Source: Armatimonadota bacterium | GTDB taxonomy: Bacteria > Armatimonadota > Fimbriimonadia > Fimbriimonadales > Fimbriimonadaceae | Length of the DNA: 64,000 bases | Assembly (NCBI GenBank): GCA_022563855.1 | Contig: JADFMN010000010.1 | Span: forward strand, 1 to 64,000 | Direction: 5' to 3' | Part shown: piece after piece, positions 1-64,000 of the stretch | How positions within the stretch are numbered: position 1 is the first letter of the stretch | Layout: each line of letters starts with the position of its first letter | Notes under the pieces: model-generated | The model's input: the letters and a program-made list of their open reading frames with translations, nothing else | Database searches by the model: none | What the model was told of the DNA's origin: nothing | Position numbers and translations under genes: made by a program

Positions 1-1084
1 CAGTCGGAGAAGTGCCGACGATGACGAGCTGCACTTGCCGCTCAGCCTGGTTCAGCGTGATCCCCGGCAGCACCGTCATCCAGCTGTCGTCGCTGGCGAG
101 CAGGTCGGTCAACCCGCCGCCGGTCAGAATCCCGCGGAACAGCGAGAAGCTGTCTGGCTCAACGAGCACGGGCGCTGGCACGAGGCCGTACAAGGTTTGT
201 ACGGTCAGGGTGGTGGTAGCATTTTCCGCAAGACTCAAGCGCCAATCGAGGCCGACCTGGCCGTCCTGGTTAACGGTGCCGCTGTCTCCGACCGTGTTGT
301 AGCCGACATAGGCTATGTAGTTCTCCCAGGTTGTCGGCAGCCCGAAGTTGTCCCAGACTACGACGTCCGAGCCGAACCCGAAGGCTGGCGGGCCGCCGGT
401 GGGCTGGTGAGACTGCTTGCCGCCCCAGTAGAAGCTATTGGGATCGCCAGCGCCTGCTCTCATAGCCATCGCCTGGACTGTGCTGTTCGGGTTGTGCATG
501 ACCACCCATTCGAGCCCGTCGGCTGCCGCCACGTGGTCGTCTGTGAAGCTAGTACCCCAGATCAGGTCCGCGTCCAAAACGCGATTCATCGCGAAGTCCA
601 GCTGGCCCCCACTGACGTTCGTGATCGTGTAGAACTGTTCGAGCATTGCGACCCCGGCGCTTACCGAAGTGACAACCTGCCGCACATCGAACTCCAGAAC
701 CACCGTACGCCCGGCCAACAGCTCGAAGGAACTCGAAGCCGTGAACGCGTTGACGTTGAAGACCGGAGTGGTGATATTTCTGGCCCAGGTGCCGCCTGAA
801 AGGGTGCCGGTCCACTCCGGCATGTCGGTGAGAACCACCCGGTCGTTCCCGGAAAAGAGCCGGAAGCCCGCCGAGAACGTCGGCTGGCCCGGGCCCCCCA
901 CGGCCGGTTCGAAGTTGTCCACGTATGCCGCATTCCAGTTGCCGTATGCACCGTACGCGTCAATGTTGACGTCGAGATGGCCGACGCCGCCGACGCCGTT
1001 GTCGATGTTGACCGTCTGACCGAGGCCGATGACAGGCACTAGAATGGCCGCAATAGCGACCGATAGAATCAGATATCGTCTCAT
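1..1084 (-). CDS. secreted protein of unknown function (3' end beyond left edge)
   Basis: A reading frame open from ATG at 1084 to the left edge (361 codons, no stop). It starts MRRYLILSVAIAAILVPV, a classic signal peptide (basic n-region, hydrophobic core, likely cut near residue 22 after GLG). A Shine-Dalgarno GAGAGGA ends 5 nt before the ATG, which fixes the start. The mature part is rich in Gly, Asn, Thr and Val, with a beta-strand-like pattern and no catalytic motif or domain that I recognise. The opposite strand is also open over 35-799, but that frame has no start signal and an implausible composition, so I take it as the shadow. Function unknown; a secreted or surface beta-rich protein is an inference. 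Confidence 0.75.
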   Translation of the reverse strand, partial: MRRYLILSVAIAAILVPVIGLGQTVNIDNGVGGVGHLDVNIDAYGAYGNWNAAYVDNFEPAVGGPGQPTFSAGFRLFSGNDRVVLTDMPEWTGTLSGGTWARNITTPVFNVNAFTASSSFELLAGRTVVLEFDVRQVVTSVSAGVAMLEQFYTITNVSGGQLDFAMNRVLDADLIWGTSFTDDHVAAADGLEWVVMHNPNSTVQAMAMRAGAGDPNSFYWGGKQSHQPTGGPPAFGFGSDVVVWDNFGLPTTWENYIAYVGYNTVGDSGTVNQDGQVGLDWRLSLAENATTTLTVQTLYGLVPAPVLVEPDSFSLFRGILTGGGLTDLLASDDSWMTVLPGITLNQAERQVQLVIVGTSPT

Positions 1085-1343
1085 TCGTTTCCTCTCCAAA
1101 AAAAGATCAGTCCTGTAGTCAAGCGCTGCTCAACCGCGTTTTTGAACCTACTAAGAGCTTCTGTGTACCCCAAATGCAAACTGATTGCAATACCCCTGCA
1201 AAAACCCAGTAATTGTTCTGGGCGTGCCACGCCTGGCCTTCTAATTCCTTATTCTTTTGTGCTCTTTTTTTAGAACTCTCAGGCCGTGGCTCGCCGAAGT
1301 ACTTTGTTCGTGGCCAGCGCGGCCTGAGGCCTAACCAGGAATC

Positions 1344-3446
1344 TCAACGGAAAGAGAGAACTGGCCCGGTTCGCGAAGCTTGCATGCTCGGGCGACCGCC
1401 CCAGAACAGCGCTCCTTCGATCCGCTCAGAACGACGGTTCTGGGGCTGACTTGTCGAGGCCATTTCGAGGTAGATCTGCAGCGCCTTTTCGTAGAGCGCG
1501 ATCATCTCGCCCCTTTGCGACTCGTCGAGCAGCTTGGCCTTCGTCTTCGCCCACTCGATAGCGTCCTCGCACTGCTTGGCGAAATAGGCGCCGGCCTCGG
1601 GGGAGCCGATCGGCCTGCCCGGAACATCGATGTAGATCGGGCTCGTATGCGCGAAAACCGGAATGTTCTGGTTGAACGGAAGGTGCTCAGACGACGACGT
1701 GCGCGCAGCGATCCACGTGCTTCCGTCGATCAGCACGTCCACAGTGAAGCTCACTTTCCGAGCGCCGGTAGGGTTCTCCTTCGTCGCGACGATCTCACCG
1801 CCCCGGATGATCTCGATCCGCTCCATCGGAATCCGGCTCGACACTTCGACATGAACGGAAACCGTCTGGCCCTGCGAGGTGGTGATGGTGTCACCGATCG
1901 CCGCGCCGTCAACGCTGAGCTTCATCATCGGCCCGGTGGTCGTGAAAGTCCTGCCGGCGCGAATCCCGTCGATCCAGCCCTGGTAAGAAAGCGGCCCGTC
2001 AATCTTGACGTAGGTCCGGACCGAGCCCAGAACCTGCGTGTTCGTCATTTTGTCGGTCCCGGCGGTCGCCGGCACCCGAAAGCCCAAATTGAGGAACCGG
2101 TACCAAGTATCGGCCGGTCCAAGCTGCCCGAAGACGTCGTTGAAGGCGTCCCCCATAGTCATCAGGTCTATCGAGTCCACCTTCCCCAGCGCCATGTCGA
2201 CGGCAAGCTCGCCCGAGGGGAACGGGAAGTGCGCCCAGGCCGCGAACCCTCCCTGCTCGTGAGTCCGGTCGAGCACGCTGGCCATGGTCGGGAAGTCATG
2301 GCCGCCGATGACGCCGCCGCCGGTCTGCGGGCCCCACGAAAGCGGATAGACGAGCTTTTTCAGGTTCAACAGTATCGTGTGCCCGATGAACCCGTGGCGG
2401 CTCTCCTCGTTGACGTAGACGATGTGCTCGGGCTCCGAGAGCAGGCTGGGGGCGCCCGTAAAGTGCTCCGCGTTCGTGATCAGCTCGGCCCACTTCGTCA
2501 CAAGGATGTTGAGGACGTTCAAGTCCTCGCCCTTCATCTCCAGCATCCCGTTGGTGGGATCGATGAAGTGGACGTGCGTGTCGCCGGAGTACCACCCGTC
2601 CTGCGCAACGTTCGACCAGCGCTCCAATTCGACGTCCAGCGTCACGTCGTTGGAGCCTGTGACCTCGAAGTGCGACGTGAACGGCTCGTACTCTATGCCT
2701 CGCACGACCTCGATGTCGTATGAGCCGACCGGCAGCGGCAGCGTGAAGTCCGCCGGGACGTAGGCGAACGACTTCTCGCCCACCATCGCATCGCCGCCGA
2801 CGTCAGGGTTCCATCCGGTGTGGATGTTTTTCACGTGGCCCTCGGGCGGCCAATAATCACCGTCGCTGTCGGTCACGCTGACGCGGGCGAAGACCGGCTC
2901 GCCCGTGGCCGCATCTCGCAGGCGTACTTCAACGGGGAACAGCAAGTGGTGCTCAGGAAGCCGGTCGTCCGCCTCTTGGAGTTCGAGAGGCGTCTCGGCG
3001 TCCATCTCGATTCTCACGATCAGCCACTTTTTCTCTTGCTTTTCAAGCTCGAACGTTAACGACAACCGCCACGTACCGTCGTAATGCACGACCGGCGTGA
3101 CGCGTATCCGCTTGCCTACTTTCGTAAAGAACGCGTGGCGCAGAACAATCCTCTTCGTCCACGGTCGAGGCCTGGCCACCTGAGCGATGACACCCTCCTT
3201 CGTCGCGCCCCAGCTTGTCGTTACGTCGTCGTGCAGGACGGCGGCCGCGGCCTCCCCGTCGGAAACCGCCGTCGCGTATGCGAACGTCACCATCGCCTGA
3301 CGCGCGGCGTCCATGTCCTCGTCGCCGTGGGCGGCGGGGCTCAGGGTTGACTCTTCGTCCTCGACAGGACCAAAACCCGAGGTCACGATCCCCAGTGCAA
3401 CAAGCCCGGCGAGCGCGAACGATCCTCTCGCAAGATAGGTGTTCAT
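1344..3446 (-). CDS. secreted CehA/McbA-family metallohydrolase
   Basis: About 700 residues with an N-terminal signal peptide (MNTYLARGSFALAGLVALG). The N-terminal 270 residues carry an NTF2/SnoaL-like stretch and a carboxypeptidase-regulatory-like beta domain. A PHP/CehA-type metallohydrolase domain begins near residue 285 with WYSGDTHVHF, followed by GFIGHTILLN (~354), AWAHFPFP (~404) and ATAGTDKM (~464); these His/Asp residues are the expected metal ligands. The family hydrolyses esters and carbamates, but the substrate here is unknown. ATG 3446 is chosen over 3482 because AGAGGA sits 6 nt upstream. The last ~34 residues are encoded by an intergenic-type repeat (hairpin 1398-1446), so the native end was probably lost or extended by repeat insertion. 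Confidence 0.8.
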   Translation of the reverse strand: MNTYLARGSFALAGLVALGIVTSGFGPVEDEESTLSPAAHGDEDMDAARQAMVTFAYATAVSDGEAAAAVLHDDVTTSWGATKEGVIAQVARPRPWTKRIVLRHAFFTKVGKRIRVTPVVHYDGTWRLSLTFELEKQEKKWLIVRIEMDAETPLELQEADDRLPEHHLLFPVEVRLRDAATGEPVFARVSVTDSDGDYWPPEGHVKNIHTGWNPDVGGDAMVGEKSFAYVPADFTLPLPVGSYDIEVVRGIEYEPFTSHFEVTGSNDVTLDVELERWSNVAQDGWYSGDTHVHFIDPTNGMLEMKGEDLNVLNILVTKWAELITNAEHFTGAPSLLSEPEHIVYVNEESRHGFIGHTILLNLKKLVYPLSWGPQTGGGVIGGHDFPTMASVLDRTHEQGGFAAWAHFPFPSGELAVDMALGKVDSIDLMTMGDAFNDVFGQLGPADTWYRFLNLGFRVPATAGTDKMTNTQVLGSVRTYVKIDGPLSYQGWIDGIRAGRTFTTTGPMMKLSVDGAAIGDTITTSQGQTVSVHVEVSSRIPMERIEIIRGGEIVATKENPTGARKVSFTVDVLIDGSTWIAARTSSSEHLPFNQNIPVFAHTSPIYIDVPGRPIGSPEAGAYFAKQCEDAIEWAKTKAKLLDESQRGEMIALYEKALQIYLEMASTSQPQNRRSERIEGALFWGGRPSMQASRTGPVLSFR
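1398..1446. repeat. variable-arm hairpin repeat, copy A
   Basis: A 10-bp perfect inverted repeat, GCCCCAGAAC (1398-1407) and GTTCTGGGGC (1437-1446), brackets the shared core CTCCTTCGATCCGCTCAGAA. The same core recurs at 4868, 16671, 16851, 16906, 17033 and 27010 with different but again self-complementary arms. This copy lies inside the 3' end of the metallohydrolase gene and supplies its last codons. Confidence 0.8.
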
Positions 3447-3514
3447 GATTCCTCTTCGTTCATGCTTCACAGCACCGACCAACCAAATTACCCCAGTCCG
3501 CGACGCTCGGCCCT

Positions 3515-4708
3515 CTAGCCCTTGATCCGGTCGTGCTTTCTCAGGAGGTCGAGCACGTAGTCGACGTCCAGTGCCTCGACCGTTCCCCGGTGGCCCTCTA
3601 CCGTCTCGGCCATGAAGAGAGAGTTGTAGATCGCTTCTTCTGTTGCTTCGACGACAGCTTGAAACAGCCGCGTCATTTGTGAGTTCGGGAAGTCGATGAT
3701 CTCGGACGCACTCTGCCGTCTCTCAGGAGTACGACGGACGGAGTTTGCGGTGCTGAATGCGATGACGTAATCCCCCGAGCCGTTGGACATACTCGATCCG
3801 ACTTTGCCGAGAGCGAGCAACGCGCGCTTGGCGAGCCGCTCCAGGTTTCTGTCGGAGAGTGGGAAGTCGGTTGCGACGACGATCATGATTGAGCCGTCTT
3901 GCATCGCAGACAGTTCTGGTCCGAGACCGTACTGCGCTATGGGAACTCCGAGAATTTGCAGGTTCCCTCCAAAGTTGGTTTGAACGAGAACACCGACTGT
4001 GGTCGGGAACTCTTTCGAGTAGTCGAAAAAAACGGGGTCGCGCGTTCGTGTGAAATCCCCCGGCCGACCTAAGCGCCCAGCACTGTAGGGAAATACCCTG
4101 CGCGAAGCCGTGCCGATACCGCCCTTGTGGCCGAAGCAGATCGTGCCGCGACCAGCGCCGACCGCGCCCTCTTGCACCGGGCCTCCCTTTGCAGCTTCAA
4201 TCGCCTGACGGATCATCGCAGGCGTCAAGTGCCGACCGCGGATGTCGTTGAGGTAGCCGTCGTTCGTCTCGCCGACCACGGCGTTCACCGAGCGCGCGTT
4301 CTCGTTGCGATCGAGCGTCCATTCGATCGCCGCGCTCGCGCCTTCGGGCACATTCAGAGTGTTGGTCAGCACGATCGGCGTCTCGATCTCGCCAAGCTCG
4401 CGTACTTGGGTCACGCCCATGAGCTTGCCGAAGCCGTTGCCGACGTAGATCGCCGCCGGAACCTTGTCCTCGTACAAGTTTCCACCGTGCGGCAGTATCG
4501 CCGTCGCGCCGGTGTGGAGGTTCTCGCCGTCGTCGAGCGTGAAGTGCCCGACGAGCACCCCCGGCACATCGGTGATAGCGTTGTTCGGCCCGGTCGGCAG
4601 CGAGCCGACGATCACTCCCAGCTCGCGCGGTCGTTTCTTCTGTGCGTCTTGCTCAGTCGGAGCCGTCACAAAGGCCATCGACAGGCAGGCCAGCAGCGCG
4701 GTTGTCAT
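3515..4708 (-). CDS. P1 family peptidase (DmpA/L-aminopeptidase D-esterase-like)
   Basis: 397 residues; short signal-like N-terminus (MTTALLACLSMAFVTAPTEQ). It then matches the DmpA/P1 fold from the opening ITDVPGVLVGH and GATAILP through AVGAGRGTICFGHKGGIGT and ASR. In this N-terminal-nucleophile-type family the enzyme self-cleaves before a Ser in the GT-x-S-R segment, here near residue 201. Members release N-terminal L- or D-amino acids from peptides or amides. ATG 4708 is preferred over 4750 because GGAGG lies 4 nt upstream. Export suggests peptide scavenging outside the cytoplasm (inference). It follows the metallohydrolase gene's promoter side with a 68-bp gap, so the two could be co-transcribed. 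Confidence 0.85.
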   Translation of the reverse strand: MTTALLACLSMAFVTAPTEQDAQKKRPRELGVIVGSLPTGPNNAITDVPGVLVGHFTLDDGENLHTGATAILPHGGNLYEDKVPAAIYVGNGFGKLMGVTQVRELGEIETPIVLTNTLNVPEGASAAIEWTLDRNENARSVNAVVGETNDGYLNDIRGRHLTPAMIRQAIEAAKGGPVQEGAVGAGRGTICFGHKGGIGTASRRVFPYSAGRLGRPGDFTRTRDPVFFDYSKEFPTTVGVLVQTNFGGNLQILGVPIAQYGLGPELSAMQDGSIMIVVATDFPLSDRNLERLAKRALLALGKVGSSMSNGSGDYVIAFSTANSVRRTPERRQSASEIIDFPNSQMTRLFQAVVEATEEAIYNSLFMAETVEGHRGTVEALDVDYVLDLLRKHDRIKG

Positions 4709-4782
4709 CGCCCCTCCGATTCGGTGTTTCGCATGGTTCAGAGGATACACTGCCGGGTTGGGTGCGCGGCTAAGTGTCCGAA

Positions 4783-4896
4783 GGCGGACTAGGAGTCCGC
4801 CGACCGGGGTGCGGACCGGAGAGTCCGCGCTCCGTGGGTCAGCTCACTTCTAACCTTGCTCCCGAGCTCCTTCGATCCGCTCAGGATGACCGCTCG
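4783..4896. repeat. intergenic repeat cluster (GGACT hairpins plus variable-arm hairpin copy G)
   Basis: The hairpin GGCGGACT/agg/AGTCCGCC (4783-4801) is followed by GCGGAC/GTCCGC (4811-4828). Then comes a copy of the CTCCTTCGATCCGCTCAGGA core with 5-bp arms CGAGC/GCTCG (4863-4896). No coding sequence is supported between 4709 and 4976. Confidence 0.75.
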
Positions 4897-4976
4897 CCCT
4901 CCCGAACCGTCGCCCCTCGACCGCGCGGGCGAACGGTCTCGAGGTCAGTTGCCAGCGGTATCCGGCAGGCCGACGC

Positions 4977-7292
4977 TCAATTGGAAGCCGCCAGGTCGCG
5001 CTCAGTTGCGTGAGCGGCCTCAACCGTCTCTAGAACAACGCCTTCATCGTGCCCTCGAAGTTCGGCAATGTCCGACGCCGCGAGCATCCAGGAGAGCGTG
5101 GACTCCGCCCCCATGTTTTCGTTCACGCCGAGTGGTGTGAGGCCGTCGGCGCATCCGCCGGACAGCGGGTCCACCAGGGGCGTTCCGATGTCGTTCCGGC
5201 CGAGGAACCACTCGAACGCGGTCGTCGCGCGCTCGATCCAAACGGCATCGCCGGTGACCTCGAACGCCCGCCTCGCGGCGGCCACCATCGCGGCGGCGCA
5301 AAGCGGCTGCTGGTCGAATCGCGCTTTGCCCTTTCCCTTTCGCCACAACCCACTGCAACCGACTAGGCTTATGTGGCCGTCATCCGCCGTACACCCGTCG
5401 AACAGCCACTCCAGCGACTGGAGACCGTAACGGCGAAATCGCTCGTCGCCGCCCCACACCGAGGCCGCGAGGAGCGCCTCCGGGAGGCGGCCGTTGTCAT
5501 ACGCCACTATCTCCTCGAACCACCGCCACTTCCGCGTGGCCGCGCTTTCATATCTGTCGGCAAGGCGTTCGGCCAGCCTCCGGCCCACGTGCCTCACGGC
5601 CAATTCGCCTTCGAACCGGGACAGATAGGCGGATATTCCGAGCAGCGAAAACGCCCACGCCCGCGGACTGGTGAACTTGGGCAGTTTGACGAGCAGTTTG
5701 TGGAACAGTTCGAAGGCCACGCGCTGGCCTGAATGGCGCGGTGCATGCGCGGCCGCATAACCCGCGGCCCAAACCGTGCGACCGTGCGAGTCCTCAGAGC
5801 CGGTTTTCTCCAACCAGGTGCGGTCGTAAGACATGAAGTTCCGCATACGCGAGTTGGCGTCGTTGAAACCGTATGAGAGGAAAGACAGCGTGCGATGTAT
5901 CAAGGCGAGCGCCTCGGGGCATTCGTTCAGCCGCCACTGGGCGCAGGCGACGAGCAAAGCGCGGGCGTTGTCGTCAGCGCAGTAGCCGTGGCTGTGGTCC
6001 GGGATGGCGTACTTCGCGTGCTGCAAAACGCCCGTGTCGTCGGAGAGCGCCAGCAGATGATCCCAACGCAGTTCCGGCTCTTGCGCCGCACGGGCGTGGG
6101 CAGCGACGGGGACAGGACGGCTTCCTGCAGCCAACTCAGAGCACAGTTCCCGATAGGTGCTACCGATGCTGGGCCACGTGAACCCGCGGCCGTGTCGGTA
6201 CGCCGCCTTGCGCATCTTCACGCTTTTGACCGGATCGTCCAGCAGGTCTCGAAGGTTCTGAGCCAGTGCATCCGGGTCGTCGAACGGTGTCAGCAGCCCT
6301 CGGCCCGAAGCGAGCAGTTCTTGGGCTGCGGCGAACGGCGTGGCAACCACCGCCTTGCCTGCGGCCACGGCGTAGGCGAGAGGACCGGACGCGATCTGAT
6401 CCGCACCCGTATAAGGCGCCACGTAGATGTCGGCGGCCTGGAGGTACTCCTCTACCTCCGTGTCGGTCAGGTGGCGGTTCACGAACCGAACCGTGTCAGT
6501 CAGGCTCAAGTCGGCCGCCATCCGTTCAAGACCCTCTCGATAGGCCTCGCCCTCCCACTTGAGAAGTTCCGGATGTGTCGCCCCGACCACAAGGTAAACG
6601 ACGTCGCGATAGTCGGGCGCAAGCCGGGCCATAGCCTCAAGCGCCATCTCGATTCCCTTCCCTGGGCCCAGGTGGCCGAAGGTCATAACCACCCGTTTGC
6701 CCGCGAGGCCGAGCGACTCCTGATAAAACGCGGGATCGGAGAACGGCAGGTCAGGCGCGCCGTGCGGGATGAAAACGATCTTCTCAGACGGAACGTCGTA
6801 CACCGCTTCGAGGATCGGCTTAGCGGCCTGCGCCAGAACCATAACTGCCGCAGCATGATCGCAAACTTGCTTGAGCGTCTCGCGCTGGCCGTCGGTCGGG
6901 TCTCGCAGGACGGTGTGCAACGTCGCAACCACAGGCCTTTTCAATGCAGCAAGCAGCCCCAGAACGAGATCGCCGTCCTCACCGCCGAAGATCCCGAACT
7001 CGTGCTGAAGGCTGACAATGTCGACCGGCGACCGGTTCAGGAAGTCCGCCGCCGTTCGATAATCCGACTGCCGGTCCCGACGAATATCATAAACGACCTC
7101 CGGCGGATAGTCAAGGTCGGCGCCCTCAGGGGACACGGCGACGACCTTTGGGAAGGCCTCTCCTCCTGCGACTTCGGAGGCGCCGTAATGGGCCGCCAAA
7201 TCCCGAGCAAACGTCGCAAGACCGCAGCGAAGCGGAACGTAAGTGCTTACGATTGCGAGACGCGGGCCGTGGGGTCGCTTAGACCCTAGCAC
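4977..7292 (-). CDS. family 4-type glycosyltransferase with C-terminal helical toroid-like domain
   Basis: 771 residues. Residues ~10-400 form a GT-B fold glycosyltransferase of the GT4 type: LRCGLATFARDLAAHY at the start, VMTFGHLGPGKGIEMALEA at the second Rossmann domain, and the nucleotide-sugar segment IASGPLAYAVAAGKAVVATP. The remaining ~370 residues (HGYCADDNARALL, DSHGRTVWAAGYA) are helical with Trp/Arg/Asp-rich motifs like alpha/alpha-toroid carbohydrate enzymes. GGAGG abuts ATG 7298 but stands 6 nt before GTG 7292, so GTG is the better start. The adjacent GH130 gene lies 327 bp upstream on the same strand; such GT/GH130 neighbours are recurrent and suggest mannoside synthesis or turnover (inference). 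Confidence 0.8.
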   Translation of the reverse strand: MLGSKRPHGPRLAIVSTYVPLRCGLATFARDLAAHYGASEVAGGEAFPKVVAVSPEGADLDYPPEVVYDIRRDRQSDYRTAADFLNRSPVDIVSLQHEFGIFGGEDGDLVLGLLAALKRPVVATLHTVLRDPTDGQRETLKQVCDHAAAVMVLAQAAKPILEAVYDVPSEKIVFIPHGAPDLPFSDPAFYQESLGLAGKRVVMTFGHLGPGKGIEMALEAMARLAPDYRDVVYLVVGATHPELLKWEGEAYREGLERMAADLSLTDTVRFVNRHLTDTEVEEYLQAADIYVAPYTGADQIASGPLAYAVAAGKAVVATPFAAAQELLASGRGLLTPFDDPDALAQNLRDLLDDPVKSVKMRKAAYRHGRGFTWPSIGSTYRELCSELAAGSRPVPVAAHARAAQEPELRWDHLLALSDDTGVLQHAKYAIPDHSHGYCADDNARALLVACAQWRLNECPEALALIHRTLSFLSYGFNDANSRMRNFMSYDRTWLEKTGSEDSHGRTVWAAGYAAAHAPRHSGQRVAFELFHKLLVKLPKFTSPRAWAFSLLGISAYLSRFEGELAVRHVGRRLAERLADRYESAATRKWRWFEEIVAYDNGRLPEALLAASVWGGDERFRRYGLQSLEWLFDGCTADDGHISLVGCSGLWRKGKGKARFDQQPLCAAAMVAAARRAFEVTGDAVWIERATTAFEWFLGRNDIGTPLVDPLSGGCADGLTPLGVNENMGAESTLSWMLAASDIAELRGHDEGVVLETVEAAHATERDLAASN

Positions 7293-7298
7293 GAACAT

Positions 7299-7619
7299 CC
7301 TCCTTGAACCTTCTTGGGCCGATTCGCGACCCTTGACCTGGGATCCAGCCGTATGCGGGAAGCCGATTGCGGAAATAGGCACGAGAAGGTATGACGACGA
7401 TTCCGGACGTGTGAAAGGAGGTCCGCAACCAAGGCGGCCCATCGTATGCGGGGCGTGCCAAGTGGATCAAAGTCCGTATTCCCCTGGCGAACGCTGCGCA
7501 TTCCTGCTGGAAGCCTGCATGGATCACACTCCAAATCCTAAGGGTGGCCGCCTAGCCCCTTCGCTGTACGGCTAGCAAGCTCGGGTTACCCAAGCGCCAC
7601 GGCACCCGTATCCCGTTAA
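7299..7619. other. 321-bp gap with no recognised content
   Basis: Between the GH130 gene and the glycosyltransferase. Short open frames occur on both strands, but none has a start signal or recognisable product. I see no member of the window's repeat families here. It may contain the GT promoter or a long leader. Confidence 0.5.
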
Positions 7620-8570
7620 TTATACCTGGCATTTCAGCCAGTCCAGAATCTCCCGGATGCTCCCCGTCGCGAGCGCCACTGACGAATCCGCCGCCCCGTA
7701 GTAGATCCTCAGCGTGTCGCCGTCCTCACAGACGGTGCTGCCGCACGGGAAGACCACGTCGCCGACGTCACCGACCTGCTCATACTCCTCTTCCGGTCCA
7801 AATATCCATTCGCTTCCCCTCGAGATCAACTTGCACGGATCTTCGAGGTCGAACAGAGCGACCCCAAGTCTGTAGATGCAGCCCGCGGGCGTGATGCGTA
7901 CCCCGTGATAGAACAGGAGCCACCCTTCCGACGTTTCGACGGGAGGAGGCGAGAGACCGATCTTGTTCGCGTCCCACCACGCCCCTCGGCGCGCAGGGAG
8001 TATCACCTCGTGCCGGCCCCAGTGAATCAGGTCCGGGGAGCAACTGATCCACATGTCCGCAGAGCCCGCGCTGGCGCTGACCGGCCGGTGGATCATGTGC
8101 CACATGCCGCCAAACCGCCTCGGAAAGAGCGCGGCGTCCTTGTCTTCCGGGGGCAGGACGCTCCCTATGCGCTCGAACTCGACGAAATCCTTGGTGAGCG
8201 CGAGTTTCACATGCGGACCGCTCTCTGAAAAAGCCGTGAAAAGGACGGAATAGCACTCCATCTCTGGCAGGAACACGATCCTCGGGTCCTCTATCCCATA
8301 TAGCTCGTCCGAGCCCGGGTTTTCATTCGGAATCAGCGTCGGCTTCGGATCGATCCTCCAGTCGGTCACTCCGTCGTGGCTACGGACTGCGGTCAGATGC
8401 GAGATGCCGCGCCGGTCCTCCACCCGCACGAGCAGGAGAGTATCGCCGTCGTCCAGTAGGGTGGCGCCGGGGTTGAAAACCGTATTGGCGGAGTAAGGCC
8501 ATTGCCCGGGGGTCAGTATAGGGTTTCCCTCGTACCGCTTAAAAAGCTCTCTCACGTGACCGTTAATCAT
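7620..8570 (-). CDS. GH130 family glycosidase/phosphorylase
   Basis: 316 residues. The sequence has the five-bladed propeller signatures of GH130: FNPGATLLDDGDTLLLVRVE near the start, the YGIEDPR segment that carries the catalytic/phosphate-proximal Asp, LFPRRFGGMWHMIHRP, and GWLLFYHGV. Members are beta-1,2- or beta-1,4-mannoside phosphorylases or hydrolases. No signal peptide, so it is cytoplasmic. ATG 8570 is preferred (TAGAGG then four bases) over 8600, which has no ribosome site. It lies upstream of the GT4 gene in the same direction and probably acts on the same or a related mannan-type glycan. Confidence 0.87.
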   Translation of the reverse strand: MINGHVRELFKRYEGNPILTPGQWPYSANTVFNPGATLLDDGDTLLLVRVEDRRGISHLTAVRSHDGVTDWRIDPKPTLIPNENPGSDELYGIEDPRIVFLPEMECYSVLFTAFSESGPHVKLALTKDFVEFERIGSVLPPEDKDAALFPRRFGGMWHMIHRPVSASAGSADMWISCSPDLIHWGRHEVILPARRGAWWDANKIGLSPPPVETSEGWLLFYHGVRITPAGCIYRLGVALFDLEDPCKLISRGSEWIFGPEEEYEQVGDVGDVVFPCGSTVCEDGDTLRIYYGAADSSVALATGSIREILDWLKCQV

Positions 8571-8600
8571 CTTACCTCTAAGGTTAGATACGGGAGGCAT

Positions 8601-9101
8601 CAGGCAAAATTGTCGGCGTCAACAGCTAATGACCGCATCCGTATCTTAGCTAGGTTCTAGACTCCCGGGGGACGGCAATAACACCGTTATGCCACCCGTC
8701 GAGTTCAACCGCTACCATCAATTTGACGAACCAGCCTAGGTGCTGAGGGGTTCATAGTCTGAGTTTCCGGACCTGGTCTCGTTTGAGTTTATCGGCAGAG
8801 AGGCAGGAAAGCCTGGACATATGGCTGGCCTCCGCGACCCAAGAGAAGGCGTGTGACAGGGGGTGCCGCGGCTCGACACCGCTGGATAAGGTCGCTTGGC
8901 CGACCGACTCCTCGATATCGCATCGTCAAGCCGATGCTATCCAGCAGGGCGCAGTCCCCGCACTCTCAACGAACCCGCCTCAGGACGAACGGCGCGACAG
9001 CCCGTGAGTCCTGAGCCGGCGCGGCTCGCGGGGACGCTCGCCCTCCCAATCCGCCGAACCCCAGAACCGCCCCGGACCAACCCGCCCGCTATACTGCCCG
9101 C
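8601..9101. other. 500-bp intergenic region with repeat modules at its end
   Basis: Separates the divergent GH130 and propeller-phosphoesterase genes. The first 380 bp contain nothing I recognise. 8984-9008 is the GAACGGCGCGACAGCCCGTG module and 9021-9051 the GGCTCGCGGGGACGCTCGCC module; both recur elsewhere in this window. A leaderless-type -10 box for the next gene ends the region. Confidence 0.65.
9090..9095 (+). promoter_or_regulatory. leaderless -10 box TATACT
   Basis: TATACT, exactly six bases before ATG 9102, with no Shine-Dalgarno sequence. It is one of eight such TANNNT-N6-start arrangements in the window. Confidence 0.6.
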
Positions 9102-11702
9102 ATGGCACGTGGGAAGTGGATTGGCACAGGGGTCGCGCTGGTTATAGTAGCCGGGGCGACAACATGGTACGCATCGCGCACTGAGTTGGGCTTGCAGCCC
9201 GACGGCTCGTATCTCGTCCCGTCCGGGCAGACGCTGACGCCGGTCGGCAAGATGGTGAAGACGGTCTTTGCGCGCCCGAAGGACATCGCCGTTTCCCCCG
9301 ACGGACAGACTGTCGCGGTGCTGGCGACCGACGGCGTCCACTTCTACAACTTGGATGGCGAGGAGAGTTTCAAGGCAGGTTTCGGAGGTGCGGCGCTGGG
9401 GATCGCCTGGGCGCCGGACGGATCGACGGTCTACGCCTCGCAGAACAACGGATTCGTCGCACGGCTCGAGCGGACCGACGACGGCAAGTGGGCGCGGACG
9501 CAGATCAACATCGACCTAGAAGGCAAGAGCGGCAACCCGCAGGGCAACGGGCTGGCGATCTCTTCCGACGGCTCAAAGCTGTACGTCGCTCTGGGGATTC
9601 GCAACGCGCTGGTCGAATACGATTTAGAAGCGAGCACGGTCTCACGGGTAGTCGAGACGGACGTCGCGCCTTACCACGTTCTCCTCGATGGCTCGTCGCT
9701 GTACGTCGCCTGCCGGGGTGGGATAGAAGCCTCGCCTGACCGCATCTTTGCAGCGGACGCAGCCGGAACGCGTGTCAGGGTCGACCCGCTCACAGACGCG
9801 GCGGCGATGGGCACCGTGTTGCGCATCGACCTCGGCTCCTTTGCGGCCGAGCGGATCGCCAGCGGCCGCCAGCCTGGGGCGATGGCCGTCGCAAACGGCG
9901 GGCTCTACATAGCAATGTCCGACTCCGACATGGTCACCTTCGTCGGGCCAGACAGGATCGAGCACGCCTCAATGCGCCCGCCGGACGACGCGCACTTCGG
10001 CCAGATGCCGACCGGGCTCGCGATCAGTGACGACGGCACGAAGATGTACGTCGCGCTCGGCGGCGCGAACGCGGTCGCAGTGTGCGACATCACCGACGGC
10101 ATCAAGATCGAGGGGTACTTCCCCACCGCATGGTTCCCGATCGACGTCGCGCTGGTCGGTGACCAGATCATTGTGCCGTGCGCGAAAGGGATCGGCGCGC
10201 GCACCGAGATCACGAGCGTGGGCTCGGTGACCCGCCATGGCATAAAGTTCCAAGAAGACCTCTACTACATCCACAACAACGTCGGCACGGTCCACTTCGT
10301 CGGACTCGACCAGATCCGCAACATCGACCGCATGACTGAGATGGTCGCGAGCAACAACTCTTGGGCGAAAGAACTTGCACCGCGCAAGGGAATCGACCCG
10401 GTGCCGATCCCCGCAAGAGTCGGAGAGCCGAGCGTCTTCAAGCACGTCGTCTATGTGATCAAGGAGAACCTGACCTATGACTCGGTGCTCGGCGACATGC
10501 GCGAGGGCAAGGGCCGCGCCGACCTCTGCATGTTCCCCGAGATGGTGTCGCCGAACCACCACGAGATCTCCCGCAACTTCGTCCTGCTCGACAACACCTA
10601 TGTCAGCGGGACGAACTCCGCCGACGGCCACATGTGGACCAGCTCCAGCATCGCGAACGCCTATATGGAGCACAGCTACAGTGCCTACGCGCGCAGCTAC
10701 CCGTACGACGGCGACGACCCGCTTGCGTATTCGCCGGAGGGGTTTCTCTGGAACGCGGCGATCAAGAGCGGGCTGAGCGTGCGGGTGTTCGGCGAGTTCG
10801 TAGACCAACCTTCGATCAAGCACAAAGAGACCGGCAGGAGCGGCACGTTCAAGGAGATCTGGGCGGACTACAAGAGCGGCGAAGGGATGTATGTTATCGA
10901 GGCGCACACGACGCTGAAAGCGCTCGAGCCGGTGCTTCACCCGAACTACATCGGCTTCCCCAGCAACGTGAGCGACCAGTGGCGCGTCGACCAGTTCGAG
11001 GCCGACCTCGCAATGTGGGAGGCAGCGGGCGAGATGCCGAGCCTGATCGTCATGCTGATTCCGAACGACCACACGCAAGGATTCACACCCGACTATCCGA
11101 CGCCTTGGGCGGCGGTCGCGGACAACGATTTGGCACTTGGTCGCATCGTGGAGATGCTGTCGAACTCTTCGTTCTGGCCGGAGACTTTGATCTTGGGAAT
11201 CCAGGACGACGCGCAGCTCGGGATCGACCACGTCGACGGGCACCGGACGTTCGCGTTCGTCGCATCGCCTTATACAAAGCGCGGCGAGACGATCTCTACG
11301 ATGTACAACACGACGTCGTTTATTCGAACCATCGGGCTAGTGCTCGGGATGCCGGCGATGACGCGGTTCGACCGCGCCGCACACCCGCTGCTGGAGTGCT
11401 TCACCTCGACGCCCGACTTCACGCCGTACACGAAGCGCCCGAACCGGGTCCCGCTCGACCAGTACACGCAGCGTCCGGAGAAGCAGACCGATCTCTTGGC
11501 TCGCGAGCTGACGCTGAAGTCGATGCAACTGGACTGGAGCGAGGTGGACGAAGCCGACGCAGACATCGTCGCGCAGGCGGCGTGGCACTTCGCCTTCCCG
11601 GAGCGCGACTTCCCCTGGGAGTTCTTCGACCCCCGGCCGGATTTGGACGATCCGGAAGAGAACCGTCGTGTGGCTGAAGGTCAGAGCAGCGCGAAGAAAT
11701 AG
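9102..11702 (+). CDS. YncE-type beta-propeller / phosphoesterase fusion protein
   Basis: 866 residues with a single N-terminal membrane anchor or signal (GTGVALVIVAGATTWYA). Residues ~45-390 are YncE-like propeller repeats (DIAVSPDGQTVAVLATDG, GLAISSDGSKLYVALG, GLAISDDGTKMYVALGG). From ~445 it is an alkaline-phosphatase-superfamily phosphoesterase: HVVYVIKENLTYDSVLGD, then SADGHMWTSSSIANAYMEHS, VMLIPNDHTQG and a late DHVDGHRTFAF metal segment. This two-domain architecture is known (bifunctional YncE/alkaline phosphatase family). It is probably periplasmic or surface-anchored; the substrate is unknown. It stands alone between a repeat-bearing gap and the next plus-strand gene. Confidence 0.85.
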   Translation: MARGKWIGTGVALVIVAGATTWYASRTELGLQPDGSYLVPSGQTLTPVGKMVKTVFARPKDIAVSPDGQTVAVLATDGVHFYNLDGEESFKAGFGGAALGIAWAPDGSTVYASQNNGFVARLERTDDGKWARTQINIDLEGKSGNPQGNGLAISSDGSKLYVALGIRNALVEYDLEASTVSRVVETDVAPYHVLLDGSSLYVACRGGIEASPDRIFAADAAGTRVRVDPLTDAAAMGTVLRIDLGSFAAERIASGRQPGAMAVANGGLYIAMSDSDMVTFVGPDRIEHASMRPPDDAHFGQMPTGLAISDDGTKMYVALGGANAVAVCDITDGIKIEGYFPTAWFPIDVALVGDQIIVPCAKGIGARTEITSVGSVTRHGIKFQEDLYYIHNNVGTVHFVGLDQIRNIDRMTEMVASNNSWAKELAPRKGIDPVPIPARVGEPSVFKHVVYVIKENLTYDSVLGDMREGKGRADLCMFPEMVSPNHHEISRNFVLLDNTYVSGTNSADGHMWTSSSIANAYMEHSYSAYARSYPYDGDDPLAYSPEGFLWNAAIKSGLSVRVFGEFVDQPSIKHKETGRSGTFKEIWADYKSGEGMYVIEAHTTLKALEPVLHPNYIGFPSNVSDQWRVDQFEADLAMWEAAGEMPSLIVMLIPNDHTQGFTPDYPTPWAAVADNDLALGRIVEMLSNSSFWPETLILGIQDDAQLGIDHVDGHRTFAFVASPYTKRGETISTMYNTTSFIRTIGLVLGMPAMTRFDRAAHPLLECFTSTPDFTPYTKRPNRVPLDQYTQRPEKQTDLLARELTLKSMQLDWSEVDEADADIVAQAAWHFAFPERDFPWEFFDPRPDLDDPEENRRVAEGQSSAKK

Positions 11703-11817
11703 CTTAGACCACACGCTTCTCACTCGGATTCTCAGAGTCATCTAAGCGCAAGGCTCTTCGTCTCCGGTTGTTAGTAGCACATGACGAATCCTGAATAGAG
11801 CGGCGGGCCGATCCGGG

Positions 11818-11823
11818 TATCGT
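11818..11823 (+). promoter_or_regulatory. possible leaderless -10 box TATCGT
   Basis: TATCGT six bases before GTG 11830; no Shine-Dalgarno sequence. A weaker match than the other copies of the arrangement. Confidence 0.4.
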
Positions 11824-11829
11824 TAGACT

Positions 11830-13356
11830 GTGGTTAGCGCGTTATTGTTGTTCGCAATCAACGAAATAGGAGACATCACAGACCAGGAAGCCGTTAGCAG
11901 AATAGCTAAGGTTGCGAGACCCTTCAACCTGGTTCTGAGAGAGGCGAACCCTTCAGAATTCGGTACGTTCGGAAACGCGATCAATCACGTCACCGTCGTC
12001 GGACTCGGTGAATGCACTCACGGAAGCAGGGACGTGTTCTTGGCAAAGGCCAAGATGTTCAGGTATCTCGTCGAGAACCAAGGCTTCAGAGTCTTAGCGC
12101 TAGAGTCCGACTTCGCCTCGACATTGGACATGGATCGGTTTGTAACCACAGGCCAAGGCGATGCCACGGCAGCTCTTTTAGAACAAGGGTTTTGGACATG
12201 GGCTACTGAGGAGGTCCGCGACCTCTTGTTGTGGATGCATGCATATAACTCTGTAACCCCTCCTGACCGACAATTGCGAGTGGTCGGCGTCGATGCCCAA
12301 GACTCTTACGAAGTCCAGCGGTTCCTGATCGACCAGTACAAGCGAGCCGGAACGGCACTTCCTGAAATGGAGGACACAAACTGGTTTGCGGGCCTCACGT
12401 ATGAAAACGACGCTGATCCTAAGAAACTGGTTCCTATTATGGAGAGGCACACCCAAAATGCACTCGAAGCGCTCGAAGTGTCGATTTCACATGAGGAGAG
12501 GCTGGTCTTGGAGCACGCCCAATATCTCCTTTCGAAGATGTTGTGGCATTTGGCACTAATCAGCAAAGGCGAACAACTTTGGGAGCTAAGAATCGACGTC
12601 GCCCCTCACATCGAGGAGACCTCCAAGAAAATGCCGAATCTCGGCGCGAAACTGCAACTCTCAGCCAAGTCACAAGAAATTCTCGATGGTGTCTCAGATT
12701 ATGTCACCTCTGATTCCAGACAGATGCCCAGCCTTGCACGACTGCAATCTGCAGAAGTGGAACTGCGCGCAATCGACGGCGAAAGCGCGCAGAAGGCGGC
12801 AGACGTACTGAGGTATGTGGCGCTGACCATAGAACTCGCAACCAACCCTATCGCAGCCAATCGTGATCGAAACATGGCGGCTAACGTGACGTGGATCCAG
12901 GAAACGTTCATACCCGGATCGAAAGTCGTCTTCTGGGGTCACAACAGTCACGCTTCTCGCTTTGAGCACAACGGACGACCGTTCATGATGGGGGCACACC
13001 TCGATAACTCGATCGGGTCGAAGTACTTTCCGGTCGGGTTCGTGTTCAATGAGGGCTCGTTCAGGGCGAGTAGACAGGGAAAGATCCGACACTTCACAGC
13101 CGACAAAGCGAAACCTGGATCACTCGGCTCATACCTCGCGATGACTGGAAAGCCGACGTTCTTCCTTAGCCTAAACGACCTCGACCCCGAGACCTACGAA
13201 TGGCTCAAGAAGCCGAGGCCTATTAGGGGCATCGGTGCTTCATACGACCCTGGTCAGCCAGAGAGATACTACGAAGTCCTCTCAGCAACAGAAATGTTCG
13301 ACGGACTTGTCTTCATCAATCGGATACGAAGCAGTCGAGCCTTGACGCGCCATTAA
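11830..13356 (+). CDS. erythromycin esterase family protein
   Basis: 508 residues. It matches the EreA/EreB superfamily: [20 protein letters not shown] (the conserved GE-x-THG motif with catalytic His), [34 protein letters not shown], and [12 protein letters not shown] near residue 370. Characterised members hydrolyse macrolide lactones, but most environmental homologues have unknown substrates, so resistance should not be assumed. It starts at GTG 11830 with a short hydrophobic N-terminus. G+C is about 52-55%, lower than its neighbours, which may mean later acquisition. Its TAA stop overlaps the proS stop on the other strand (13353-13356). Confidence 0.85.
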
Positions 13357-14861
13357 TATGCCTTCGCGAAAACCACGCGCTGTTTGCTCGGTTTGCCAGT
13401 AAGCACGCATTTGCCGGGCTCGTCGTCGCCGGGGGCGAGCGACTCGAGCGGGATCACGCGGATGGTCGCCTTGGTCTGCTCGGATATCTTCAGTTCCGTC
13501 TCGGTCGTGCCGTCCCAGTGGGCGAGCACGAAACCGCCGCCGCCAGTGCCCTCGAAACACGCCTTGAAGTCGTCCCACGTATCGACGCGGTGTGTGTTGT
13601 CCTCGCGCATCTTGAGCGCCTTGTCGTAGAGCGCCTGTTGCATCGTGCCGAGATGATCGGCGATCTTGGCGCGGGCGTCGGTCAGTGAGACAGTCTCTTT
13701 ATCTTCGAGGTCGCGGCGCGCGAGGACGCAGTTGCCGGACTCCAGATCGCGCGGACCGAGCTCGACGCGCACGCACGCGCCGTGCAGCTCCCAGTCGTTG
13801 AACTTAAAGCCGGGGGACATCTTCTCTCGGTCGTCTACTTTGACGCGGACCGGCGCGCCGGACCAGCCTGCGTTTTTCAATTCGTCCGCAAGTTTGTTCG
13901 CCGCGACCATTACCGCTTCGAGCGCATCGCCCCGACCGATAGGAACGATCACGACCTGCACGGGCGCGAGCTTCGGCGGAGCGACAAGCCCTTTGTCGTC
14001 GCTGTGAGCCATGAGCAACGTTCCGATCAACCGAGTCGAGACGCCCCAGGAAGTCGCGTAGACGTACTCCAGTTTCCCTTCGCGCGATTGGAACTTCACA
14101 TCGAACGCCTTGGCGAAGTTCTGGCCGAGGTGGTGCGACGTTCCGGCCTGGATCGAGCGGAAGTCCTGCACGAGCGCCTCGATGCAGTACGTGTGGTCCG
14201 CGCCGGCGAACTTCTCGTTCTCGCTCTTGAGCCCTTTCAGCACCGGCACGGCCATCCACTCTTCGGCGAACGTCGCGTAGCAGTCGTTGAGGATCGTCAG
14301 CGCCTCCTGCTCGGCCTCGTCGTACGTCTCGTGCGCCGTGTGGCCCTCCTGCCACAGGAACTCGGTGGTCCGCAGGAACAGCCGCGGCCGCATCTCCCAG
14401 CGCATGACGTTCGCCCATTGGTTGATGAGAAGCGGCAGGTCTCTATAACTTTGAATCCAATTCTTATACGTATTCCAGATGATCGTCTCGCTAGTCGGGC
14501 GGATGATCAGCTCCTCTTCGAGCTTCGCATCGGGGTCGACGATCAACTCTCCGTCGACCTCCTTTAGGCGGTAGTGGGTAACGACGGCGCACTCCTTGGC
14601 GAACCCTTCGACGTGCTCGGCCTCTTTGGCGAGGAACGACTTCGGGATGAGCAGCGGGAAGTAGGCGTTGACGTGGCCGGTCGCCTTGAACATGTCGTCC
14701 AGCGCGCGCTGCATCAGCTCCCAGATCGCGAAACCGTGCGGCTTGATGATCATACAGCCGCGCACGACGGAGTTCTCCGCCAGGTCCGCGCGCTTGACCA
14801 GGTCGTTGTACCACTCGGCGTAGTTTTCGCTGCGGGGGGTGATCCCGAGTTCCTTGCTCAT
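13353..14861 (-). CDS. proS: proline--tRNA ligase (short, archaeal/eukaryote-type)
   Basis: 502 residues, charging tRNA-Pro in the cytoplasm. Class II motifs are visible: motif 1 region around [13 protein letters not shown], motif 2 [20 protein letters not shown], and motif 3 [21 protein letters not shown], followed by the anticodon-binding domain and a C-terminal zinc-domain-like tail. The editing (INS) domain of the long bacterial ProRS is absent, which defines the ProS type 3 group. ATG 14861 has AAGG just upstream. The gene converges with the esterase-like gene, the two stop codons sharing bases. Confidence 0.95.
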
Positions 14862-14920
14862 TGACCTTGGGATTGTGGCATAGGGAGGGTCAAGGGTTGA
14901 GGGTCGAGGGTCGCATCCTA

Positions 14921-14968
14921 TTGTGGTGCGGACATCCTGTTTGCACTGAGCAGGCTGGAAGCCTCCAA
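14921..14968. repeat. divergent REP-like hairpin
   Basis: TTGTGGTGCGGACATCCTGT then TTGCAC. It is a diverged copy of the GTGG-hairpin repeat in which the arms still pair (GTGCGGACA with TGTTTGCAC, two G-U pairs). AGGCT-gga-AGCCT follows. It lies between proS and the DUF6714 gene. Confidence 0.6.
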
Positions 14969-15023
14969 AACTGATCGAGCAAGAGGCGAGTGACGCCCAA
15001 TCGGGCCAGACGCAGCGATCTCG

Positions 15024-15566
15024 TCACGAATACTGAATCCAGTAGCTACGATAAGCCTTCAACCACTGCTTCGAAGAATAGTCGTGTCCTTCTTCCTCGT
15101 ATCGTCTAGCCTGAAAGCGGATGAAGTCGCCAACACACTTCTTCTGGCGCTCGTTCAGCAAGGACCATTGCCCAAGCGTGTAGTCCCGGAGAAAAACGCG
15201 TCCGAGGGTTAGTTGGAATGGGAACCCGTCCAGCGCGTCACCGGACAGCTCGCGCAACATCCCAGCAGGCAGGTAGTATCGAAACCCGATAGAATCCAAG
15301 AACGACCATCCGCCAACACCCGTGCTAGCGTCCCAACCCTCGTCATCGACAAGCTCATTCCAGGATGTGTCCTTGTCACACGCGCGAGCCGCTGTGCGCT
15401 TGGCATCCGAGCCGTACTCGTCGATGATCACGGACTCACTCCAAGACACGCCACCCTCGCGAGAAACGCCAGAGAAGGCCTTGTCAATCTCGGTTACCAG
15501 CCGTGCTTGCTCTGATTTCAGTTCTGGAGAGACTCGTGACACTTCCACAACGATGGTACCGAGCAA
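15024..15566 (-). CDS. DUF6714 family protein
   Basis: Up to 180 residues, cytoplasmic. It resembles DUF6714: an N-terminal helix ending in DKAFSGV, then IIDEYGSDAKRTAARACD, SFLDSIGFRYYLPAGMLREL and a C-terminal LNERQKKCVGDFIRFQARRY. Function of the family is unknown; small immunity-type or stand-alone roles have been suggested only by context. The longest frame needs a TTG start (15566); GTG at 15548 or 15542 is equally possible, so the N-terminus is uncertain. It is flanked on both sides by REP-like repeats. Confidence 0.65.
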   Translation of the reverse strand: MLGTIVVEVSRVSPELKSEQARLVTEIDKAFSGVSREGGVSWSESVIIDEYGSDAKRTAARACDKDTSWNELVDDEGWDASTGVGGWSFLDSIGFRYYLPAGMLRELSGDALDGFPFQLTLGRVFLRDYTLGQWSLLNERQKKCVGDFIRFQARRYEEEGHDYSSKQWLKAYRSYWIQYS

Positions 15567-15597
15567 TGAAGGTTTGATGCCTCATGGTCGAAACGAC

Positions 15598-15653
15598 ATT
15601 GTGGTGCGGGCATCCTGTCTGCACGGTGCAGATGAAGACATCTGCACCACAAA
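15598..15653. repeat. inverted pair of REP-like hairpins (BIME-like), possible terminator
   Basis: ATTGTGGTGCGGGCATCCTG continues into TCTGCAC, then GGTGCAGATG-aaga-CATCTGCACC forms a perfect 10-bp hairpin ending in GCACCACAAA. The two GTGG tetranucleotides face each other. The unit abuts the stop codon of the MEMO-like gene and could terminate its transcript. Confidence 0.7.
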
Positions 15654-16529
15654 CTACTCTGCCAGCACCCACTCCATGAGCGCGGCTGCAACCCACGTCG
15701 GTTTTGGCTGGTGGTAGAGGTCGCTGGCGTCGGTGTGGGTGATGTCGATGATTTGGCCCTGCATCTGGCCGCGGAGGTAGCGGAAGACCTGGCCTGCATC
15801 GCGCGCGTCGCTCTTCGCCGTCACGCAGTGCTGGTTATAGCCCCAGTAGTCGCCCTCTCCGAGAATGCGCATGCCTTCTTCGATTGTCTTTTGCGCGAGC
15901 GCGAGACCCTCTTCGTCAGGGTCCTTGGAGTCCTCGGGTGCGTCGCCATAGCCGATGCCGTGGTGGAACGCGTCCGCCGTTGAAACGATCACCGCGTTCT
16001 CGGCGAGGCGCGCAAGCTCGTCGATGCCGGGGAGGTTTTCGGGGTGTCCGCCGGCAAGGTACGGATACCGCTCGTGCACCTTCGGGCCTTTGATCCCCCT
16101 TCGTTTGGTTTCCGCGGCCCAGAAGTGCCGCCAGCTCATGGGCGCGTGGTCTGTCTTCCACTCTTCTCTGCCTTGCAGGTCGGTGCCTTGGATCCCCCAA
16201 TGGGCAAAGTTTGAAGGGTCGTCGCCTTCCGCAACTTTGACCCGCGCCTCTTGCATTTCGTCGGTGAACGCGTGCAGGACGCTGACGACGATGACGTGGT
16301 CGGCCTGCGAGTCGAGGCACGCGTTGACGCAGGCGGCGATCTGGTAGCCGCAGTCGTGGACGCCGGCGTGGGGGAACACGAGGACGCCGCCGTTCTCAAG
16401 CGTCGGAGCGAGACTCCACCGTCGCGCGCGGTCGAGGTGCTCAAGGGTTCCTTTATCGCCGAGGCTCGCGTGCTCCTTGCGGTAAAGCGCGAGGATGTCT
16501 TCGTGGAGAGTTCGCCGGTCAAGCTTCAT
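15654..16529 (-). CDS. MEMO1-like / class III extradiol dioxygenase-like protein
   Basis: 291 residues, no signal peptide. GVLVFPHAGVHDCGYQIAAC, VIVVSVLHAF and IVSTADAFHHGIGYGD line up with the three metal-site segments of MEMO-family proteins (PHAG, an H after a hydrophobic strand, and S-x-D-x-x-HH). The family has a dioxygenase-like fold of unclear activity. The rest (ALAQKTIEEGMRILG, a late QHCVTAKSDARDAGQVFRYL) fits a C-terminal helical half. ATG 16529 is preceded by a perfect TATAAT six bases upstream and no Shine-Dalgarno, so a leaderless transcript is likely. An alternative is an uncharacterised relative outside MEMO proper. Confidence 0.55.
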   Translation of the reverse strand: MKLDRRTLHEDILALYRKEHASLGDKGTLEHLDRARRWSLAPTLENGGVLVFPHAGVHDCGYQIAACVNACLDSQADHVIVVSVLHAFTDEMQEARVKVAEGDDPSNFAHWGIQGTDLQGREEWKTDHAPMSWRHFWAAETKRRGIKGPKVHERYPYLAGGHPENLPGIDELARLAENAVIVSTADAFHHGIGYGDAPEDSKDPDEEGLALAQKTIEEGMRILGEGDYWGYNQHCVTAKSDARDAGQVFRYLRGQMQGQIIDITHTDASDLYHQPKPTWVAAALMEWVLAE

Positions 16530-16535
16530 GAAACA

Positions 16536-16541
16536 ATTATA
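16536..16541 (-). promoter_or_regulatory. leaderless -10 box TATAAT
   Basis: A perfect TATAAT on the minus strand, six bases (TGTTTC) before ATG 16529; no ribosome-binding site. The best single example of the arrangement. Confidence 0.7.
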
Positions 16542-16565
16542 GAACGGCGCTCGGCCGGAGTTCAT

Positions 16566-17095
16566 TGCTCATGGGCCAGGGGTGTCTGGCACCGGGAGGG
16601 TCGATCTGAAAGCGGTCGTTCGCCATCCTGAGCGGATCGAAAGACGGCTGGCCCAGCCCCATACCCGTCATCCTGAGCGGATCGAAGGAGCGCGGGTCTG
16701 GGGCGGTCGCTTCGCGGTAAAGTTCACGCCAGGGTGAAGAACCCCGCCGTCTACATCGGAGTCACGTCCGATCTCGAAAGGCGCGGGGGCTTGGATTCTT
16801 CGGCCTGGTATTTTTCGTGTCTGTGGCTAAAGCCGTAATCCCCCACCGCACTCCTTCGATCCGCTCAGGATGACGGTGGGGGATTACTAAGCCTGTCCTC
16901 CCAATCCTTCGATCCGCTCAGGACGACCGTGAGGGATTGCTGAGCCCGGTGTGCCACGGTCAGGCCCGAAGGGTTTGGCAGTGTCCGTATCGAAGATGAT
17001 GGCGGGGCATGACGGAACCCGTCCCGCCGACCCCTTCGATCCGCTCAGGACGACGGTTGAGGGGATCGGCATCACACAACGAACCGTGATAGCGG
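16566..17095. repeat. cluster of five variable-arm hairpin repeats
   Basis: A 530-bp gene-free stretch. It holds five copies of the CTCCTTCGATCCGCTCAGGA core in both orientations: near 16621-16640, 16656-16704 (arms GCCCCATACCCG/CGGGTCTGGGGC, one mismatch), 16835-16887 (14-bp perfect arms GTAATCCCCCACCG/CGGTGGGGGATTAC), 16902-16939 (6-bp arms) and 17026-17070 (9 bp with one bulge). Between them lies one GGCCTGACCGTGGC-type module (16950-16980). No supported gene. Confidence 0.8.
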
Positions 17096-17101
17096 TAGCC
17101 T
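17096..17101 (+). promoter_or_regulatory. leaderless -10 box TAGCCT
   Basis: TAGCCT six bases before ATG 17108, no Shine-Dalgarno. The same hexamer at the same spacing precedes the Rieske gene. Confidence 0.5.
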
Positions 17102-17107
17102 AGCCGC

Positions 17108-17935
17108 ATGAGTAAGGTCTGGTTCGTCACCGGTTGTTCGACCGGGTTCGGTCGCGTGTTGTGCGAAGAGCTTCTGAAGAAGGGAGAGCGGGTCGTTGCC
17201 ACGGCGCGGAAGGTCTCGACGATCGAAGACCTCGCATGCGACGACTGCCTTTGCGCGACGCTCGACGTCACGAAGCCGGAGGAGATCAAGACCGCGGTGA
17301 AAGCGGCGATGGACCGGTTCGGGCGGATCGACGTGCTGGTCAACAACGCGGGGTACGGCGAGATGGGCGTGATCGAGGAGTTCACGATCGAGCGCGCCCA
17401 GCGGCAGTTCGACACCAACGTGTTCGGCCTCATGAGAGTGCAGAGCGAGGTGCTGCCGATCATGCGCGCGCAGGGCTCGGGGCACGTGCTGAACCTATCT
17501 TCGATCGCGGGGCTCGCTTCGTTCCCGTTCGTCGGGATGTACTGCGCGACCAAGCACGCGGTGGAGGCGATCAGCGAGGCGATGGCGCAGGAGGTCGAGG
17601 GTTTCGGGATCAAGGTCACCCTCATCGAACCGGGTCGGTTTCGCACGGACTTCTCCGGGCGGTCGCTCGGACTTCCGAAAGTCAAAGACGGGGCGTACAA
17701 GGAGACGACCGAGGACTCGATTAAAAAGTACGAGGAGATCCACGGGACTCAGCCTGGCGATCCGGTCAAAGCGTGCCTCGCGATGATCAAGGTCGTGGAG
17801 AGTAGCGACCCGCCGTTGCGGCTCTTGCTCGGGCCGGACGCGTTCGAGTGGGCGCACGAGAAGATCGACGAGATGAAGAAGGACTTTTCCGACTGGAAGG
17901 AGGTCTCGGTCAACACGGACTTTGACGAGTCTTGA
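17108..17935 (+). CDS. short-chain dehydrogenase/reductase (SDR)
   Basis: 275 residues, cytoplasmic. Classical SDR features: the cofactor loop TGCSTGFG at residues 8-15, DVLVNNAGYGEMG around 75, catalytic Ser in LNLSSIAGLASF (~137) and the YCATK Tyr/Lys pair (~152-156), then IEPGRFRTDF. An Arg pair after the second strand (ATARK) suggests NADP(H) preference. Family members of this size oxidise or reduce varied alcohols and ketones; the substrate cannot be told. It stands alone after the repeat cluster and converges on the GH26-like gene, with a C/G-rich hairpin between. Confidence 0.9.
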   Translation: MSKVWFVTGCSTGFGRVLCEELLKKGERVVATARKVSTIEDLACDDCLCATLDVTKPEEIKTAVKAAMDRFGRIDVLVNNAGYGEMGVIEEFTIERAQRQFDTNVFGLMRVQSEVLPIMRAQGSGHVLNLSSIAGLASFPFVGMYCATKHAVEAISEAMAQEVEGFGIKVTLIEPGRFRTDFSGRSLGLPKVKDGAYKETTEDSIKKYEEIHGTQPGDPVKACLAMIKVVESSDPPLRLLLGPDAFEWAHEKIDEMKKDFSDWKEVSVNTDFDES

Positions 17936-17948
17936 ACCCCCTCCCGAA

Positions 17949-17968
17949 CCCTCCCCCAGGGGGGAGGG
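17949..17968. terminator. bidirectional hairpin between convergent genes
   Basis: CCCTCCCC (17949-17956) pairs with GGGGAGGG (17961-17968) over a 4-base loop, located between the SDR stop (17935) and the GH26-like stop (17974). It could stop both transcripts, although no long U-run follows. The sequence belongs to the common CCCTCCCC...GGGGAGGG class of intergenic hairpins. Confidence 0.5.
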
Positions 17969-17973
17969 GACTC

Positions 17974-19320
17974 TTAGTGAACGACCTTGACTCGAGCCGA
18001 CGACGTCGCCAGCTTGCGGTTCTTGCTCCACGCCTCGACGCTGAAGACGTGCCACCCCTCAGTCAGGCGCGACGCGCCGATCGTGACGTACCAGTGCTGC
18101 TTTCCGTGCCCTTCGTACAGCAGTCTGCCGTCGATGCGGAACTTCATCATGAGCGACAGATCTGTCGTCCGACACCAGGCGGACAAGTCGATCTTGCCGG
18201 AGACTACGTCGCCGTTTCGAAGGGGAAATGGAGAGATCGGCAAGCCGTCGCTGGAGCTTCCTTCTCCATCTTCGGTCAAGTCTTGAGCGGCCGCGCTCGT
18301 CGATAAGAAGTACGGGGCGTCGATCAGTTGTCTGTACGCCTTCAGCAGTTTCGCGCTTTGCGTAATTGCGTAGTTGTTGTTCATCCTGTGCGACAGCTCC
18401 AAGTTGTTCCCGTTGAAGTAGTTGATCGCCTTCACCCTCGGGTACTTGCGCGGGAGCGCGGCATAAAGACCGTATAAATTCCGCAACGCGAAATCCGTCA
18501 CTGACTTATTCTCCAACGCGGAAAAGTGCGTCGTGCCGTATTCCCCGATCATGATCGGCTTCTTCCTGCTGTACTTCCGATACACCTTGTCGAGCATATC
18601 GACCGGATGCACGTGCCGCGCCGGCATCGAGCGGTCTTGATTGAAATAAGTAACGCTGTACATGTTCACGCCGACCCAGTCGACGTATTCGTCTCCGGGG
18701 TAGTAGCTGTCGATCGTTGTTGCTGGAGTGGTGTAGGGGCACCAAACCATGGCGACGTTCGGCGCGTGCCGTTTCATGACGCGCGATACAAGTCGGAACT
18801 TCTCTCTGTAGACCTTAGGGTCTTTTCCGTACTCGACCCAAGCGCCGTTCATCTCGCTGGCAAACCGCAGAAAGATCTTTGCGCCCGTGTTCTCCATGTC
18901 CTTTGCGAGCCGTGTCAGATACTCGTCATCCAGCACATACTCGATCCCGCGGTTCGGCTCGAGAGCAATGTGCACGATCTTCTCCTGCATGCCGAGAAGC
19001 GCGACCCAGTCCTTAGGGATCGGGCGCCCGTAACCCAGGTAGAAGTAGTACGACGCGTGCACCTTGCCAACGATCTTTTCGAACTCCTCCGGCAGGCGCC
19101 GCGTTCGCCCGATCGAGTCGTCGTAACCTTTGGTCAACGTGGAGTCGAGATCGATGTAGGCACCGAGATAACATCCGTAAGCGGGCTCGTGCTTGGCTGC
19201 CGTGAAGTTCGCTCGCACCTCTCGCTCGGTAGGCTTGCGATCGACGTACAACCCGAGCCTCAGATCTCTTGCAGTAGAGCCGGAAAGCACGACGGAAGCG
19301 AGCAAAGCCGTGACGATCAC
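17974..19320 (-). CDS. secreted GH26-like glycoside hydrolase
   Basis: 448 residues. A minimal signal-like N-terminus (MIVTALLASVVLSGS) is followed by a (beta/alpha)8-type domain. KIFLRFASEMNGAW (~residue 156) carries the probable acid/base Glu. YVDWVGVNMY follows, and KPIMIGEYGTTHF (~260) carries the probable nucleophile Glu. These match clan GH-A, closest by eye to GH26 (beta-mannanase/lichenase). A ~100-residue C-terminal beta domain follows. The GTG start overlaps the nhaA stop (GTGA), so translation is coupled to nhaA, an odd partner for a secreted hydrolase. The exact substrate is unproven. Confidence 0.75.
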   Translation of the reverse strand: MIVTALLASVVLSGSTARDLRLGLYVDRKPTEREVRANFTAAKHEPAYGCYLGAYIDLDSTLTKGYDDSIGRTRRLPEEFEKIVGKVHASYYFYLGYGRPIPKDWVALLGMQEKIVHIALEPNRGIEYVLDDEYLTRLAKDMENTGAKIFLRFASEMNGAWVEYGKDPKVYREKFRLVSRVMKRHAPNVAMVWCPYTTPATTIDSYYPGDEYVDWVGVNMYSVTYFNQDRSMPARHVHPVDMLDKVYRKYSRKKPIMIGEYGTTHFSALENKSVTDFALRNLYGLYAALPRKYPRVKAINYFNGNNLELSHRMNNNYAITQSAKLLKAYRQLIDAPYFLSTSAAAQDLTEDGEGSSSDGLPISPFPLRNGDVVSGKIDLSAWCRTTDLSLMMKFRIDGRLLYEGHGKQHWYVTIGASRLTEGWHVFSVEAWSKNRKLATSSARVKVVH

Positions 19321-20672
19321 GCTTCATCCTCCCGAGCCGGTGCGCGGCGCTTGATGCGGCTGAGAACGATTGCACCGACAATGCCGGATACCAACGATCC
19401 GAGCAAGATACCGAGTTTGGCGCCGGTGCCGAGCGACTCATCAATGAACGCGAGATCAGCGATGAACAGCGACATCGTGAATCCGATACCGCCGAGGAAC
19501 GCAACGCCAACGATGTGCTTCCAACTGATGAATCGCGGGAGAACGGCTATGCCCGTCCTCACGGCGATCCATGCGAAGAGCGAGATACCGACCACTTTTC
19601 CGATGACCAGGCCGAGCACGACACCCAGCGTAACCGATTGGGTGAGCTGTTGCACCCCCACGCCGCTCAAGACGATGCCCGCGTTCGCGAGCGCAAAGAC
19701 CGGCATGATGATGAAGTTGACGGGAGCGTGCAGGGTGCGCTCCAGGCGCTGAAGCGGCATCTGCACCTCTTCGCAAGATTTTTCGATCGAGTACAGCGCG
19801 CTCTGCCGTTCTTCGCTGAGCAGGGCGTGCGACTCATCGATCGTCTGCCCTCGTTCGAAGCGGTCGAACAGGGCGCGCCCTTTCTGCAAGAACTCGCTGA
19901 CGTTCAGGTGGACGCGCGTCGGTATCGTCAACGCCAGCACGACGCCTGCGACCGTCGCATGGATGCCTGAACTGAGGACGGCAAGCCAAAGGCAGACGCC
20001 GATCAGCAGGTACGGCATCAGATTGCGAATCTTCAGGATGTTCAGTCCGATGAGCAAGCTAGTGAGGCCGCCGGCGATCAGCAGCGCGGTGACGTTCAGC
20101 TCGCTGGAGTAGAAGACCGCAATGACCATCACGGCGCCGAGGTCATCGACGATCGCGAACGCGGTCAAGAATATCTTGAGGCTGAGCGGCGCGCGCGTCC
20201 CGAGCAAGGCGAGGATGCCGAGCGAGAAAGCGATGTCCGTCGCCATCGGAATCGCCCAACCGTCCTCGCTAGGCGTGCCTTTGTTTATGGCGAAAAAGAT
20301 GAGCGCCGGAACAACCATGCCACCGACCGCAGCCATGATCGGCAGGGCGGCGTTCTTCAGCGTCGAGAGCTCGCCAACCAGCATCTCGCGCTTGATCTCC
20401 AGCCCGACCAAGAGGAAGAACACGGCCATGAAGCCGTCATTGATGACGTGGTGCAGGGTCAGCTCAAGCGACAGTCCGCCAAAGCTGATGGCAAAATCAG
20501 TCTCCCATAGGTCTTGATAGGAGTCCCCCCACTGCGAGTTTGCCCAGGCGAGCGCGGTGACCGTACAGATAAGCAGGAGAACTCCGCCCGCAGCTTGCGA
20601 CTGCGTGAACGCGGTGATCGGGCGCACGACGGTGAGCCGCACGATCCGTCGTACTTTCTCGAACCTAGCCAT
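19317..20672 (-). CDS. nhaA: Na+/H+ antiporter NhaA
   Basis: 451 residues, about 12 membrane segments, inner membrane. NhaA hallmarks: HHVINDGFMAVFFLLVGLEI in TM2, ATDIAFSLGILALLG, and the paired Asp of AFAIVDDLGAVMVIAVFYSS that bind Na+ and H+. Exchanges cytoplasmic Na+ for external protons, for salt and alkaline tolerance. A ~60-residue insert after TM8 (LQKGRALFDRFERGQTIDES) is longer than in E. coli NhaA, as in many non-enterobacterial homologues. It lies 17 bp downstream of rocD and overlaps the GH26-like gene by four bases, forming a three-gene operon. Confidence 0.95.
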   Translation of the reverse strand: MARFEKVRRIVRLTVVRPITAFTQSQAAGGVLLLICTVTALAWANSQWGDSYQDLWETDFAISFGGLSLELTLHHVINDGFMAVFFLLVGLEIKREMLVGELSTLKNAALPIMAAVGGMVVPALIFFAINKGTPSEDGWAIPMATDIAFSLGILALLGTRAPLSLKIFLTAFAIVDDLGAVMVIAVFYSSELNVTALLIAGGLTSLLIGLNILKIRNLMPYLLIGVCLWLAVLSSGIHATVAGVVLALTIPTRVHLNVSEFLQKGRALFDRFERGQTIDESHALLSEERQSALYSIEKSCEEVQMPLQRLERTLHAPVNFIIMPVFALANAGIVLSGVGVQQLTQSVTLGVVLGLVIGKVVGISLFAWIAVRTGIAVLPRFISWKHIVGVAFLGGIGFTMSLFIADLAFIDESLGTGAKLGILLGSLVSGIVGAIVLSRIKRRAPAREDEA

Positions 20673-20689
20673 CGACGATCTCGCTTACT

Positions 20690-21961
20690 TTAGCAGACCG
20701 AACGGAATGTCGCTTCTGCCCTCTTGACGATCTCGTCGATCTGGGCGTCTTCAATCGTGATGGGAGGGGCGAATCGGAACGTTCGGCTGCGTGTCTCCTT
20801 GGTCAGGATTCCGTTCTGTAGGAAGGCATCGACCAAGCGTTCGGTGTCGACGCCCTCTGCCACCTCAACGCCGACCAGCAGGCCGCGCCCCCGAACGTCG
20901 ATGACGTTCGGGATATCCCAGGCCCGGAACGCTGCCATCAGCCTGTTTCCAAGCCGCTCGCTGCGCTCCGCGTACCGTTTCGTCTCCATTTCTGCGAGCC
21001 CGGCGAGCGCGACCGCCGCACCCAGCGGATTCCCTCCAAACGTGCTGCCGTGGTCGCCGGGTGTGAACATCTCCATCACCTCGCTGCTGCCGATCGCTGC
21101 AGAAACCGGCAGCAGACCACCGCCCAGCGGCTTGCCGACGCACATGAGATCAGGCTTGGCGTCCTCGTACATCCACGCGAACTTTCTTCCCGTCCGGCAG
21201 AAACCGCTCTGAACCTCGTCCCAAACAAGCAGTACGTTGTTCTCGTCGCAGAGTTTTCGCACAGCGGCCATCCACCCATCGGGCGGAATGATGATGCCGC
21301 CCTCGGCCTGAATCGGCTCGCAGAGAAACGCGGCCGTGTTCGGCGTTATCGCGGTCCGGAGCGCATCGATGTCGCCGAACGGAATCACTTTGAAACCCGG
21401 AGTGAACGGACCGAACCCATCCTTGTACTGTTGCTCCGTGCTGAAGCCGACGATCGTCGTGGTTCTGCCGTGGAAGTTGTCGTTGCAAGCGATGATCTCG
21501 GCCTGGCCGTCTGGCACGCCCTTGACTTTGTACGCCCACTTTCGCGCGAGCTTGATGCACGTTTCCACGGCCTCCGCGCCGGTGTTCATCGGGCAGACCA
21601 CGTCCATTTCGCTGTATTCGGCGAGCGCCTGGATGAAGAGCGCGACCTCAGTCGTGTAGAACGCTCGGCTGGTCAGCGCGATCTTGCCAAGCTGCTCGAT
21701 CAACGCGCGCACAACGGCCGGATTTTGGTGGCCGTGCGCCACCGCCGAATACGCGCCGACGCAGTCGATGTACTGTTTGCCGCTGCCGTCCCAGACGAAC
21801 ACGCCCTCAGCGCGCACGATGTTGACCGGCATCGGGTGGTAGTTGTGAGCGCCGTAGCGCTCGGTGATTGCCATGGAGTCCGCGTCACTTAAAGAGTTGA
21901 CGACGGAAAGAACCCCTTGATCAGCAATCTTCTGCCAGAGATCAGTGCCTGCTTGGACCAT
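20690..21961 (-). CDS. rocD: ornithine aminotransferase-like class III PLP aminotransferase
   Basis: 423 residues, cytoplasmic. It transfers the delta-amino group of ornithine to 2-oxoglutarate, giving glutamate semialdehyde. Class III features: YIDCVGAYSAVAHGHQNP, VCPMNTGAEAVETCIKLAR, NDNFHGRTTTIVGFS, LVWDEVQSGFCRTG, and the PLP lysine in CVGKPLGGG near residue 277. The NYHPMPV and AYSAVAHGH segments favour ornithine over acetylornithine aminotransferase. First gene of the rocD-nhaA-GH26-like operon. ATG 21961 gives the full length; a weak CAAAAT lies just upstream. Confidence 0.9.
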   Translation of the reverse strand: MVQAGTDLWQKIADQGVLSVVNSLSDADSMAITERYGAHNYHPMPVNIVRAEGVFVWDGSGKQYIDCVGAYSAVAHGHQNPAVVRALIEQLGKIALTSRAFYTTEVALFIQALAEYSEMDVVCPMNTGAEAVETCIKLARKWAYKVKGVPDGQAEIIACNDNFHGRTTTIVGFSTEQQYKDGFGPFTPGFKVIPFGDIDALRTAITPNTAAFLCEPIQAEGGIIIPPDGWMAAVRKLCDENNVLLVWDEVQSGFCRTGRKFAWMYEDAKPDLMCVGKPLGGGLLPVSAAIGSSEVMEMFTPGDHGSTFGGNPLGAAVALAGLAEMETKRYAERSERLGNRLMAAFRAWDIPNVIDVRGRGLLVGVEVAEGVDTERLVDAFLQNGILTKETRSRTFRFAPPITIEDAQIDEIVKRAEATFRSVC

Positions 21962-22014
21962 GCTCTATTTTGACGGAGTTGGCGGCGTCAGTGCACGGAA
22001 TCGAGGCTGACGGA

Positions 22015-22815
22015 CTAGTCGTAGATGTCCTTTCTTACGCTGAACATCCGACGCTTCAACTGGGCGAAGACAATGCGTTTCGTGTGGCCGTCGGCCCAGA
22101 GAGTGACAGAGCCGCCGCGGTGCAGAAAGCTGAAGTGATCTGCCAGGTATTGAAGATGCACGGGCGGGTTCTCTTCCCAGTCGATCGGTTGCAAGAAGTT
22201 GCACAGCGGCACGCGCGCGTTGTGCTCCCACAATACAAGCGTGTTTGTTGCTTCCTGCATCTCAGAGTCCCGGATGGCGAGGTGATTGAGATACCCCTGT
22301 GAATCCAGCCAACTTTCGCGAGAGCCCGGGCCGTACTCCTTGCCCTTGGCGCGCGGGTTCGTCTCGTAGTACTCCGATGGCCTGGTAGGGTTGAACCAGT
22401 TGTACGCCACGGCCATCTGCCATTTTCGCGGCTGGTTCGGACACGACTTGATCGCTTCGCTCTTGATATACGGATCGATCGCTCCAAGTCTGGGACGGTT
22501 GACTGCCGGTTCATTGACCTTTCCGGTAAAGCCACGGGTTAGCGGCGTGTTGTTGTTGTCATAGCCGATCCACATTTGCAGAGGCGAGAACTCGGGCCCG
22601 ACTGGGACCGTGTTCGAGGCTGGAGCCCACCTGTCGTCGAAATCGGCGCGGTACAGCGCCAGCGCCATTCCCAGTTGCCTGATGTGGAGAATGCAGACAG
22701 TCTGCTTGGCGGACTGCTTCGCCGAAGCGAAGACCGGGAACAGAATAGCTGCGAGGATTGCGATAATCGCAATCACAACGAGTAGCTCAATAAGTGTAAA
22801 TGCAGTCTTCCGCAT
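22015..22815 (-). CDS. type IV prepilin-like protein with H-X9-DG C-terminus
   Basis: 266 residues. The N-terminus carries the prepilin cleavage/methylation signal: a short basic leader, AFTLIELLVVIAIIAILAAI with Glu at position 5 of the mature helix, then PVFASAKQSAKQTVCILHI. The C-terminus has HRGGSVTLWADG, the H-X9-DG processing-associated motif common in Armatimonadota, Planctomycetota and Verrucomicrobia. It is probably exported as a pseudopilin or surface protein; no pilus assembly genes are nearby. GAGG lies 7 nt before ATG 22815. Confidence 0.9.
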   Translation of the reverse strand: MRKTAFTLIELLVVIAIIAILAAILFPVFASAKQSAKQTVCILHIRQLGMALALYRADFDDRWAPASNTVPVGPEFSPLQMWIGYDNNNTPLTRGFTGKVNEPAVNRPRLGAIDPYIKSEAIKSCPNQPRKWQMAVAYNWFNPTRPSEYYETNPRAKGKEYGPGSRESWLDSQGYLNHLAIRDSEMQEATNTLVLWEHNARVPLCNFLQPIDWEENPPVHLQYLADHFSFLHRGGSVTLWADGHTKRIVFAQLKRRMFSVRKDIYD

Positions 22816-22860
22816 CGCAATACCTCGCGAGTTTTCGACGAGTCGTTTCGTATCCTTCGT

Positions 22861-24294
22861 TCACGAAACGTCTGAAATAGTGCTTTGGTTCCGTTTCCAG
22901 AGCACTGAGAGCACGCTCAGCTCGGCGATGTGCTGAACGGTCATCGCGGCGCCAGCTACGAGAATACCGTTCAAATTGAGCGAAACCCCGATGAGCAAGG
23001 TCGAAAACAGCGCGCCGACCGCAATGACGATCGCAACGAGGCGCGGTTTGGTCAGGTGATGGAAAGTCAGCACACCCCGCTTGTGCGCGGCGATCCCGTT
23101 CAACGCTGGCAGAGCCAACGTCGCCAACAAAGCCAGGCTGGCCAACTTTGCGACGTCCGGCTCGGCGTTCAAGACGCGCAAGAAGAGCAGATCGCTCGCG
23201 CCGGTGAAGTACGCAAGCAGGAGCGCGCCTGAGCAGATCAGCCCGACGTTTCGACAGAACTTGGCGAGCGCATCTCTGGACTGCTCGTTCTTGTACAGAG
23301 CGATCACGGTCTCAGGCAGAGCGAAGGTCACGGACCTAAACGTGAAAATGATGCCCATGGCGATTCCGTACGCCGCCAACATCAGAGTTCCGTTGGGCGA
23401 GCTTGCCAATGCCCACGACACGAGCGGCATCGACAGGATCATCGTCGCGCTAGCCGCTGTCAGGGGGAAATGGAATTCGCTCAGCTTTCTGAGCGACAGA
23501 TCGCCGTCCGGCTGCCCCTTGGTCGGATCCAGGTGCTTTCTGATGATCGGTCGGCTCACGAAGTGAATGAACACCGTCTCTGCCGCGACCGACGACAACA
23601 GCGCGATAGCCGCGATCGTCAAGCCGGGAAGCAACGTCGATAGAAAGACGCCGATGCCGACGACGACAACGGTGACGACCCTGATGAACGTTCCCATCCC
23701 AACCGGCCGCGTGTTGTCGAAACGGATCAGCACACCGTGCAGGTATCGCCGCCAGCCGACGAACGCCGCCCACGGAATCAAGATGAGCATCGGGGTCCGA
23801 AGCACAACCGCAACCTCGTGGTCGGCGCCGATCCAGCGCTCGATCAGAATCCAGTAGAACGGGCTGGCGGCCACCGCAGCGTGGGCTAGGGTCACCCACA
23901 CCATCAGCATCACGGCGAACTTGCGAATCTGGACGTAGTTCTGGTGCGACTTGGCCAGCGTCGTCGACGTCGACAACAGATCGATGACCGGCGCCTCGAT
24001 CAAGATTGAGATAGGCCACAACAGGGCCAGGCCGGCAAGCGCCAGCTCTGCGCCCCCCCGTCGCGATATGATGCCCGCAACGATCGGCGACTCCAGGGAC
24101 ATGAATATCCACGAGAGCGCAAGGGGCATAAAGAACCAGAAAATCCTTTTCTGGGTCAGTAGCTCCGAGATTGAGCCTCGAGCGTATGGGCTGGCGATCT
24201 TGCCGGCCGTCGGCAGGGACAAAGTAAAAGCGATCTTACCGCTGGCTGGTTTGGTCTCCCGGGAATCTTGAACGAACCGCTTCGGTACTATCAT
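22861..24294 (-). CDS. MOP-superfamily (MATE/ANK-like) multi-pass transporter
   Basis: 477 residues with about 12 predicted membrane segments, arranged as two similar halves (FWFFMPLALSWIFMSLESPI at the first and EFHFPLTAASATMILSMPLV at the second). This doubled layout fits the multidrug/oligosaccharidyl-lipid/polysaccharide flippase superfamily; the absence of typical MATE signatures makes an ANK-like member plausible. Substrate unknown. ATG 24294 is chosen because the longer GTG start (24339) would run into the divergent peptidase gene; the two start codons would then lie only 5 bp apart. A ~40-residue soluble N-terminus precedes TM1. Confidence 0.55.
   Translation of the reverse strand: MIVPKRFVQDSRETKPASGKIAFTLSLPTAGKIASPYARGSISELLTQKRIFWFFMPLALSWIFMSLESPIVAGIISRRGGAELALAGLALLWPISILIEAPVIDLLSTSTTLAKSHQNYVQIRKFAVMLMVWVTLAHAAVAASPFYWILIERWIGADHEVAVVLRTPMLILIPWAAFVGWRRYLHGVLIRFDNTRPVGMGTFIRVVTVVVVGIGVFLSTLLPGLTIAAIALLSSVAAETVFIHFVSRPIIRKHLDPTKGQPDGDLSLRKLSEFHFPLTAASATMILSMPLVSWALASSPNGTLMLAAYGIAMGIIFTFRSVTFALPETVIALYKNEQSRDALAKFCRNVGLICSGALLLAYFTGASDLLFLRVLNAEPDVAKLASLALLATLALPALNGIAAHKRGVLTFHHLTKPRLVAIVIAVGALFSTLLIGVSLNLNGILVAGAAMTVQHIAELSVLSVLWKRNQSTISDVS
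24286..24291 (+). promoter_or_regulatory. leaderless-type -10 box TACTAT
   Basis: TACTAT seven bases before ATG 24299, no Shine-Dalgarno. The box lies inside the first codons of the divergent transporter gene. Confidence 0.45.
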
Positions 24295-24298
24295 CAGA

Positions 24299-25357
24299 AT
24301 GTTCTCTCGGCTTATTGCGACGATCGTCGCGTGCAGCACGTTTGCGGCTCCTCCTCCTGTCCTTCAGGATCAATCGCCTGCGTCAGTCGTTTCGGCGAGT
24401 TCTCTGCGCGGACACCTGTCGTACTTGGCGTCTGACCTGTTGGAGGGCCGGGCAACCCCGTCAGCAGGGCTCGATCTGGCCGCAGACTACATCGCGGCCC
24501 AGTTCCGCGCTTACGGACTGCAGCCGGTGGATGAGGACTACTTCCAAGAGGCGCCCGACTCGCGCTTGAACGAAGACGGCATGCCCACTGTCAAAAACGT
24601 CGTCGGAGTCCTGCCGGGCTCGGACCCCGATTTGAAGGACACCTACCTGCTGATAACAGCGCACTATGACCACATTGGGGTACTGGAGAGCGCGTCGGGC
24701 GACGACAAGATTTTCAACGGCGCGAACGACAACGGCAGCGGCACGGTCGCCGTCATGGAGATCGCGCGCGCGCTCACAACGTCGGGAGCCAAACCGAAGC
24801 GCACTATCGTGTTCATCTGCTTCTTCGGCGAGGAGCGCCGCATGGGGGGATCGAGCTACTACGGCGACAACCCTGTCTTCCCTCTCGAAATGACGATAGC
24901 GATGCTGAACATCGAGATGATCGGTCGGACGATCAAGTACTCCGCCGACCGGTCGAAGCGCGGCGAGCTGGAAGACTGGACCGGGAAGCTGGGGGTTACC
25001 GGATTCGACTACACAGACATCGGCGCGAGGCTGACCGCCTCCTGCAAGAAGGCTGGAATCGACGCGATCATGGACGAGAGCGCTAGCGATTCTTTCTTCA
25101 TGCGATCAGACAATCGCGCGCTTGCGGCTAAGGGCATCCCGGCGCACACCGTCAGCGTGGGGTACGAGGATCCGGAATACCATAGAGCGAACGACCACTG
25201 GGAGACGATCAACTACAAGAACATGGTACAAGTGGTCCGCGCGCTGGTGTACGCGACTCTCGACATTGCCAACGATCCGGTCGCCCCGAAGTGGAACCCC
25301 GAAAAGGAACGCGCCAGGCGGTACGCGGAGGCGTGGGAGAAGCTGCACGGAGGGTAG
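24299..25357 (+). CDS. secreted M28 family zinc aminopeptidase
   Basis: 352 residues. Signal peptide MFSRLIATIVACSTFAAP. The di-zinc M28 core is complete: TAHYDHIG (His ~122), NGANDNGSG (bridging Asp ~144), CFFGEERRMGGSSYY with the Glu pair (catalytic base and ligand), a late Asp in SASDSFFMRSDN and His in EYHRANDHWETINY. M28 enzymes remove N-terminal amino acids from peptides outside the cytoplasm. Divergent from the transporter gene with almost no intergenic space, so the promoter must lie in the other gene's 5' end. Confidence 0.9.
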   Translation: MFSRLIATIVACSTFAAPPPVLQDQSPASVVSASSLRGHLSYLASDLLEGRATPSAGLDLAADYIAAQFRAYGLQPVDEDYFQEAPDSRLNEDGMPTVKNVVGVLPGSDPDLKDTYLLITAHYDHIGVLESASGDDKIFNGANDNGSGTVAVMEIARALTTSGAKPKRTIVFICFFGEERRMGGSSYYGDNPVFPLEMTIAMLNIEMIGRTIKYSADRSKRGELEDWTGKLGVTGFDYTDIGARLTASCKKAGIDAIMDESASDSFFMRSDNRALAAKGIPAHTVSVGYEDPEYHRANDHWETINYKNMVQVVRALVYATLDIANDPVAPKWNPEKERARRYAEAWEKLHGG

Positions 25358-25491
25358 ATTCGGGAGTTCGGAATGGAGGGCGTCGCTCCGGCGTCGCCAT
25401 TTATGGAAGCGCAGCTCCGTCGAGCTGGGCGAGAAGATGGGCTCGATATGCCGCAGGTCCGCGCGCGCGACGGCGATCAGCTACAGAAGGG

Positions 25492-25956
25492 CTACTTAGC
25501 CGCTTTCCTGGTACGCGCGGTGGTGCGTCGCTTGCTCGATACTGTCCCGGTTGTTCGTTGCTGTTTGGCGGCGACTGACGTATAAGCCTTCTTTTTCTTG
25601 AGCGCCGCGATCATGAACGCTTTTGTAATCTCGGCGGGCATTTCGATGACGCGCTTGCGAACGCCGAGCTGCATCTTCCGGATCGCCCTGGCCTCCTGGT
25701 GCCGACGGTAGTTGTACTCCATCTTGAGCCATAGGTCGCAGTCGATGCCTAGCGCGGCCTCTAGGAGAACTGCTACCTCGAAGGTCAGACGCCGCGAGCC
25801 GCCGATCAGTCCGTTTACGAACTGACGGGACTTGCCGATCGCAGTTGCGAAGTCTTCCTGCGTGATCTCACGCGCGTCGAGTTCATCGCTCAGAATCCGG
25901 CCAGGGCCGAACATGACTGCGGGCGTTATCTTTTTTGTTGCTTTGGTACTACTCAT
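25492..25956 (-). CDS. HigA-like antitoxin (XRE-family HTH) with basic tail
   Basis: 154 residues. Residues ~15-85 match the HigA/VapI addiction-module antitoxin: PGRILSDELDAREITQEDFA, then the XRE helix-turn-helix IGKSRQFVNGLIGGSRRLTF, and EAALGIDCDLWLKMEYNYR. Such antitoxins neutralise the partner toxin and repress their own operon. Downstream of the toxin gene by 32 bp, the reversed toxin-first order typical of higBA. Odd feature: ~70 residues follow the HTH, ending in a Lys/Arg/Thr-rich tail (SSKRRTTARTRKAAK), longer than usual. G+C is lower than in neighbours, as expected of a mobile module. Confidence 0.85.
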   Translation of the reverse strand: MSSTKATKKITPAVMFGPGRILSDELDAREITQEDFATAIGKSRQFVNGLIGGSRRLTFEVAVLLEAALGIDCDLWLKMEYNYRRHQEARAIRKMQLGVRKRVIEMPAEITKAFMIAALKKKKAYTSVAAKQQRTTGTVSSKRRTTARTRKAAK

Positions 25957-25988
25957 GGTTTCGCTTGTCCCGGTCGAGGAGACCGCTC

Positions 25989-26291
25989 CTAGTGGTAGTC
26001 GTCGATCTCAATGATTAGTAGTATTTGACCGTTGCCGTCCACTGACTCCTCGACGATCAATCTGTACTGGTCGTTCAGCCGTAGGCTGTGCTGTCCTTTC
26101 CGGTTGCCTTTCAGCGCTTCGTAGTTGAGGCCGCGGAATTGCCGGAGCTGGTCGGTGCTTGTTACTGAGGCTACGATTTCCAGCGATATGAAGAACTTGT
26201 CGATGATCTCACGGGCGAGCTGGCGAGCGATTTTGCCTTTGCCCGTGATGTAGAGCGTTTGCAGCTTCCTATCATCAAATGCAAAGTTCAT
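25989..26291 (-). CDS. HigB-like toxin (RelE superfamily)
   Basis: 100 residues, a typical RelE/HigB length: GKGKIARQLAREIIDKFFIS, then LRQFRGLNYEALKGNRKGQH, SLRLNDQYRLIVEE and LIIEIDDYH. RelE-type toxins cut mRNA on the ribosome. First gene of the two-gene operon with the HigA-like gene downstream. GAGG stands 5 nt before ATG 26291. An extended -10 (TGGTATAAT) and a TCACC/GGTGA palindrome lie upstream. Confidence 0.87.
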   Translation of the reverse strand: MNFAFDDRKLQTLYITGKGKIARQLAREIIDKFFISLEIVASVTSTDQLRQFRGLNYEALKGNRKGQHSLRLNDQYRLIVEESVDGNGQILLIIEIDDYH

Positions 26292-26308
26292 GTCAACCTC
26301 GCACTTAT

Positions 26309-26317
26309 ATTATACCA
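26309..26317 (-). promoter_or_regulatory. extended -10 promoter of the higBA-like operon
   Basis: TGGTATAAT on the minus strand (TATAAT at 26314-26309), 17 bp before ATG 26291. No good -35; the expected -35 position overlaps the palindrome at 26335-26349. Confidence 0.65.
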
Positions 26318-26334
26318 TGAATCAGGCTGAAATA

Positions 26335-26349
26335 TCACCTATAGGGTGA
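26335..26349. promoter_or_regulatory. candidate HigA operator palindrome
   Basis: TCACC-TATAG-GGTGA, a 5-bp perfect inverted repeat covering the -35 position of the toxin-antitoxin promoter. Autorepression by HigA at such a site is known for the family; its use here is inferred from position. Confidence 0.5.
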
Positions 26350-26517
26350 CACATGAGAAAATTTGGACAAACGGCGCTGAATAAGAGGCAACTCAGGTTC
26401 TACACGAATACCTGCGATATTTGGGCGCGGCCCGGCGTCGGCGTCGCGATCCCGGAGGGTGCGAACAAGCATGTCACGAACTTGCCTCCCCCGCTCGAAC
26501 ATCGGGACTTTCCCTTG

Positions 26518-26800
26518 GAGCGTCGTCCTCCTGGGCGACCTTAGCTTTGGCCAGTCGCGTCCATCGGACTGAGAGTCCGATGGCCGGGATGCGGACTAAG
26601 AGTCCGCGCTCCGTTCCGCACAAATTGAGATTCCCTCCCCCGGCCTTGGTGCTCTCTAATCTTCAAGAATATCTTGGCCGGGGGAGGCAGGAGGGGGCCT
26701 ATGCGTCATCGGGCTGAGAGAGCGGTGTCGCAGGAGCGTCGCCCTCCAGTCGAACGCGGGCAAACCCCTCGGGCCTGACCGTGGCGCACTTCTGAACTAT
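26518..26800. repeat. intergenic repeat mosaic
   Basis: In order: GTCGTCCTCCTGGGCGACCT module (also near 43375), hairpin CATCGGACT/gag/AGTCCGATG (26562-26582), hairpin GCGGACT/aag/AGTCCGC (26591-26607), GGTGTCGCAGGAGCGTCGCC module (~26725; also at 29262 and 38610), and GGGCCTGACCGTGGC module (~26776). Apart from these, 26350-27085 holds no gene I can support. Confidence 0.75.
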
Positions 26801-27002
26801 TAGGCAGTCCCTCTCCCGCTCTGCTCACTGCCGACGACGCCAGATTCTCGTGAGCGAGAGAGGTTGGGTGAGGGCATCGTCAGGATTTGGCGCTCACGTG
26901 CAGTTGGCGCATGGCTGCCCCGCACGGGCATCGTGACAACCATGCCACACGTCCACTCACGAACGGATCCCAACTCGCGTCGTCAAGCCGACGCAATGCA
27001 AA

Positions 27003-27064
27003 GCGCGGTCCTTCGATCCTTCGACAAGCTCAGGACAAGCTAGGCTCAGGATGACGGCCCGCGC
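27003..27064. repeat. variable-arm hairpin repeat with rearranged core, copy H
   Basis: Arms GCGCGG (27003-27008) and CCGCGC (27059-27064) enclose CCTTCGATCCTTCGACAAGC followed by two CTCAGGA-type segments, as if two variants of the core had recombined. Confidence 0.65.
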
Positions 27065-27085
27065 ACTCCCAAAAAAAGTCTCGAC

Positions 27086-27607
27086 CTAACCCCCAGGCAA
27101 ATACTTGGCAGGCAGCTGAATGTCAGGCGTCTCGCTCTGCCAGACGATGCTCATGATCCACCACCGCTCGCCGTCGTTCATGAGCTGGATGCTGTTGATG
27201 CCGCGCGCGAACGGCTCCTCGTCTTCTTTCTTCCAACGGCTCTCGTAAGTGCTGAAGACGTGCGCGACGTTGCCGTATTCTTCGGTGACGTTCTTAACCT
27301 CCATCTCGAAGAATCCGCGATTTTCCAAGAACGGAAAGTTCCGCTCGATGTAATCCTCTATCGTGAAGACGTTGTACCGGACCTTGCCGTCCTGGGCGCC
27401 GGCGACAGAGACCATCTTCGCGCTCTCGTGGAAGAGCGCGCGGAACTGCTCCGGATCGCGCTTCTTCCCTGCCGGGCCGGAAATGACGTTGTAAAGCCCG
27501 AGAACGACGGCGTTCGGCGTCGAATGATCTTGAGCGATGGTTGCGGACTCGGGCTCGGGCGCTGCCAGCGCAGAGAGCAAGACTGAGGCGATAGTGATTG
27601 AAACCAT
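27086..27607 (-). CDS. secreted NTF2/SnoaL-like protein
   Basis: 173 residues. Minimal signal-like N-terminus MVSITIASVLLSALAAPEPE, with no basic residue before the hydrophobic core. The rest has the NTF2-like cone-fold pattern: helices around AVVLGLYNVISGP and FRALFHESAKM, then strands ending NVAHVFSTYESRWKKEDEE, NSIQLMNDGERWWIMSIVWQ. Function unknown; such exported proteins may bind small molecules or be enzymes. GGAG lies 5 nt before ATG 27607. Confidence 0.7.
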   Translation of the reverse strand: MVSITIASVLLSALAAPEPESATIAQDHSTPNAVVLGLYNVISGPAGKKRDPEQFRALFHESAKMVSVAGAQDGKVRYNVFTIEDYIERNFPFLENRGFFEMEVKNVTEEYGNVAHVFSTYESRWKKEDEEPFARGINSIQLMNDGERWWIMSIVWQSETPDIQLPAKYLPGG

Positions 27608-27739
27608 GCTGTCTCCAGTTTGTCACTAACGAGCTATGTGGGTTCGTGAGTTCGGAAATCGTCCCTCATCCTGCCTCCCTCATCTCCCCCGAACGTCCCA
27701 CTCGGAAACGAACTGCGACACCCGAGCGTTAGCCCCAAC

Positions 27740-29191
27740 ATGGAGCGAAAAGACCGTGCGCTCTTCGCGGGGGGTGCGGCGCTGGTCATGGGTGTGACCG
27801 GGGCGGCGCTGTTCAAAGACGCGGGGGCGGGGCTCAATGTCTTCTTGTGGTTGTTGTCTGTTGGGTTTGTGATGGCGTTCGCGTGGAACAAGGGGGTCGT
27901 TGGCGTTCGACGCCATGCCCTGGCTCTTCTGGCGGTGGCGCTCGCCTTCTCGTTCTTCCTCGTATGGCGCGATTCGGCTCACCTCAGAATTGCGAACTGG
28001 CTGGTAGTGGGATCGCTGGTCTCCGTCGCGGCTCTGCGAGCCGTGCGCGGGAGCGCGTGGTCGGCCTCTGCCTGGGAGTTCACCGGTGGCATCGTTAGCC
28101 GAGTCGGCCGGACCATCGCCTACCCGGTCATCCTGATGAGCGAGATGCCGTGGGCGAAGTTCCGGGAGGGGCCCAGGGCCAAGCGCAGGGCGGCGGTCCT
28201 GCGGGGCACAGTCCTCGCGGTGCCTCCGCTTCTCTTGTTCGGGGCGCTCTTCTCACGCGCCGATGCGATGTTCGAGAAGACCGTCGTGAACGCATTTCAG
28301 ATCGACGCAAACAGCGTGGTCACGACGGTGTTCCTCTTCATCGTATTCGCGTTCGTCGGCGCCGCTCTTGTCTATCCGCATATCGTTGGCGACAAGATCG
28401 ACGCGGAGGCCGTCGAGAGGCCTCCGAAGGTGGGGATGAAGATCGGCATGACGGAGGTCTGTGTCGTGCTCGGAAGTCTTTTCGTCATGTTCGCGCTGTT
28501 CGTCGGCATCCAGTTCCGCTACCTCTTCGGCGGGACCGACCAGATTCTGTTGGCGACCGGCCTGGGGTACGCCGACTACGCCCGCAAGGGGTTCTTCGAA
28601 CTGGTCTGGGTGGCGGGGCTGATGCTTCCGCTCCTGGTCGGCGCGAACTCCGTTGCAAACGTCGAGACCGAGAGGCAAAGGAAAGCGCTGCGACTCCTTC
28701 TGACCGGGCTCGCGTCGCTTCTGTTCATCGTGATAGCGTCCGCCGTCTACCGCATGGGGATGTACGTCAGCGCGTACGGCCTGAGCGAGCTGCGCGTATC
28801 GACGAGCGCGTTCATGCTTTGGCTTGCACTTGTGTTCGCGTGGTTTGTCGCGATGCTCTATACGGGCAAAGTGAAACTGTTCGCACCGGGCGCGCTCGTA
28901 TCGGCGGTGGTGGTGGTAACGGGGCTCAACTTCGTCAACCCCGATGCGATGATCGCGCGGTACAACATGACTCAGCTCAACGAAAACGTGAGACTCGACG
29001 TAGCGCATCTCGCCAGCCTTAGTGCTGACGCGGTGCCGACGATCGTCTCTAATTGGGAGCACGTCAGTTCCGGTCAGCGACAACAGCTGGCCCAGCTACT
29101 GCGCTCGCAATGGCAAGAGCGAGAGGCCGACTGGCGCAGCAAGTCGATCTCGCGAGAGCTCGCAACGACGGCGGTTGCGCGGTTGCAGTGA
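27740..29191 (+). CDS. DUF4173/DUF4153 family membrane protein
   Basis: 483 residues with about 12 hydrophobic segments in the inner membrane. It fits the DUF4153/DUF4173 family by the central GLGYADYARKGFFELVWVAG motif and VYRMGMYVSAYGLSELRVST, followed by NPDAMIARYNM and a soluble tail of ~60 residues (LSADAVPTIVSNWE). No known function; members often neighbour sensor kinases, but no such gene is present here. No clear Shine-Dalgarno before ATG 27740. Confidence 0.8.
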   Translation: MERKDRALFAGGAALVMGVTGAALFKDAGAGLNVFLWLLSVGFVMAFAWNKGVVGVRRHALALLAVALAFSFFLVWRDSAHLRIANWLVVGSLVSVAALRAVRGSAWSASAWEFTGGIVSRVGRTIAYPVILMSEMPWAKFREGPRAKRRAAVLRGTVLAVPPLLLFGALFSRADAMFEKTVVNAFQIDANSVVTTVFLFIVFAFVGAALVYPHIVGDKIDAEAVERPPKVGMKIGMTEVCVVLGSLFVMFALFVGIQFRYLFGGTDQILLATGLGYADYARKGFFELVWVAGLMLPLLVGANSVANVETERQRKALRLLLTGLASLLFIVIASAVYRMGMYVSAYGLSELRVSTSAFMLWLALVFAWFVAMLYTGKVKLFAPGALVSAVVVVTGLNFVNPDAMIARYNMTQLNENVRLDVAHLASLSADAVPTIVSNWEHVSSGQRQQLAQLLRSQWQEREADWRSKSISRELATTAVARLQ

Positions 29192-29261
29192 CGCAGACTG
29201 GCCCGCGAGCCGACTAAGTCCGAAGCGCGCAGTGAAGCAAATTCCCGACGTTGAGTTACGT

Positions 29262-29345
29262 TGAGGGCGGCGCTCCTGCGACACCGGTCAGCGGCAGTTG
29301 AAACCGCTCGGCAAGACGCGGCTCGTGAGGACGCTTGCCCTCCCA
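29262..29345. repeat. intergenic repeat modules
   Basis: An inverted GGCGCTCCTGCGACACC module (29266-29285) and GGCTCGTGAGGACGCTTGCC (29320-29339), both shared with other gaps of this window. Confidence 0.7.
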
Positions 29346-29434
29346 CGCGGCGGTCGAGCACTGGCCCCGGCAGGTAGCAAAAACTCGTGGTGTCGCTATT
29401 ACAGGTAAAACGATCCCACATCTGAGAGGATCGA

Positions 29435-32400
29435 ATGCGAAAACGTTCTGCTAACTTACTGAGATTCGTCCTGGTGCTGACGCTCGCCGCCTCAGCGGTA
29501 CCGGCCCTGGCACAGACGGTCAACGCCGAGTTGTTCGCCGGAATGGAGTGGCGAGAGATCGGCCCGTTCCGAGGCGGACGCTCCGTGGCGGTCCACGGCA
29601 TCCCCGGACATCCGGACGAGTACTACATGGGCTCGTGCGGCGGTGGGCTGTGGAAGACGACGAACGCGGGCGTGGACTGGGAGAACGTGTCCGACGGGTT
29701 CTTCAAGACCGGCTCCGTCGGCGCGATCGGCGTCAGCCCGTCGAGTCCCGACGTGGTCTACGTCGGCATGGGCGAGACGCAGCTGCGCGGCAACGTCAGC
29801 CACGGCGACGGCGTTTACAAAACGACGGACGGTGGCGAGACGTGGACGTACGTCGGGCTGAAAGAAACGCGGGCGATCGCGCGGGTGCGCGTTCACCCGA
29901 CCGATCCGGACACCGTCTGGGTCGCGGCGCTCGGCCACATCTACGGACCGAATCCCGAGCGCGGAATCTTCAAGACGACCGATGGCGGAAAGACTTGGAG
30001 ACTGGTTCTTTTTGTCAGCGAGCGAGCGGGCGCGGTCGACCTGAGCGTCGATAGGAACAACCCGGACGTGATGTTCGCAGGCACTTGGGAAGTCTGGCGA
30101 ACGGGCTACAGCCTCAACTCTGGCGGCCCCGGCTCGAAGCTGTTCAAGTCGACCGACGGTGGAGAGTCTTGGACGGACATCAGCAACAACCCCGGTCTGC
30201 CGAAGGAGATGTTCGGCAAGATCGGCGTCTCGATTTCGGGTGCAGATTCCAGCCGAATTTACGCGATCATCGAAGCACTCGACGGCGGGGTTTTCCGCAG
30301 CGACGACGCAGGCGCGACATGGGAGAAGGTCAACGAGAATCGCAGATACCGGCAGCGCGCTTTTTACTACACTCGGATCTACGCAGACCCGGCTGACAAA
30401 GACAAGGTCTACGTGCTCAACACCGGTTTCTACCGTTCGACCGATGGCGGCGAAAGCTTCAGTGGAATCGGCGTTCCCCACGGCGACAACCACGACCTCT
30501 GGATCAGCGCTGACGACACGGACATCATGATCAACGCCAACGACGGCGGTGGGAATGTCAGCAAGAACGGCGGCGGCAACTGGACGTCCCAGGACTTTGC
30601 GACGGCACAGATGTACCACGTCACGACGGACAACGCGTTTCCGTACCGCATCTACGGCGCCCAGCAGGACAACAGCACCGTGCGGATTGCAAGCCGAGCG
30701 CCGGGTGGGATCTCCCGCGACGACTGGGAGTCCACGGCTGGCGGAGAGAGCGGCTACATCGCCGTGAAGCCCGACGACCCGGACATCGTCTTCGGCGGAA
30801 GCTACGGTGGATTGCTGACGATGCGCAATCACCGCACCGGCGTGAGGCGCAACGTCAACGCGTGGCCCGACAACCCGATGGGGCACGGCGCGATCGACCT
30901 CGTGCAGCGGATTCAATGGACGTTCCCGATCCTGTTCTCTCCGCACGACTCGAACGTGCTGTACACATGCTCCCAGTTCGTTCTGCGAAGCACAGACATG
31001 GGCGGGTCGTGGCGAAAGATATCGCCCGACCTGACCAAGAACGACCCGATCACGCTTCAAGCAAGCGGTGGACCGATCACGAAGGACAACACGGGAGTTG
31101 AGATCTACGCGACCGTGTTCACGTTTGCCGAGTCGCCAATACGACCCGGGCTGTTCTGGGCAGGCTCCGACGACGGGCTCGTACACGTGAGCCAGAACGC
31201 CGGCAGCACATGGATGCGCGTCACCCCCGGTGGAATGCCGGAGTGGGGTCTTTGCAGCATGATCGAGCCGTCGCACTATGATCCGGCTACGGCTTATCTA
31301 GCCCTGGACAACCACGAGAGCGACGACTACGCACCGTACATCTACATCACAAACGACTACGGCAGGACGTGGCAGAACTCGGTCGCAGGCATCGGTGACG
31401 AAGCGTTCGTGCGCGTCGTGCGCGAAGACCCGGTTCGACCAGGGTTGCTCTACGCCGGCACAGAGACCGGCGTGTACGTCAGCTTCGATTTCGGCAACGT
31501 ATGGCAGCCGCTGCAGATGAACCTGCCGATAGTGCCGATACACGACCTCACCGTGAAGAACGGCGACCTCATTGCAGCGACGCACGGTCGATCGTTCTGG
31601 GTTCTGGACGATCTGACGCCGCTACGTCAGTCGCGTCGTCTCCGGTCAGCCGACAAGCCCGTCCTGTTCACTCCACAAGACAGTTACGCCGTGCGGCTAG
31701 GTGGAGGATTCCGAGGCGGCGGAGGCGGACGAGGCCGCCGGGGTGGGGGTTCAGGAGAGCGCGAACCGACCGGCGCAAATCCGTTGACGGGAGTTGTGGT
31801 CAACTACTACTTGCCGAACGACGTCGAAGAACTGAAGTTCGAGTATCTGGACGGCTCTGGCGATGTGGTAGCGACCAGTTCGTCCGCGACCAAGACAGCT
31901 GGCCTGCACCGCACTTCGCAGTGGCTTCAGTACAGCTCCTTCACGAACCCCCGTGGCATGTTGATGTGGGCTGCTGGTCCGAGACCGATAACTGCCCCAC
32001 CGGGCGTGTACCGAGTCCGGATGATCGCAGACGGCTTCGAGGCAGAGTCGGAGTTCATTTGGAAAGGCGACCCAAGATCTGGAGCAACGGACGCCGACCT
32101 CGTCGAGCAGTTCGAGTTCGCCCGGCTGATCGCCAAGCGCACGAACGAAGCGAACGACATCGTCGTAAAGGTCCGCAGCATTCGCGAGCAGGTCGAGTCG
32201 ATCGTGGAGGAGCACTCAGACTTGCAGGGTGATGCCGACAGCATGATGGCCAAATTCGGAGAAGTCGAGCGCGCGATCTATCAGACCAAGGCTCAGGCCG
32301 GGCAGGATCTGCTGAACTACCCGATCAGGCTGAACAACCGGATCGCAGCGCTCTTGGGCGTCGTACTCAGCGGTCCTTTCGCACCTACGAAGCAGAGCTA

Positions 32401-32545
32401 TGAGGTGTTCGACATGCTCTCGTCGCTGCTCGATACGGAGCTGGAAAAAATGCAAACGCTCGTCGAGAACGACCTGAAGGCGTTCAACACGAAGGTGACG
32501 GCGAAAGGCGCAGAGCCGGTGGTGCCTAAGGGCATGAACGACTAG
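29435..32545 (+). CDS. secreted BNR/sortilin (Vps10)-like propeller exoprotein
   Basis: 1036 residues with a standard signal peptide ending PALAQ (residue ~27). Residues ~35-720 are BNR/Vps10-type propeller blades, with repeated GGxxWxxTTDGGxTW and SxDGGESW motifs (TTDGGETWTYVG, TTDGGKTWRLV, STDGGESWTDI, TDMGGSWRKIS). A Gly/Arg-rich linker GGGFRGGGGGRGRRGGGSG (~752-772) separates a C-terminal beta domain and a helical tail. Such proteins are often annotated glycosyl hydrolase, but no catalytic residues are evident, so binding is as likely. GAGAGGA lies 4 nt before ATG 29435. Stand-alone gene. Confidence 0.85.
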   Translation: MRKRSANLLRFVLVLTLAASAVPALAQTVNAELFAGMEWREIGPFRGGRSVAVHGIPGHPDEYYMGSCGGGLWKTTNAGVDWENVSDGFFKTGSVGAIGVSPSSPDVVYVGMGETQLRGNVSHGDGVYKTTDGGETWTYVGLKETRAIARVRVHPTDPDTVWVAALGHIYGPNPERGIFKTTDGGKTWRLVLFVSERAGAVDLSVDRNNPDVMFAGTWEVWRTGYSLNSGGPGSKLFKSTDGGESWTDISNNPGLPKEMFGKIGVSISGADSSRIYAIIEALDGGVFRSDDAGATWEKVNENRRYRQRAFYYTRIYADPADKDKVYVLNTGFYRSTDGGESFSGIGVPHGDNHDLWISADDTDIMINANDGGGNVSKNGGGNWTSQDFATAQMYHVTTDNAFPYRIYGAQQDNSTVRIASRAPGGISRDDWESTAGGESGYIAVKPDDPDIVFGGSYGGLLTMRNHRTGVRRNVNAWPDNPMGHGAIDLVQRIQWTFPILFSPHDSNVLYTCSQFVLRSTDMGGSWRKISPDLTKNDPITLQASGGPITKDNTGVEIYATVFTFAESPIRPGLFWAGSDDGLVHVSQNAGSTWMRVTPGGMPEWGLCSMIEPSHYDPATAYLALDNHESDDYAPYIYITNDYGRTWQNSVAGIGDEAFVRVVREDPVRPGLLYAGTETGVYVSFDFGNVWQPLQMNLPIVPIHDLTVKNGDLIAATHGRSFWVLDDLTPLRQSRRLRSADKPVLFTPQDSYAVRLGGGFRGGGGGRGRRGGGSGEREPTGANPLTGVVVNYYLPNDVEELKFEYLDGSGDVVATSSSATKTAGLHRTSQWLQYSSFTNPRGMLMWAAGPRPITAPPGVYRVRMIADGFEAESEFIWKGDPRSGATDADLVEQFEFARLIAKRTNEANDIVVKVRSIREQVESIVEEHSDLQGDADSMMAKFGEVERAIYQTKAQAGQDLLNYPIRLNNRIAALLGVVLSGPFAPTKQSYEVFDMLSSLLDTELEKMQTLVENDLKAFNTKVTAKGAEPVVPKGMND

Positions 32546-32550
32546 CCGAT

Positions 32551-33183
32551 CTACTGCCTGCCGGACAGGGCGAGCTTGACGCCGAACGCGGCGATGGCCA
32601 GCCCGGAAACGGTATCGATGGTCCTCTTGACCCTCGGGTTCTCAAGCCACCGCTGGGCTGTGCCGACAAACGCCGACACGAGCGTCAGCCAAATGATCGA
32701 CGCCGCGATGTGGATGGACGCCAACAGCGCCGAACGAGCCAAAATGTCGTCGCTCGGGCCGACAAACTGCGGCAGAACGGCGACGTAGAACAACACGACT
32801 TTCGGATTGAGAACGTTCGACAAAAACCCTTCCGCGAGCGCCTTGCCACCAGCGGGCTTGCTGTCCTTCTCGCGGCTACTATTGGGTCTCCAACCTCGAT
32901 AGATCGACTGGAATCCGAGCCAAACGAGATACGCTGCGCCGACCAGCTTCAGCGTTGTGTAAGCGGTTGAGAACTGAAGCAGAATCGTCGCAACACCAAC
33001 TCCCGCGAGCAGGGCGTGCACAGCCGTGCCAAGTTTGACGCCAACCATCGTCAGAAGGCCGCGCCGCGTTCCGCCGGCGGCGGCGTTCTTGAAGACGATC
33101 ATCGTGTCAGCGCCCGGCGTAATCGCGAGCATCACCGCAAGCACCGAGAACGCCAGAATGTCCGGGTCGATTGCTGCGGTCAC
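32551..33183 (-). CDS. LysE/RhtB family amino-acid exporter
   Basis: 210 residues, six membrane segments. LysE-family signatures: LAVMLAITPGADTMIVFKNA near the N-terminus, GTRRGLLTMVGVKLGTAVHA, and FLSNVLNPKVVLFYVAVLPQF. Exports amino acids or homoserine-like metabolites; the substrate is not predictable. The GTG start overlaps the padR stop (GTGA), so it is translationally coupled and likely controlled by that regulator. Confidence 0.9.
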   Translation of the reverse strand: MTAAIDPDILAFSVLAVMLAITPGADTMIVFKNAAAGGTRRGLLTMVGVKLGTAVHALLAGVGVATILLQFSTAYTTLKLVGAAYLVWLGFQSIYRGWRPNSSREKDSKPAGGKALAEGFLSNVLNPKVVLFYVAVLPQFVGPSDDILARSALLASIHIAASIIWLTLVSAFVGTAQRWLENPRVKRTIDTVSGLAIAAFGVKLALSGRQ

Positions 33184-33713
33184 TTGGTCTGCCGCTCCAG
33201 CTCGTCAAGCCACTTCAACCGCGCCTGGTCGATCAGTATCACGCTCCGAATCGCGATGACGCCGTGCTTGTTCTTCGCCTTGCGCAATCTCTTGGCGGCG
33301 TTGCTGTGGAGCACGATCTGCGCCCGCAGCTTCTCGCGCGCATCTACAATGAACTTTCTCCTCTCTGTCGGCTTGAGCTGATCGAAGAAGAACACGCGTG
33401 ATCGAAGCAGGTCGACGTTGAATGAGACCTCTTCGGCTGGTATCGGCGCAGATAGCCACTGCCGGAGGCTGATGAAGCCCTTCTCGGTCAACGAGTACCG
33501 CTTTTTCGTGCGACTTCCCATCCGGCTACGCTCGGCCTTGATCAGCTTTGCCGCCTCTAGCCGCCGAACCAGGGGATAGATCGCCCCGGCGCTACCGCTG
33601 AAGTAGGAAGAGCGCGACTGCCGGAACTCCTTCATCACGGCGTAGGCTGTGCAGGGGCCGGAGCGAGCGATCACTCCGAGGGCGATATAAGCGAGGTGGC
33701 TCAGCTTGCGCAC
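33180..33713 (-). CDS. PadR family transcriptional regulator
   Basis: 177 residues. N-terminal winged helix of the PadR type: LAYIALGVIARSGPCTAYAV, the recognition segment SAGAIYPLVRRLEAAKLIKA, and SRTKKRYSLTEKGF as the wing. The C-terminal helical half (VDLLRSRVFFFDQL) is the dimerisation arm. First gene of a two-gene operon with the exporter, so it probably represses itself and lysE until a ligand binds (family knowledge, not shown here). GTG start. Confidence 0.9.
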   Translation of the reverse strand: MRKLSHLAYIALGVIARSGPCTAYAVMKEFRQSRSSYFSGSAGAIYPLVRRLEAAKLIKAERSRMGSRTKKRYSLTEKGFISLRQWLSAPIPAEEVSFNVDLLRSRVFFFDQLKPTERRKFIVDAREKLRAQIVLHSNAAKRLRKAKNKHGVIAIRSVILIDQARLKWLDELERQTK

Positions 33714-33848
33714 CGCCGGTGTTTACCTGATCCTCAGCCCGTTGCCCTGCCTGTGAAGCCGAGGAGGCGATTTTTCTGGCACAGACGCACCAAAACCGAC
33801 ATATACTAGCATCGTGACATGGCCAACCATTGGCCTTGGAGCAGGATC

Positions 33849-34445
33849 ATGGACTCTTTGACTTATCGCCACTTCTTGCAGGCGGCTTTTCAGGAGCAGC
33901 GAACGTACGCCGAGACTCTCTTGCGTCGGCCGTCCGAAGAGCAACTCCGATGGAGGCCAAACGACGAATCTTGGTGCATGGCTCAAATCGTCGAACACAT
34001 GCGAATCCTCAACGACAATTACCTGAAGGCAGCGGCTGAAGTCATCCGTGGTCGTAGGCCTCGCGAGCCGGAGGATCAGGAGTACAGCCCGAACCGCGTT
34101 GGACAGAGGTTCATTGAAGCTGTGGGCCCCGACGGAAACTTCAGCATGCCCGTCCCCAAGAAGTTTGAGCCGCACATGAAGTCGCTGCCAAGAAACGTCA
34201 CCACTCTGTTCTTGGACCAGCTAGCGGGAGTCGATGTGATCATCACTGAATCTATCGGCGCGGATCTGATGAAGACGAAGGTGAGGTCACCTGTCTCGCG
34301 GCTCTTGAGGTTCCAGCTCGGCGACGTTTTCAAGATTATTCTGGTGCACAACGATCGTCATCTGCGACAGATCGATCGCCTGCAGCGGATCAGCGGATAT
34401 CCGTTGAACGTCGTGGCGACGGCTCCGCGCGCGTCGGTCACGTGA
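33849..34445 (+). CDS. DinB-like (YfiT/DUF664-type) four-helix metalloprotein
   Basis: 198 residues. DinB-superfamily bundle: LRRPSEEQLRWRPNDESWCM, then AQIVEHMRILNDNYLK with the first metal His, and a C-terminal HNDRHLRQIDRL with the His-x3-His pair. Members bind Ni/Zn and some are thiol transferases or hydrolases. ATG 33849 follows GGAG by 7 nt and fits family starts; an upstream ATG (33819) would add ten residues. Confidence 0.85.
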   Translation: MDSLTYRHFLQAAFQEQRTYAETLLRRPSEEQLRWRPNDESWCMAQIVEHMRILNDNYLKAAAEVIRGRRPREPEDQEYSPNRVGQRFIEAVGPDGNFSMPVPKKFEPHMKSLPRNVTTLFLDQLAGVDVIITESIGADLMKTKVRSPVSRLLRFQLGDVFKIILVHNDRHLRQIDRLQRISGYPLNVVATAPRASVT

Positions 34446-34572
34446 TCGAGCCTCCTCTGGAACCAAACTGCGCCGGAATGCAGTACGGTTAACGGAGCGC
34501 AGCGATAGGTCGTAACGGGGAGCGCCGATACACGACCTGCCAGACTTATCCTGCCGTCTTAAGGTGAACATT

Positions 34573-35775
34573 ATGATATTTGAACTACTGATAGCGGTCG
34601 CGGTCGGCCAGCCAACGACCGACGATGTGCAATTGCAGATGCTGACGAAGGGCGCAACCGCGATAATCGGCAGTTATATGCCTCAACGCCTATATCTCTC
34701 CCCAGATCCGCCTCCCGGATTGTTGCGCTCCTCCGCCATAGGCATCGTGGAGTTCGGAGTATTGAACTTCGGGCCGAAAGGCAAGGAAAAAGATTACTTC
34801 ATCGGGCTTGCAGAGGACGGCACGATGTATGTGGATTCAAACGGCGATGGCGACCTTTGGGACGATCCGGAGCCGATCTGGACTGCTGTCGAACCTGGCG
34901 GGTCCACGTCGCACCGGGGGTCGTTCAATATCGACCTAGAGCTCGCTGGCAACATTGAGCACCTAACGATGAACGCCTACCGGTTCGACGCAACGGCTCC
35001 CAGTCGTGCTGCGTACGCGGATATCATCCTGTACTACTGCGACTACGCGATGGTCGGAGAGATCGAGCTCGGTGGCAAGAGCTACAACATGATGCTCGCT
35101 GATCGGATGGCCAAAGGCGACTTCACTGGCGAAGGCTCGCAGTTCTTGATCGACATAAACGGTGACGGCAAGTACGACAGCAGGTTTGAGCTTTACGATC
35201 CGAACAAGCCGTTCAACATCGGCGGCACGACCTACGATCTGGATCTCACCTATGCGAACGACTGTGTACTCGGCACTGAGGTCTCATCCGCCACAGTTGC
35301 TGAGCTCGTGGCACCGCCAAACCTGAACGTTGGTCAGATTGCCATTTCATTCGAAGCGACCGCGACCGACGGGAAAGAGATCAAGTTCCCGGAGACGTAT
35401 AAAGGCAAGCTCGTCATGCTCGACTTCTGGGCGACGTGGTGCGGACCGTGCATCGCCGAGCTTCCGAACGTGAAGAAGGCGTACGCGGAGCTGCACGATC
35501 AGGGCTTTGAAATCCTGAGCATCAGCTTGGATCAAGCCGACAAAGCACAAGTATTGGCAGACTTCACCAAGAAGAACGACATGCCTTGGCGACAGATCTA
35601 CGACGGCATGTACTGGAACGCGAGGATCGCGAAGCTGTACGGGATCCGGTCTATCCCTGCGGTCTTGCTGATCGACGGGGACACCGGCGAGATTCTGGCG
35701 GATGTTAGCACTCTGCGAGGACCAGGCATCACGAAGACGATCGCTGATGCGCTGGCAAAGAAGCGAGGCAAGTAA
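34573..35775 (+). CDS. secreted TlpA/ResA-like thioredoxin-fold protein
   Basis: 400 residues. Minimal signal-like start MIFELLIAVAVGQ. Residues ~20-250 are a beta-rich domain of unknown role with Asp-rich calcium-like loops (DSNGDGDLWDD, DINGDGKYDSRF). The C-terminal ~140 residues are a TlpA-type thioredoxin: VMLDFWATWCGPCIAELPNV with the CGPC redox pair at about 290 and 293, and the cis-Pro in IRSIPAVLLID. It probably reduces or exchanges disulfides outside the cytoplasm. AAGGTG stands 6 nt before ATG 34573. A strong hairpin follows the gene. Confidence 0.85.
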   Translation: MIFELLIAVAVGQPTTDDVQLQMLTKGATAIIGSYMPQRLYLSPDPPPGLLRSSAIGIVEFGVLNFGPKGKEKDYFIGLAEDGTMYVDSNGDGDLWDDPEPIWTAVEPGGSTSHRGSFNIDLELAGNIEHLTMNAYRFDATAPSRAAYADIILYYCDYAMVGEIELGGKSYNMMLADRMAKGDFTGEGSQFLIDINGDGKYDSRFELYDPNKPFNIGGTTYDLDLTYANDCVLGTEVSSATVAELVAPPNLNVGQIAISFEATATDGKEIKFPETYKGKLVMLDFWATWCGPCIAELPNVKKAYAELHDQGFEILSISLDQADKAQVLADFTKKNDMPWRQIYDGMYWNARIAKLYGIRSIPAVLLIDGDTGEILADVSTLRGPGITKTIADALAKKRGK

Positions 35776-35797
35776 GTCTGGCCATAGTTAGTTGGAA

Positions 35798-35833
35798 GTG
35801 CCCGAGTTTGCCTATTTAGCCGGACTCGGGCAC
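35798..35833 (+). terminator. hairpin terminator after the TlpA-like gene
   Basis: A 10-bp perfect stem, GTGCCCGAGT (35798-35807) with ACTCGGGCAC (35824-35833), 16-base loop, followed by CTTATTGTGT. It ends 40 bp before the nitrilase start. Confidence 0.65.
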
Positions 35834-35873
35834 CTTATTGTGTCAATACGAAGAATCGTGACAGAATCATTCT

Positions 35874-36791
35874 GTGAAGGTAGCCATCGCCCAGATATCG
35901 CCGGTCTTCCTCAATCGAGAAGCGACGACTGCCAAAGTCGTTGATTCGATCCGAGACGCGGCGGCGCAGGGCGCGAAGCTCGTGTGCTTCGGCGAGTCGT
36001 TCATCCCGGCATACCCGCTCTGGCTCAGCCGCACCGATGGCGCGCGATTCGAATCGGCCGACCAGAAGGAGCTGCACGCGCTGTATCTGCGCGAGGCCGT
36101 TGTGATCGTCGAGCACTTCGCTCCGATCCAGCAAGCTGCCAAAGAGAACGGCATCAGCGTCATCGTCGGAGTCGCCGAGCGAGCGGGTCACACGATCTAC
36201 TGTTCACGGGTGTTCGTCTCTTCTGATGGCGAAGTGTTGAGCGTTCACCGCAAGCTCGTGCCGACGCACGAAGAGCGGCTGGCGTGGGACCACGGCGACG
36301 GCAAGGGCCTGGTGACACACCCGGTTAGGGAGTTCACCGTCGGGGCGCTCAGCTGCTGGGAGAACTGGATGCCGCTAGCGCGCACCGCGCTCTACGCACA
36401 GGGTGAGGACTTGCACGTCATGCTCTGGCCCGGGTGCCTCCGACTCACCCACGACATCACGAAGTTCATCGCCAAAGAGTCGCGGTCGTTTGTTATCTCG
36501 GCGAGCGGGATCATCCGACCATCCGACATCCCGGACGGCGTGCCTTATCGCGACGAGATGATCGGCGACGAAGAGGTGTTCTACGACGGCGGCTCTGCGA
36601 TCGCGGGACCGGACGGAGAGTGGGTCGTCGAGCCGGTCGTCGGTCATGAAGAACTGATCTTCGCAGATTTAGACTACGACGACGTGCTGAGAGAGCGCCA
36701 GAGCTTCGATCCGACCGGGCACTACTCTAGGCCACAGGTTCTGAAACTCACGGTGGACAGGAAGCGGTACGCTAGCTTGGAGGATTCTTGA
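35874..36791 (+). CDS. nitrilase-superfamily carbon-nitrogen hydrolase
   Basis: 305 residues, cytoplasmic. The Glu-Lys-Cys triad is visible: LVCFGESFIPAYPLW (Glu ~45), HRKLVPTHEERLAW (Lys ~126), and GALSCWENWMPLAR (Cys ~160). The WENWMPL context and the long C-terminus are typical of true nitrilases/cyanide-hydratase-like enzymes rather than amidases. It would convert a nitrile to acid plus ammonia. GTG start, with CAGAAT six bases upstream. The cupin gene follows 4 bp later and may bind the product or a related metabolite. Confidence 0.88.
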   Translation: MKVAIAQISPVFLNREATTAKVVDSIRDAAAQGAKLVCFGESFIPAYPLWLSRTDGARFESADQKELHALYLREAVVIVEHFAPIQQAAKENGISVIVGVAERAGHTIYCSRVFVSSDGEVLSVHRKLVPTHEERLAWDHGDGKGLVTHPVREFTVGALSCWENWMPLARTALYAQGEDLHVMLWPGCLRLTHDITKFIAKESRSFVISASGIIRPSDIPDGVPYRDEMIGDEEVFYDGGSAIAGPDGEWVVEPVVGHEELIFADLDYDDVLRERQSFDPTGHYSRPQVLKLTVDRKRYASLEDS

Positions 36792-36795
36792 GGAC

Positions 36796-37137
36796 ATGAG
36801 CAAACTGCGGTACGACTGGGACGACGTTTCAGAAGATCAGCCGATGCCTGGCATCTGCCGGCGCCTCATTCGCGGAGAGAAGGCGATGCTTTCGCGGGTT
36901 GTGTTGGTTGCCGGTACGATCGTGCCAGCGCACTCGCACGAGAACGAGCAGTTCGCCGTGCTGCTCTCTGGCCGAATGCTGTTCACGCTTGGCGAAGAGG
37001 AAGAGGAGGTCGAGCTGTTCCCCGGTCAGGTGCTGCATCTGCCTTCGAACCTGAAGCACAGCGCGATCGCCGCCGAGGACTCGGTCGTCCTTGACGTGTT
37101 CTCACCCCCGAGCGACAAAACCGGCATCGATCGGTAG
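36796..37137 (+). CDS. small cupin-domain protein
   Basis: 113 residues forming one cupin barrel. PAHSHENEQFAVLLSG matches cupin motif 1 (H-x-H, E), and FPGQVLHLPSNLKHSA matches motif 2 with the last His. It probably binds a metal and a small acid or sugar. It starts 4 bp after the nitrilase stop with GAGG just upstream, so the two form an operon. Enzymatic role unknown. Confidence 0.85.
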   Translation: MSKLRYDWDDVSEDQPMPGICRRLIRGEKAMLSRVVLVAGTIVPAHSHENEQFAVLLSGRMLFTLGEEEEEVELFPGQVLHLPSNLKHSAIAAEDSVVLDVFSPPSDKTGIDR

Positions 37138-37203
37138 CGCGAGCAACGATTCGCGCAACGCTGCGTGTATCCTTCTAGATGTAGGAGATATAGAAAGAGC
37201 GAC

Positions 37204-38550
37204 ATGTTGACCGCAATCCTGACCCTTGTAGCATGCACCGGCGTAGTGCAAGAACCAGACGGTTCTTGGGAAAAGAGGCTGACCAAGAACGTAGCGTACG
37301 ACGGATCGCCGGTGTTCAGTCCGGACGGGACTAAGATCGCATTTGTGTCCGAACGGGATTACGATGGCCAGGGATACGAATTCAAAGCCCGGGAGATTTA
37401 CATCATGAACGCAGATGGCACCGGTCAAACCCGGCTGACGAACAACGAAGCCTACGACGAGTTACCTACGTTTAGCCCCGACGGATCGAAGATCGCGTTC
37501 ATGTCCGATCGCGACGGCAACGATAATATCTACATCATGAACGCGGATGGATCTGGGCAAACCCGGCTGACCGACAGCGAAGCTTATGACCAATGGCCCG
37601 CTTTCAGTCCAGACGGATCCAAAATCGCTTTCCAGTCCGGCCGCGACGGCTGGTCGGACGTATACATCATGAACACAGACGGTTCTGGACAAACGCGTCT
37701 GACGGACGAAGAACACTACGATTATCACCCTGTGTTCAGCCCTGACGGATCGAAGATCGCGTTTATGTCCTTCCGTTACACCAACACCCTTCTATACGTC
37801 ATGAATGCGGACGGCACGGATGAGCAACCCCTGATCCAGAATCCAACGGGCGGCAACGTGGGTACGTTCAACTCGAACTGGTCAAAGATCACTTATGGAT
37901 CTTCCGCTGATACATGGAGCGACGACGAGATATACGTCATGAACGCCGACGGTTCAGGCGTGACAAGAATGAGGAATCACCCAGCGCATGACAGGGCTCC
38001 CGCATTCAGCCCCGATGGTTCCTTGATCGTGTTTCAAACTGACCGCGACGGCAATGACGAGATATACGTCATGAACACGGTCCAAGAAGTGCAGCCAGTC
38101 GTTGACTGGGTGAAAGTAATCGTATCGACGGAGAAGCAACTGTACGAAGTAGGTGAGGAAATCACGTTCGACGTCAGAATCGTGAACACGTCCAGCGGCA
38201 GTTTTACCATTCTATATCTTCTTGCCAGAGGATGGAACTTCAGTCTCGACATCTATGATGCAGACGGCAATTCTGTGGACTATGAGAACCGCTACCGGGT
38301 GCCGCGAATAATTCCACCTGATTCGCCAAGCGACTTTGTTAAGCTTGAATCGGGCGGATACTTCGGTCACCCTGGTGTTGCCAGTACGCCCCTCGATAAT
38401 CCCGGAGAGTATCGGGTTCAGGTGACAGTGTTTCTCGGTAGGTATAACAAACTCGCCAAGGAGCTTGGCATCGACAGCAACGTCCGCGTGAAAGTGGTCG
38501 CTGATCCGATTTACATAACGGTCTCCTCTCCCTTGGAGGAAAAGGATTAA
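37204..38550 (+). CDS. TolB-like PD40 propeller with C-terminal BsuPI-like domain
   Basis: 448 residues. Short hydrophobic N-terminus with a Cys (LTAILTLVACTG). Residues ~20-300 are about seven PD40 repeats of ~42 residues with the pattern FSPDGSKIAFxSxRDG followed by IYIMNADGSGQTRLT, giving imperfect ~128-bp DNA repeats. The last ~140 residues (VGEEITFDVRIVNTSSG, NPGEYRVQVTVFLG) resemble BsuPI-type proteinase-inhibitor domains. Probably periplasmic; not a Tol-Pal component, since no tol genes are near. A GTG at 37165 would add a basic N-terminus, but ATG 37204 is preferred. G+C is lower than in flanking genes. Confidence 0.8.
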   Translation: MLTAILTLVACTGVVQEPDGSWEKRLTKNVAYDGSPVFSPDGTKIAFVSERDYDGQGYEFKAREIYIMNADGTGQTRLTNNEAYDELPTFSPDGSKIAFMSDRDGNDNIYIMNADGSGQTRLTDSEAYDQWPAFSPDGSKIAFQSGRDGWSDVYIMNTDGSGQTRLTDEEHYDYHPVFSPDGSKIAFMSFRYTNTLLYVMNADGTDEQPLIQNPTGGNVGTFNSNWSKITYGSSADTWSDDEIYVMNADGSGVTRMRNHPAHDRAPAFSPDGSLIVFQTDRDGNDEIYVMNTVQEVQPVVDWVKVIVSTEKQLYEVGEEITFDVRIVNTSSGSFTILYLLARGWNFSLDIYDADGNSVDYENRYRVPRIIPPDSPSDFVKLESGGYFGHPGVASTPLDNPGEYRVQVTVFLGRYNKLAKELGIDSNVRVKVVADPIYITVSSPLEEKD

Positions 38551-38603
38551 GGTGAGGGGGAGCAGGCATCAGCCCGGACGCTTGAGAGCGCAAAAACCTC
38601 GTC

Positions 38604-38880
38604 GCCTGCGCGGTGTCGCAGGAGCGCCACCCACCCATGTCGTGCTGGACCTCCAGACCTGAGTTGCGAACGGCGCGACAGGCCGTAATCAACCGGTTTG
38701 GCACGGTCAGGTCCGAAGGATTTGTCCGTGCGGGTCGCAGAGCTCGGCTTGCGCGGCTCGCGGGGACGCTCGCCCTCCCATGTTCGGTCGTGGTGCAGGT
38801 CTCCAGGCCTGCAAGGCGAACGGCGCGGCAGCCCGTGAGCATCCGAAGCGAGCTTCGACAAGCTCAGAATGACGTGACGC
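38604..38880. repeat. intergenic repeat mosaic
   Basis: In order: GGTGTCGCAGGAGCG (38613), REP-like GTGCTGGACCTCCAGACCTG (38642), GAACGGCGCGACAGGCCGT (38668), GGCACGGTCAGGTCCGAAGG (38700), GGCTCGCGGGGACGCTCGCC (38756), REP GTGGTGCAGGTCTCCAGGCC (38790), GAACGGCGCGGCAGCCCGTG (38818), and a TTCGACAAGCTCAGAATGAC remnant (38855). The pair REP then GAACGGCGCG occurs twice here. No gene in 38551-38993. Confidence 0.75.
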
Positions 38881-38980
38881 TCTCCATACGGGTCGGATAA
38901 TCGACCTGAGACCCTCGACCCTTGTCCCTAGACCCTTGACCCTGCCTTCTGCAAACTGCAATCTGCCTACTTCCGTGCTG

Positions 38981-38986
38981 TACACT
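38981..38986 (+). promoter_or_regulatory. leaderless-type -10 box TACACT
   Basis: TACACT (as TGTACACT) seven bases before ATG 38994, with no Shine-Dalgarno. Confidence 0.45.
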
Positions 38987-38993
38987 GCGCCGC

Positions 38994-41762
38994 ATGAACG
39001 TTGCACTCGCTCTTCTCGCCCTCGCCGCGCCGCAGGACCGCATCGACGAGGCGTACACGGCCAAGATTCTCGAATACACGACCGAGGAGTTCTTCCTGAC
39101 CGATCTGGTCGACCATTTACCGGCCAGCGACACGGTCCCGACGCCATTCGACTACCTCGGGCACATCGTCGGCGCGCCGAACGTGCTGACGTACAGCTCC
39201 GTCGCGAACGAGTACCTTTACAAACTCGCCGAGGTCTCGCCGCGCGTGCACATCGAGCGGCTCGGCATGAGCGAGGAAGGGCGCGAGATGGTCGTTGCGT
39301 TCATCAGCAGCGAGGAGAACATCGCAAACCTCGACCGTTACAAAAAGATCAACGCAAAGCTCGGCGACCCGCGCAAGACCACCGACGAAGAGGCAGAAGA
39401 GCTGATCGAGATAGCGCTGCCGATGTACTGGCTGACCGGCGGGATGCACGCGCCCGAGACCGGCCCGCCGGAGATGCTGATGGAGTTGGCGTACCGGCTC
39501 GCGGTTTCAGAAAGAGAGAACATTCAAGACATCCGCAACAACTCGATCGTCATGATCACGCCGGTGCTCGACGTCGACGGGCGCGACCGCGTGGTCGACA
39601 TCTACATGGACCGGAAGCGCAACCCCGACAAGCCAGCGACTCCGCTGGTGTACTGGGGCAAATACGTCGCGCACGACGACAACCGCGACGCGATGCTGCT
39701 GTCGCTCGAGCTGAGCAAGGGGATCACGCGAAAGTGGCTGGAGTACAAGCCGCTGGTGTTCCACGATCTGCACGAGGCGTCGAACTACCTTTACATTTCG
39801 ACGGGCACCGGGCCGTACAACCCGTGGCTCGACCCGATCGTGATCGACGAGTGGCACGAGCTGGCTTACAACGAGGTCGGGCAACTGACCAAGCGCGGCG
39901 TTCCGGGCGTGTGGACGCACGACTTCTACGACGGGTGGGCGGCGAGCTACGGGTTCACCGTCGCGCACGGGCACAACGGTATCGGCCGGTTCTATGAGAC
40001 GTTTTCTGCCGGTGGCGCTGACACCGGCGTTCGCAACTCTGGCAGCAATACGCGGGCTTGGTTCCGCCCGAACCCGGCGTTCCCCAAAGTGCGCTGGTCG
40101 ATCCGCAACAGCACGAACATCATGCAGTCCGGCGTGCTGCTCGGACTGCACAAGGTCGCGACCGAGCGGCGGAAGTTCATGCGGAACTTCTGGCTGAAGT
40201 CGAAGCGATCGGTCGAGAAACCGTACAAAGAGGGCCCAGCAGCGTACGTGTTTCCTCCAGAGGAAGAGCGCAAGATCAATCAGAGGTTGTTGCTTGAATC
40301 ACTACAAGCACACGGAATTGAGACGTATCAACTCAAAGAAGACGTAACGACGGAAGACGGAGAATTCAAGAGCGGTACTTTCCTGGTCCCGATGAATCAG
40401 CCGTACTCTCGGCTTGTCGATATGTTGCTCGACAAGCAGTACTACAATCCAAACGATCCCCGATCATACGACGACACTGGCTGGCAACTCGGGCCTCTTT
40501 TCAATGTTGAAGTTCAGCGAATTACCGACACTGTAATTCTTGATGCAAGCATGTCGGAGTTCAGATTCGGGTTCTGGCATTCCGGACCGCGCCTCCAGAC
40601 ATTTGTCCTGCCACCGACTGCGGATGCATTTTGGCCGAGTAAGTCTACTGTCACGATGGCGATAAGCGGCTCCGAAGACGTGCCCGAGGGTTCGATATTC
40701 GCCGTGACAGAATATCGGGATCATTTCATCTCGAATGGATTCACACGGAAATCCGGAGAAATCTTTTCCGGCCTGGACATCGGTCCACTAAGCCTGCCCC
40801 GCATCGCGCTCGTCCACACATGGACATCTACACAAGACGAAGGCTGGGCGAGGATCGCGCTGGACAACTTCGGCATCGAGTACGACTACGTATCCGTTCA
40901 CGAGCTGCGCGACAACGACGACCTCAACGCGAAGTACGACGTGATCCTGATGCCGCAGACGCGCGGCTCGGGGCTGTCGATCGTCACCGGCAGACCGATG
41001 GTCGGCGACCCGATTCCGTGGAAGCCGACGACGATGATGCCGAACCTCGGCGGGCCTGATACGAGCGACGACATCCGTGGCGGGATCGAGCTGGAGGGCG
41101 TGATCAACCTGCGCAACTTTGTGCAGAACGGCGGGCTGCTCGTCTGCATCGGGAACATGGCGCGCGTACCGATCGAGTTCGGCATCGTGAGCGACGTAAC
41201 TATCCAGCGTCCGAACGAGCTGAACGCTCCCGGCGGCGTCTACCTGACCGAGCGCGCCGACGACGACTCGAAGGTGCTCAGCGGTTTTGACGACACGCTG
41301 GCGGTGTACTTCAACGCCAACTCGCTGCCTGTCTTCTCGATTGGCGGAGGCGGTTTCGGCCGGCGTTTCGGAGGCGGTGGAGCGTCGCGCGGTCGTGTCA
41401 GCGGCAGGGGCTCTCTCACCGACCCGGACGTCGTGCAAGGCCGGGGCAAGTACGTGCCTGAAGCGAAGGAGGGCGACTCCGAACGACCCGGTCCCGGCCC
41501 GCGACCGACCGCTCCGCGCGTGCTGCTACGGTTCGCCGCTGAGAAGGATCTGCTCGTCGCGGGAATGCTCGTCGGTGCCGACGAGCTGGCGGGCAAGCCC
41601 GCGCTGATCGACTGCAAAGTCGGCGAAGGACACGTGCTGCTGTTCTCGTTCAACCCGTTCTGGCGGGGTCAGACGGTGGGGTCTTACCCTCTGTTCTTCA
41701 ACGCCGCGCTGTTCCGCGACCAGCTCGATCCTGCGCCGGTGGAGGACGACGACGGAGCGTAG
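38994..41762 (+). CDS. secreted M14 family zinc carboxypeptidase
   Basis: 922 residues. Minimal signal-like start MNVALALLALAAPQDR; no upstream start codon exists. Residues ~50-350 form an M14 peptidase domain: TGGMHAPETGPPE gives the HxxE zinc ligands (H152, E155), and LVFHDLHEASNYLY gives the third His (~257). The remaining ~550 residues include a class I amidotransferase-like region (QTRGSGLSIVTGRP) and a Gly-rich insert GGGGFGRRFGGGG (~783). This long two-part layout is common in exported M14 proteins of soil bacteria. 40261-40740 has only ~50% G+C against ~62% on both sides, suggesting a recombined internal block. Confidence 0.88.
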   Translation: MNVALALLALAAPQDRIDEAYTAKILEYTTEEFFLTDLVDHLPASDTVPTPFDYLGHIVGAPNVLTYSSVANEYLYKLAEVSPRVHIERLGMSEEGREMVVAFISSEENIANLDRYKKINAKLGDPRKTTDEEAEELIEIALPMYWLTGGMHAPETGPPEMLMELAYRLAVSERENIQDIRNNSIVMITPVLDVDGRDRVVDIYMDRKRNPDKPATPLVYWGKYVAHDDNRDAMLLSLELSKGITRKWLEYKPLVFHDLHEASNYLYISTGTGPYNPWLDPIVIDEWHELAYNEVGQLTKRGVPGVWTHDFYDGWAASYGFTVAHGHNGIGRFYETFSAGGADTGVRNSGSNTRAWFRPNPAFPKVRWSIRNSTNIMQSGVLLGLHKVATERRKFMRNFWLKSKRSVEKPYKEGPAAYVFPPEEERKINQRLLLESLQAHGIETYQLKEDVTTEDGEFKSGTFLVPMNQPYSRLVDMLLDKQYYNPNDPRSYDDTGWQLGPLFNVEVQRITDTVILDASMSEFRFGFWHSGPRLQTFVLPPTADAFWPSKSTVTMAISGSEDVPEGSIFAVTEYRDHFISNGFTRKSGEIFSGLDIGPLSLPRIALVHTWTSTQDEGWARIALDNFGIEYDYVSVHELRDNDDLNAKYDVILMPQTRGSGLSIVTGRPMVGDPIPWKPTTMMPNLGGPDTSDDIRGGIELEGVINLRNFVQNGGLLVCIGNMARVPIEFGIVSDVTIQRPNELNAPGGVYLTERADDDSKVLSGFDDTLAVYFNANSLPVFSIGGGGFGRRFGGGGASRGRVSGRGSLTDPDVVQGRGKYVPEAKEGDSERPGPGPRPTAPRVLLRFAAEKDLLVAGMLVGADELAGKPALIDCKVGEGHVLLFSFNPFWRGQTVGSYPLFFNAALFRDQLDPAPVEDDDGA

Positions 41763-41770
41763 CCAAGCAA

Positions 41771-41850
41771 TTGTGGTGCGGGTCTCCAGACCTGTGCGCC
41801 CTGCCATAGCGGCTCGCGGGGACGCTCGCCCTCCCGGCCTCATCGGCGGT
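41771..41850. repeat. REP copy and GGCTCGCGGGG module
   Basis: TTGTGGTGCGGGTCTCCAGA (REP, 41771-41790, plus CCTG) followed by GGCTCGCGGGGACGCTCGCC at 41812. Fills the gap between the carboxypeptidase and BNR_4 genes. Confidence 0.75.
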
Positions 41851-41855
41851 TAGTT

Positions 41856-43118
41856 ATGTTTGCTCTCGCTCTTGGGCTGCTGCTCGCTAGTGACGACGTA
41901 CAAACCCGCGTCGTGCCGATCGGTCTTGGTTGGTCGAAGAACTCGGTCAACGCAACCGTGTTCCGCGAGTCGTCTGTCACATCGTTCGGTGAGACGCAGT
42001 ACGTTGCGTATTACGACGGCGACAGCACTATGGTCATCGCCAGGCGAAAGCTGTCTTCGACCGTCTGGGAGAAGAACAGGACGCAGTACAAAGGCAACAC
42101 GTCTGATGCGCACAACGGAATCAGCATCGGTGTCGATGGCTCTGGACTGCTTCACGTATCTTGGGACCACCACGGCAACCCGCTCAACTACGTAACGGCA
42201 ACGAGCCCTGGCTCGATCGAGCTCGGCGAGAAGCGAAGCATGACCGGCAGTGTCGAGCGTTCTGTCACCTACCCGCAGTTCTTCCGCCTCCCCGACGGCA
42301 GGCTGCTGTTCTTCTACCGTGACGGGGGATCTGGAAACGGCAATGTCGTTTTGAACCGGTACGACCACGTTACGAAAAGCTGGACACAGCTGCACAATAA
42401 CCTGATCGACGGTGAGGGTGAGCGAAACGCCTACTGGCAGGCGTGCGTCGATGAGAACGGCGGGCTTCACATCTCTTGGGTCTGGCGCGAAACGGGCGAC
42501 GTCGCGACCAACCACGACCTCTGTTACGCCTATAGCGAAGATGCAGGCGTGACGTGGCGGCGCTCCGACGGATCTGTCTACGAAGGCAAGATCAACGAAC
42601 AGAATGCGCAGGTCGTTGCTCGCATCCAGCAGAACTCGGAGTTGATCAACCAGACCTCGATGGCCACCAAGGAAAGCCACCTAGTTATCGCTGGATACTG
42701 GCGTCCTTCTGGGGCGAGCGCGCCTCAGGTGATGCTCGTCTCGTTGACTGAGGATGGATGGAAGACCGAGCAGGTGAGCGAGCGAACTCTCGACTTCAAG
42801 TTGAGCGGTGGCGGGACGAAGAGGCTTCCGCTATCTCGACCGCAGGTCATGGTCGGCAAGGCAGGCCCGCTCGTCGTCTACCGCGACGAAGAGCGGGGTG
42901 GTCGAGTCGTGTTGGCTTGGAAGCGAGAGGGCGTGTGGACGCAGACCGACCTGACGTCCAAGTCGGTCGGCATGTGGGAACCGACGTACGACCGCGCTCT
43001 CTGGAAACACAAGGGAGAGCTTCATCTTTTCCTTCAGAAGGTCGATCAGATAGATGCTGAGGGGCTGGCCGAGACGGAACCGACCGTCGTTTCGGTTTTA
43101 GAAGTACGGCTGCGCTAG
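41856..43118 (+). CDS. BNR_4 family secreted protein
   Basis: 420 residues. Minimal signal-like N-terminus MFALALGLLLASDD. The body matches the BNR_4 group by YVAYYDGDSTMVIARR, DAHNGISIGVDGSGLLHVSW and DHHGNPLNY near residue 108, then QFFRLPDGRLLFFYRDGGSG. Relatives include polysaccharide lyases of the ulvan/rhamnogalacturonan type and plain binding proteins; catalytic residues cannot be assigned here. Flanked by REP clusters on both sides. Confidence 0.75.
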   Translation: MFALALGLLLASDDVQTRVVPIGLGWSKNSVNATVFRESSVTSFGETQYVAYYDGDSTMVIARRKLSSTVWEKNRTQYKGNTSDAHNGISIGVDGSGLLHVSWDHHGNPLNYVTATSPGSIELGEKRSMTGSVERSVTYPQFFRLPDGRLLFFYRDGGSGNGNVVLNRYDHVTKSWTQLHNNLIDGEGERNAYWQACVDENGGLHISWVWRETGDVATNHDLCYAYSEDAGVTWRRSDGSVYEGKINEQNAQVVARIQQNSELINQTSMATKESHLVIAGYWRPSGASAPQVMLVSLTEDGWKTEQVSERTLDFKLSGGGTKRLPLSRPQVMVGKAGPLVVYRDEERGGRVVLAWKREGVWTQTDLTSKSVGMWEPTYDRALWKHKGELHLFLQKVDQIDAEGLAETEPTVVSVLEVRLR

Positions 43119-43121
43119 CGC

Positions 43122-43500
43122 TTTGTAGTGCGGGTCTCCTGACCTGCGGGCCTTGCTCGAGCGGCTCGCGAGGACGCTCGCCCTCCCAACGACACCCAGT
43201 TTGGGGCTGCAGGCGTTTCCTCTCCCCTTGAGGGAGAGGGCAGGGTGAGGGGTCGCAGCAACAAAGTCCTTTCCGATGAATCTCAATAAGCACGGGACTA
43301 ATCTGTTCGGTTTCGTCGGATTGGTTAGGGCTGGCTCGGGCCCGGGATTCAAGAATTTAGACTTCGCGAATGGAGGGTCGTCCTCCTAGGCGACCTTAGC
43401 TATCGGTCGCCGCCTGCATCGGACTAAGAGTCCGCGCTCCATATAGAACCCAACTCGGACGCAAGGACAAACCCTCCGGGCCTGACTGTGGCAGTTATCG
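43122..43500. repeat. intergenic repeat mosaic
   Basis: REP variant with GTAG (TTTGTAGTGCGGGTCTCCTG, 43122), GGCTCGCGAGGACGCTCGCC (43164), hairpin CCTCTCCC/CTTGA/GGGAGAGG (43219-43239, possible terminator for the BNR_4 gene), GTCGTCCTCCTAGGCGACC (43377), hairpin CGGACT/aag/AGTCCG (43420-43434), and GGGCCTGACTGTGGC (43472). No supported gene between 43119 and 43559. Confidence 0.75.
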
Positions 43501-43559
43501 TTGACTCGTTACCCTTGACCCTGACCCCTCGTTCCTGCTCCGGTAGAATCGCCGAAGAC

Positions 43560-44858
43560 ATGGGCACACCGATCACGATGACCGACAAGGGGCTGAGCGT
43601 CCCGAACGACCCGATCCTCCCCTTCATCGAAGGCGACGGCATCGGCCCCGACATCTGGGCTGCGAGCGTGCGTGTGCTCGACGCGGCGGTCGAGAAGGCG
43701 TACGGCGGAGAGCGCAAGATCGAGTGGCACGAAGTGCTCGCTGGGCAGAAGGCGTTCGACAAGACCGGAAGCTGGCTGCCGGACGAGACCTTGGCAGACT
43801 TCGAAAAGTATCTCGTCGGGATCAAGGGTCCGCTCACCACGCCGATCGGTGGCGGGATCCGCTCGCTTAATGTAGCTTTGAGGCAGAAACTTGACCTTTA
43901 CGTTTGTCTGCGGCCTTTGCGGTGGTTCCAAGGAGTTCCCTCTCCGGTCAAGAACCCGGGCGACGTGGACATGGTGATCTTCCGCGAGAACACCGAGGAC
44001 ATCTACGCCGGCATCGAGTTCGAGGCGGGCAGTGAGGAGAACGCCGAGATGCTATCGCTCTTGGCCGACAACTTCCCTGACCGGTTCGGCAAGATCCGCT
44101 TCGGCAGCGCTGAGAAAAACGCCGCGTGGAACAAGGTGCTCGAAGGGATCGGCATGCCCGCGCGCAAGTCGAGCGTCGAAGTCGGGCTCGGGATCAAGCC
44201 GGTCAGCTACCTCGGAACGGAGCGGCTGGTGCACAGCGCGATCCAGTATGCGATCGCCCACGAAAAGCCGACGGTGACACTGGTCCACAAGGGCAACATC
44301 ATGAAGTACACGGAGGGCGCGTTCATGGAGTGGGGCTACAGGGTCGCGCGCGACTTCTTCGGCGCGGAGCCGCTCGACGGCGGGCCATGGCACGTGATCC
44401 CCGACGGCAAACCGGGCGCGGGGCTGGTCATCAAGGACTTCATCGCCGACGCTATGCTGCAGCAGATTCTGCTGCGCCCGAAAGAGTACAGCGTCATCGC
44501 AACTTTGAATCTCAACGGCGACTATATCAGCGACGCGCTCGCCGCGCAGGTCGGCGGTATCGGAATCGCGCCGGGCGGAAACATCAACTACATCAACGGC
44601 ACCGCGATCTTCGAGGCGACCCACGGCACCGCGCCGAAGTACGCCGGCCAGGACAAAGTCAATCCTTCAAGCGTGATCCTCAGCGGCGAGATGATGTTCC
44701 AATACATGAAGTGGACCGAGGCCGCCGACCTGATCGTCAAGGGCATCGAAGGCGCGATCGGCGCAAAGACTGTGACCTACGACTTCGAGCGACAGATGGA
44801 CGGCGCAACGCTGCTCAAGTGCAGCGAGTTCGGCGACGCGATCATCGCAAATATGTAG
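43560..44858 (+). CDS. icd: NADP-dependent isocitrate dehydrogenase
   Basis: 432 residues, TCA cycle, cytoplasm: isocitrate to 2-oxoglutarate plus CO2. Family signatures: [13 protein letters not shown] near the start, [17 protein letters not shown] with the substrate-binding Ser, [47 protein letters not shown], and [12 protein letters not shown], whose adjacent residues set NADP preference. The size is that of the E. coli-type homodimeric enzyme. ATG 43560 fits the family length; the longer frame from 43488 reads through repeat DNA. A TAGAAT box lies ten bases upstream. Confidence 0.95.
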
Positions 44859-44867
44859 TTCGGCGCG

Positions 44868-44930
44868 ATTGTGGTGCGGGTCTCCTGACCTGCACGGCGA
44901 AAGCGAACGGCGCGATAGCCCGTGAGCATT
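44868..44930. repeat. REP copy plus GAACGGCGCG module
   Basis: ATTGTGGTGCGGGTCTCCTG then ACCTGCAC (44868-44894) is followed by GAACGGCGCGATAGCCCGTG (44903-44922). The same two-part order recurs at 38790 and 50018. Confidence 0.8.
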
Positions 44931-44951
44931 AGGCGGCCCATTCCAGCCAGA

Positions 44952-45905
44952 TTAAACGGCCTGTGGCCACTCCTCGGGATCGATCTCGTCGGAGGACGGC
45001 TCTGGTTGCGCCGCTTTAGACTTCGCCATCACCTGCCGCAGGTCCTCGATGCTGAGGCCTTCGCGCAGACGCTTAAGAGACGCGAGCCGTGCGTTGATCT
45101 TGCGCTCGAAGTCGATCATCGTGTGCCGCCCGCTGACGCGGACGCGGGGGAGGAGCATGAGGTCTTCGTCGGGGGTGACCATGCCGCCGCCCTTCTTCCA
45201 GCCTGCGCGGTAGCCGGCGCCTAGGGCGTGCAGGACCACTACTTGATTGTATTCGCCGGAAGGATACGCAAGAGAGTCGATCTCCTCGCCCAAAATCTCT
45301 TCCAGCACCCTCTTCGACTCGACCAGTTCGAAGTCCAGAACGTCGGGGTCGAGCGAGACGAGGTCGTAGTGGTGGACGGTGTGTGATCCGTACCGCACCT
45401 GGTGTTTGCGCATCTCGACGAGGTGCATCGCGTGGAGCCTGTCGGGGCGCGTCAGGTTGACCGTCGTCATGAAGATCGTCGCCTTCGCGCCGTACTTCTT
45501 CAGGATCGGGTACGCCTGCTCGAAGTTGTCGAGGTAGCCGTCGTCGAGCGTGATCGCGACCGACTTCTCCGGGAGCATCGTGCCTTCGCGCACGGCTTGC
45601 TCGACCTCGCGCGCGAAGAGGAACGTGAACCCCTGTTCGACGAGCCAGGCAATCTGCTTTTCGAACTCCTCTGGACTGACGGTCAGGTCGCGCAACAGCG
45701 GGCTCTGCGCTTCCTTCGGCGTGAGGTCCTTCACGCGGTGGTACATCAGCACCGGCACTGCGAAGAGGTCGGTGTAGTCCGCGCGTTCGTCCACCACTTC
45801 TGTGAGAATCGCAACCTCGCGTCGCTCAATGACAGAGTCACCCAAGCGAACCGCACAGAGAGACGCCAACACGATACATCCCCAAACAACCCACGAGTTC
45901 CTCAT
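44952..45905 (-). CDS. polysaccharide deacetylase (CE4 family)
   Basis: 317 residues. An N-terminal hydrophobic anchor/signal (SWVVWGCIVLASLCAVRLG) places it outside the membrane. CE4/NodB motifs: VPVLMYHRVKD, motif 1 SVAITLDDGYLDNFEQAYP (the Asp pair), motif 2 YGSHTVHHYDL with the two zinc His, and LAYPSGEYN for motif 3. It removes N- or O-acetyl groups from cell-wall or capsule polysaccharide, the exact glycan unknown. Downstream (coordinate-wise) of the fucosidase operon in the same direction, separated by an inverted REP. Confidence 0.9.
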   Translation of the reverse strand: MRNSWVVWGCIVLASLCAVRLGDSVIERREVAILTEVVDERADYTDLFAVPVLMYHRVKDLTPKEAQSPLLRDLTVSPEEFEKQIAWLVEQGFTFLFAREVEQAVREGTMLPEKSVAITLDDGYLDNFEQAYPILKKYGAKATIFMTTVNLTRPDRLHAMHLVEMRKHQVRYGSHTVHHYDLVSLDPDVLDFELVESKRVLEEILGEEIDSLAYPSGEYNQVVVLHALGAGYRAGWKKGGGMVTPDEDLMLLPRVRVSGRHTMIDFERKINARLASLKRLREGLSIEDLRQVMAKSKAAQPEPSSDEIDPEEWPQAV

Positions 45906-45960
45906 CCTATCTGTGCGGACGATTCGAGTCGCTGATCGTTACTGCCGTGAGCTCTCGGCG

Positions 45961-45987
45961 TGCAGGTCTGGAGACCCGCACCACAAT
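45961..45987 (-). repeat. REP copy (minus orientation)
   Basis: Minus-strand ATTGTGGTGCGGGTCTCCAG then ACCTGCA. Directly abuts the aldo/keto reductase stop at 45988. Confidence 0.8.
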
Positions 45988-46983
45988 TTACTGCGCTATC
46001 GTGCCGTTTTCGTCCCAAAGATCGCGCCAGGGTTGATTCTCTTTCCAGAGGAAGACCTGGCCTTTGATCAGACGGCAGTTCTTGTCGATCTCTGCGATGG
46101 CTTGCATATCCTCTTGTGTTAGGGGTTCGGCGCAGACGGAGTCGATAGTCGCCTCAAACTGGTGGCCCTTGACCGAGAAGGGGACGGTCGCCTGTCCGTT
46201 TTGGACTGCCCACATTATGCAGATGATCGCTGGGTGGACGTTCAGCCGGTCAGCGATGGCGACAATCACAGGGTCTTCTGTGTCGTGGGTATCTTCGGGC
46301 GTGCGGTCTCTTTCCGGGCGGCTTGGGGAGCCGATGGGGGAGAAGCCGATAGGGAGGATGTCTTCTGCTATGAGAAAGTCGAACAGCTCTTGTTGTTGGA
46401 AGTACGGGTGCAGCTCTAGCTGGTTGATCGACGGTCTGACATCGCAGTCGCGGAGGAGCAGGCGCATCTTGGGGACCGTCATGTTCGAGGTGCCGATGTG
46501 GCGGACGAGGCCTTCCTCTTTTATCCCCTCCATCTGCCGCCATGTCGCCATGTACTGCTCGTGGATGTACGGCTTCGCGTCGGGGTTGCGCTCGTCGACG
46601 TCGCAGCCGGACGGGTGGAAGTTCGGGAACGGCCAGTGGACGAGGTAGCTGTCGAGGTAGTCGAGATGGAGGTTCATCAGCGAGTTCTCGCAAGCGGATC
46701 GCACGTCGCTGTGGTGGTCGTTCCAGACCTTGGAGGTCACCCACAGATCATCCCTCTGGATCCCTTCTCTCAGCAGCTTGGCAATCGACTCGCCGATCTC
46801 GCCCTCGTTGCCATAGACTTCTGCGCAATCAAGATGGCGGTAACCGACCTGCGCGGCTTGATAGACCGCTTGTGCGATCTGGTCGGCGGTGTAGTTGTCG
46901 CTGCCGAACGTTCCGAGCCCGAGCGTAGGAATCGTGTCCCCGTTTGCAAGTTTTTTCGTCGGTACTTGCGAAGGATCGACCAT
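45988..46983 (-). CDS. aldo/keto reductase
   Basis: 331 residues, NADPH-dependent carbonyl reductase. The catalytic tetrad is present: Asp and Tyr in HLDCAEVYGNEGEIGES, Lys in LWVTSKVWNDHH, and His in YLVHWPFPNFHP. The end, with NQLELHPYFQQQELFDF and the cofactor segment, fits the AKR fold. ATG 46983 shares its A with the TAA stop of the fucosidase gene (TAATG), so it is translationally coupled and the third gene of that operon. Reduction of a fucose- or deoxy-sugar-derived carbonyl is an inference from context. Confidence 0.9.
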   Translation of the reverse strand: MVDPSQVPTKKLANGDTIPTLGLGTFGSDNYTADQIAQAVYQAAQVGYRHLDCAEVYGNEGEIGESIAKLLREGIQRDDLWVTSKVWNDHHSDVRSACENSLMNLHLDYLDSYLVHWPFPNFHPSGCDVDERNPDAKPYIHEQYMATWRQMEGIKEEGLVRHIGTSNMTVPKMRLLLRDCDVRPSINQLELHPYFQQQELFDFLIAEDILPIGFSPIGSPSRPERDRTPEDTHDTEDPVIVAIADRLNVHPAIICIMWAVQNGQATVPFSVKGHQFEATIDSVCAEPLTQEDMQAIAEIDKNCRLIKGQVFLWKENQPWRDLWDENGTIAQ

Positions 46984-48911
46984 TAGTTTCCAAGCGGCGG
47001 CGCCAGCTCGATCGAGAACACGTTGATCGCGTGCCACTCGACGCCCGGCGTTGGGGCGAGGGTGAACTTGTAGACTCCCGGCTTTTCAAATCGGATTGTG
47101 CCGCTCGGCTTGACTACTTGCGGCGTTCGCCAGTCGCCCCAATTTGGTATCTCGAAATCGACCGACTGCCCTTCTACACTCAACCGAACTTTCGTCTCGC
47201 CCGACGCTGTCGCGAACGTGCCGCGCACGCGGTACTCGCCGGGCTTCTTGATATAAGCGAGCCAGTGGAGCTTCTCGTTCGCGTCGTTCCAGAACCCGAT
47301 GTTCGTCAGCTCGCCATGCGTCTCGGTTCCAGCCTTCCCGCCCTCGACGACTGCGTTCTCTGCGGACAGACGTATCACGTTGTTCGAGCCGAACATCGCG
47401 TCGGGGTGAACTTCAAAGTCAGGGCCGGTCAATACGAACACGTATGCGACTAGCTTCTTCGGACTATGATTCAGGTAGAGCGGAGTCTCCTCAAAGTGCG
47501 AGACGAGATCCGGAGCCTGAATGACCAACTGACCAAGTTCGTTCGAACTCCAATCGACCTGCCATTGACCAATGCCGAGCATCGAGACGTTGGTTATCCC
47601 GCTAGCACTGACAGACTTCAACGTGACGTCGCCGTTCGGGACACCGAGCATGATCGCATAGAGCGTCTTGCCGTCCTTGCTCTGTGTGTACCGAATGTCC
47701 TCTCTCGTGTAGTCTACGCGGCCGACGAAGTGCCCGCCCTTCCTCATCTGCGTCGGGCCTTCGCCGTAGATCAGCCAGGGGCGCGTGTTGTAGATCGCCT
47801 CGCCGTTAGTAAATAACAGCCACAGGCCTATCTCGCGCAAGACCTTGCGCTGGTTCCCCGGGATCGTGCCGTCGGCCATCGGAGAGATGTTTAGAAGGAG
47901 CTGTCCGTTCTTGCTGACGATGTCGATCAGTGTGTGGATCACGGTCTTTGCCGTCTTGATTTCTAGGTTTTCTGTGTAGCTCCAACTGCCCCAGCTGAGC
48001 GTGTCGTCGGTCAGCCAGGGGTACGGGGTCAAGTCGTCGGCGCGGCCTTTCTCGAAGTCCTCGACTGCGACGTCTCGCGGGAAGTCGAGCCCTTTTGTAG
48101 TGACGACGACCTCCTTGCCCCACTTTGCTGCGCTGTTGAAGTAGTGCTGAAGAAAACGCTGCTGATAGGACTCGTCGATCTGGTCGAGCCAGCTGTCGAA
48201 CCAGATGATGTCGGGCTGGTACTGGTCGATGACCTCTTCGAGCTTGCCGTACCACGCGTCGAGGAACTGCTTGCGCGGCATGTAGCCGAACATCTGCGCG
48301 ACCCCTGCGTCTTCGAGCACCGACGGGTAGTTCTTGTACGCACCGTCGTAGTGGCCAGTCCAATTCCCGCCGTTCTGCCAAAGACTGTTGCGCGCGTGGT
48401 GGAACGACGTGACGAACTTCATGCCTCTTGCGCGGATTGCCTTGGCAAGTTCGCCGGTGATGTCGCGCTTCGGGCCCATGTCGGCGGCGTTCCAGGGCGT
48501 GACGTCGCTGTCCCACATCGCGAAGCCGTCGTGGTGCTCGGCGACTGGGCCTGCGAACTTTGCACCGGACTTGACGAACAGGTCCGCCCACTCATCTGCG
48601 TCGAACTTCTCCGCGCGGAACAACGGCACGAACTTCTCATAGCCGAACTCGCTCGGGTCGCCCCAGGTTTCGATGTGGTGCTTGTTGACGCTGCTGCCCT
48701 TCAGGTACATGTTGCGCGGGTACCACTCGCTGCCGAAAGCCGGCACGGAGTACACGCCCCAGTGGAAGTAGATGCCGAACTTCGCGTCCCGAAACCACTC
48801 GGGCGCCTCGTTGTGCTTACTCAGCGATTCCCAGTTCTGTTGGTACGGCTGCTGCGCTGTCGCGAAGCACGTTGACAGCAGTGCGATTGCAAAAAAGAGT
48901 TCTCTTCTCAT
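46983..48911 (-). CDS. secreted alpha-L-fucosidase (GH29)
   Basis: 642 residues. Signal peptide RRELFFAIALLSTCFATAQ. GH29 features: PEWFRDAKFGIYFHWGVYSV at the start of the catalytic barrel, GPVAEHHDGFAMWDSDVTPW, and the nucleophile Asp in PDIIWFDSWLD near residue 236; a lectin-like beta domain ends the protein. It would release L-fucose from glycan or mucin-type ends outside the cytoplasm. It overlaps the upstream dehydrogenase gene by four bases (ATGA) and the downstream aldo/keto reductase by one base, so the three genes form one tight operon. Confidence 0.92.
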   Translation of the reverse strand: MRRELFFAIALLSTCFATAQQPYQQNWESLSKHNEAPEWFRDAKFGIYFHWGVYSVPAFGSEWYPRNMYLKGSSVNKHHIETWGDPSEFGYEKFVPLFRAEKFDADEWADLFVKSGAKFAGPVAEHHDGFAMWDSDVTPWNAADMGPKRDITGELAKAIRARGMKFVTSFHHARNSLWQNGGNWTGHYDGAYKNYPSVLEDAGVAQMFGYMPRKQFLDAWYGKLEEVIDQYQPDIIWFDSWLDQIDESYQQRFLQHYFNSAAKWGKEVVVTTKGLDFPRDVAVEDFEKGRADDLTPYPWLTDDTLSWGSWSYTENLEIKTAKTVIHTLIDIVSKNGQLLLNISPMADGTIPGNQRKVLREIGLWLLFTNGEAIYNTRPWLIYGEGPTQMRKGGHFVGRVDYTREDIRYTQSKDGKTLYAIMLGVPNGDVTLKSVSASGITNVSMLGIGQWQVDWSSNELGQLVIQAPDLVSHFEETPLYLNHSPKKLVAYVFVLTGPDFEVHPDAMFGSNNVIRLSAENAVVEGGKAGTETHGELTNIGFWNDANEKLHWLAYIKKPGEYRVRGTFATASGETKVRLSVEGQSVDFEIPNWGDWRTPQVVKPSGTIRFEKPGVYKFTLAPTPGVEWHAINVFSIELAPPLGN

Positions 48912-49966
48912 TTCAGTTCCTCGTCAAAACAGACCGCGACCTTGCCGCACTTTCCTTCAGCCACCAGCGCATACGCTTCACCTGCCTTCTCCAGCGGAAA
49001 ACGGTGCGTCACCAAGTCTTCTGGGTGCAGCCCCCACCGGTCGAGCCGCTCGACCAGCTCCTCCATCAGCCAAATGCTCGTCACCCACGAGCCGTGGATC
49101 TTCTTCTGGTCGTGGATTAGGTCGGGCGACGGCGTAAAGGTGCAGGCGTTCCCCTCTCCGACCAGCGCGATGTCGCCCCACCTGCGCGTCGCCACGATCG
49201 CCGTGAGTCGCGCAGAGTCGTTGGCGGAGCACTCGATCGTCTTTTCTGTGCCGTGGCCGCCTGTCGCTTCGCGGACCAGCCGCGCAGCATCGGATCCGGC
49301 GGGGATGACGACGTCAGCGAGACCGAGCTTCTTGGCTAGGTCCAGCCGCTCCGGCACGACGTCGGTGCCGATCAGCTTGTTCGCTCCCATGGCCTTGCAA
49401 AGCATCAGCGCCGCCATACCGACCGGGCCGAGGCCGGTGACCAGCACCGCGGCCTCCCCAGAAACGCCGATCTTCTTGATCGCCTCATAGACCGTTCCAA
49501 ATCCGCAGGCGACCTGCGCGCCGTCGGTGTAGGTCAGCGAATCAGGGAGCAGTACGAGGTCCTTCTCTTCGGCCAGCATGTACTCAGCCATGCCGCCGTC
49601 ACGCTGCCAACCGTACGCCCGGCGATACTCGCTTGTGCAGGAGATCATGTAGCCGCGGCGGCAGTCGTTGCAGACCCCGCACCCGGAGATGTGATAGACG
49701 ACGACCCGGTCACCCTCCTTAAATCGCCGTAAGCCTGGTCCGCATTTGACGATCTGACCCGCCGGCTCGTGCCCTGCGATGACGCCCTGGTACCTCTCTG
49801 GGCCTTCGCCGAGGTGCTCGCGATAGATGCAACGGATGTCGCTGCCGCAGATCGTCGAGGACTTGACCTTGATCAAGACCTCGCCGTGCCCCGGCTCGGG
49901 CACGTCGAACTCGCGAAGCTCGGTCGAACTGTCGCCTGGCAGGAGCGCGCCGGTCATCGTCGCCAT
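48908..49966 (-). CDS. zinc-dependent medium-chain dehydrogenase
   Basis: 352 residues. MDR fold with catalytic zinc ligands (Cys in TICGSDIRC, GHEPAG) and the structural zinc cluster GCGVCNDCRRGYMISC. The Rossmann loop VTGLGPVGMAALML (~170) binds NAD(P). The set of motifs resembles threonine/sorbitol/sugar-alcohol dehydrogenases. First gene of the operon with GH29 and aldo/keto reductase; oxidation of L-fucose or a derived polyol would be consistent, but this is inferred from context only. TACTAG lies just before ATG 49966. Confidence 0.88.
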   Translation of the reverse strand: MATMTGALLPGDSSTELREFDVPEPGHGEVLIKVKSSTICGSDIRCIYREHLGEGPERYQGVIAGHEPAGQIVKCGPGLRRFKEGDRVVVYHISGCGVCNDCRRGYMISCTSEYRRAYGWQRDGGMAEYMLAEEKDLVLLPDSLTYTDGAQVACGFGTVYEAIKKIGVSGEAAVLVTGLGPVGMAALMLCKAMGANKLIGTDVVPERLDLAKKLGLADVVIPAGSDAARLVREATGGHGTEKTIECSANDSARLTAIVATRRWGDIALVGEGNACTFTPSPDLIHDQKKIHGSWVTSIWLMEELVERLDRWGLHPEDLVTHRFPLEKAGEAYALVAEGKCGKVAVCFDEELK

Positions 49967-50017
49967 ACGCCGCTAGTATGTCCGAGACCGGCTCTAGTGC
50001 GGAAGTATCGACCCTCC

Positions 50018-50140
50018 ATTGTGGTGCGGGTCTCCAGACCTGCGCTGTAAAGGCGAACGGCGCGATAGCCCGTGAGCATCAGAGGACGCCGGAGCAAGCT
50101 CCGGCGAGAAAGGCGGCGGCAAACCGCCGCACTCCGCTGA
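50018..50140. repeat. intergenic repeat mosaic
   Basis: REP ATTGTGGTGCGGGTCTCCAG (50018) with ACCTGC, GAACGGCGCGATAGCCCGTG (50055), hairpin GCCGGAGC/aa/GCTCCGGC (50090-50107), and hairpin GGCGG/CAAA/CCGCC (50113-50127). It lies between the divergently orientated gene ends of the dehydrogenase start and the DUF1080 stop. Confidence 0.75.
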
Positions 50141-51355
50141 CTACTGCGGAAGAATCCAAATATTGCGAAACCGAATTCGGTTGCCGTGGTTCTGCAGATA
50201 GATCGGCGCAGGGGCCGTGTCCTCCGCGTAGCCAGCGGTCGTTCCCTTCGAGATCGACACGTCGCGATGGATGAGCGTCCCGTTGTGAAACACGGTCATC
50301 ATTGCGTTGCTCAGCTTCGTATTCCCGTCCCACTTCGGCGCAGTGAAATAGATGTCGAACGACTGCCACTCATAAGCGGGATAGGCCATGTTGAAATCGA
50401 CCGCCCTCACCCCATAAATCCCACCGGCGATATTGTCCGCAGGCTCCTGGCCCGCAGAGTTCAAGATTTGAACCTCATATCTGCCCTGGAGGTACACGCC
50501 GGAGTTTCCGTTGGCCTGTCCGCTCCTGTTGTTCTCGTCAACGGCGAACTCGACGTGCAAAATGCAGCTCGTGTACGTTTTGCGAGTGACGATGCTCCCA
50601 GTGCCCGGCACGACCTCTAGGTAGCCGTCCTTCCACTCCCAACCAATGTCTTCGCCCGGCTTGCCGGATACCTCCCATTTAGCCATGTCGGCCGGGCTGG
50701 CGAGTAAGACGGTCGCTCCTTCGGGTGGCACTACGCCCGGAACTCCCATATCTTTGATGCGAATATTCCGCCAGCGGACTTCGAGCGCGTCTTCTCGACT
50801 GCCGACCCCGTGTACCTGCAAACCGATGAAGCCGTGGCGCGTCATGTCGTCGTGCAGGTCAGCAGTGCTGACGCCGTTCACCCAGACCTGAATGTGATCG
50901 CCAACAGCAACAACGCGGAACTGGTTCCACTCGCCGTTCCTGAACGCGTTGCGGCCCGCTTCGTTGTCGGAGAGGTCCTGCAGCCATCCACGGCGCGACT
51001 CGTCGTAGACCCCGCCTGAGTAGGCGCGCTCTGAGGGGTCGATCTCGACTTGGTACCCGTGGACGCGACCGTTCTGGTATCCGAGCACAGAGTTGCTTCT
51101 GATCTGCACTCCGGAGTTCAGCTCGGTGTGGACCTTGACTTCGAACTCCAGCTCGAAGTCACCGTATATCTTCTCAGTGCAGAGGAATGTGTTGGACGTG
51201 TTCGGAACGGTCGAACCGACAAGTACCCCGTTTTCAACGCGGTAATTCGCCTCGCCGCCGCGACGAGTCCAGCCGTCGAGGGTCTTGCCGTCGAAGAGAT
51301 CCTGCCAGTCAGCGTTTGGCTGACCGACGGCGAACATCACCAGAGACACGAGCAT
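50141..51355 (-). CDS. secreted protein with two DUF1080 (3-keto-disaccharide hydrolase-like) domains
   Basis: 404 residues. Minimal signal-like start MLVSLVMFAVGQPNADW. Two concanavalin-like DUF1080 domains: residues ~17-200 (WQDLFDGKTLDGWTRRGG, then GVQIRSNSVLGYQNGRVHG and NGEWNQFRVVAVGDHIQVWV) and ~210-404 (NNRSGQANGNSGVYLQGRYE, YEWQSFDIYFTAPKWDG). Some DUF1080 proteins hydrolyse 3-keto-glucosides; others only bind. A TAAAAT box stands six bases before ATG 51355 with no Shine-Dalgarno, so it is likely leaderless. Confidence 0.88.
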   Translation of the reverse strand: MLVSLVMFAVGQPNADWQDLFDGKTLDGWTRRGGEANYRVENGVLVGSTVPNTSNTFLCTEKIYGDFELEFEVKVHTELNSGVQIRSNSVLGYQNGRVHGYQVEIDPSERAYSGGVYDESRRGWLQDLSDNEAGRNAFRNGEWNQFRVVAVGDHIQVWVNGVSTADLHDDMTRHGFIGLQVHGVGSREDALEVRWRNIRIKDMGVPGVVPPEGATVLLASPADMAKWEVSGKPGEDIGWEWKDGYLEVVPGTGSIVTRKTYTSCILHVEFAVDENNRSGQANGNSGVYLQGRYEVQILNSAGQEPADNIAGGIYGVRAVDFNMAYPAYEWQSFDIYFTAPKWDGNTKLSNAMMTVFHNGTLIHRDVSISKGTTAGYAEDTAPAPIYLQNHGNRIRFRNIWILPQ

Positions 51356-51361
51356 GGCCGC

Positions 51362-51367
51362 ATTTTA
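51362..51367 (-). promoter_or_regulatory. leaderless -10 box TAAAAT
   Basis: TAAAAT on the minus strand, six bases (GCGGCC) before ATG 51355. Confidence 0.6.
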
Positions 51368-51394
51368 CGGCAACCACCCTATGCGAATGTCAAG

Positions 51395-51634
51395 TTAGAA
51401 CCACTCTTTCTTCTGGTTGATGTATATCTCGACGAAATCTTCGTCGGATTTGGTCAGGTAGATGATCCCCTCTATGATCCCGATAATCCAGCCGATACCG
51501 AAGCACAAGGTCAGAGCAAGGCGTATCAGACCTCCTTTTGTGTCGCCGAGATAGAATCGATGGGCACCAACCCATCCCAGCAAGATGCCGAGAATGCCAG
51601 CCACTACCTTCTTTTCTGCGCCAGGAATAGACAT
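51395..51634 (-). CDS. TM2 domain protein
   Basis: 79 residues. The TM2 core is present: GILGILLGWVGAHRFYLGD, the conserved Gly-His-x-Phe-Tyr segment, then a second helix ALTLCFGIGWIIGIIEGIIY. A short charged tail follows. Function of TM2 proteins in bacteria is unknown. AGAGGG stands 4 nt before ATG 51634; a TTG start at 51649 is less likely. Confidence 0.88.
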   Translation of the reverse strand: MSIPGAEKKVVAGILGILLGWVGAHRFYLGDTKGGLIRLALTLCFGIGWIIGIIEGIIYLTKSDEDFVEIYINQKKEWF

Positions 51635-51689
51635 ATGACCCTCTATCAAAGAGAGACGGACAGAATCTCCTGAACGCCTCAGCCACAGT

Positions 51690-52913
51690 CTAGCACCTAC
51701 CCCCAGCCATTTTCTTGGCCTCAGGGTGGCGGGACAGTTTCAGCATGCTCCAGATGCCGAACAGCGGACCGATGGCGAGGAACGCATACACGAATCGAGG
51801 GTCGATGGACGCCTGCAACGTCGGGACCAAGCGAATCGTCAAGAGCGTGAGCAGAAATCCGAGGCTCGTTTGCAATGTCAAGGCCGTGCCGACGTAGCGC
51901 GGGTCGGACAGCTCGCTGATCGCCGTGCTGAACTGCGCGCTATCGGCGACGACTGCAAACCCCCAGACCAGGCACACGGCAGCAAGCAGCCACGGGCTGT
52001 GCAAGAAGAAGCCGGCGATCAGACAGCAGAACCCTGAGACGGCCATGCTCCACACAGTGACCTTCGTGCGCCCGAATCTGTCGGCCATCTTCCCTGCTAC
52101 GACGCAACCCACCCCGCCGACAGCGATGGTCGCGAAACCAGCGAGCCTGCCCCACTGAGCTTGGATGCCAGCCACCTCAAAGCTGGCGACCAAGGTCAGC
52201 GGCACCCATGTCCACATCGCGTACAGCTCCCACATATGACCGAGGTACCCGAAGTTCGCGAGCCGGGTCGGCTTGTAGCGAAACGCTTCGAGGGCGAACT
52301 TCCAGTTGAACGGCGCGGACTGGGCGAGGTGCGGACCGGGCCTCACCCATACAGCGCTGATTAGCGCTGCGACGACCGCCATAGCCGAGCTGGCGTACAT
52401 CACAGAGCGCCACTCGGGGATGCCCGTGCCGCCAAGCGCGTTCATCAAATGTGGCACCGCGGAGCCGACAGTGATTGCGCCGATCAAAATACCGATCGCG
52501 AGGCCCCGCCACGACGTGACCCAAGACGCGACGAGCTTCATTGCCGGCGGGTACACGCCCGCGAGCGCGAATCCGGTCAAAAAACGCAGCACCATCGCAG
52601 TCTGCGGACCGACGTCGAACAGCGGAATCGCGAGATTGCAGGCGGCTCCAAGCAGAGCAGCGCCCGCTACGAGCCAACGCCCTGATATCCTGTCGGCGAG
52701 GTTTGTCAGCGCACTGGCTAGCGCACCGATCACGAAACCGATCTGAACGGACATCGTGAGCCACGCCTTTTGTCCGGCGTCGAGACCCCACTCTAGTTCC
52801 AATTGAGGAACGACTGCGCTGGCAGAGAACCATAGCGCCATCGCCAACAGCTGCGCTGCCGCAAGTACGGCGACCATCTTGACTGCGACCCGGTGGTCGC
52901 CCGAAATGCTCAT
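51690..52913 (-). CDS. MFS transporter
   Basis: 407 residues, about 12 membrane segments. A-type MFS motifs: NLADRISGRWLVAGAALLGA after TM2 and KMADRFGRTKVTVWSMAVSG after TM8. The start MSISGDHR at 52913 overlaps the DUF423 stop by four bases (ATGA). The open frame continues upstream to 53549, but those ~212 residues are the out-of-frame shadow of the DUF423 gene and have no membrane or family character, so they are excluded. Substrate unknown; sequence style suggests a cyanate/nitrate-type or drug-type exporter only loosely. Confidence 0.85.
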   Translation of the reverse strand: MSISGDHRVAVKMVAVLAAAQLLAMALWFSASAVVPQLELEWGLDAGQKAWLTMSVQIGFVIGALASALTNLADRISGRWLVAGAALLGAACNLAIPLFDVGPQTAMVLRFLTGFALAGVYPPAMKLVASWVTSWRGLAIGILIGAITVGSAVPHLMNALGGTGIPEWRSVMYASSAMAVVAALISAVWVRPGPHLAQSAPFNWKFALEAFRYKPTRLANFGYLGHMWELYAMWTWVPLTLVASFEVAGIQAQWGRLAGFATIAVGGVGCVVAGKMADRFGRTKVTVWSMAVSGFCCLIAGFFLHSPWLLAAVCLVWGFAVVADSAQFSTAISELSDPRYVGTALTLQTSLGFLLTLLTIRLVPTLQASIDPRFVYAFLAIGPLFGIWSMLKLSRHPEAKKMAGGRC

Positions 52914-53281
52914 TGCGTTCGAGCCGATTTCATTCCTATCGCCAACACCAGCCAGCCGACGATGAAGCACGCACCGCCGAACGGCGTGATCGCCCCCAGC
53001 CACTTTGCGTCGGTGAGCGCAAGCAAGTAGAGGCTGCCCGAGAAGATAACGATCCCTATCGTCAAAAGCCAACCCGGCCACTTGAGGTCCTTGCCTGTCT
53101 TGGCGGCGAGCAGCCCGATCAGAATCAGCCCGAGCGCGTGCCATATCTGATACTGCTGCGCGGTCATCCACAGCTCCATCTGCCGCGCGTCGAAACGGTC
53201 TTCCAGCGCATGAGCGCCGAACGCCCCGAGCGTTACCCCAACTGCCATATTGACCGCACCAAACGTGACCCACCGGTTCAT
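52910..53281 (-). CDS. DUF423 family small membrane protein
   Basis: 123 residues, four membrane segments. DUF423/YgdD signatures: TLGAFGAHALEDRFDARQME, TAQQYQIWHALGLILIGLLA, and a final FGGACFIVGWLVLAIG. Function unknown. First gene of a two-gene operon with the MFS transporter. AGGAGG lies 12 nt before ATG 53281. Confidence 0.9.
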   Translation of the reverse strand: MNRWVTFGAVNMAVGVTLGAFGAHALEDRFDARQMELWMTAQQYQIWHALGLILIGLLAAKTGKDLKWPGWLLTIGIVIFSGSLYLLALTDAKWLGAITPFGGACFIVGWLVLAIGMKSARTQ

Positions 53282-53400
53282 GCCTGCGTTCTACCTCCTG
53301 CGCGAATCGGAGCTCGGACTGTATTGGGAAGTCGCAAGTCCCGAGTCCCGAGTTTTCCACTCCCGAACCCACTAGCCGATCGCCGTGTGCCACCCGCCAC

Positions 53401-53560
53401 TGTTGTGCGGGTCTCCAGCCATGAATGTACGGCACGAGTGGCATGGTTGCTTCGATGACTGTGCGAAGCAGCCATGGGCGTTGCGATGAGTTTGCCGTGC
53501 AGTGATTACGTCCTTTCAGTCCTCCTCGGCGACGACAGAGCGGCGGCAAGCCACCGCACT
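53401..53560. repeat. degenerate REP and GCGGC hairpin module
   Basis: TGTTGTGCGGGTCTCCAGCC (53401-53420) is a diverged REP, and GCGGCGGCAAGCCACCGC (near 53541) is a copy of the GCGGC-aa-GCCGC hairpin with a mismatch. Otherwise 53282-53562 shows nothing recognised. Confidence 0.55.
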
Positions 53561-53562
53561 CC

Positions 53563-54639
53563 TTAGCGCATCGATTCTGCGATCATCTGGTGGAACTGGT
53601 GGACGCCGCTTTCGCGCGGCGGCGAGTAGCGGCCACGGTCGTAGTATCGAGAACGAACGCCCTTCTGCACCATCTCCACAATCGCTTCGTCTTCGCGCTC
53701 GACACGGTCGAGCGCGGCACCGGCACCTGATGTTCGCTTCGATTCGTCCCACACGAACGGGATAAACGTCACCTTGGTCTGCGATGGGCCGACCGGGCGG
53801 ACGACGTTGACCGACAGCCCCCACGGATAGAAGTTCAGCATGAGGTTCGGGTAGAGCCAGAAGTAAAACGCCGCGACGCTTTCCTTTTCATACGGATGCC
53901 CTCTCGGAAGATCGAAACACTCGTCGCTCCCGATGCCGAGCTGCAGATTGCCGTGCTTGTGCAAAATCGTGCTGTAGTCGCCGTAATCCAACGCTTCGCT
54001 CAGATCAGCATGGACGAAAGGGATGTGAAACCCCTCGAGGTAGTTGTCGACGTACAGCGCCCAGTGGCACTTGACCACGTAGTCGCGCTGGCCAGAGGCG
54101 TCGTGGACGAAATCCTCGATCGGCATGAATCCGCAGAGATCATCGACCTCTTTCAGTTGCTCGTTCAATGGAAACTGCGGGCTGAGATTGCAGAAGAAGA
54201 ACCCCCGCCACTGTGCGAAGTCGACCTTTGGCAAGTTGTCTTTCTCGCTCGGAAAACCTTGTACATCGTCGAACTCCGGCATGGACTTGAACGAGCCGTC
54301 GAGGTTGAACCGCCTGCCGTGGTACCGACAGCGCAGCGAACTCGCTTGGCCCGCGCCCTCGCATACGATGTTGCCGCGGTGAGTGCAGACGTTGCTCATG
54401 CAGTGAACCCGGTCGTCCATGTCGCGGGTGAACAGCAGCGGCTCGTCGAGACACCCTTCGAGAAGCGTGAACGGATACGTTTGGCCAGGCACCTGCACAC
54501 TGTCGAGGTGCGTGACGAACTGCCACGACTTTGCGAAGATCCTCTCCTTGCTCTCTTCGTACAGCTGGGGATCGGTGTAGAAGGCGGATGGGATCGTCGA
54601 GGCCCGTGTCACGTCCTCGTGCATCTCGAATCGCGGCAT
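53563..54639 (-). CDS. Rieske non-heme iron oxygenase (ring-hydroxylating alpha-subunit type)
   Basis: 358 residues, cytoplasmic. The Rieske [2Fe-2S] cluster ligands are C85, H87, C104 and H107 (VCTHRGN and CRYHGRRF). The catalytic mononuclear iron site follows in LYVDNYLEGFHIPFVHADL (two His), with a distal Asp in the C-terminal half. The size is that of choline monooxygenase/carnitine oxygenase-type enzymes as well as aromatic dioxygenases; no reductase or beta subunit is nearby, so the substrate is open. TAGCCT stands six bases before ATG 54639. Confidence 0.88.
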   Translation of the reverse strand: MPRFEMHEDVTRASTIPSAFYTDPQLYEESKERIFAKSWQFVTHLDSVQVPGQTYPFTLLEGCLDEPLLFTRDMDDRVHCMSNVCTHRGNIVCEGAGQASSLRCRYHGRRFNLDGSFKSMPEFDDVQGFPSEKDNLPKVDFAQWRGFFFCNLSPQFPLNEQLKEVDDLCGFMPIEDFVHDASGQRDYVVKCHWALYVDNYLEGFHIPFVHADLSEALDYGDYSTILHKHGNLQLGIGSDECFDLPRGHPYEKESVAAFYFWLYPNLMLNFYPWGLSVNVVRPVGPSQTKVTFIPFVWDESKRTSGAGAALDRVEREDEAIVEMVQKGVRSRYYDRGRYSPPRESGVHQFHQMIAESMR

Positions 54640-54645
54640 AGCGCG

Positions 54646-54651
54646 AGGCTA
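54646..54651 (-). promoter_or_regulatory. leaderless -10 box TAGCCT
   Basis: TAGCCT on the minus strand six bases (CGCGCT) before ATG 54639. Confidence 0.5.
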
Positions 54652-54742
54652 CCAGGAGAGTCACGAGTCTTCAGTCCCGAGTCCCGAGTTGCACCGCTTG
54701 CCTCCCATTACGGAGCTGCGCCCTCCAACATTGAGCGCCCCG

Positions 54743-54769
54743 GGGAGGGCGAGCGTCCTCGCGAGCCGT
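54743..54769 (-). repeat. GGCTCGCGAGG module (minus orientation)
   Basis: Minus-strand CGGCTCGCGAGGACGCTCGC followed by CCTCCC, the same module as at 9021, 29320, 38756, 41812, 43164 and 55393. Confidence 0.7.
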
Positions 54770-54808
54770 AAAGCATAAACGGTCGCCTAACCGGGTTGCT
54801 GACGATCC

Positions 54809-55285
54809 TTAGTCTTGCCCTGGACGCAAGACTAGCGACTCGCCCTCACGATAATTCTGCAGTACGATCACCGGACTGTCGTCATCTTCGAGCTTAAGTG
54901 TGAGGCGAGGGGCTTTTTGGTCTGCAAGATTGATGGACGGCCCTCCGGCTTCGCTGCCTCCAAAAAGGAGAACGCGCGGCGCAGTCTCGTCGAACAACAT
55001 AAGGCGAGCTACTCCAAAGGACGTAAACCCTAGCTCTGCACGTACCTTCCCCTCGGCATCGACTAGCTCAAATCGGCTCGCCCTAACAACTTCTGCAATA
55101 TCTGACTGTGACGACACAGACGACGTATGCAGTCTGTCCTGAGTAACTGCTCGAGCCCGAGTGGGGACCATGTTGCTGAACAAAGCAACGAGCAAAGAAA
55201 TCGTGGCAAGACTGATGCAAACGACGGTCAGCAGTCCGTTGTTCCTCTCGAGTTGAGACACCCTTTCTTCCAGTTGACTTTCCAT
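54809..55285 (-). CDS. membrane-anchored protein of unknown function
   Basis: 158 residues. An N-terminal heptad-like helix (LEERVSQLERNNGL) runs straight into one membrane segment (TVVCISLATISLLVALFS). A ~90-residue beta-rich outer domain follows, containing ASRFELVDAEGKVRAELGF and then strand pairs ending LRPGQD. The pattern F-x-L-V-D-x-x-G-K-x-R-A is seen in several uncharacterised anchored proteins, but I cannot name a family. TAGACT six bases before ATG 55285 suggests a leaderless message. Confidence 0.6.
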   Translation of the reverse strand: MESQLEERVSQLERNNGLLTVVCISLATISLLVALFSNMVPTRARAVTQDRLHTSSVSSQSDIAEVVRASRFELVDAEGKVRAELGFTSFGVARLMLFDETAPRVLLFGGSEAGGPSINLADQKAPRLTLKLEDDDSPVIVLQNYREGESLVLRPGQD

Positions 55286-55291
55286 ACAGCT

Positions 55292-55297
55292 AGTCTA
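55292..55297 (-). promoter_or_regulatory. leaderless -10 box TAGACT
   Basis: TAGACT on the minus strand six bases (AGCTGT) before ATG 55285. Confidence 0.55.
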
Positions 55298-55391
55298 CAA
55301 CAGGTCGTACCTTCGGTTCGTGCTTTCATTTCTTGATTGCATCAGCGCCTGCTGAGCAGAAGACGTATCGCCAACGATAGCGAGCGGCGTA

Positions 55392-55527
55392 GCGCGGCTC
55401 GCGAAGACGCTCGCCCTCCCACCCCCAGCGAGATCGGCATCGAGCAACACTCCTCCCTTGGCCGAAGACGAGCCGAAGCAAGAGCCGGTCGAAGGCGACC
55501 TCGACCTGGAAGAGCGCGGCAAGCCGC
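55392..55527. repeat. intergenic repeat modules
   Basis: GCGGCTCGCGAAGACGCTCG with CCCTCCCA (55393-55420) and the hairpin GCGGC/aa/GCCGC (55516-55527). They fill the gap between the anchored protein and the lipoprotein gene. Confidence 0.65.
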
Positions 55528-55575
55528 TGCACTCCACACCCGCGCGCCCGGGCGGGATACAATGCCCGCAGAGCC

Positions 55576-56364
55576 ATGGAATTACGGATTCGGACATTGA
55601 GCGCCTACGTTGGCGCAATCGTACTGACAGCGGCGATCTCAGGATGCTCCGCGAGCGAGCCGGCCCAGAGCGAAGAAGAGGGCCACGCTACGCCCAGCGG
55701 GTATTGGGAGGGCGACGGCACAGCGAGCGAAAAGCTGATGAACGACGAGGTCCGCACGCTCACACGGACTGTCGAGTTCGAGTTCTGGTTCGCGATGAAC
55801 GCCGACGGCGAGGCGTTCGGAGAGATCGAGTTGAAGTACGACGCGGAGCTTATCGTCATCGGCCTCCCGAAAGTCACGGTCCCGGCACCGGCCGGAATGT
55901 CGATCTCGTTCCAGCCAAAGGTCGGAGGCAAGATGACCGACCTCGACCCGACCCGCACGTTTCCGCTCGTCGGCATACTCGACGGCGACAACCTGACCCT
56001 GATGATTGCAACCCCGGAGGAGAAGCGCGAGACGCTCGACTTTACGATCCGCGGCGACGCGGGCGTCAGCGGCAGCATGGGCCTCGGCGAAAGCGGCGAC
56101 GCCAGCGTCGGAATCGATGGCGGAAACGCGCAGCTGATCGTGATCGAGATCGACATGACTGCGTTCTCTCCGTTCAACGGCGCTGCGCCGGTCGAGAAGC
56201 GGGCCGGAGGCCCTTACGCCGCCAGGTTTGAGGAGAAAGGCGAGGAGTACGCCATCGAATGGAGCGCCCGCCAGATCGGCGGCGAGAAGCGAGAAGAGAT
56301 GAAGATGACGCCGGAGATGGAGTTAGAGCTACGCCGGCTCAAAGAGCAGTTGGGGCTGGACTGA
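55576..56364 (+). CDS. putative lipoprotein of unknown function
   Basis: 262 residues. Signal with lipobox AAISGC (Cys ~25), then an acidic linker (SEPAQSEEEG). The body is a beta-rich domain (TVEFEFWFAMNADGEAFGEI, FPLVGILDGDNLTLMI, DFTIRGDAGVSGSMGLGE) that might bind a ligand. The C-terminus is a charged helix (EMKMTPEMELELRRLKEQL). No family recognised. A TACAAT box lies twelve bases before ATG 55576. Confidence 0.65.
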   Translation: MELRIRTLSAYVGAIVLTAAISGCSASEPAQSEEEGHATPSGYWEGDGTASEKLMNDEVRTLTRTVEFEFWFAMNADGEAFGEIELKYDAELIVIGLPKVTVPAPAGMSISFQPKVGGKMTDLDPTRTFPLVGILDGDNLTLMIATPEEKRETLDFTIRGDAGVSGSMGLGESGDASVGIDGGNAQLIVIEIDMTAFSPFNGAAPVEKRAGGPYAARFEEKGEEYAIEWSARQIGGEKREEMKMTPEMELELRRLKEQLGLD

Positions 56365-56387
56365 GAGCCCCAGCGCCCACGCTCCAT

Positions 56388-56447
56388 CGTAGTGCGGGTC
56401 TCCTAACCTGCACGCGTCAAGATTGTGGTGCGGGTCTCCAGACCTGC
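56388..56447 (+). repeat. two tandem REP copies 3' of the RAYT gene
   Basis: CGTAGTGCGGGTCTCCTAAC with CTGCAC (56388-56413) and ATTGTGGTGCGGGTCTCCAG with ACCTGC (56422-56447). Each has GTAG or GTGG immediately before a hairpin (GTGCgGGT...ACCtGCAC). They lie just beyond the stop codon of the transposase gene. Confidence 0.85.
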
Positions 56448-56452
56448 GCGAG

Positions 56453-57031
56453 TCAGCGCCGTCGATTGAGCACTACTGAGTCCAGCAATCTGAACGTGAC
56501 GAAGTACGTGCCTTCTTCCTTTATTATGTGAGTCAGTTCCCCTCTGTCCCTCGGCACGACGAACGGCGTATCACTTGGTGGCGCAAAGTGTTCGAGAGGA
56601 TCTCGGAATGCGGATTCTCGTGCAGAACTAAACGGCCAGTCACCAGGTGATGCACAAAGCTTAGCCTCGACCGGATTCATCTCAACGTACTTGCATGCCT
56701 GTGCAAAGTTCGCCTCCGACCGGACAAGGTGATTGAACGATTCTCTCTCCCAGAGTGTACCAGCGCGCCCCAGTTCTTGATTGATCCGCCTGGACGAGAA
56801 CTTCTTTACTGAGCCAAGCCAGTCGTTCAGTGAGAGAAGTCTAGACATCGTCACGATCGCGTGCACATGATTGAACATGACGCACCAAGCGTGGACGGAG
56901 TGACGTTCGCCTCGTTTGAACAGAATGACGTCTTCGACGATCTCCGCGAGCATTCGATCCCGCAGAATACACGAACCTCTCTTTAGACGAGATCTCTTGT
57001 CTTCACGTGCTACTGCTTGAAGGAAATCCAT
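56453..57031 (-). CDS. REP-associated tyrosine transposase (RAYT), apparently permuted
   Basis: 192 residues of the Y1/IS200-like RAYT group. VHAWCVMFNHVHAIV holds the metal HUH pair (H55, H57). The catalytic Tyr is probably Y115 in QACKYVEMNPVEAKL, followed by the usual SPGDWPFSSA. RAYTs nick REP DNA at a GTAG/GTGG tetranucleotide beside the hairpin; matching repeats flank this gene on both sides. Odd: the segment RGELTHIIKEEGTYFVTFRL, which normally begins such proteins, is at the C-terminus, and the normal N-terminal strand is missing. Either a circularly permuted protein or the junction of a collapsed tandem pair. Activity uncertain. Confidence 0.85.
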   Translation of the reverse strand: MDFLQAVAREDKRSRLKRGSCILRDRMLAEIVEDVILFKRGERHSVHAWCVMFNHVHAIVTMSRLLSLNDWLGSVKKFSSRRINQELGRAGTLWERESFNHLVRSEANFAQACKYVEMNPVEAKLCASPGDWPFSSARESAFRDPLEHFAPPSDTPFVVPRDRGELTHIIKEEGTYFVTFRLLDSVVLNRRR

Positions 57032-57064
57032 CGATAGAAAGCCTCTCTAGCTACGCTCCTGGAC

Positions 57065-57092
57065 GTGCAGGTCTGGAGACCCGCACCACAAT
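57065..57092 (-). repeat. REP copy 5' of the RAYT gene (inverted)
   Basis: Minus-strand ATTGTGGTGCGGGTCTCCAG with ACCTGCAC. In opposite orientation to the pair at 56388-56447, so the transposase gene is bracketed by inverted REPs. Confidence 0.85.
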
Positions 57093-57098
57093 TTCGGA

Positions 57099-57845
57099 CT
57101 ATGGTTCGAATTCAATCTGTTGCGGCGCGAATACCTCGACGTCGACGCCTTTGCAGTAGTGGACGAGATCAGGCGGGCCGGACTTGGTGATGCCGAGCGC
57201 GGCGGTCAGCGACTCGTCGCACTCCAGGCACTCGGCCGTTTGAATCGGATACGGCTTGTGCCAGACGCGGCCGGTCATCAGCTTGTCCCCTTTCTTCGCA
57301 AACAACAGATACCGCTCGAAGATCCAGAACTCAAGAGTGCCCGGTGATGCCTCGAAGACGTCGCCGAACTCACCCATCCTTACTTGACACTTCGCGCCGC
57401 CGGGCGGAGGCCGGAGCCGCTCAGACTCGTACGCAAGCCCGTGTCCGTCGTCGTCGATCGACATCTTGGCAAGCGTGTATGTCAGTCCGAACCACCAGCG
57501 GGCAAAGCGCACTGCGAAGAGGTTTGCAGCGTCGAGCGAGAAGAACCACACGCCTGGTGATCCGCTCTCGTCCGTGACGTACGTGCGCACGTTCGTCTCG
57601 TGGAACGCGTTCGCTCCAGGTATTTCTGGAAGCCACGCGAAGCGTATCCCGTTCATTGTAAACAGCACGAGCCCAACGTACGCCTTCCCCTCATACGTCT
57701 CTACCGTCAGCCCATCGGGCAGCAGCGCTTGCATTTCCGCTGCGTCGGCTTCCCAGTGCAGAAAACTCAAGTGCCGCCAAGTGTGAAACATCGCTGGACT
57801 GCGGTCGGGCCTGTCTCTTAGGGCGAGCAATGCTTCGGTCTGCAT
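57099..57845 (-). CDS. DUF2071 (YqjF-like) protein
   Basis: 248 residues, cytoplasmic. DUF2071/YqjF motifs: HTWRHLSFLHWEADAAEMQA, LLPDGLTVETYEGKAYVGLV, NAFHETNVRTYVTDESGSPG, and GVWFFSLDAANLFAVRFAR. The fold resembles acetoacetate decarboxylase, but no activity is established. AAGGAG 5 nt before ATG 57845 gives a firm start. Only 10 bp separate it from the methyltransferase stop upstream, so the two genes are probably co-transcribed. Confidence 0.9.
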   Translation of the reverse strand: MQTEALLALRDRPDRSPAMFHTWRHLSFLHWEADAAEMQALLPDGLTVETYEGKAYVGLVLFTMNGIRFAWLPEIPGANAFHETNVRTYVTDESGSPGVWFFSLDAANLFAVRFARWWFGLTYTLAKMSIDDDGHGLAYESERLRPPPGGAKCQVRMGEFGDVFEASPGTLEFWIFERYLLFAKKGDKLMTGRVWHKPYPIQTAECLECDESLTAALGITKSGPPDLVHYCKGVDVEVFAPQQIEFEP

Positions 57846-57855
57846 TTCATCTCCT

Positions 57856-59136
57856 TCATATACCGTCGCCTGACCCAGCGACAGTTACATCTCCATAACT
57901 TCTCAAGGCCTGCGATTCTGTCTCCCACACCGACCGCATCAGTTCGTCGACGCAGGCAGAGCTTGCGCGCTCTGTGTCGAGCGTGAGGACGAACTCGACG
58001 TTGACCGGCTTCTTTGAGTACCGCTGAGCGCTGACTCTGTACCGCTTGTACACCTTCATGTCGATCGAGACGCGACCAAGCGCGACGTTCGCTTCGATCA
58101 GCTCCCGCAGCGGGATCGTGCCGTCCGTCGAGTAGCTGGTCAGCACGTAGCGCGCGTTGATCTCCCTCAGCAGGCTTCTATACTCGCCTATTGCGTCCGA
58201 TCGAGAGTTGTAGGCGCTTCTGCGCTCGGTTCGCCAATCGAGTCGAATCGCGGCCTTTGTTCCTGGGGTGATACGCTTGCTCAACAAAGGCTTGTCCCAA
58301 AGGGCGACCGAATTGAGCACATGGTAGTTGCTACCATAAGGGTGCTGGTTGTACGGCGGATCGATGTAGACGACGTCTAATCTGCGGCTGGCGAGGCTGC
58401 GAGCGACCTCGCTTGCATCTCCGCAGACGACTTCGTTCGCTCTGCCGTTGTCGCGGAACACCGAGGGTCTGAGTTTCAGATCGGTCGCGATGCGGTAAAG
58501 CGCGGTCCCCGTCTTCCCGCCCCAACCGTTGTGAAACCCTTTGAACACTCCGCTCGTGTTGCTGCGGTAGCACGCCTCGTACAGCAGCGGAGCGATCAGA
58601 CAGTCGCTCTCCGCACGGTCGATCGCTCCACCTTGCAGCCACTCTTCGATCTGCACGCGGATCGCGTCGATACGCATCCCGTTCTTCCGCATGTAGAACA
58701 TGCGGTCACGGCTCACGTCGTAATCGTCGTCGCTCAGCGGGCACAGGTGTTCGGTGACCCAGTCGACTCGGCCGGGAAGCTCGTTCAGCAATTTGATCGC
58801 TGAAACATAGCCGCCGAACGACGCAAACTCCGGCGGCTTGTTCTGGCCGATGTAACAACCGTTGATGCACCTCGCGTACGGCTCCCAATCGTTGGCGATG
58901 ACCTTGTATCCGAGCGTCTTTGCGAGACGAGACACGACGCCGCTGCCAGCGAACAGATCGACAAATACAGCGTCTTCATTTAGGTCGCATCGGCGCAGCG
59001 CAATTTGAATCAGATCAAGCAGTTTCCGCTTGCTGCCGATGTACGGAATCACCTGGTTGTACGCATACTCCTCCGTGCTGGCGGCCGCGTGTTGCCGCGC
59101 ATCGTACGGCATCAATTTCGTATGCTCAGGCGTCAC
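57856..59136 (-). CDS. D12-class N6-adenine DNA methyltransferase (orphan)
   Basis: 426 residues from GTG (an ATG at 59112 would give 418). Motif X-like IPYIGSKRKLLDLI, motif I DAVFVDLFAGSGVV (residues 56-68) for S-adenosylmethionine, and motif IV DVVYIDPPYNQHPYGSNYH (~253). The order X-I-TRD-IV is that of alpha-class D12 (Dam-like) enzymes. It methylates adenine in a specific DNA site; the site cannot be read from sequence. No restriction endonuclease is recognised next to it, though an unknown ORF lies divergently at 59339. Upstream of the DUF2071 gene by 10 bp. Confidence 0.88.
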   Translation of the reverse strand: MTPEHTKLMPYDARQHAAASTEEYAYNQVIPYIGSKRKLLDLIQIALRRCDLNEDAVFVDLFAGSGVVSRLAKTLGYKVIANDWEPYARCINGCYIGQNKPPEFASFGGYVSAIKLLNELPGRVDWVTEHLCPLSDDDYDVSRDRMFYMRKNGMRIDAIRVQIEEWLQGGAIDRAESDCLIAPLLYEACYRSNTSGVFKGFHNGWGGKTGTALYRIATDLKLRPSVFRDNGRANEVVCGDASEVARSLASRRLDVVYIDPPYNQHPYGSNYHVLNSVALWDKPLLSKRITPGTKAAIRLDWRTERRSAYNSRSDAIGEYRSLLREINARYVLTSYSTDGTIPLRELIEANVALGRVSIDMKVYKRYRVSAQRYSKKPVNVEFVLTLDTERASSACVDELMRSVWETESQALRSYGDVTVAGSGDGI

Positions 59137-59338
59137 CGCATAGTCGCTTATCGGACGTCTCCAGCCAAGAAGTTGGCGATGGTGCTGTCGAATTCAACTA
59201 TAGCATTTGTAGCGAGTCATCGAGGGGCGATTGAACCTACGTTGTACCTAATGCTGGTACCGTCAGACCGCCCATGGTCGTTGTCTCAAAGAGCATGAAT
59301 GGGTAAAGTTTCGCATCCGACCGGCCAATCTATACAAA

Positions 59339-59689
59339 GTGCTACAGAGTCCACAGCTTTCTGACGATAGGATCGAGTTCAGCAGCGAAATAGAGCTGCT
59401 GGTCGCAGCGTTAGAGGAGCATCCTGGAATCGTGATTCTCGATCGCAGCCCATCGGCCAGCGACGGAACCGCATACGTTTCGTTCACATTCGACAGCAAG
59501 CCAGCGATCATCCCGATGCTCGCACACAGCCTTGCGTGCACGCTCGACCGAAGGGTCTGCATTTGGGCGCTCACTGTCGAGTACGTTGTCAGCGGCGTAC
59601 CCACTGTCAGGCTCGCCACCGCCCCGGCAAACGTTGAGGTTCTGGCAGAGTCCGTGAGATGCTCGATTCTCAAGTCCTTGCCCGGGTAG
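59339..59689 (+). CDS. small ORF of unknown function, 5' end unclear
   Basis: 116 residues from GTG. The frame stays open upstream to a TAA at 59249 and reads convincingly as protein (EHEWVKFRIRPANLYK) before the GTG, yet contains no start codon there. A short ATG frame (59251-59298, MLVPSDRPWSLSQRA) joins it only through a frameshift near 59290. So the gene may be broken or mis-sequenced, or begin at a rare codon. The product is a small beta/alpha protein (ALEEHPGIVILDRS, ATAPANVEVLAES) with no family I recognise. It is divergent from the methyltransferase gene, where a restriction or control gene would sit. Confidence 0.4.
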   Translation: MLQSPQLSDDRIEFSSEIELLVAALEEHPGIVILDRSPSASDGTAYVSFTFDSKPAIIPMLAHSLACTLDRRVCIWALTVEYVVSGVPTVRLATAPANVEVLAESVRCSILKSLPG

Positions 59690-59755
59690 CCATACCTATG
59701 TCGCCGATCGACAGTCCGATTGCGCGGCGATTAAGCATGCGTCGATACACGGAAT

Positions 59756-60127
59756 CTAGTCGTCTTTATCCCCTCTGAACATGAACAGCGCGAAGAACGA
59801 CCGTCCGTGCGCAAAGATCCAGTAGCCGATCTCGACAAGCCACACGAGCGGCGGATACGACAACAGGCGCGCGAACCAACCCCAGCCGACGCGCTCCAAT
59901 ACGAACAGCGTTGCCCGTCCCGCCTTCAGCACACGGCCGTCGTTCGTCACGACGTGGACGGCGCGCTCGCACGCTTTGAAAATATCTGACGTCATCGGGG
60001 GCGTCGGCGCCTCTTGATACGGCGCGGATTGGAAAACGCGCTGTGTGTCTTTTCGCCTGGCCCAGGCGACCATGCGGCGTCACAGCCCTCATCCGCCGTC
60101 CCAAAGAATCCAGTGCCGGTCGTCCAT
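59756..60127 (-). CDS. DCC-family thiol-disulfide oxidoreductase with two in-frame TGA codons (putative UxxU selenoprotein)
   Basis: 123 residues if TGA is read through. Start ATG 60127-60125 shares its A with the pxpC stop (TGATG). The sequence MDDRHWILWDGGUGLURRM, then VAWARRKDTQ and APYQEAPTPPMT, matches the DCC family (DUF393), whose signature is DxxCxxC near residue 10. Here D10 is present, and the two cysteine positions, 13 and 16, are both TGA (60091-60089, 60082-60080). No other in-frame stop occurs; the rest (AVHVVTNDGRVLKAGRA, YPPLVWLVEIGYW) is intact family sequence. TGA is a normal stop in neighbouring genes, so general reassignment is excluded. Selenocysteine is the simplest reading. 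A conventional annotation would start at 60073 and lose the redox site. Confidence 0.8.
60053..60069 (-). promoter_or_regulatory. candidate bacterial SECIS hairpin
   Basis: On the minus strand TCGCCT-GGGCC-AGGCGA: a 6-bp perfect stem and a 5-base loop starting GG. It starts 10 nt after the second in-frame TGA, so the loop begins at +17, close to the spacing of the E. coli formate dehydrogenase SECIS. Bacterial SECIS elements need a G early in the apical loop, which is satisfied. Pairing was read by eye, not computed. Confidence 0.55.
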
Positions 60128-61008
60128 CAATGCCCGCTAACCAACAAGCTTATCAGCTTGAGCTGCGAGGACCGTCGAAGTTCGTCCTCGCCCCAAATCT
60201 CCTGTGCCGCCTCGCAGGTCGTCCGCTCGAAATAAACGGCAGCGCCAGCCATGAGCTGCCCTAGCCGATCCAGGTCCGCACGAATGATCGTGCCGAGCTT
60301 GCGGTAGCCGCCGATTGTCGGGCCATCCGGTCCGTGGATCATGATAGTGCCATCTTCCGAAGCCTGAATCGAGCCGAACACCGACGGCTCGCTGATCTCC
60401 GTAGCGGGAGCAGAAGCAACCGGCGTACCTCGGAGACGCAATCCGACGCGGTTGATCTCGCGTGTGACCTGGTACTGACCGTGCAGCGCTTCGTCTGGGC
60501 CGATGTAGCGCAAACGTCTGCTCGTCATCGAGGCGGGTTCGTCGGCAAGTGAGGTCGGCTGAGCAGCGCTCCGCGTTTCGGCGCTGCAAAGCACATCGCC
60601 GGAATCGACGATCGTGCCCGACGCGCTTCCGAGAATCGGCTTGGCGCACCAACCCCCGGGGGCTGCAACGTACGTCCGCAGACCGACGACCGGCGGCCCG
60701 ATCTCCACGCGGTCTCCTTTCCGCAGTTGCAGAAGCGACCGGGCTGGATACGTCTTTTCGTCGACCGATACGTCCCGCGCCCCGCCGACCACTGCTATCG
60801 CACCCGCTTCGAGCGCTTCAAACTCAAGCGTTCCAAGCGCGAACTCGATCGAGGGCGCACCCAGGTCGTTCCGCACCAGGGCGTTTGCCAGCGCAAAAGA
60901 CTCGCGGTCGAAAGCGCCTCCCGGCGGGACGCCGTGCTTCCGTCTGCCAGGCCGACCGGCGTCTTCCAGCGACGCGATCCCGATCATTCGCCCGATCTCA
61001 ATCTTCAC
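60127..61008 (-). CDS. pxpC: 5-oxoprolinase subunit C (biotin-dependent carboxyltransferase-like)
   Basis: 293 residues, cytoplasmic. PxpC/KipA family: LEDAGRPGRRKHGVPPGGAF at the start, EFALGTLEFEALEAGAIAVV, LRTYVAAPGGW, RLRYIGPDEAL, and IMIHGPDGPTIGGYRKLGTI. With PxpA and PxpB it opens the 5-oxoproline ring with ATP to give glutamate. GTG start overlaps the pxpA stop (GTGA). Its own TGA overlaps the next gene's ATG, so the DCC-family gene is translated from the same message. Confidence 0.92.
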   Translation of the reverse strand: MKIEIGRMIGIASLEDAGRPGRRKHGVPPGGAFDRESFALANALVRNDLGAPSIEFALGTLEFEALEAGAIAVVGGARDVSVDEKTYPARSLLQLRKGDRVEIGPPVVGLRTYVAAPGGWCAKPILGSASGTIVDSGDVLCSAETRSAAQPTSLADEPASMTSRRLRYIGPDEALHGQYQVTREINRVGLRLRGTPVASAPATEISEPSVFGSIQASEDGTIMIHGPDGPTIGGYRKLGTIIRADLDRLGQLMAGAAVYFERTTCEAAQEIWGEDELRRSSQLKLISLLVSGH

Positions 61009-61679
61009 GCCCTAACCTCATAGCCGGCGTCAGACAGAGTGCGCAGCACGTGCTCTGCGATCGCAACGCAGCCTGGAGTGTCGCCGTGGACGCAAATTGA
61101 GTCAACCCGCCGGGCCAGGCGCAAGACCTGTGCTGCGATCTCATCATGGCTCGAAAGAACGGCCCCGCTCTGCGATCTGGCGACGAGTATTCCGTCCGAA
61201 TCGTACGCGCGATCGGCAAAACCCTCGCGAATCAGCCGAACGCCAGCGACCCGCGCTATTTCTTCATGGTGCGTGCCCGGCATTCCGAGCAACGGCTCCT
61301 TGCCCGATGACAAAAGAGTGGCCACCGCATCCGCCGCGAGGCCGGGAACGATCGTGCCGTTGTACAGCGCGCCGTGCGGCTTGACGTAATCCCACTCTGC
61401 TACCTCCAGTTGATCCACAAGGCTTGATAGCAGATCGTCGCGCTCCTCTTTGCTTGTGATTCTCAAGGGAGTGCGCCCCATCCCTGCGCGATCCGGCACA
61501 CCGGGGTGCGCCCCGACCCTTACCCCTGCCGTTATGCACTTCGCGACCGTTGCCATCGTAAGATCGACGGAGCCCGCGTGCGCGCCGCAGCACACGTTCG
61601 CGCTCGTGGCTATTCGCAGCAGCTCGCCGTCGAAAGCAAACCCCTCGCCGACGTCCACGTTGATGTCGATCACCTTCAC
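61005..61679 (-). CDS. pxpA: 5-oxoprolinase subunit A (LamB/YcsF family)
   Basis: 224 residues. LamB/YcsF signatures: VIDINVDVGEGFAFDGELL, SANVCCGAHAGSVDLTMATV, GVRVGAHPGVPDRAGMGR, YVKPHGALYNG, and SICVHGDTPGCVAIA. Members bind and phosphorylate or open 5-oxoproline in the PxpABC complex. Slightly shorter than the usual ~245-250 residues, with a compact opening, but all motifs are present. GTG start in a GTGA overlap with pxpB; GGAGAGAGG precedes it. Confidence 0.93.
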   Translation of the reverse strand: MKVIDINVDVGEGFAFDGELLRIATSANVCCGAHAGSVDLTMATVAKCITAGVRVGAHPGVPDRAGMGRTPLRITSKEERDDLLSSLVDQLEVAEWDYVKPHGALYNGTIVPGLAADAVATLLSSGKEPLLGMPGTHHEEIARVAGVRLIREGFADRAYDSDGILVARSQSGAVLSSHDEIAAQVLRLARRVDSICVHGDTPGCVAIAEHVLRTLSDAGYEVRA

Positions 61680-62323
61680 AGCCTCTCTCCTTGCAGGCTC
61701 TTATAATCGCGCAATCCGATCGCCCTGAATGCGACCCGATCTCCGGCGCTGATCGGAAAGTAATCCTCCGACATGTTCACGATTTCCAGAGGCGTGATGC
61801 CCAGCAGCCTCCAACCGCCGGGTCTTCCGCCGGGGTAAATGCCGGTCTGTCGCCCCGCTACAGCGACCGCTCCGTTCGGAACCATGAGCCTCGGGGCAGC
61901 CAGCCGCCCAAGTCCCGCGATCTGCGAAGGCAAGTAGCCCAAATACGGAAACCCAGGCGAAAACCCGACTGCGTAACACGTGTATTCGACCGACGTGTGG
62001 TGTCGCACCAGATCATCTGGCGATAGATCAAGCTCGCTGGCGCTCGACTCTAAATCCTCGCCCAAGTCGTAGCAGACCGGCACTTCGTGCAACTTTCCCA
62101 CAACCCCCTGCTGATAAGGTGTGGATTGTTCCAGCGCTCCCTGAAGGGCTTCGAGGTCAAACTCGGATGGATCGACGTAAACTCCGAGCGTATCGTAAGA
62201 AGCGCTTACCTCCAGAACGCCGGGAAGGTTCAGCCGCTCGACTCTTGCGGCGACGACGAACGCCGGCGCAAAGTCGATGTCGCGTACGATGAACGCAGCG
62301 TCGCCGAGCGGCTCGATCCTCAT
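61676..62323 (-). CDS. pxpB: 5-oxoprolinase subunit B (KipI-like)
   Basis: 215 residues. PxpB/KipI family: [17 protein letters not shown] at the start, [33 protein letters not shown] then [15 protein letters not shown], and [19 protein letters not shown]. First gene of the operon pxpB-pxpA-pxpC-DCC, all with overlapping start and stop codons. TAAGCT stands six bases before ATG 62323 with no Shine-Dalgarno, so the operon message is probably leaderless. Divergent from dut by 29 bp. Confidence 0.93.
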
Positions 62324-62329
62324 GCGCCA

Positions 62330-62335
62330 AGCTTA
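62330..62335 (-). promoter_or_regulatory. leaderless -10 box TAAGCT of the pxp operon
   Basis: TAAGCT on the minus strand six bases (TGGCGC) before ATG 62323. Confidence 0.5.
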
Positions 62336-62352
62336 CGCCATTAGGACAAAAA

Positions 62353-62799
62353 GTGACTGTGGACGATCAACCGACAGTACGCGTCGTGCTCGAGAACGGG
62401 GCAACCATGCCTGAGTACCAAACAGCAGGTTCTGCTGGAATGGACCTACGGTCTGTCGAAAGCGCCGAACTGGCACCGCTTGAGAGAAAGCGCGTTTCTA
62501 CGGGGCTGAAGATTGCGATACCGCTTGGTTACGAGGGTCAGGTTAGGCCGAGATCCGGCCTGGCGCTCAAGAAGGGGATCACGCTCGTGAACACTCCGGG
62601 CACGATCGACAGCGACTATCGAGGCGAAATCGGCGTGATCTTGATCAACCTGAGCGACAAAACGGTAATACTAGAAGCAGGTGAACGGATTGCGCAGTTG
62701 GTCATTGTTCCGGTGTCGCAAGCCGTACTGATCGGAGTAGAGACGTTGGACGAAACTGCGCGCGGCGGAGGCGGATTTGGCAGCACAGGATCAGAATAA
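62353..62799 (+). CDS. dut: dUTP diphosphatase
   Basis: 148 residues, trimeric dUTPase: dUTP to dUMP plus PPi, keeping uracil out of DNA and feeding dTMP synthesis. All five motifs are visible: [53 protein letters not shown], and [12 protein letters not shown] at the flexible C-terminus. GTG start at 62353 (or 62359), AGGA upstream. Overlaps the start of the next gene by 23 bp. Confidence 0.95.
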
Positions 62800-63754
62800 G
62801 GTTTGCCCGAAGTGCTTCGAGGTAAACGATCCGGCGGCGACCTTCTGCGTGGAGTGCGGCGTGCCGCTCAGCGACGAGCCAGGTGCCGAGGGCAGCGACG
62901 CGGAAGTGTATCGCGAGATCACGCAGGCAAACCTGCATCGCATTCGCGGCGACTACAAGGCGGCGATCAACCAATGCCTCACCATTCTCAAGCGGTACCC
63001 GAACAACGGCACCGCGCACACGCTGCTCGGCGACATCTACGCCGAGCAGGGCGACCTCGAACAGTCGTCCCAGTGGTTCGAGATGGCGCTAGACTTGCGA
63101 CCTGAATCTGAGAACGACCAGCGCAAGCTCGAGTCCGTTCAGCAGCGCATAACACAACAAGAAGCGGCGGAGTCCGCGGAGCAGCTCGGCCTGCCGACGA
63201 CCAAGCCGCGCGCCCAACAGTACGTCTTCCTGACAGCTATCTTCATAGCGATCATCGGCGTCGTCGGGTTCTTCCTAGGCACCAACCTGGCTCAGGCCGG
63301 CGACCCGGATACGAACTCCATTATCTCCGAGACGATCGACGTGACGCCGGGCAGGAGTCCAGACGGCAGCAGCGAAGAACCATCGCCTACTGAGGTGACA
63401 GCGCCCTGGGCTGCCACAGACGGGACGTCTTTGGCGGAGATCACCGTGATGGGATCGATCAATCAGCAGCTCGGCGGACTGCCGAGGGTCGTCCGGGTCA
63501 CCAAGGAGATGGGGCAACCATTTCTTGAAGTCACGGCAGCGATCGCGCAGACGGAGAATCCGGAACAGGTCGCCACTCAGATCGTTGCGGCCTTAATGCG
63601 AAGCTACGACTACTACCAAGAGGTAAAGGTGCGCCTCATGGACGGTCAGCACGTTCTCTGGGTTGGGACCATGTCCACAGCGGCTTACGTCGAGTCGCAG
63701 GAAGAGGGGGGCGAGCCCGCGATCTTCTACGATGTTTGGCGAGCTGGCGGCTAA
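62777..63754 (+). CDS. zinc-ribbon/TPR single-pass membrane protein
   Basis: 325 residues. An N-terminal zinc ribbon (VCPKC...FCVEC, Cys 10, 13, 24, 27) is followed by two or three TPR units ([40 protein letters not shown]). One membrane helix at ~149-170 ([18 protein letters not shown]) leads, past a Thr/Ser/Pro-rich linker, to an outer domain ([38 protein letters not shown]) of unknown role. The start is TTG 62777 inside dut, supported by GGAGG 5 nt upstream. Coupled to dut; function unknown. Its TAA overlaps the purA stop on the other strand. Confidence 0.85.
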
Positions 63755-64000
63755 CCCCAAATGAGGTCGGGCCTGGCGATGATCGTCTCTTTCCTGTCTG
63801 GGCCGATGCTGACGATCGCGACCGGCACTCCGACGTACTCGGCGATGAAGTCGAGGTACTTTCTCGCGCTCTCCGGCAGGTCTTCGAGCTTTCTCGCGCC
63901 GGTGATGTCGCCGTCCCAACCTTCGTGCGATTCGTAGGTCGGCTCGACGCTTTTCCAGTCAGCGACGGTGCTGGGCATGCCCTCGAGCTTCTGCCCGCCG
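63751..64000 (-). CDS. purA: adenylosuccinate synthase, C-terminal part (5' end beyond right edge)
   Basis: The last ~83 codons of a gene running off the right edge. GMPSTVADWKSVEPTYESHE, then GWDGDI, ARKLEDLPESARKYLDFIAE and IVSIGPDRKETI match the end of PurA (the conserved LP-x-x-x-x-YL and GPDR segments). The enzyme joins IMP and aspartate with GTP in AMP synthesis. TAG stop at 63751-63753, sharing bases with the convergent TPR-protein stop. Confidence 0.93.
   Translation of the reverse strand, partial: GGQKLEGMPSTVADWKSVEPTYESHEGWDGDITGARKLEDLPESARKYLDFIAEYVGVPVAIVSIGPDRKETIIARPDLIWG

Follow-up and report, generated by a model that had tools for sequence, protein, structure and literature searches.

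The window, i.e., the whole 64,000-nucleotide stretch of Armatimonadota DNA analyzed here, raises the question of whether a small redox protein of the DCC family (PF04134, DCC1-like thiol-disulfide oxidoreductase, formerly DUF393) can contain Sec at both of its active-site positions, and whether the two UGA codons found there are both decoded. The original prediction had described a single minus-strand frame from 60127 to 59756 with UGA at both redox Cys codons of the family. Translation of this frame gives MDDRHWILWDGGUGLURRMVAWARRKD...RGDKDD followed by TAG, with no in-frame stop before the TAG besides UGA codons 13 and 16, and its features are as follows:

59756 to 60127, minus strand: DCC-family (PF04134) gene for a predicted selenoprotein (123 aa; Sec13 and Sec16), ending in TAG
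60089 to 60091, minus strand: first UGA, codon 13 (Sec13), aligned with the first redox Cys; UGA also in genomes G048, G131, and G042
60080 to 60082, minus strand: second UGA, codon 16 (Sec16), aligned with the second redox Cys; UGA also in genomes G048, G131, G054, and G211

When the UGA codons are read as Cys, the product matches PF04134 (DCC1-like) with 59.6 bits (gathering cut-off 27.8), which together with the translation confirms the predicted frame. PF04134 is the sole Pfam match of the protein at E up to 1, and the window gene is the only DCC gene in this genome. The protein shares with the DCC family the whole-length domain, the D-G-x-[CU]-x-x-[CU] signature, in which the two redox residues stand three apart, and the predicted fold; it differs in that both redox Cys codons are UGA, giving DGGUGLU. 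An AF2 model built from a 40-sequence alignment (pLDDT 88, pTM 0.78) places a strand at residues 5-9 and a helix at residues 14-26; positions 13 and 16 fall where this helix begins, as in thioredoxin-like proteins. The order of strands and helices is also that expected for a thioredoxin-like fold, and the best PDB matches, although weak (Foldseek E of at least 0.04, Z of at most 6.3), are mostly thioredoxin, glutaredoxin, and GST N-domains.

Under the standard code, the gene opens only at 60073, and standard gene callers would accordingly start there, as had been anticipated. The true product could therefore be a 105-aa protein translated from ATG 60073, past both UGAs and without the redox residues. 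Such a start, however, would remove the family-defining DxxCxxC strand-loop-helix beginning of the domain, the conserved family sequence already starts at 60109, and the hairpin 3' of the UGAs described below would be left unexplained. Moreover, ATG 60127 overlaps the stop codon of the preceding gene, so that a shortened product appears exceedingly improbable. This preceding gene, pxpC, is the last of a 5-oxoprolinase run (pxpB-pxpA-pxpC) situated directly before the DCC gene:

60127 to 61008, minus strand: pxpC (5-oxoprolinase subunit C, CT_A_B), located upstream, with a TGA stop that overlaps the DCC ATG
61005 to 61679, minus strand: pxpA (LamB_YcsF)
61676 to 62323, minus strand: pxpB (CT_C_D)

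The pxpC stop (TGA, 60129-60127) and the DCC start codon share one A, and the reported fusion of the DCC start to this stop thus holds. Since pxpC ends in UGA, reassignment of this codon throughout the genome is excluded, as the original prediction had argued.

The host assembly (Armatimonadota, Fimbriimonadia) comprises 3.18 Mb and is 96% complete. It contains SelA (433 bits), SelB (345 bits, cut-off 242) with a complete C-terminal part, tRNA-Sec (74 bits, anticodon TCA), and SelD (359 bits; G000:C4:338766-339668, L053), all located on contigs other than that of the window, and all four genes that had been named as a check on the Sec reading (selA, selB, selC, and selD) are therefore present. 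The host SelD carries a UGA of its own at the usual place, in the context KCAGUASK, and is therefore a second Sec gene in this genome. Formate dehydrogenase is the usual reason for retaining Sec decoding. None of the six host molybdopterin oxidoreductase genes (L187-L192), which were checked as possible Sec-containing formate dehydrogenases, has an internal stop, so this usual reason is not seen here.

To identify relatives, PF04134 and a subfamily alignment were read through stops, first within the order and later across 291 genomes of the phylum, which for the most part look like draft assemblies of metagenome type. Six UGA-bearing DCC genes were detected in the 291 genomes, the window gene counted in:

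UxxU: G000 (window, DGGUGLU), G048 (DGGUPFU), and G131 (DGGUGFU)
UxxC: G042 (EGGUAIC)
CxxU: G054 (DGECGLU) and G211 (DGNCGFU)

These six genes belong to different genera and hold nine UGAs, every one of which (9/9) lies on one of the two redox codons; the UxxU form is retained in three separate genera (G000, G048, and G131). No interior TAA, TAG, or frameshift occurs in any of them. In the other 46 members of the subfamily, both redox codons are TGC or TGT, so that TGA exchanges only with Cys codons at these two positions, which is the pattern that the original prediction had asked of a homolog alignment. The occurrence of UxxU, UxxC, and CxxU relatives makes the case for a selenoprotein much stronger. 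In addition, purifying selection acts 3' of the UGAs, as dN among the nearest relatives is 0.37-0.44 compared with a dS of 1.2-2.2 (dN/dS about 0.17-0.35).

These observations bear on two further explanations. Formally, the window gene has two stops within a 124-codon frame of a draft genome, and it could be a decaying pseudogene or the product of a sequencing or assembly error with two coincidental nonsense changes. Nine UGAs restricted to the redox codons of six genes from different genera, free of other stops and frameshifts, the selection downstream of the UGAs, and the conserved hairpin already contradict this explanation, whose probability is negligible; decay is as implausible an account of the two TGAs as had been supposed. 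Alternatively, UGA, being open in the DCC frame, could be read as another amino acid, e.g., Trp, through suppression or local reassignment. The neighboring pxpC uses UGA as a stop, however, the residue aligned with UGA in homologs is always Cys and never Trp, and the Sec machinery is complete, all of which make such a reading scarcely credible.

SelA and tRNA-Sec (TCA) are found in the genomes with a UGA form, except for G054 (73% complete), in which neither was found; its congener G052 has both. About half of the genomes with a Cys form have SelA as well. The presence of UGA thus does not clearly track that of SelA, and the comparison is consistent with the Sec reading and not discriminating. 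In G131, SelA lies in three pieces over about 1 kb (G131:C85:47314-48340, L181), which suggests frameshifts in that assembly. In the gene tree the six UGA genes are scattered (6 changes), but its resolution is too low to distinguish a single origin followed by losses from repeated gains. As to the wider search for relatives, alignment A2 for the back-translated scan was dropped as too divergent, a scan with a narrower back-translated alignment yielded two Cys-form Armatimonadota loci, and a search of viral contigs gave no relatives of the DCC gene.

A hairpin with the properties of a bacterial SECIS element lies within the coding sequence, shortly after the two UGAs:

60053 to 60069, minus strand: SECIS hairpin UCGCCUG-GGC-CAGGCGA, 7 bp, loop GGC, inside the coding sequence

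This hairpin starts 10 nt past the second UGA and 19 nt past the first, and its loop lies 17 and 26 nt past the second and first UGA, respectively. Five of the six UGA genes possess such a perfect hairpin with a GGC or GGU loop, beginning about 10 nt past the second redox codon; the stems measure 7, 9, 7, 7, and 7 bp, and the loop starts 17 nt past the second redox codon. The four other hairpins are:

G131: CCGCCUG-GGU-CAGGCGG
G042: UCGCCUG-GGU-CAGGCGA
G054: GCGCCUG-GGU-CAGGCGC
G048: GCUGCCUG-GGC-CAGGCGGC

The CxxU gene of G211 lacks the shared hairpin and matches only the loose bSECIS model described below. At the same position, none of 69 Cys homologs (0/69) forms a comparable structure, the stem there reaching at most 3 bp. 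For example, a peptide of the same kind (AAWVRRRD) is encoded in the Cys gene of G143, but by synonymous codons (GUG CGU CGU instead of GUC AGG CGx), and the hairpin is absent. The probability of such a stem under random synonymous codons, drawn according to the codon usage of the window, is 0.0015-0.009 per gene. Furthermore, the 15-nt core of the hairpin is 93% identical between genes, compared with 39-50% in the flanks. The outermost pair varies (CG, UA, or GC) and the other pairs hardly do; hence, covariation evidence is thin, and it is conservation and specificity that carry the case.

A published bSECIS model specifies a loop of 3-9 nt, a stem of 4-16 bp, G in the first two positions of the loop, a UGA-to-loop spacing of 16-37 nt, and an energy of at most -7.5 kcal/mol (PMC13188914). 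The window hairpin lies within all of these limits for both UGAs (7 bp, GGC, 17 and 26 nt, -9.8 kcal/mol). The SECIS check suggested with the original prediction therefore has a positive outcome, namely, a hairpin that is conserved and specific to UGA genes. This loose model is also passed somewhere by 28 of the 46 Cys homologs; on its own it discriminates nothing and was rejected as a discriminator. Rfam at a permissive threshold returned neither a SECIS element nor any other relevant family, as expected from the wide variation of bacterial SECIS elements. A covariance model of the hairpin region found only the window locus in the host genome (72 bits, next 16) and thus reveals no other selenoproteins.

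Whether one hairpin serves both codons is a separate question, which the single-UGA relatives help to answer. The same hairpin follows a UGA at the near position in G054 (CxxU) and at the far position in G042 (UxxC), and UxxU genes have UGAs at both distances; in the simplest reading, one SECIS probably serves both UGAs. It is conceivable, although unlikely, that only one UGA is efficiently decoded, i.e., the second, and that the first mostly terminates translation, attenuates expression in a selenium-dependent manner, or takes another amino acid. The hairpin begins at an E. coli-like distance (10 nt) from the second UGA but at 19 nt from the first, and read-through of UGA in bacteria is inefficient even once (PMC8659212). 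Against this, the only UGA of G042 is the one at the first position, and it too lies 19 nt ahead of the hairpin. Both loop distances, 17 and 26 nt, fall within the published UGA-to-loop range of 16-37 nt (PMC13188914), and UxxU persists in three different genera. In CxxC proteins, furthermore, it is normally the first residue that acts as the nucleophile.

With its intact frame, the exchange of UGA with Cys codons, a complete sel machinery, and a conserved hairpin, all observed in the sequence, the window gene very probably encodes a 123-aa thioredoxin-like DCC oxidoreductase with Sec at both active-site positions (DGGUGLU). In the proposed mechanism, the hairpin at 60069-60053 would be bound by SelB loaded with Sec-tRNA-Sec, which would decode first the UGA 26 nt from the loop (codon 13) and then the one 17 nt from it (codon 16). 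The two Sec residues (Sec13 and Sec16), placed where the first helix begins, may alternate between a diselenide and a selenol/selenolate pair during thiol-disulfide exchange. They would constitute a diselenide/diselenol center of a disulfide oxidoreductase for which no export signal is obvious.

The pxpABC genes were not seen beside the other UGA-bearing DCC genes, so their adjacency in the window lends no strong support to a connection with the turnover of 5-oxoproline or glutathione. No operon is conserved across the UGA genes, save for DUF2071 (COG2071) near two of them, close downstream of the Sec-form DCC gene:

57099 to 57845 of the window, minus strand: DUF2071
3999 to 4793 of L041 (G054): DUF2071

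DUF2071 is a possible functional partner of the DCC gene. In the window, a solitary D12-class adenine DNA methyltransferase gene (57856-59136, minus strand) is located between the DCC gene and DUF2071, and an IS200-like (Y1_Tnp) transposase gene is found at 56453-57031 on the same strand. In G048, a molybdopterin oxidoreductase gene (L042 3-2501) immediately precedes the UxxU gene and has the same orientation.

Reviews of prokaryotic selenoproteins from 2022 (DCC/DUF393) and 2026 (PF04134/DCC/DUF393) do not list this family, no NCBIfam model matches the window protein, and a search of the full-text, mostly open-access literature for DCC, DUF393, PF04134, COG3011, or YuxK selenoproteins returned no relevant report. 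As far as the open literature shows, this is thus a new selenoprotein family, although its class and its decoding mechanism are known. The predicted UxxU oxidoreductase is supported, but the two-Sec motif itself is not without precedent, as UxxU is known in other prokaryotic families (PMC13188914, PMC2398784). Selenoprotein L (SelL) and bacterial Prx-like proteins share the UxxU redox motif (PMC2398784), and a diselenide bond in SelL is described in a passage of PMC2397514 citing Shchedrina 2007; the window protein belongs to a different family, with no PF00578 or PF04592 match at E up to 1. The metal-binding protein NF041115 and an FmdB-like protein (PMC13188914) likewise contain two Sec in one UxxU motif, but their domains are unrelated to that of the window protein. 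Its hairpin resembles the E. coli-type SECIS (17-nt ggttgcaggtctgcacc, PMC3834832), likewise a 17-nt hairpin just past the UGA with a GG[U/C] loop. Differences in stem and placement exist, however, since the window hairpin has a perfect 7-bp stem without a bulge and is placed for two UGAs 9 nt apart. The E. coli SECIS stem has a bulge. Unusual features are the occurrence of all four Cys/Sec combinations and, probably, the use of a single SECIS for two UGAs.

The DCC proteins described here are likely to represent a previously unlisted selenoprotein family that occurs with all four active-site types (UxxU, UxxC, CxxU, and CxxC), in which one fixed intragenic SECIS decodes two UGAs 9 nt apart to build a diselenide center. 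In genomes with a Sec-form DCC gene, standard gene callers would drop the active site, and the DCC redox chemistry of these organisms can therefore easily escape notice in databases. Because CxxC, CxxU, UxxC, and UxxU versions of one small domain occur naturally, the contribution of each selenium could be measured, and with UGAs at 17 and 26 nt the family is a defined case for asking if a single bacterial SECIS can serve two. Overall, these findings extend the predicted use of selenoproteins in the little-studied Armatimonadota.

Follow-up and report, generated by a model that had tools for sequence, protein, structure and literature searches.

The 64,000-nt stretch of DNA analysed here (the window) carries on its minus strand, at 59756–60127, a predicted selenoprotein gene of the DCC1-like family (PF04134/DUF393) in which two in-frame UGA codons occupy the catalytic cysteine positions. 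A hairpin directly downstream of them is real and, judging by its behaviour among relatives, very probably a bacterial SECIS element. We consider it highly likely that this one hairpin serves both UGA codons sequentially, giving a DCC1-like redox protein with Sec-x-x-Sec at its active site. The wider proposition also appears likely to us, namely that a near-invariant 17-nt SECIS programs two Sec insertions at two spacings in an uncatalogued diselenide family which occurs in several phyla and may have spread between them by gene transfer.

The gene and its product

The predicted CDS extends from an ATG at 60127–60125 to a TAG stop at 59758–59756 and, when TGA is translated as U, specifies 123 residues with putative Sec at positions 13 (UGA1, 60089–60091, minus strand) and 16 (UGA2, 60080–60082, minus strand). 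These correspond to the first and second Cys of the CxxC motif; the sequence reads WDGGUGLURR, with UxxU exactly where the family has CxxC. With TGA read as Cys the protein matched PF04134 at 59.6 bits (cut-off 27.8) over profile positions 1–108 of 113, and this was the sole Pfam family matched. One PF04134 gene, the present one, was found in the genome from which the window derives. Across 31 sequences the protein downstream of the UGA codons is conserved through the C-terminal part. The window protein fitted none of the NCBIfam models, and the 31 members gave only two stray weak matches; searches by sequence against solved structures returned only weak unrelated matches, and tblastn against plasmids returned none.

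In the AlphaFold model (pLDDT 85.8) the motif follows strand 1 and precedes helix 1. The top Foldseek rows include glutaredoxins, PDI domains and GSTs, all of them weak (best E 0.13); these proteins have the thioredoxin fold in common. The window protein shares its domain and catalytic positions with the DCC1-like thiol-disulfide oxidoreductases (PF04134, DUF393) and differs from the CxxC proteins among them in having predicted Sec at both Cys positions. Its role is likely that of a thiol-disulfide or diselenide oxidoreductase, since a Sec-x-x-Sec active site would make a diselenide possible; presumably it acts on some cellular substrate.

The same genome encodes a tRNA-Sec (anticodon TCA; UCA in RNA), SelA, SelB and SelD. 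The SelD gene (L187, C4:338766–339668) has an in-frame TGA of its own, in CAGUASKLGP, and SelD is probably a second selenoprotein of this genome. Sec at this SelD position is known, appearing as UxxK in the table of a recent review, of which part was available (PMC13188914).

Geometry and folding of the hairpin

Behind UGA2 (60082–60080) come 10 nt (CGCCGCATGG) and then the predicted SECIS hairpin (TCGCCTGGGCCAGGCGA; 60053–60069, minus strand), an arrangement which the original prediction had described correctly, as it had the GG at the start of the loop. It had drawn a stem of 6 bp with a 5-nt loop, and these are present, but the stem is one G-C pair longer, consisting of a 5′ arm (60069–60063) and a 3′ arm (60059–60053) which form 7 bp around a GGC triloop (60062–60060). 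The feature is placed by its fold, by covariation, by RNAalifold and by the contrast between UGA and CxxC genes. The triloop lies 17 nt from UGA2 (16 nt if the 5-nt loop is taken) and 26 nt from UGA1; the stem begins after 10 and 19 nt, respectively.

In the available portions of the review, the bSECIS model has a G in the first two loop positions and an apical loop 16–37 nt from the UGA (PMC13188914). The window element shares with this model the location of a stem-loop within the CDS behind a UGA, the G-start loop and the distance range. Measured against the values that we applied (loop of 3–9 nt, stem of 4–16 bp, energy of at most −7.5 kcal/mol), the hairpin falls inside in stem and loop size and in energy; the G at the loop start, which had been anticipated originally, and a distance of 16–37 nt hold for either TGA. 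The Escherichia coli element, in the parts of the sources at hand, is a 17-nt stem-loop 11 nt downstream of UGA (PMC8659212; 17 nt also in PMC11431864). The geometry at UGA2 is close to this, with a 17-nt stem-loop starting 11 nt behind the codon, whereas the bulged U described for E. coli (PMC8659212) is not seen in the 7-bp stem of the window. The window hairpin differs from known bSECIS elements in following two UGA codons nine nt apart and in having a sequence nearly fixed across phyla.

RNA folded from the stem base onward formed exactly this hairpin (−10.6 kcal/mol for a 30-nt fold; z −2.30), with 8 of 200 shuffles equalling it. For the hairpin alone, under an energy rule without dangling ends, the value is −9.8, which passes a limit of −7.5 and narrowly misses one of −10. 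A loose SECIS test (stem of at least 6 bp, energy of at most −7.5, G in the first two loop positions, loop start at 16–37 nt) was passed behind 117 of the 1806 TGA triplets of the window, counted on both strands and in any frame, and a strict one (at least 7 bp, at most −10, loop at 16–18 nt) by 9 of them. Synonymous recoding of the window gene equalled the stability of the hairpin in 11 of 1000 draws. By its own sequence, then, the hairpin is only moderately above chance; the strong evidence for the predicted element is comparative. Scoring with covariance models, as had been proposed, brought no gain: the Rfam families gave no match at gathering score and, close to the site, just two chance-level matches to unrelated families, with none to any SECIS model that Rfam may contain.

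Occurrence among relatives

The class to which the window belongs comprised 113 genomes (the order-level set being the same 113), of which 102 carry PF04134. The gene contains TGA in four of these: the window (UxxU), G003 (UxxU), G005 (CxxU) and G002 (UxxC). A search of the phylum (291 genomes) gave a match in at least 152 and, among the matches listed, added G211 (CxxU). A genome collection was scanned with one degenerate UxxU pattern, which returned 40 stretches; 28 of them have a DCC1-like frame, and all 28 are UxxU. These loci are labelled as Planctomycetota, Proteobacteria, Deltaproteobacteria, Myxococcota, Chloroflexi, Thermomicrobiales, Actinomycetota, Binatota, Brocadia and Armatimonadota, where individual labels may be wrong because nearly all are metagenome bins. 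The pattern required GCnTGGGY and thereby fixed the loop along with some of the 5′ arm, leaving the 3′ arm unconstrained; among the UGA members which the scan did not return, the window itself lying outside it, 10 of 11 have at least four pairs.

For the group around G316, a profile search of 377 genomes yielded 41 matches; two TGA codons occur in 16 of them, one in 3 and none in 22. In the group around G309, 6 of 400 genomes matched, three of these with two TGA codons, and in that around G291 3 of 392 did so, two of these with two. Altogether 39 distinct UGA-bearing relatives from several phyla were assembled (33 UxxU, 5 CxxU and 1 UxxC), and in none of the 39 does TGA occur elsewhere in the domain. 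They were compared with 37 CxxC relatives, made up of 33 with at least 110 bits in our own profile plus four from the G309 and G291 groups; weaker rows were dropped before the count, and the class and phylum CxxC matches are represented by the part that was fetched.

SelB exceeded the cut-off in 22 of 26 tested UxxU scan genomes and not in the other 4, several of which are incomplete. The 26 derive from the 28 loci, with L075 omitted as belonging to the same assembly as L060 and L078 entered as G003. SelB was also over the cut-off in G002, G008 and G211, and not in G003, G005 and G037; G005 has a SelB-like stretch below it.

Conservation and covariation

The hairpin occurs in the same register with at least four pairs in 38 of the 39 UGA-bearing relatives as against none of the 37 CxxC relatives, which have three at most. 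Contiguous pairs counted from the triloop in fixed register number nine in 6 sequences, eight in 13, seven in 11, six in 5, five in 2, and four and one in a single sequence each. By motif type the hairpin is kept in 33/33 UxxU, 4/5 CxxU and 1/1 UxxC genes. The triloop is GGT or GGC in 35 relatives, GAT or GAC in three and GCT in one, and the energy in fixed register is −7.5 kcal/mol or lower in 33 of 39, with 6 missing this value.

For covariation 38 sequences were used (L191 was left out). Among the cells 90.1% pair, and five of the eight stem pairs show changes on both sides, so that the compensatory changes which the original prediction had proposed to look for were indeed found. Double-change cells number 20, where shuffling gave 5.4 on average; none of 500 shuffles attained the covariation score, and structures slid along the alignment gave at most 44.7% pairing and 10 double-change cells. 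RNAalifold predicted the seven inner pairs unaided. These results support the SECIS reading, and we put no number on independent events, as kinship can inflate shuffle tests and few forks of the tree are resolved (20 of 68 have starred support).

The inner stem covaries at the expense of the protein. The change from GCC/AGG to GCT/AAG replaces Arg by Lys in L065, L076 and L094, and in L159 GTC/AGA replaces Ala by Val. At 28 of 32 loci synonymous recoding matches the real stability in no more than 50 of 1000 draws, the exceptions being L063, L080, L088 and L135. The last of these (G211, a CxxU gene from the phylum of the window) is also the one homologue with TGA from which the family hairpin is absent, its own fold being unremarkable; the stem that the original prediction would have expected behind every such TGA is thus kept in 38 of 39. 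L135 may use another element or may reflect a recent change.

A close CxxC relative, L192 (G745), keeps the 5′ half and the loop (GCCTGGGCC) and has lost the 3′ half. It looks as if a Sec gene had here reverted to Cys.

A probable single element for two UGA codons

We propose that SelB, with GTP and Sec-tRNA-Sec, would bind the GG-start loop and that the same hairpin would be used twice, Sec being delivered at the UGA at 60091 and then, three codons later, at the UGA at 60082. The product would be a DCC1-like protein with Sec-x-x-Sec in place of Cys-x-x-Cys. Since the stem is 19 nt ahead when the ribosome reads UGA1, it should still be folded when UGA2 is reached. One hairpin most likely serves both codons because it is kept in genes with a single UGA and because a second, independent one could not be fitted in: any element for UGA1 with its loop at 16–37 nt would overlap the hairpin. 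The suggestion of a shared element, which had been put forward as unusual, has therefore gained ground, the register being the same in UxxU, CxxU and UxxC genes alike.

In the tree, starred forks join CxxU genes to neighbouring UxxU genes (L178 to L161, L163 and L165; L048 to L179 and L182), as expected if a UGA had been lost and the element kept. The sole UxxC gene, L049, is a weaker witness because its frame is broken at an eight-G run, possibly through an assembly slip.

An unlikely alternative is that the hairpin is a SECIS element for UGA2 only, with UGA1 relying on some other signal or on an alternative fold of this stretch, or being read inefficiently. The geometry at UGA2 is, as far as the source at hand describes it, near that of E. 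coli (PMC8659212), with UGA1 nine nt further away, and single-UGA forms are mostly CxxU (five) and rarely UxxC (one). There is, moreover, a candidate for such a different fold. In naked window RNA which includes the upstream bases a rival structure is slightly more stable (−12.6, 40 nt), and its loop starts with G 21 nt from UGA1. The lowest probability among the inner five pairs of the family hairpin rises from 0.30 in RNA that contains UGA1 to 0.66 in RNA starting immediately behind UGA2 and to 0.97 when the 10 nt that follow UGA2 are masked; under the same three settings it is at least 0.5 in 30, 32 and 30 of 38 relatives. A 56-nt stretch folded as a whole likewise prefers another structure and is unremarkable in stability (z −0.57). 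The more stable alternative of which the original prediction had warned thus exists in the naked RNA, but it is not conserved and, for all its better energy, its covariation does not rise above shuffles; we rejected it as a functional element. The family hairpin, in turn, is kept in the UxxC gene and stands in the same register in 33 of 33 UxxU members, and the 26 nt separating it from UGA1 falls within the 16–37 nt given in the available text of the review (PMC13188914). These observations argue against a hairpin that serves UGA2 alone.

That the gene is a pseudogene with two nonsense mutations and a chance hairpin is very improbable. UGA does also serve for normal termination here, as in the upstream CT_A_B gene, and SECIS-like hairpins of the loose kind are found behind the 117 window TGA triplets noted above; however, 33 distinct sequences, drawn from several phyla, have TGA at the same two positions, the catalytic cysteines, and nowhere else in the domain, the protein stays conserved beyond them and the hairpin covaries. 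Reassignment of TGA to another amino acid everywhere, such as Trp or Gly, is scarcely credible: it would accommodate two TGA codons within one conserved frame, but the neighbouring gene stops with TGA, all 39 relatives have the codon at the catalytic Cys positions only and the genome has full Sec machinery. Both readings were rejected as contradicted by the comparative data.

Relation to known selenoproteins

A review of May 2026 tabulates 119 prokaryotic selenoprotein families or subfamilies, and Table 1, in the part of that source available, has no entry for PF04134 or DCC (PMC13188914). Our literature search, outside of which most subscription journals lie, found nothing tying selenoprotein or selenocysteine to DUF393, PF04134, COG3011 or the DCC1-like/DCC family, and likewise nothing on a SECIS element with two UGA codons. 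With no such entry in the table, no such paper in the literature searched and no fitting NCBIfam model, we call the family uncatalogued; DCC1-like (PF04134) is probably a selenoprotein family to be added to the catalogue of 119. Standard gene calling, for which the TGA codons are stops, would end the gene early or start it again further on.

Proteins with two Sec residues are uncommon. According to the accessible sections of the same review, the vast majority of selenoprotein families have one Sec and a small subset two to three, and known UxxU selenoproteins include a Prx-like thiol:disulfide oxidoreductase (PF00578), the metal-binding protein NF041115 and an FmdB-family protein (TIGR02605) (PMC13188914). 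These resemble the window protein in having two Sec in UxxU and belong to different protein families.

As a natural example of a single SECIS element for two UGA codons, the present family would be unusually clear. It occurs naturally in UxxU, CxxU, UxxC and CxxC forms, and almost all those that retain a UGA have the hairpin at the same position; the question of one element for two codons is therefore directly testable by swapping variants. If sequential use is true, bacterial Sec decoding would tolerate two registers from one element.

Gene neighbourhood

Not far from the selenoprotein gene, and separated from it by a D12-class methyltransferase gene, is a DUF2071 gene (57099–57845, minus strand); a DUF2071 gene also adjoins the CxxU gene in L048. 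As a general operon partner DUF2071 was rejected, being present only at the window and L048 among the listed UGA loci, many of which extend about 1.5 kb per side. Clustering a wider set of neighbours brought up mainly antisense shadows of the selenoprotein gene.

Upstream, CT_C_D, LamB_YcsF and CT_A_B genes (60127–62323, minus strand) run straight into the selenoprotein gene, a trio which we take to resemble the 5-oxoprolinase set pxpB-pxpA-pxpC. The start codon of the selenoprotein gene shares bases with the stop codon of CT_A_B (TGATG), an arrangement suggestive of translational coupling at this site.
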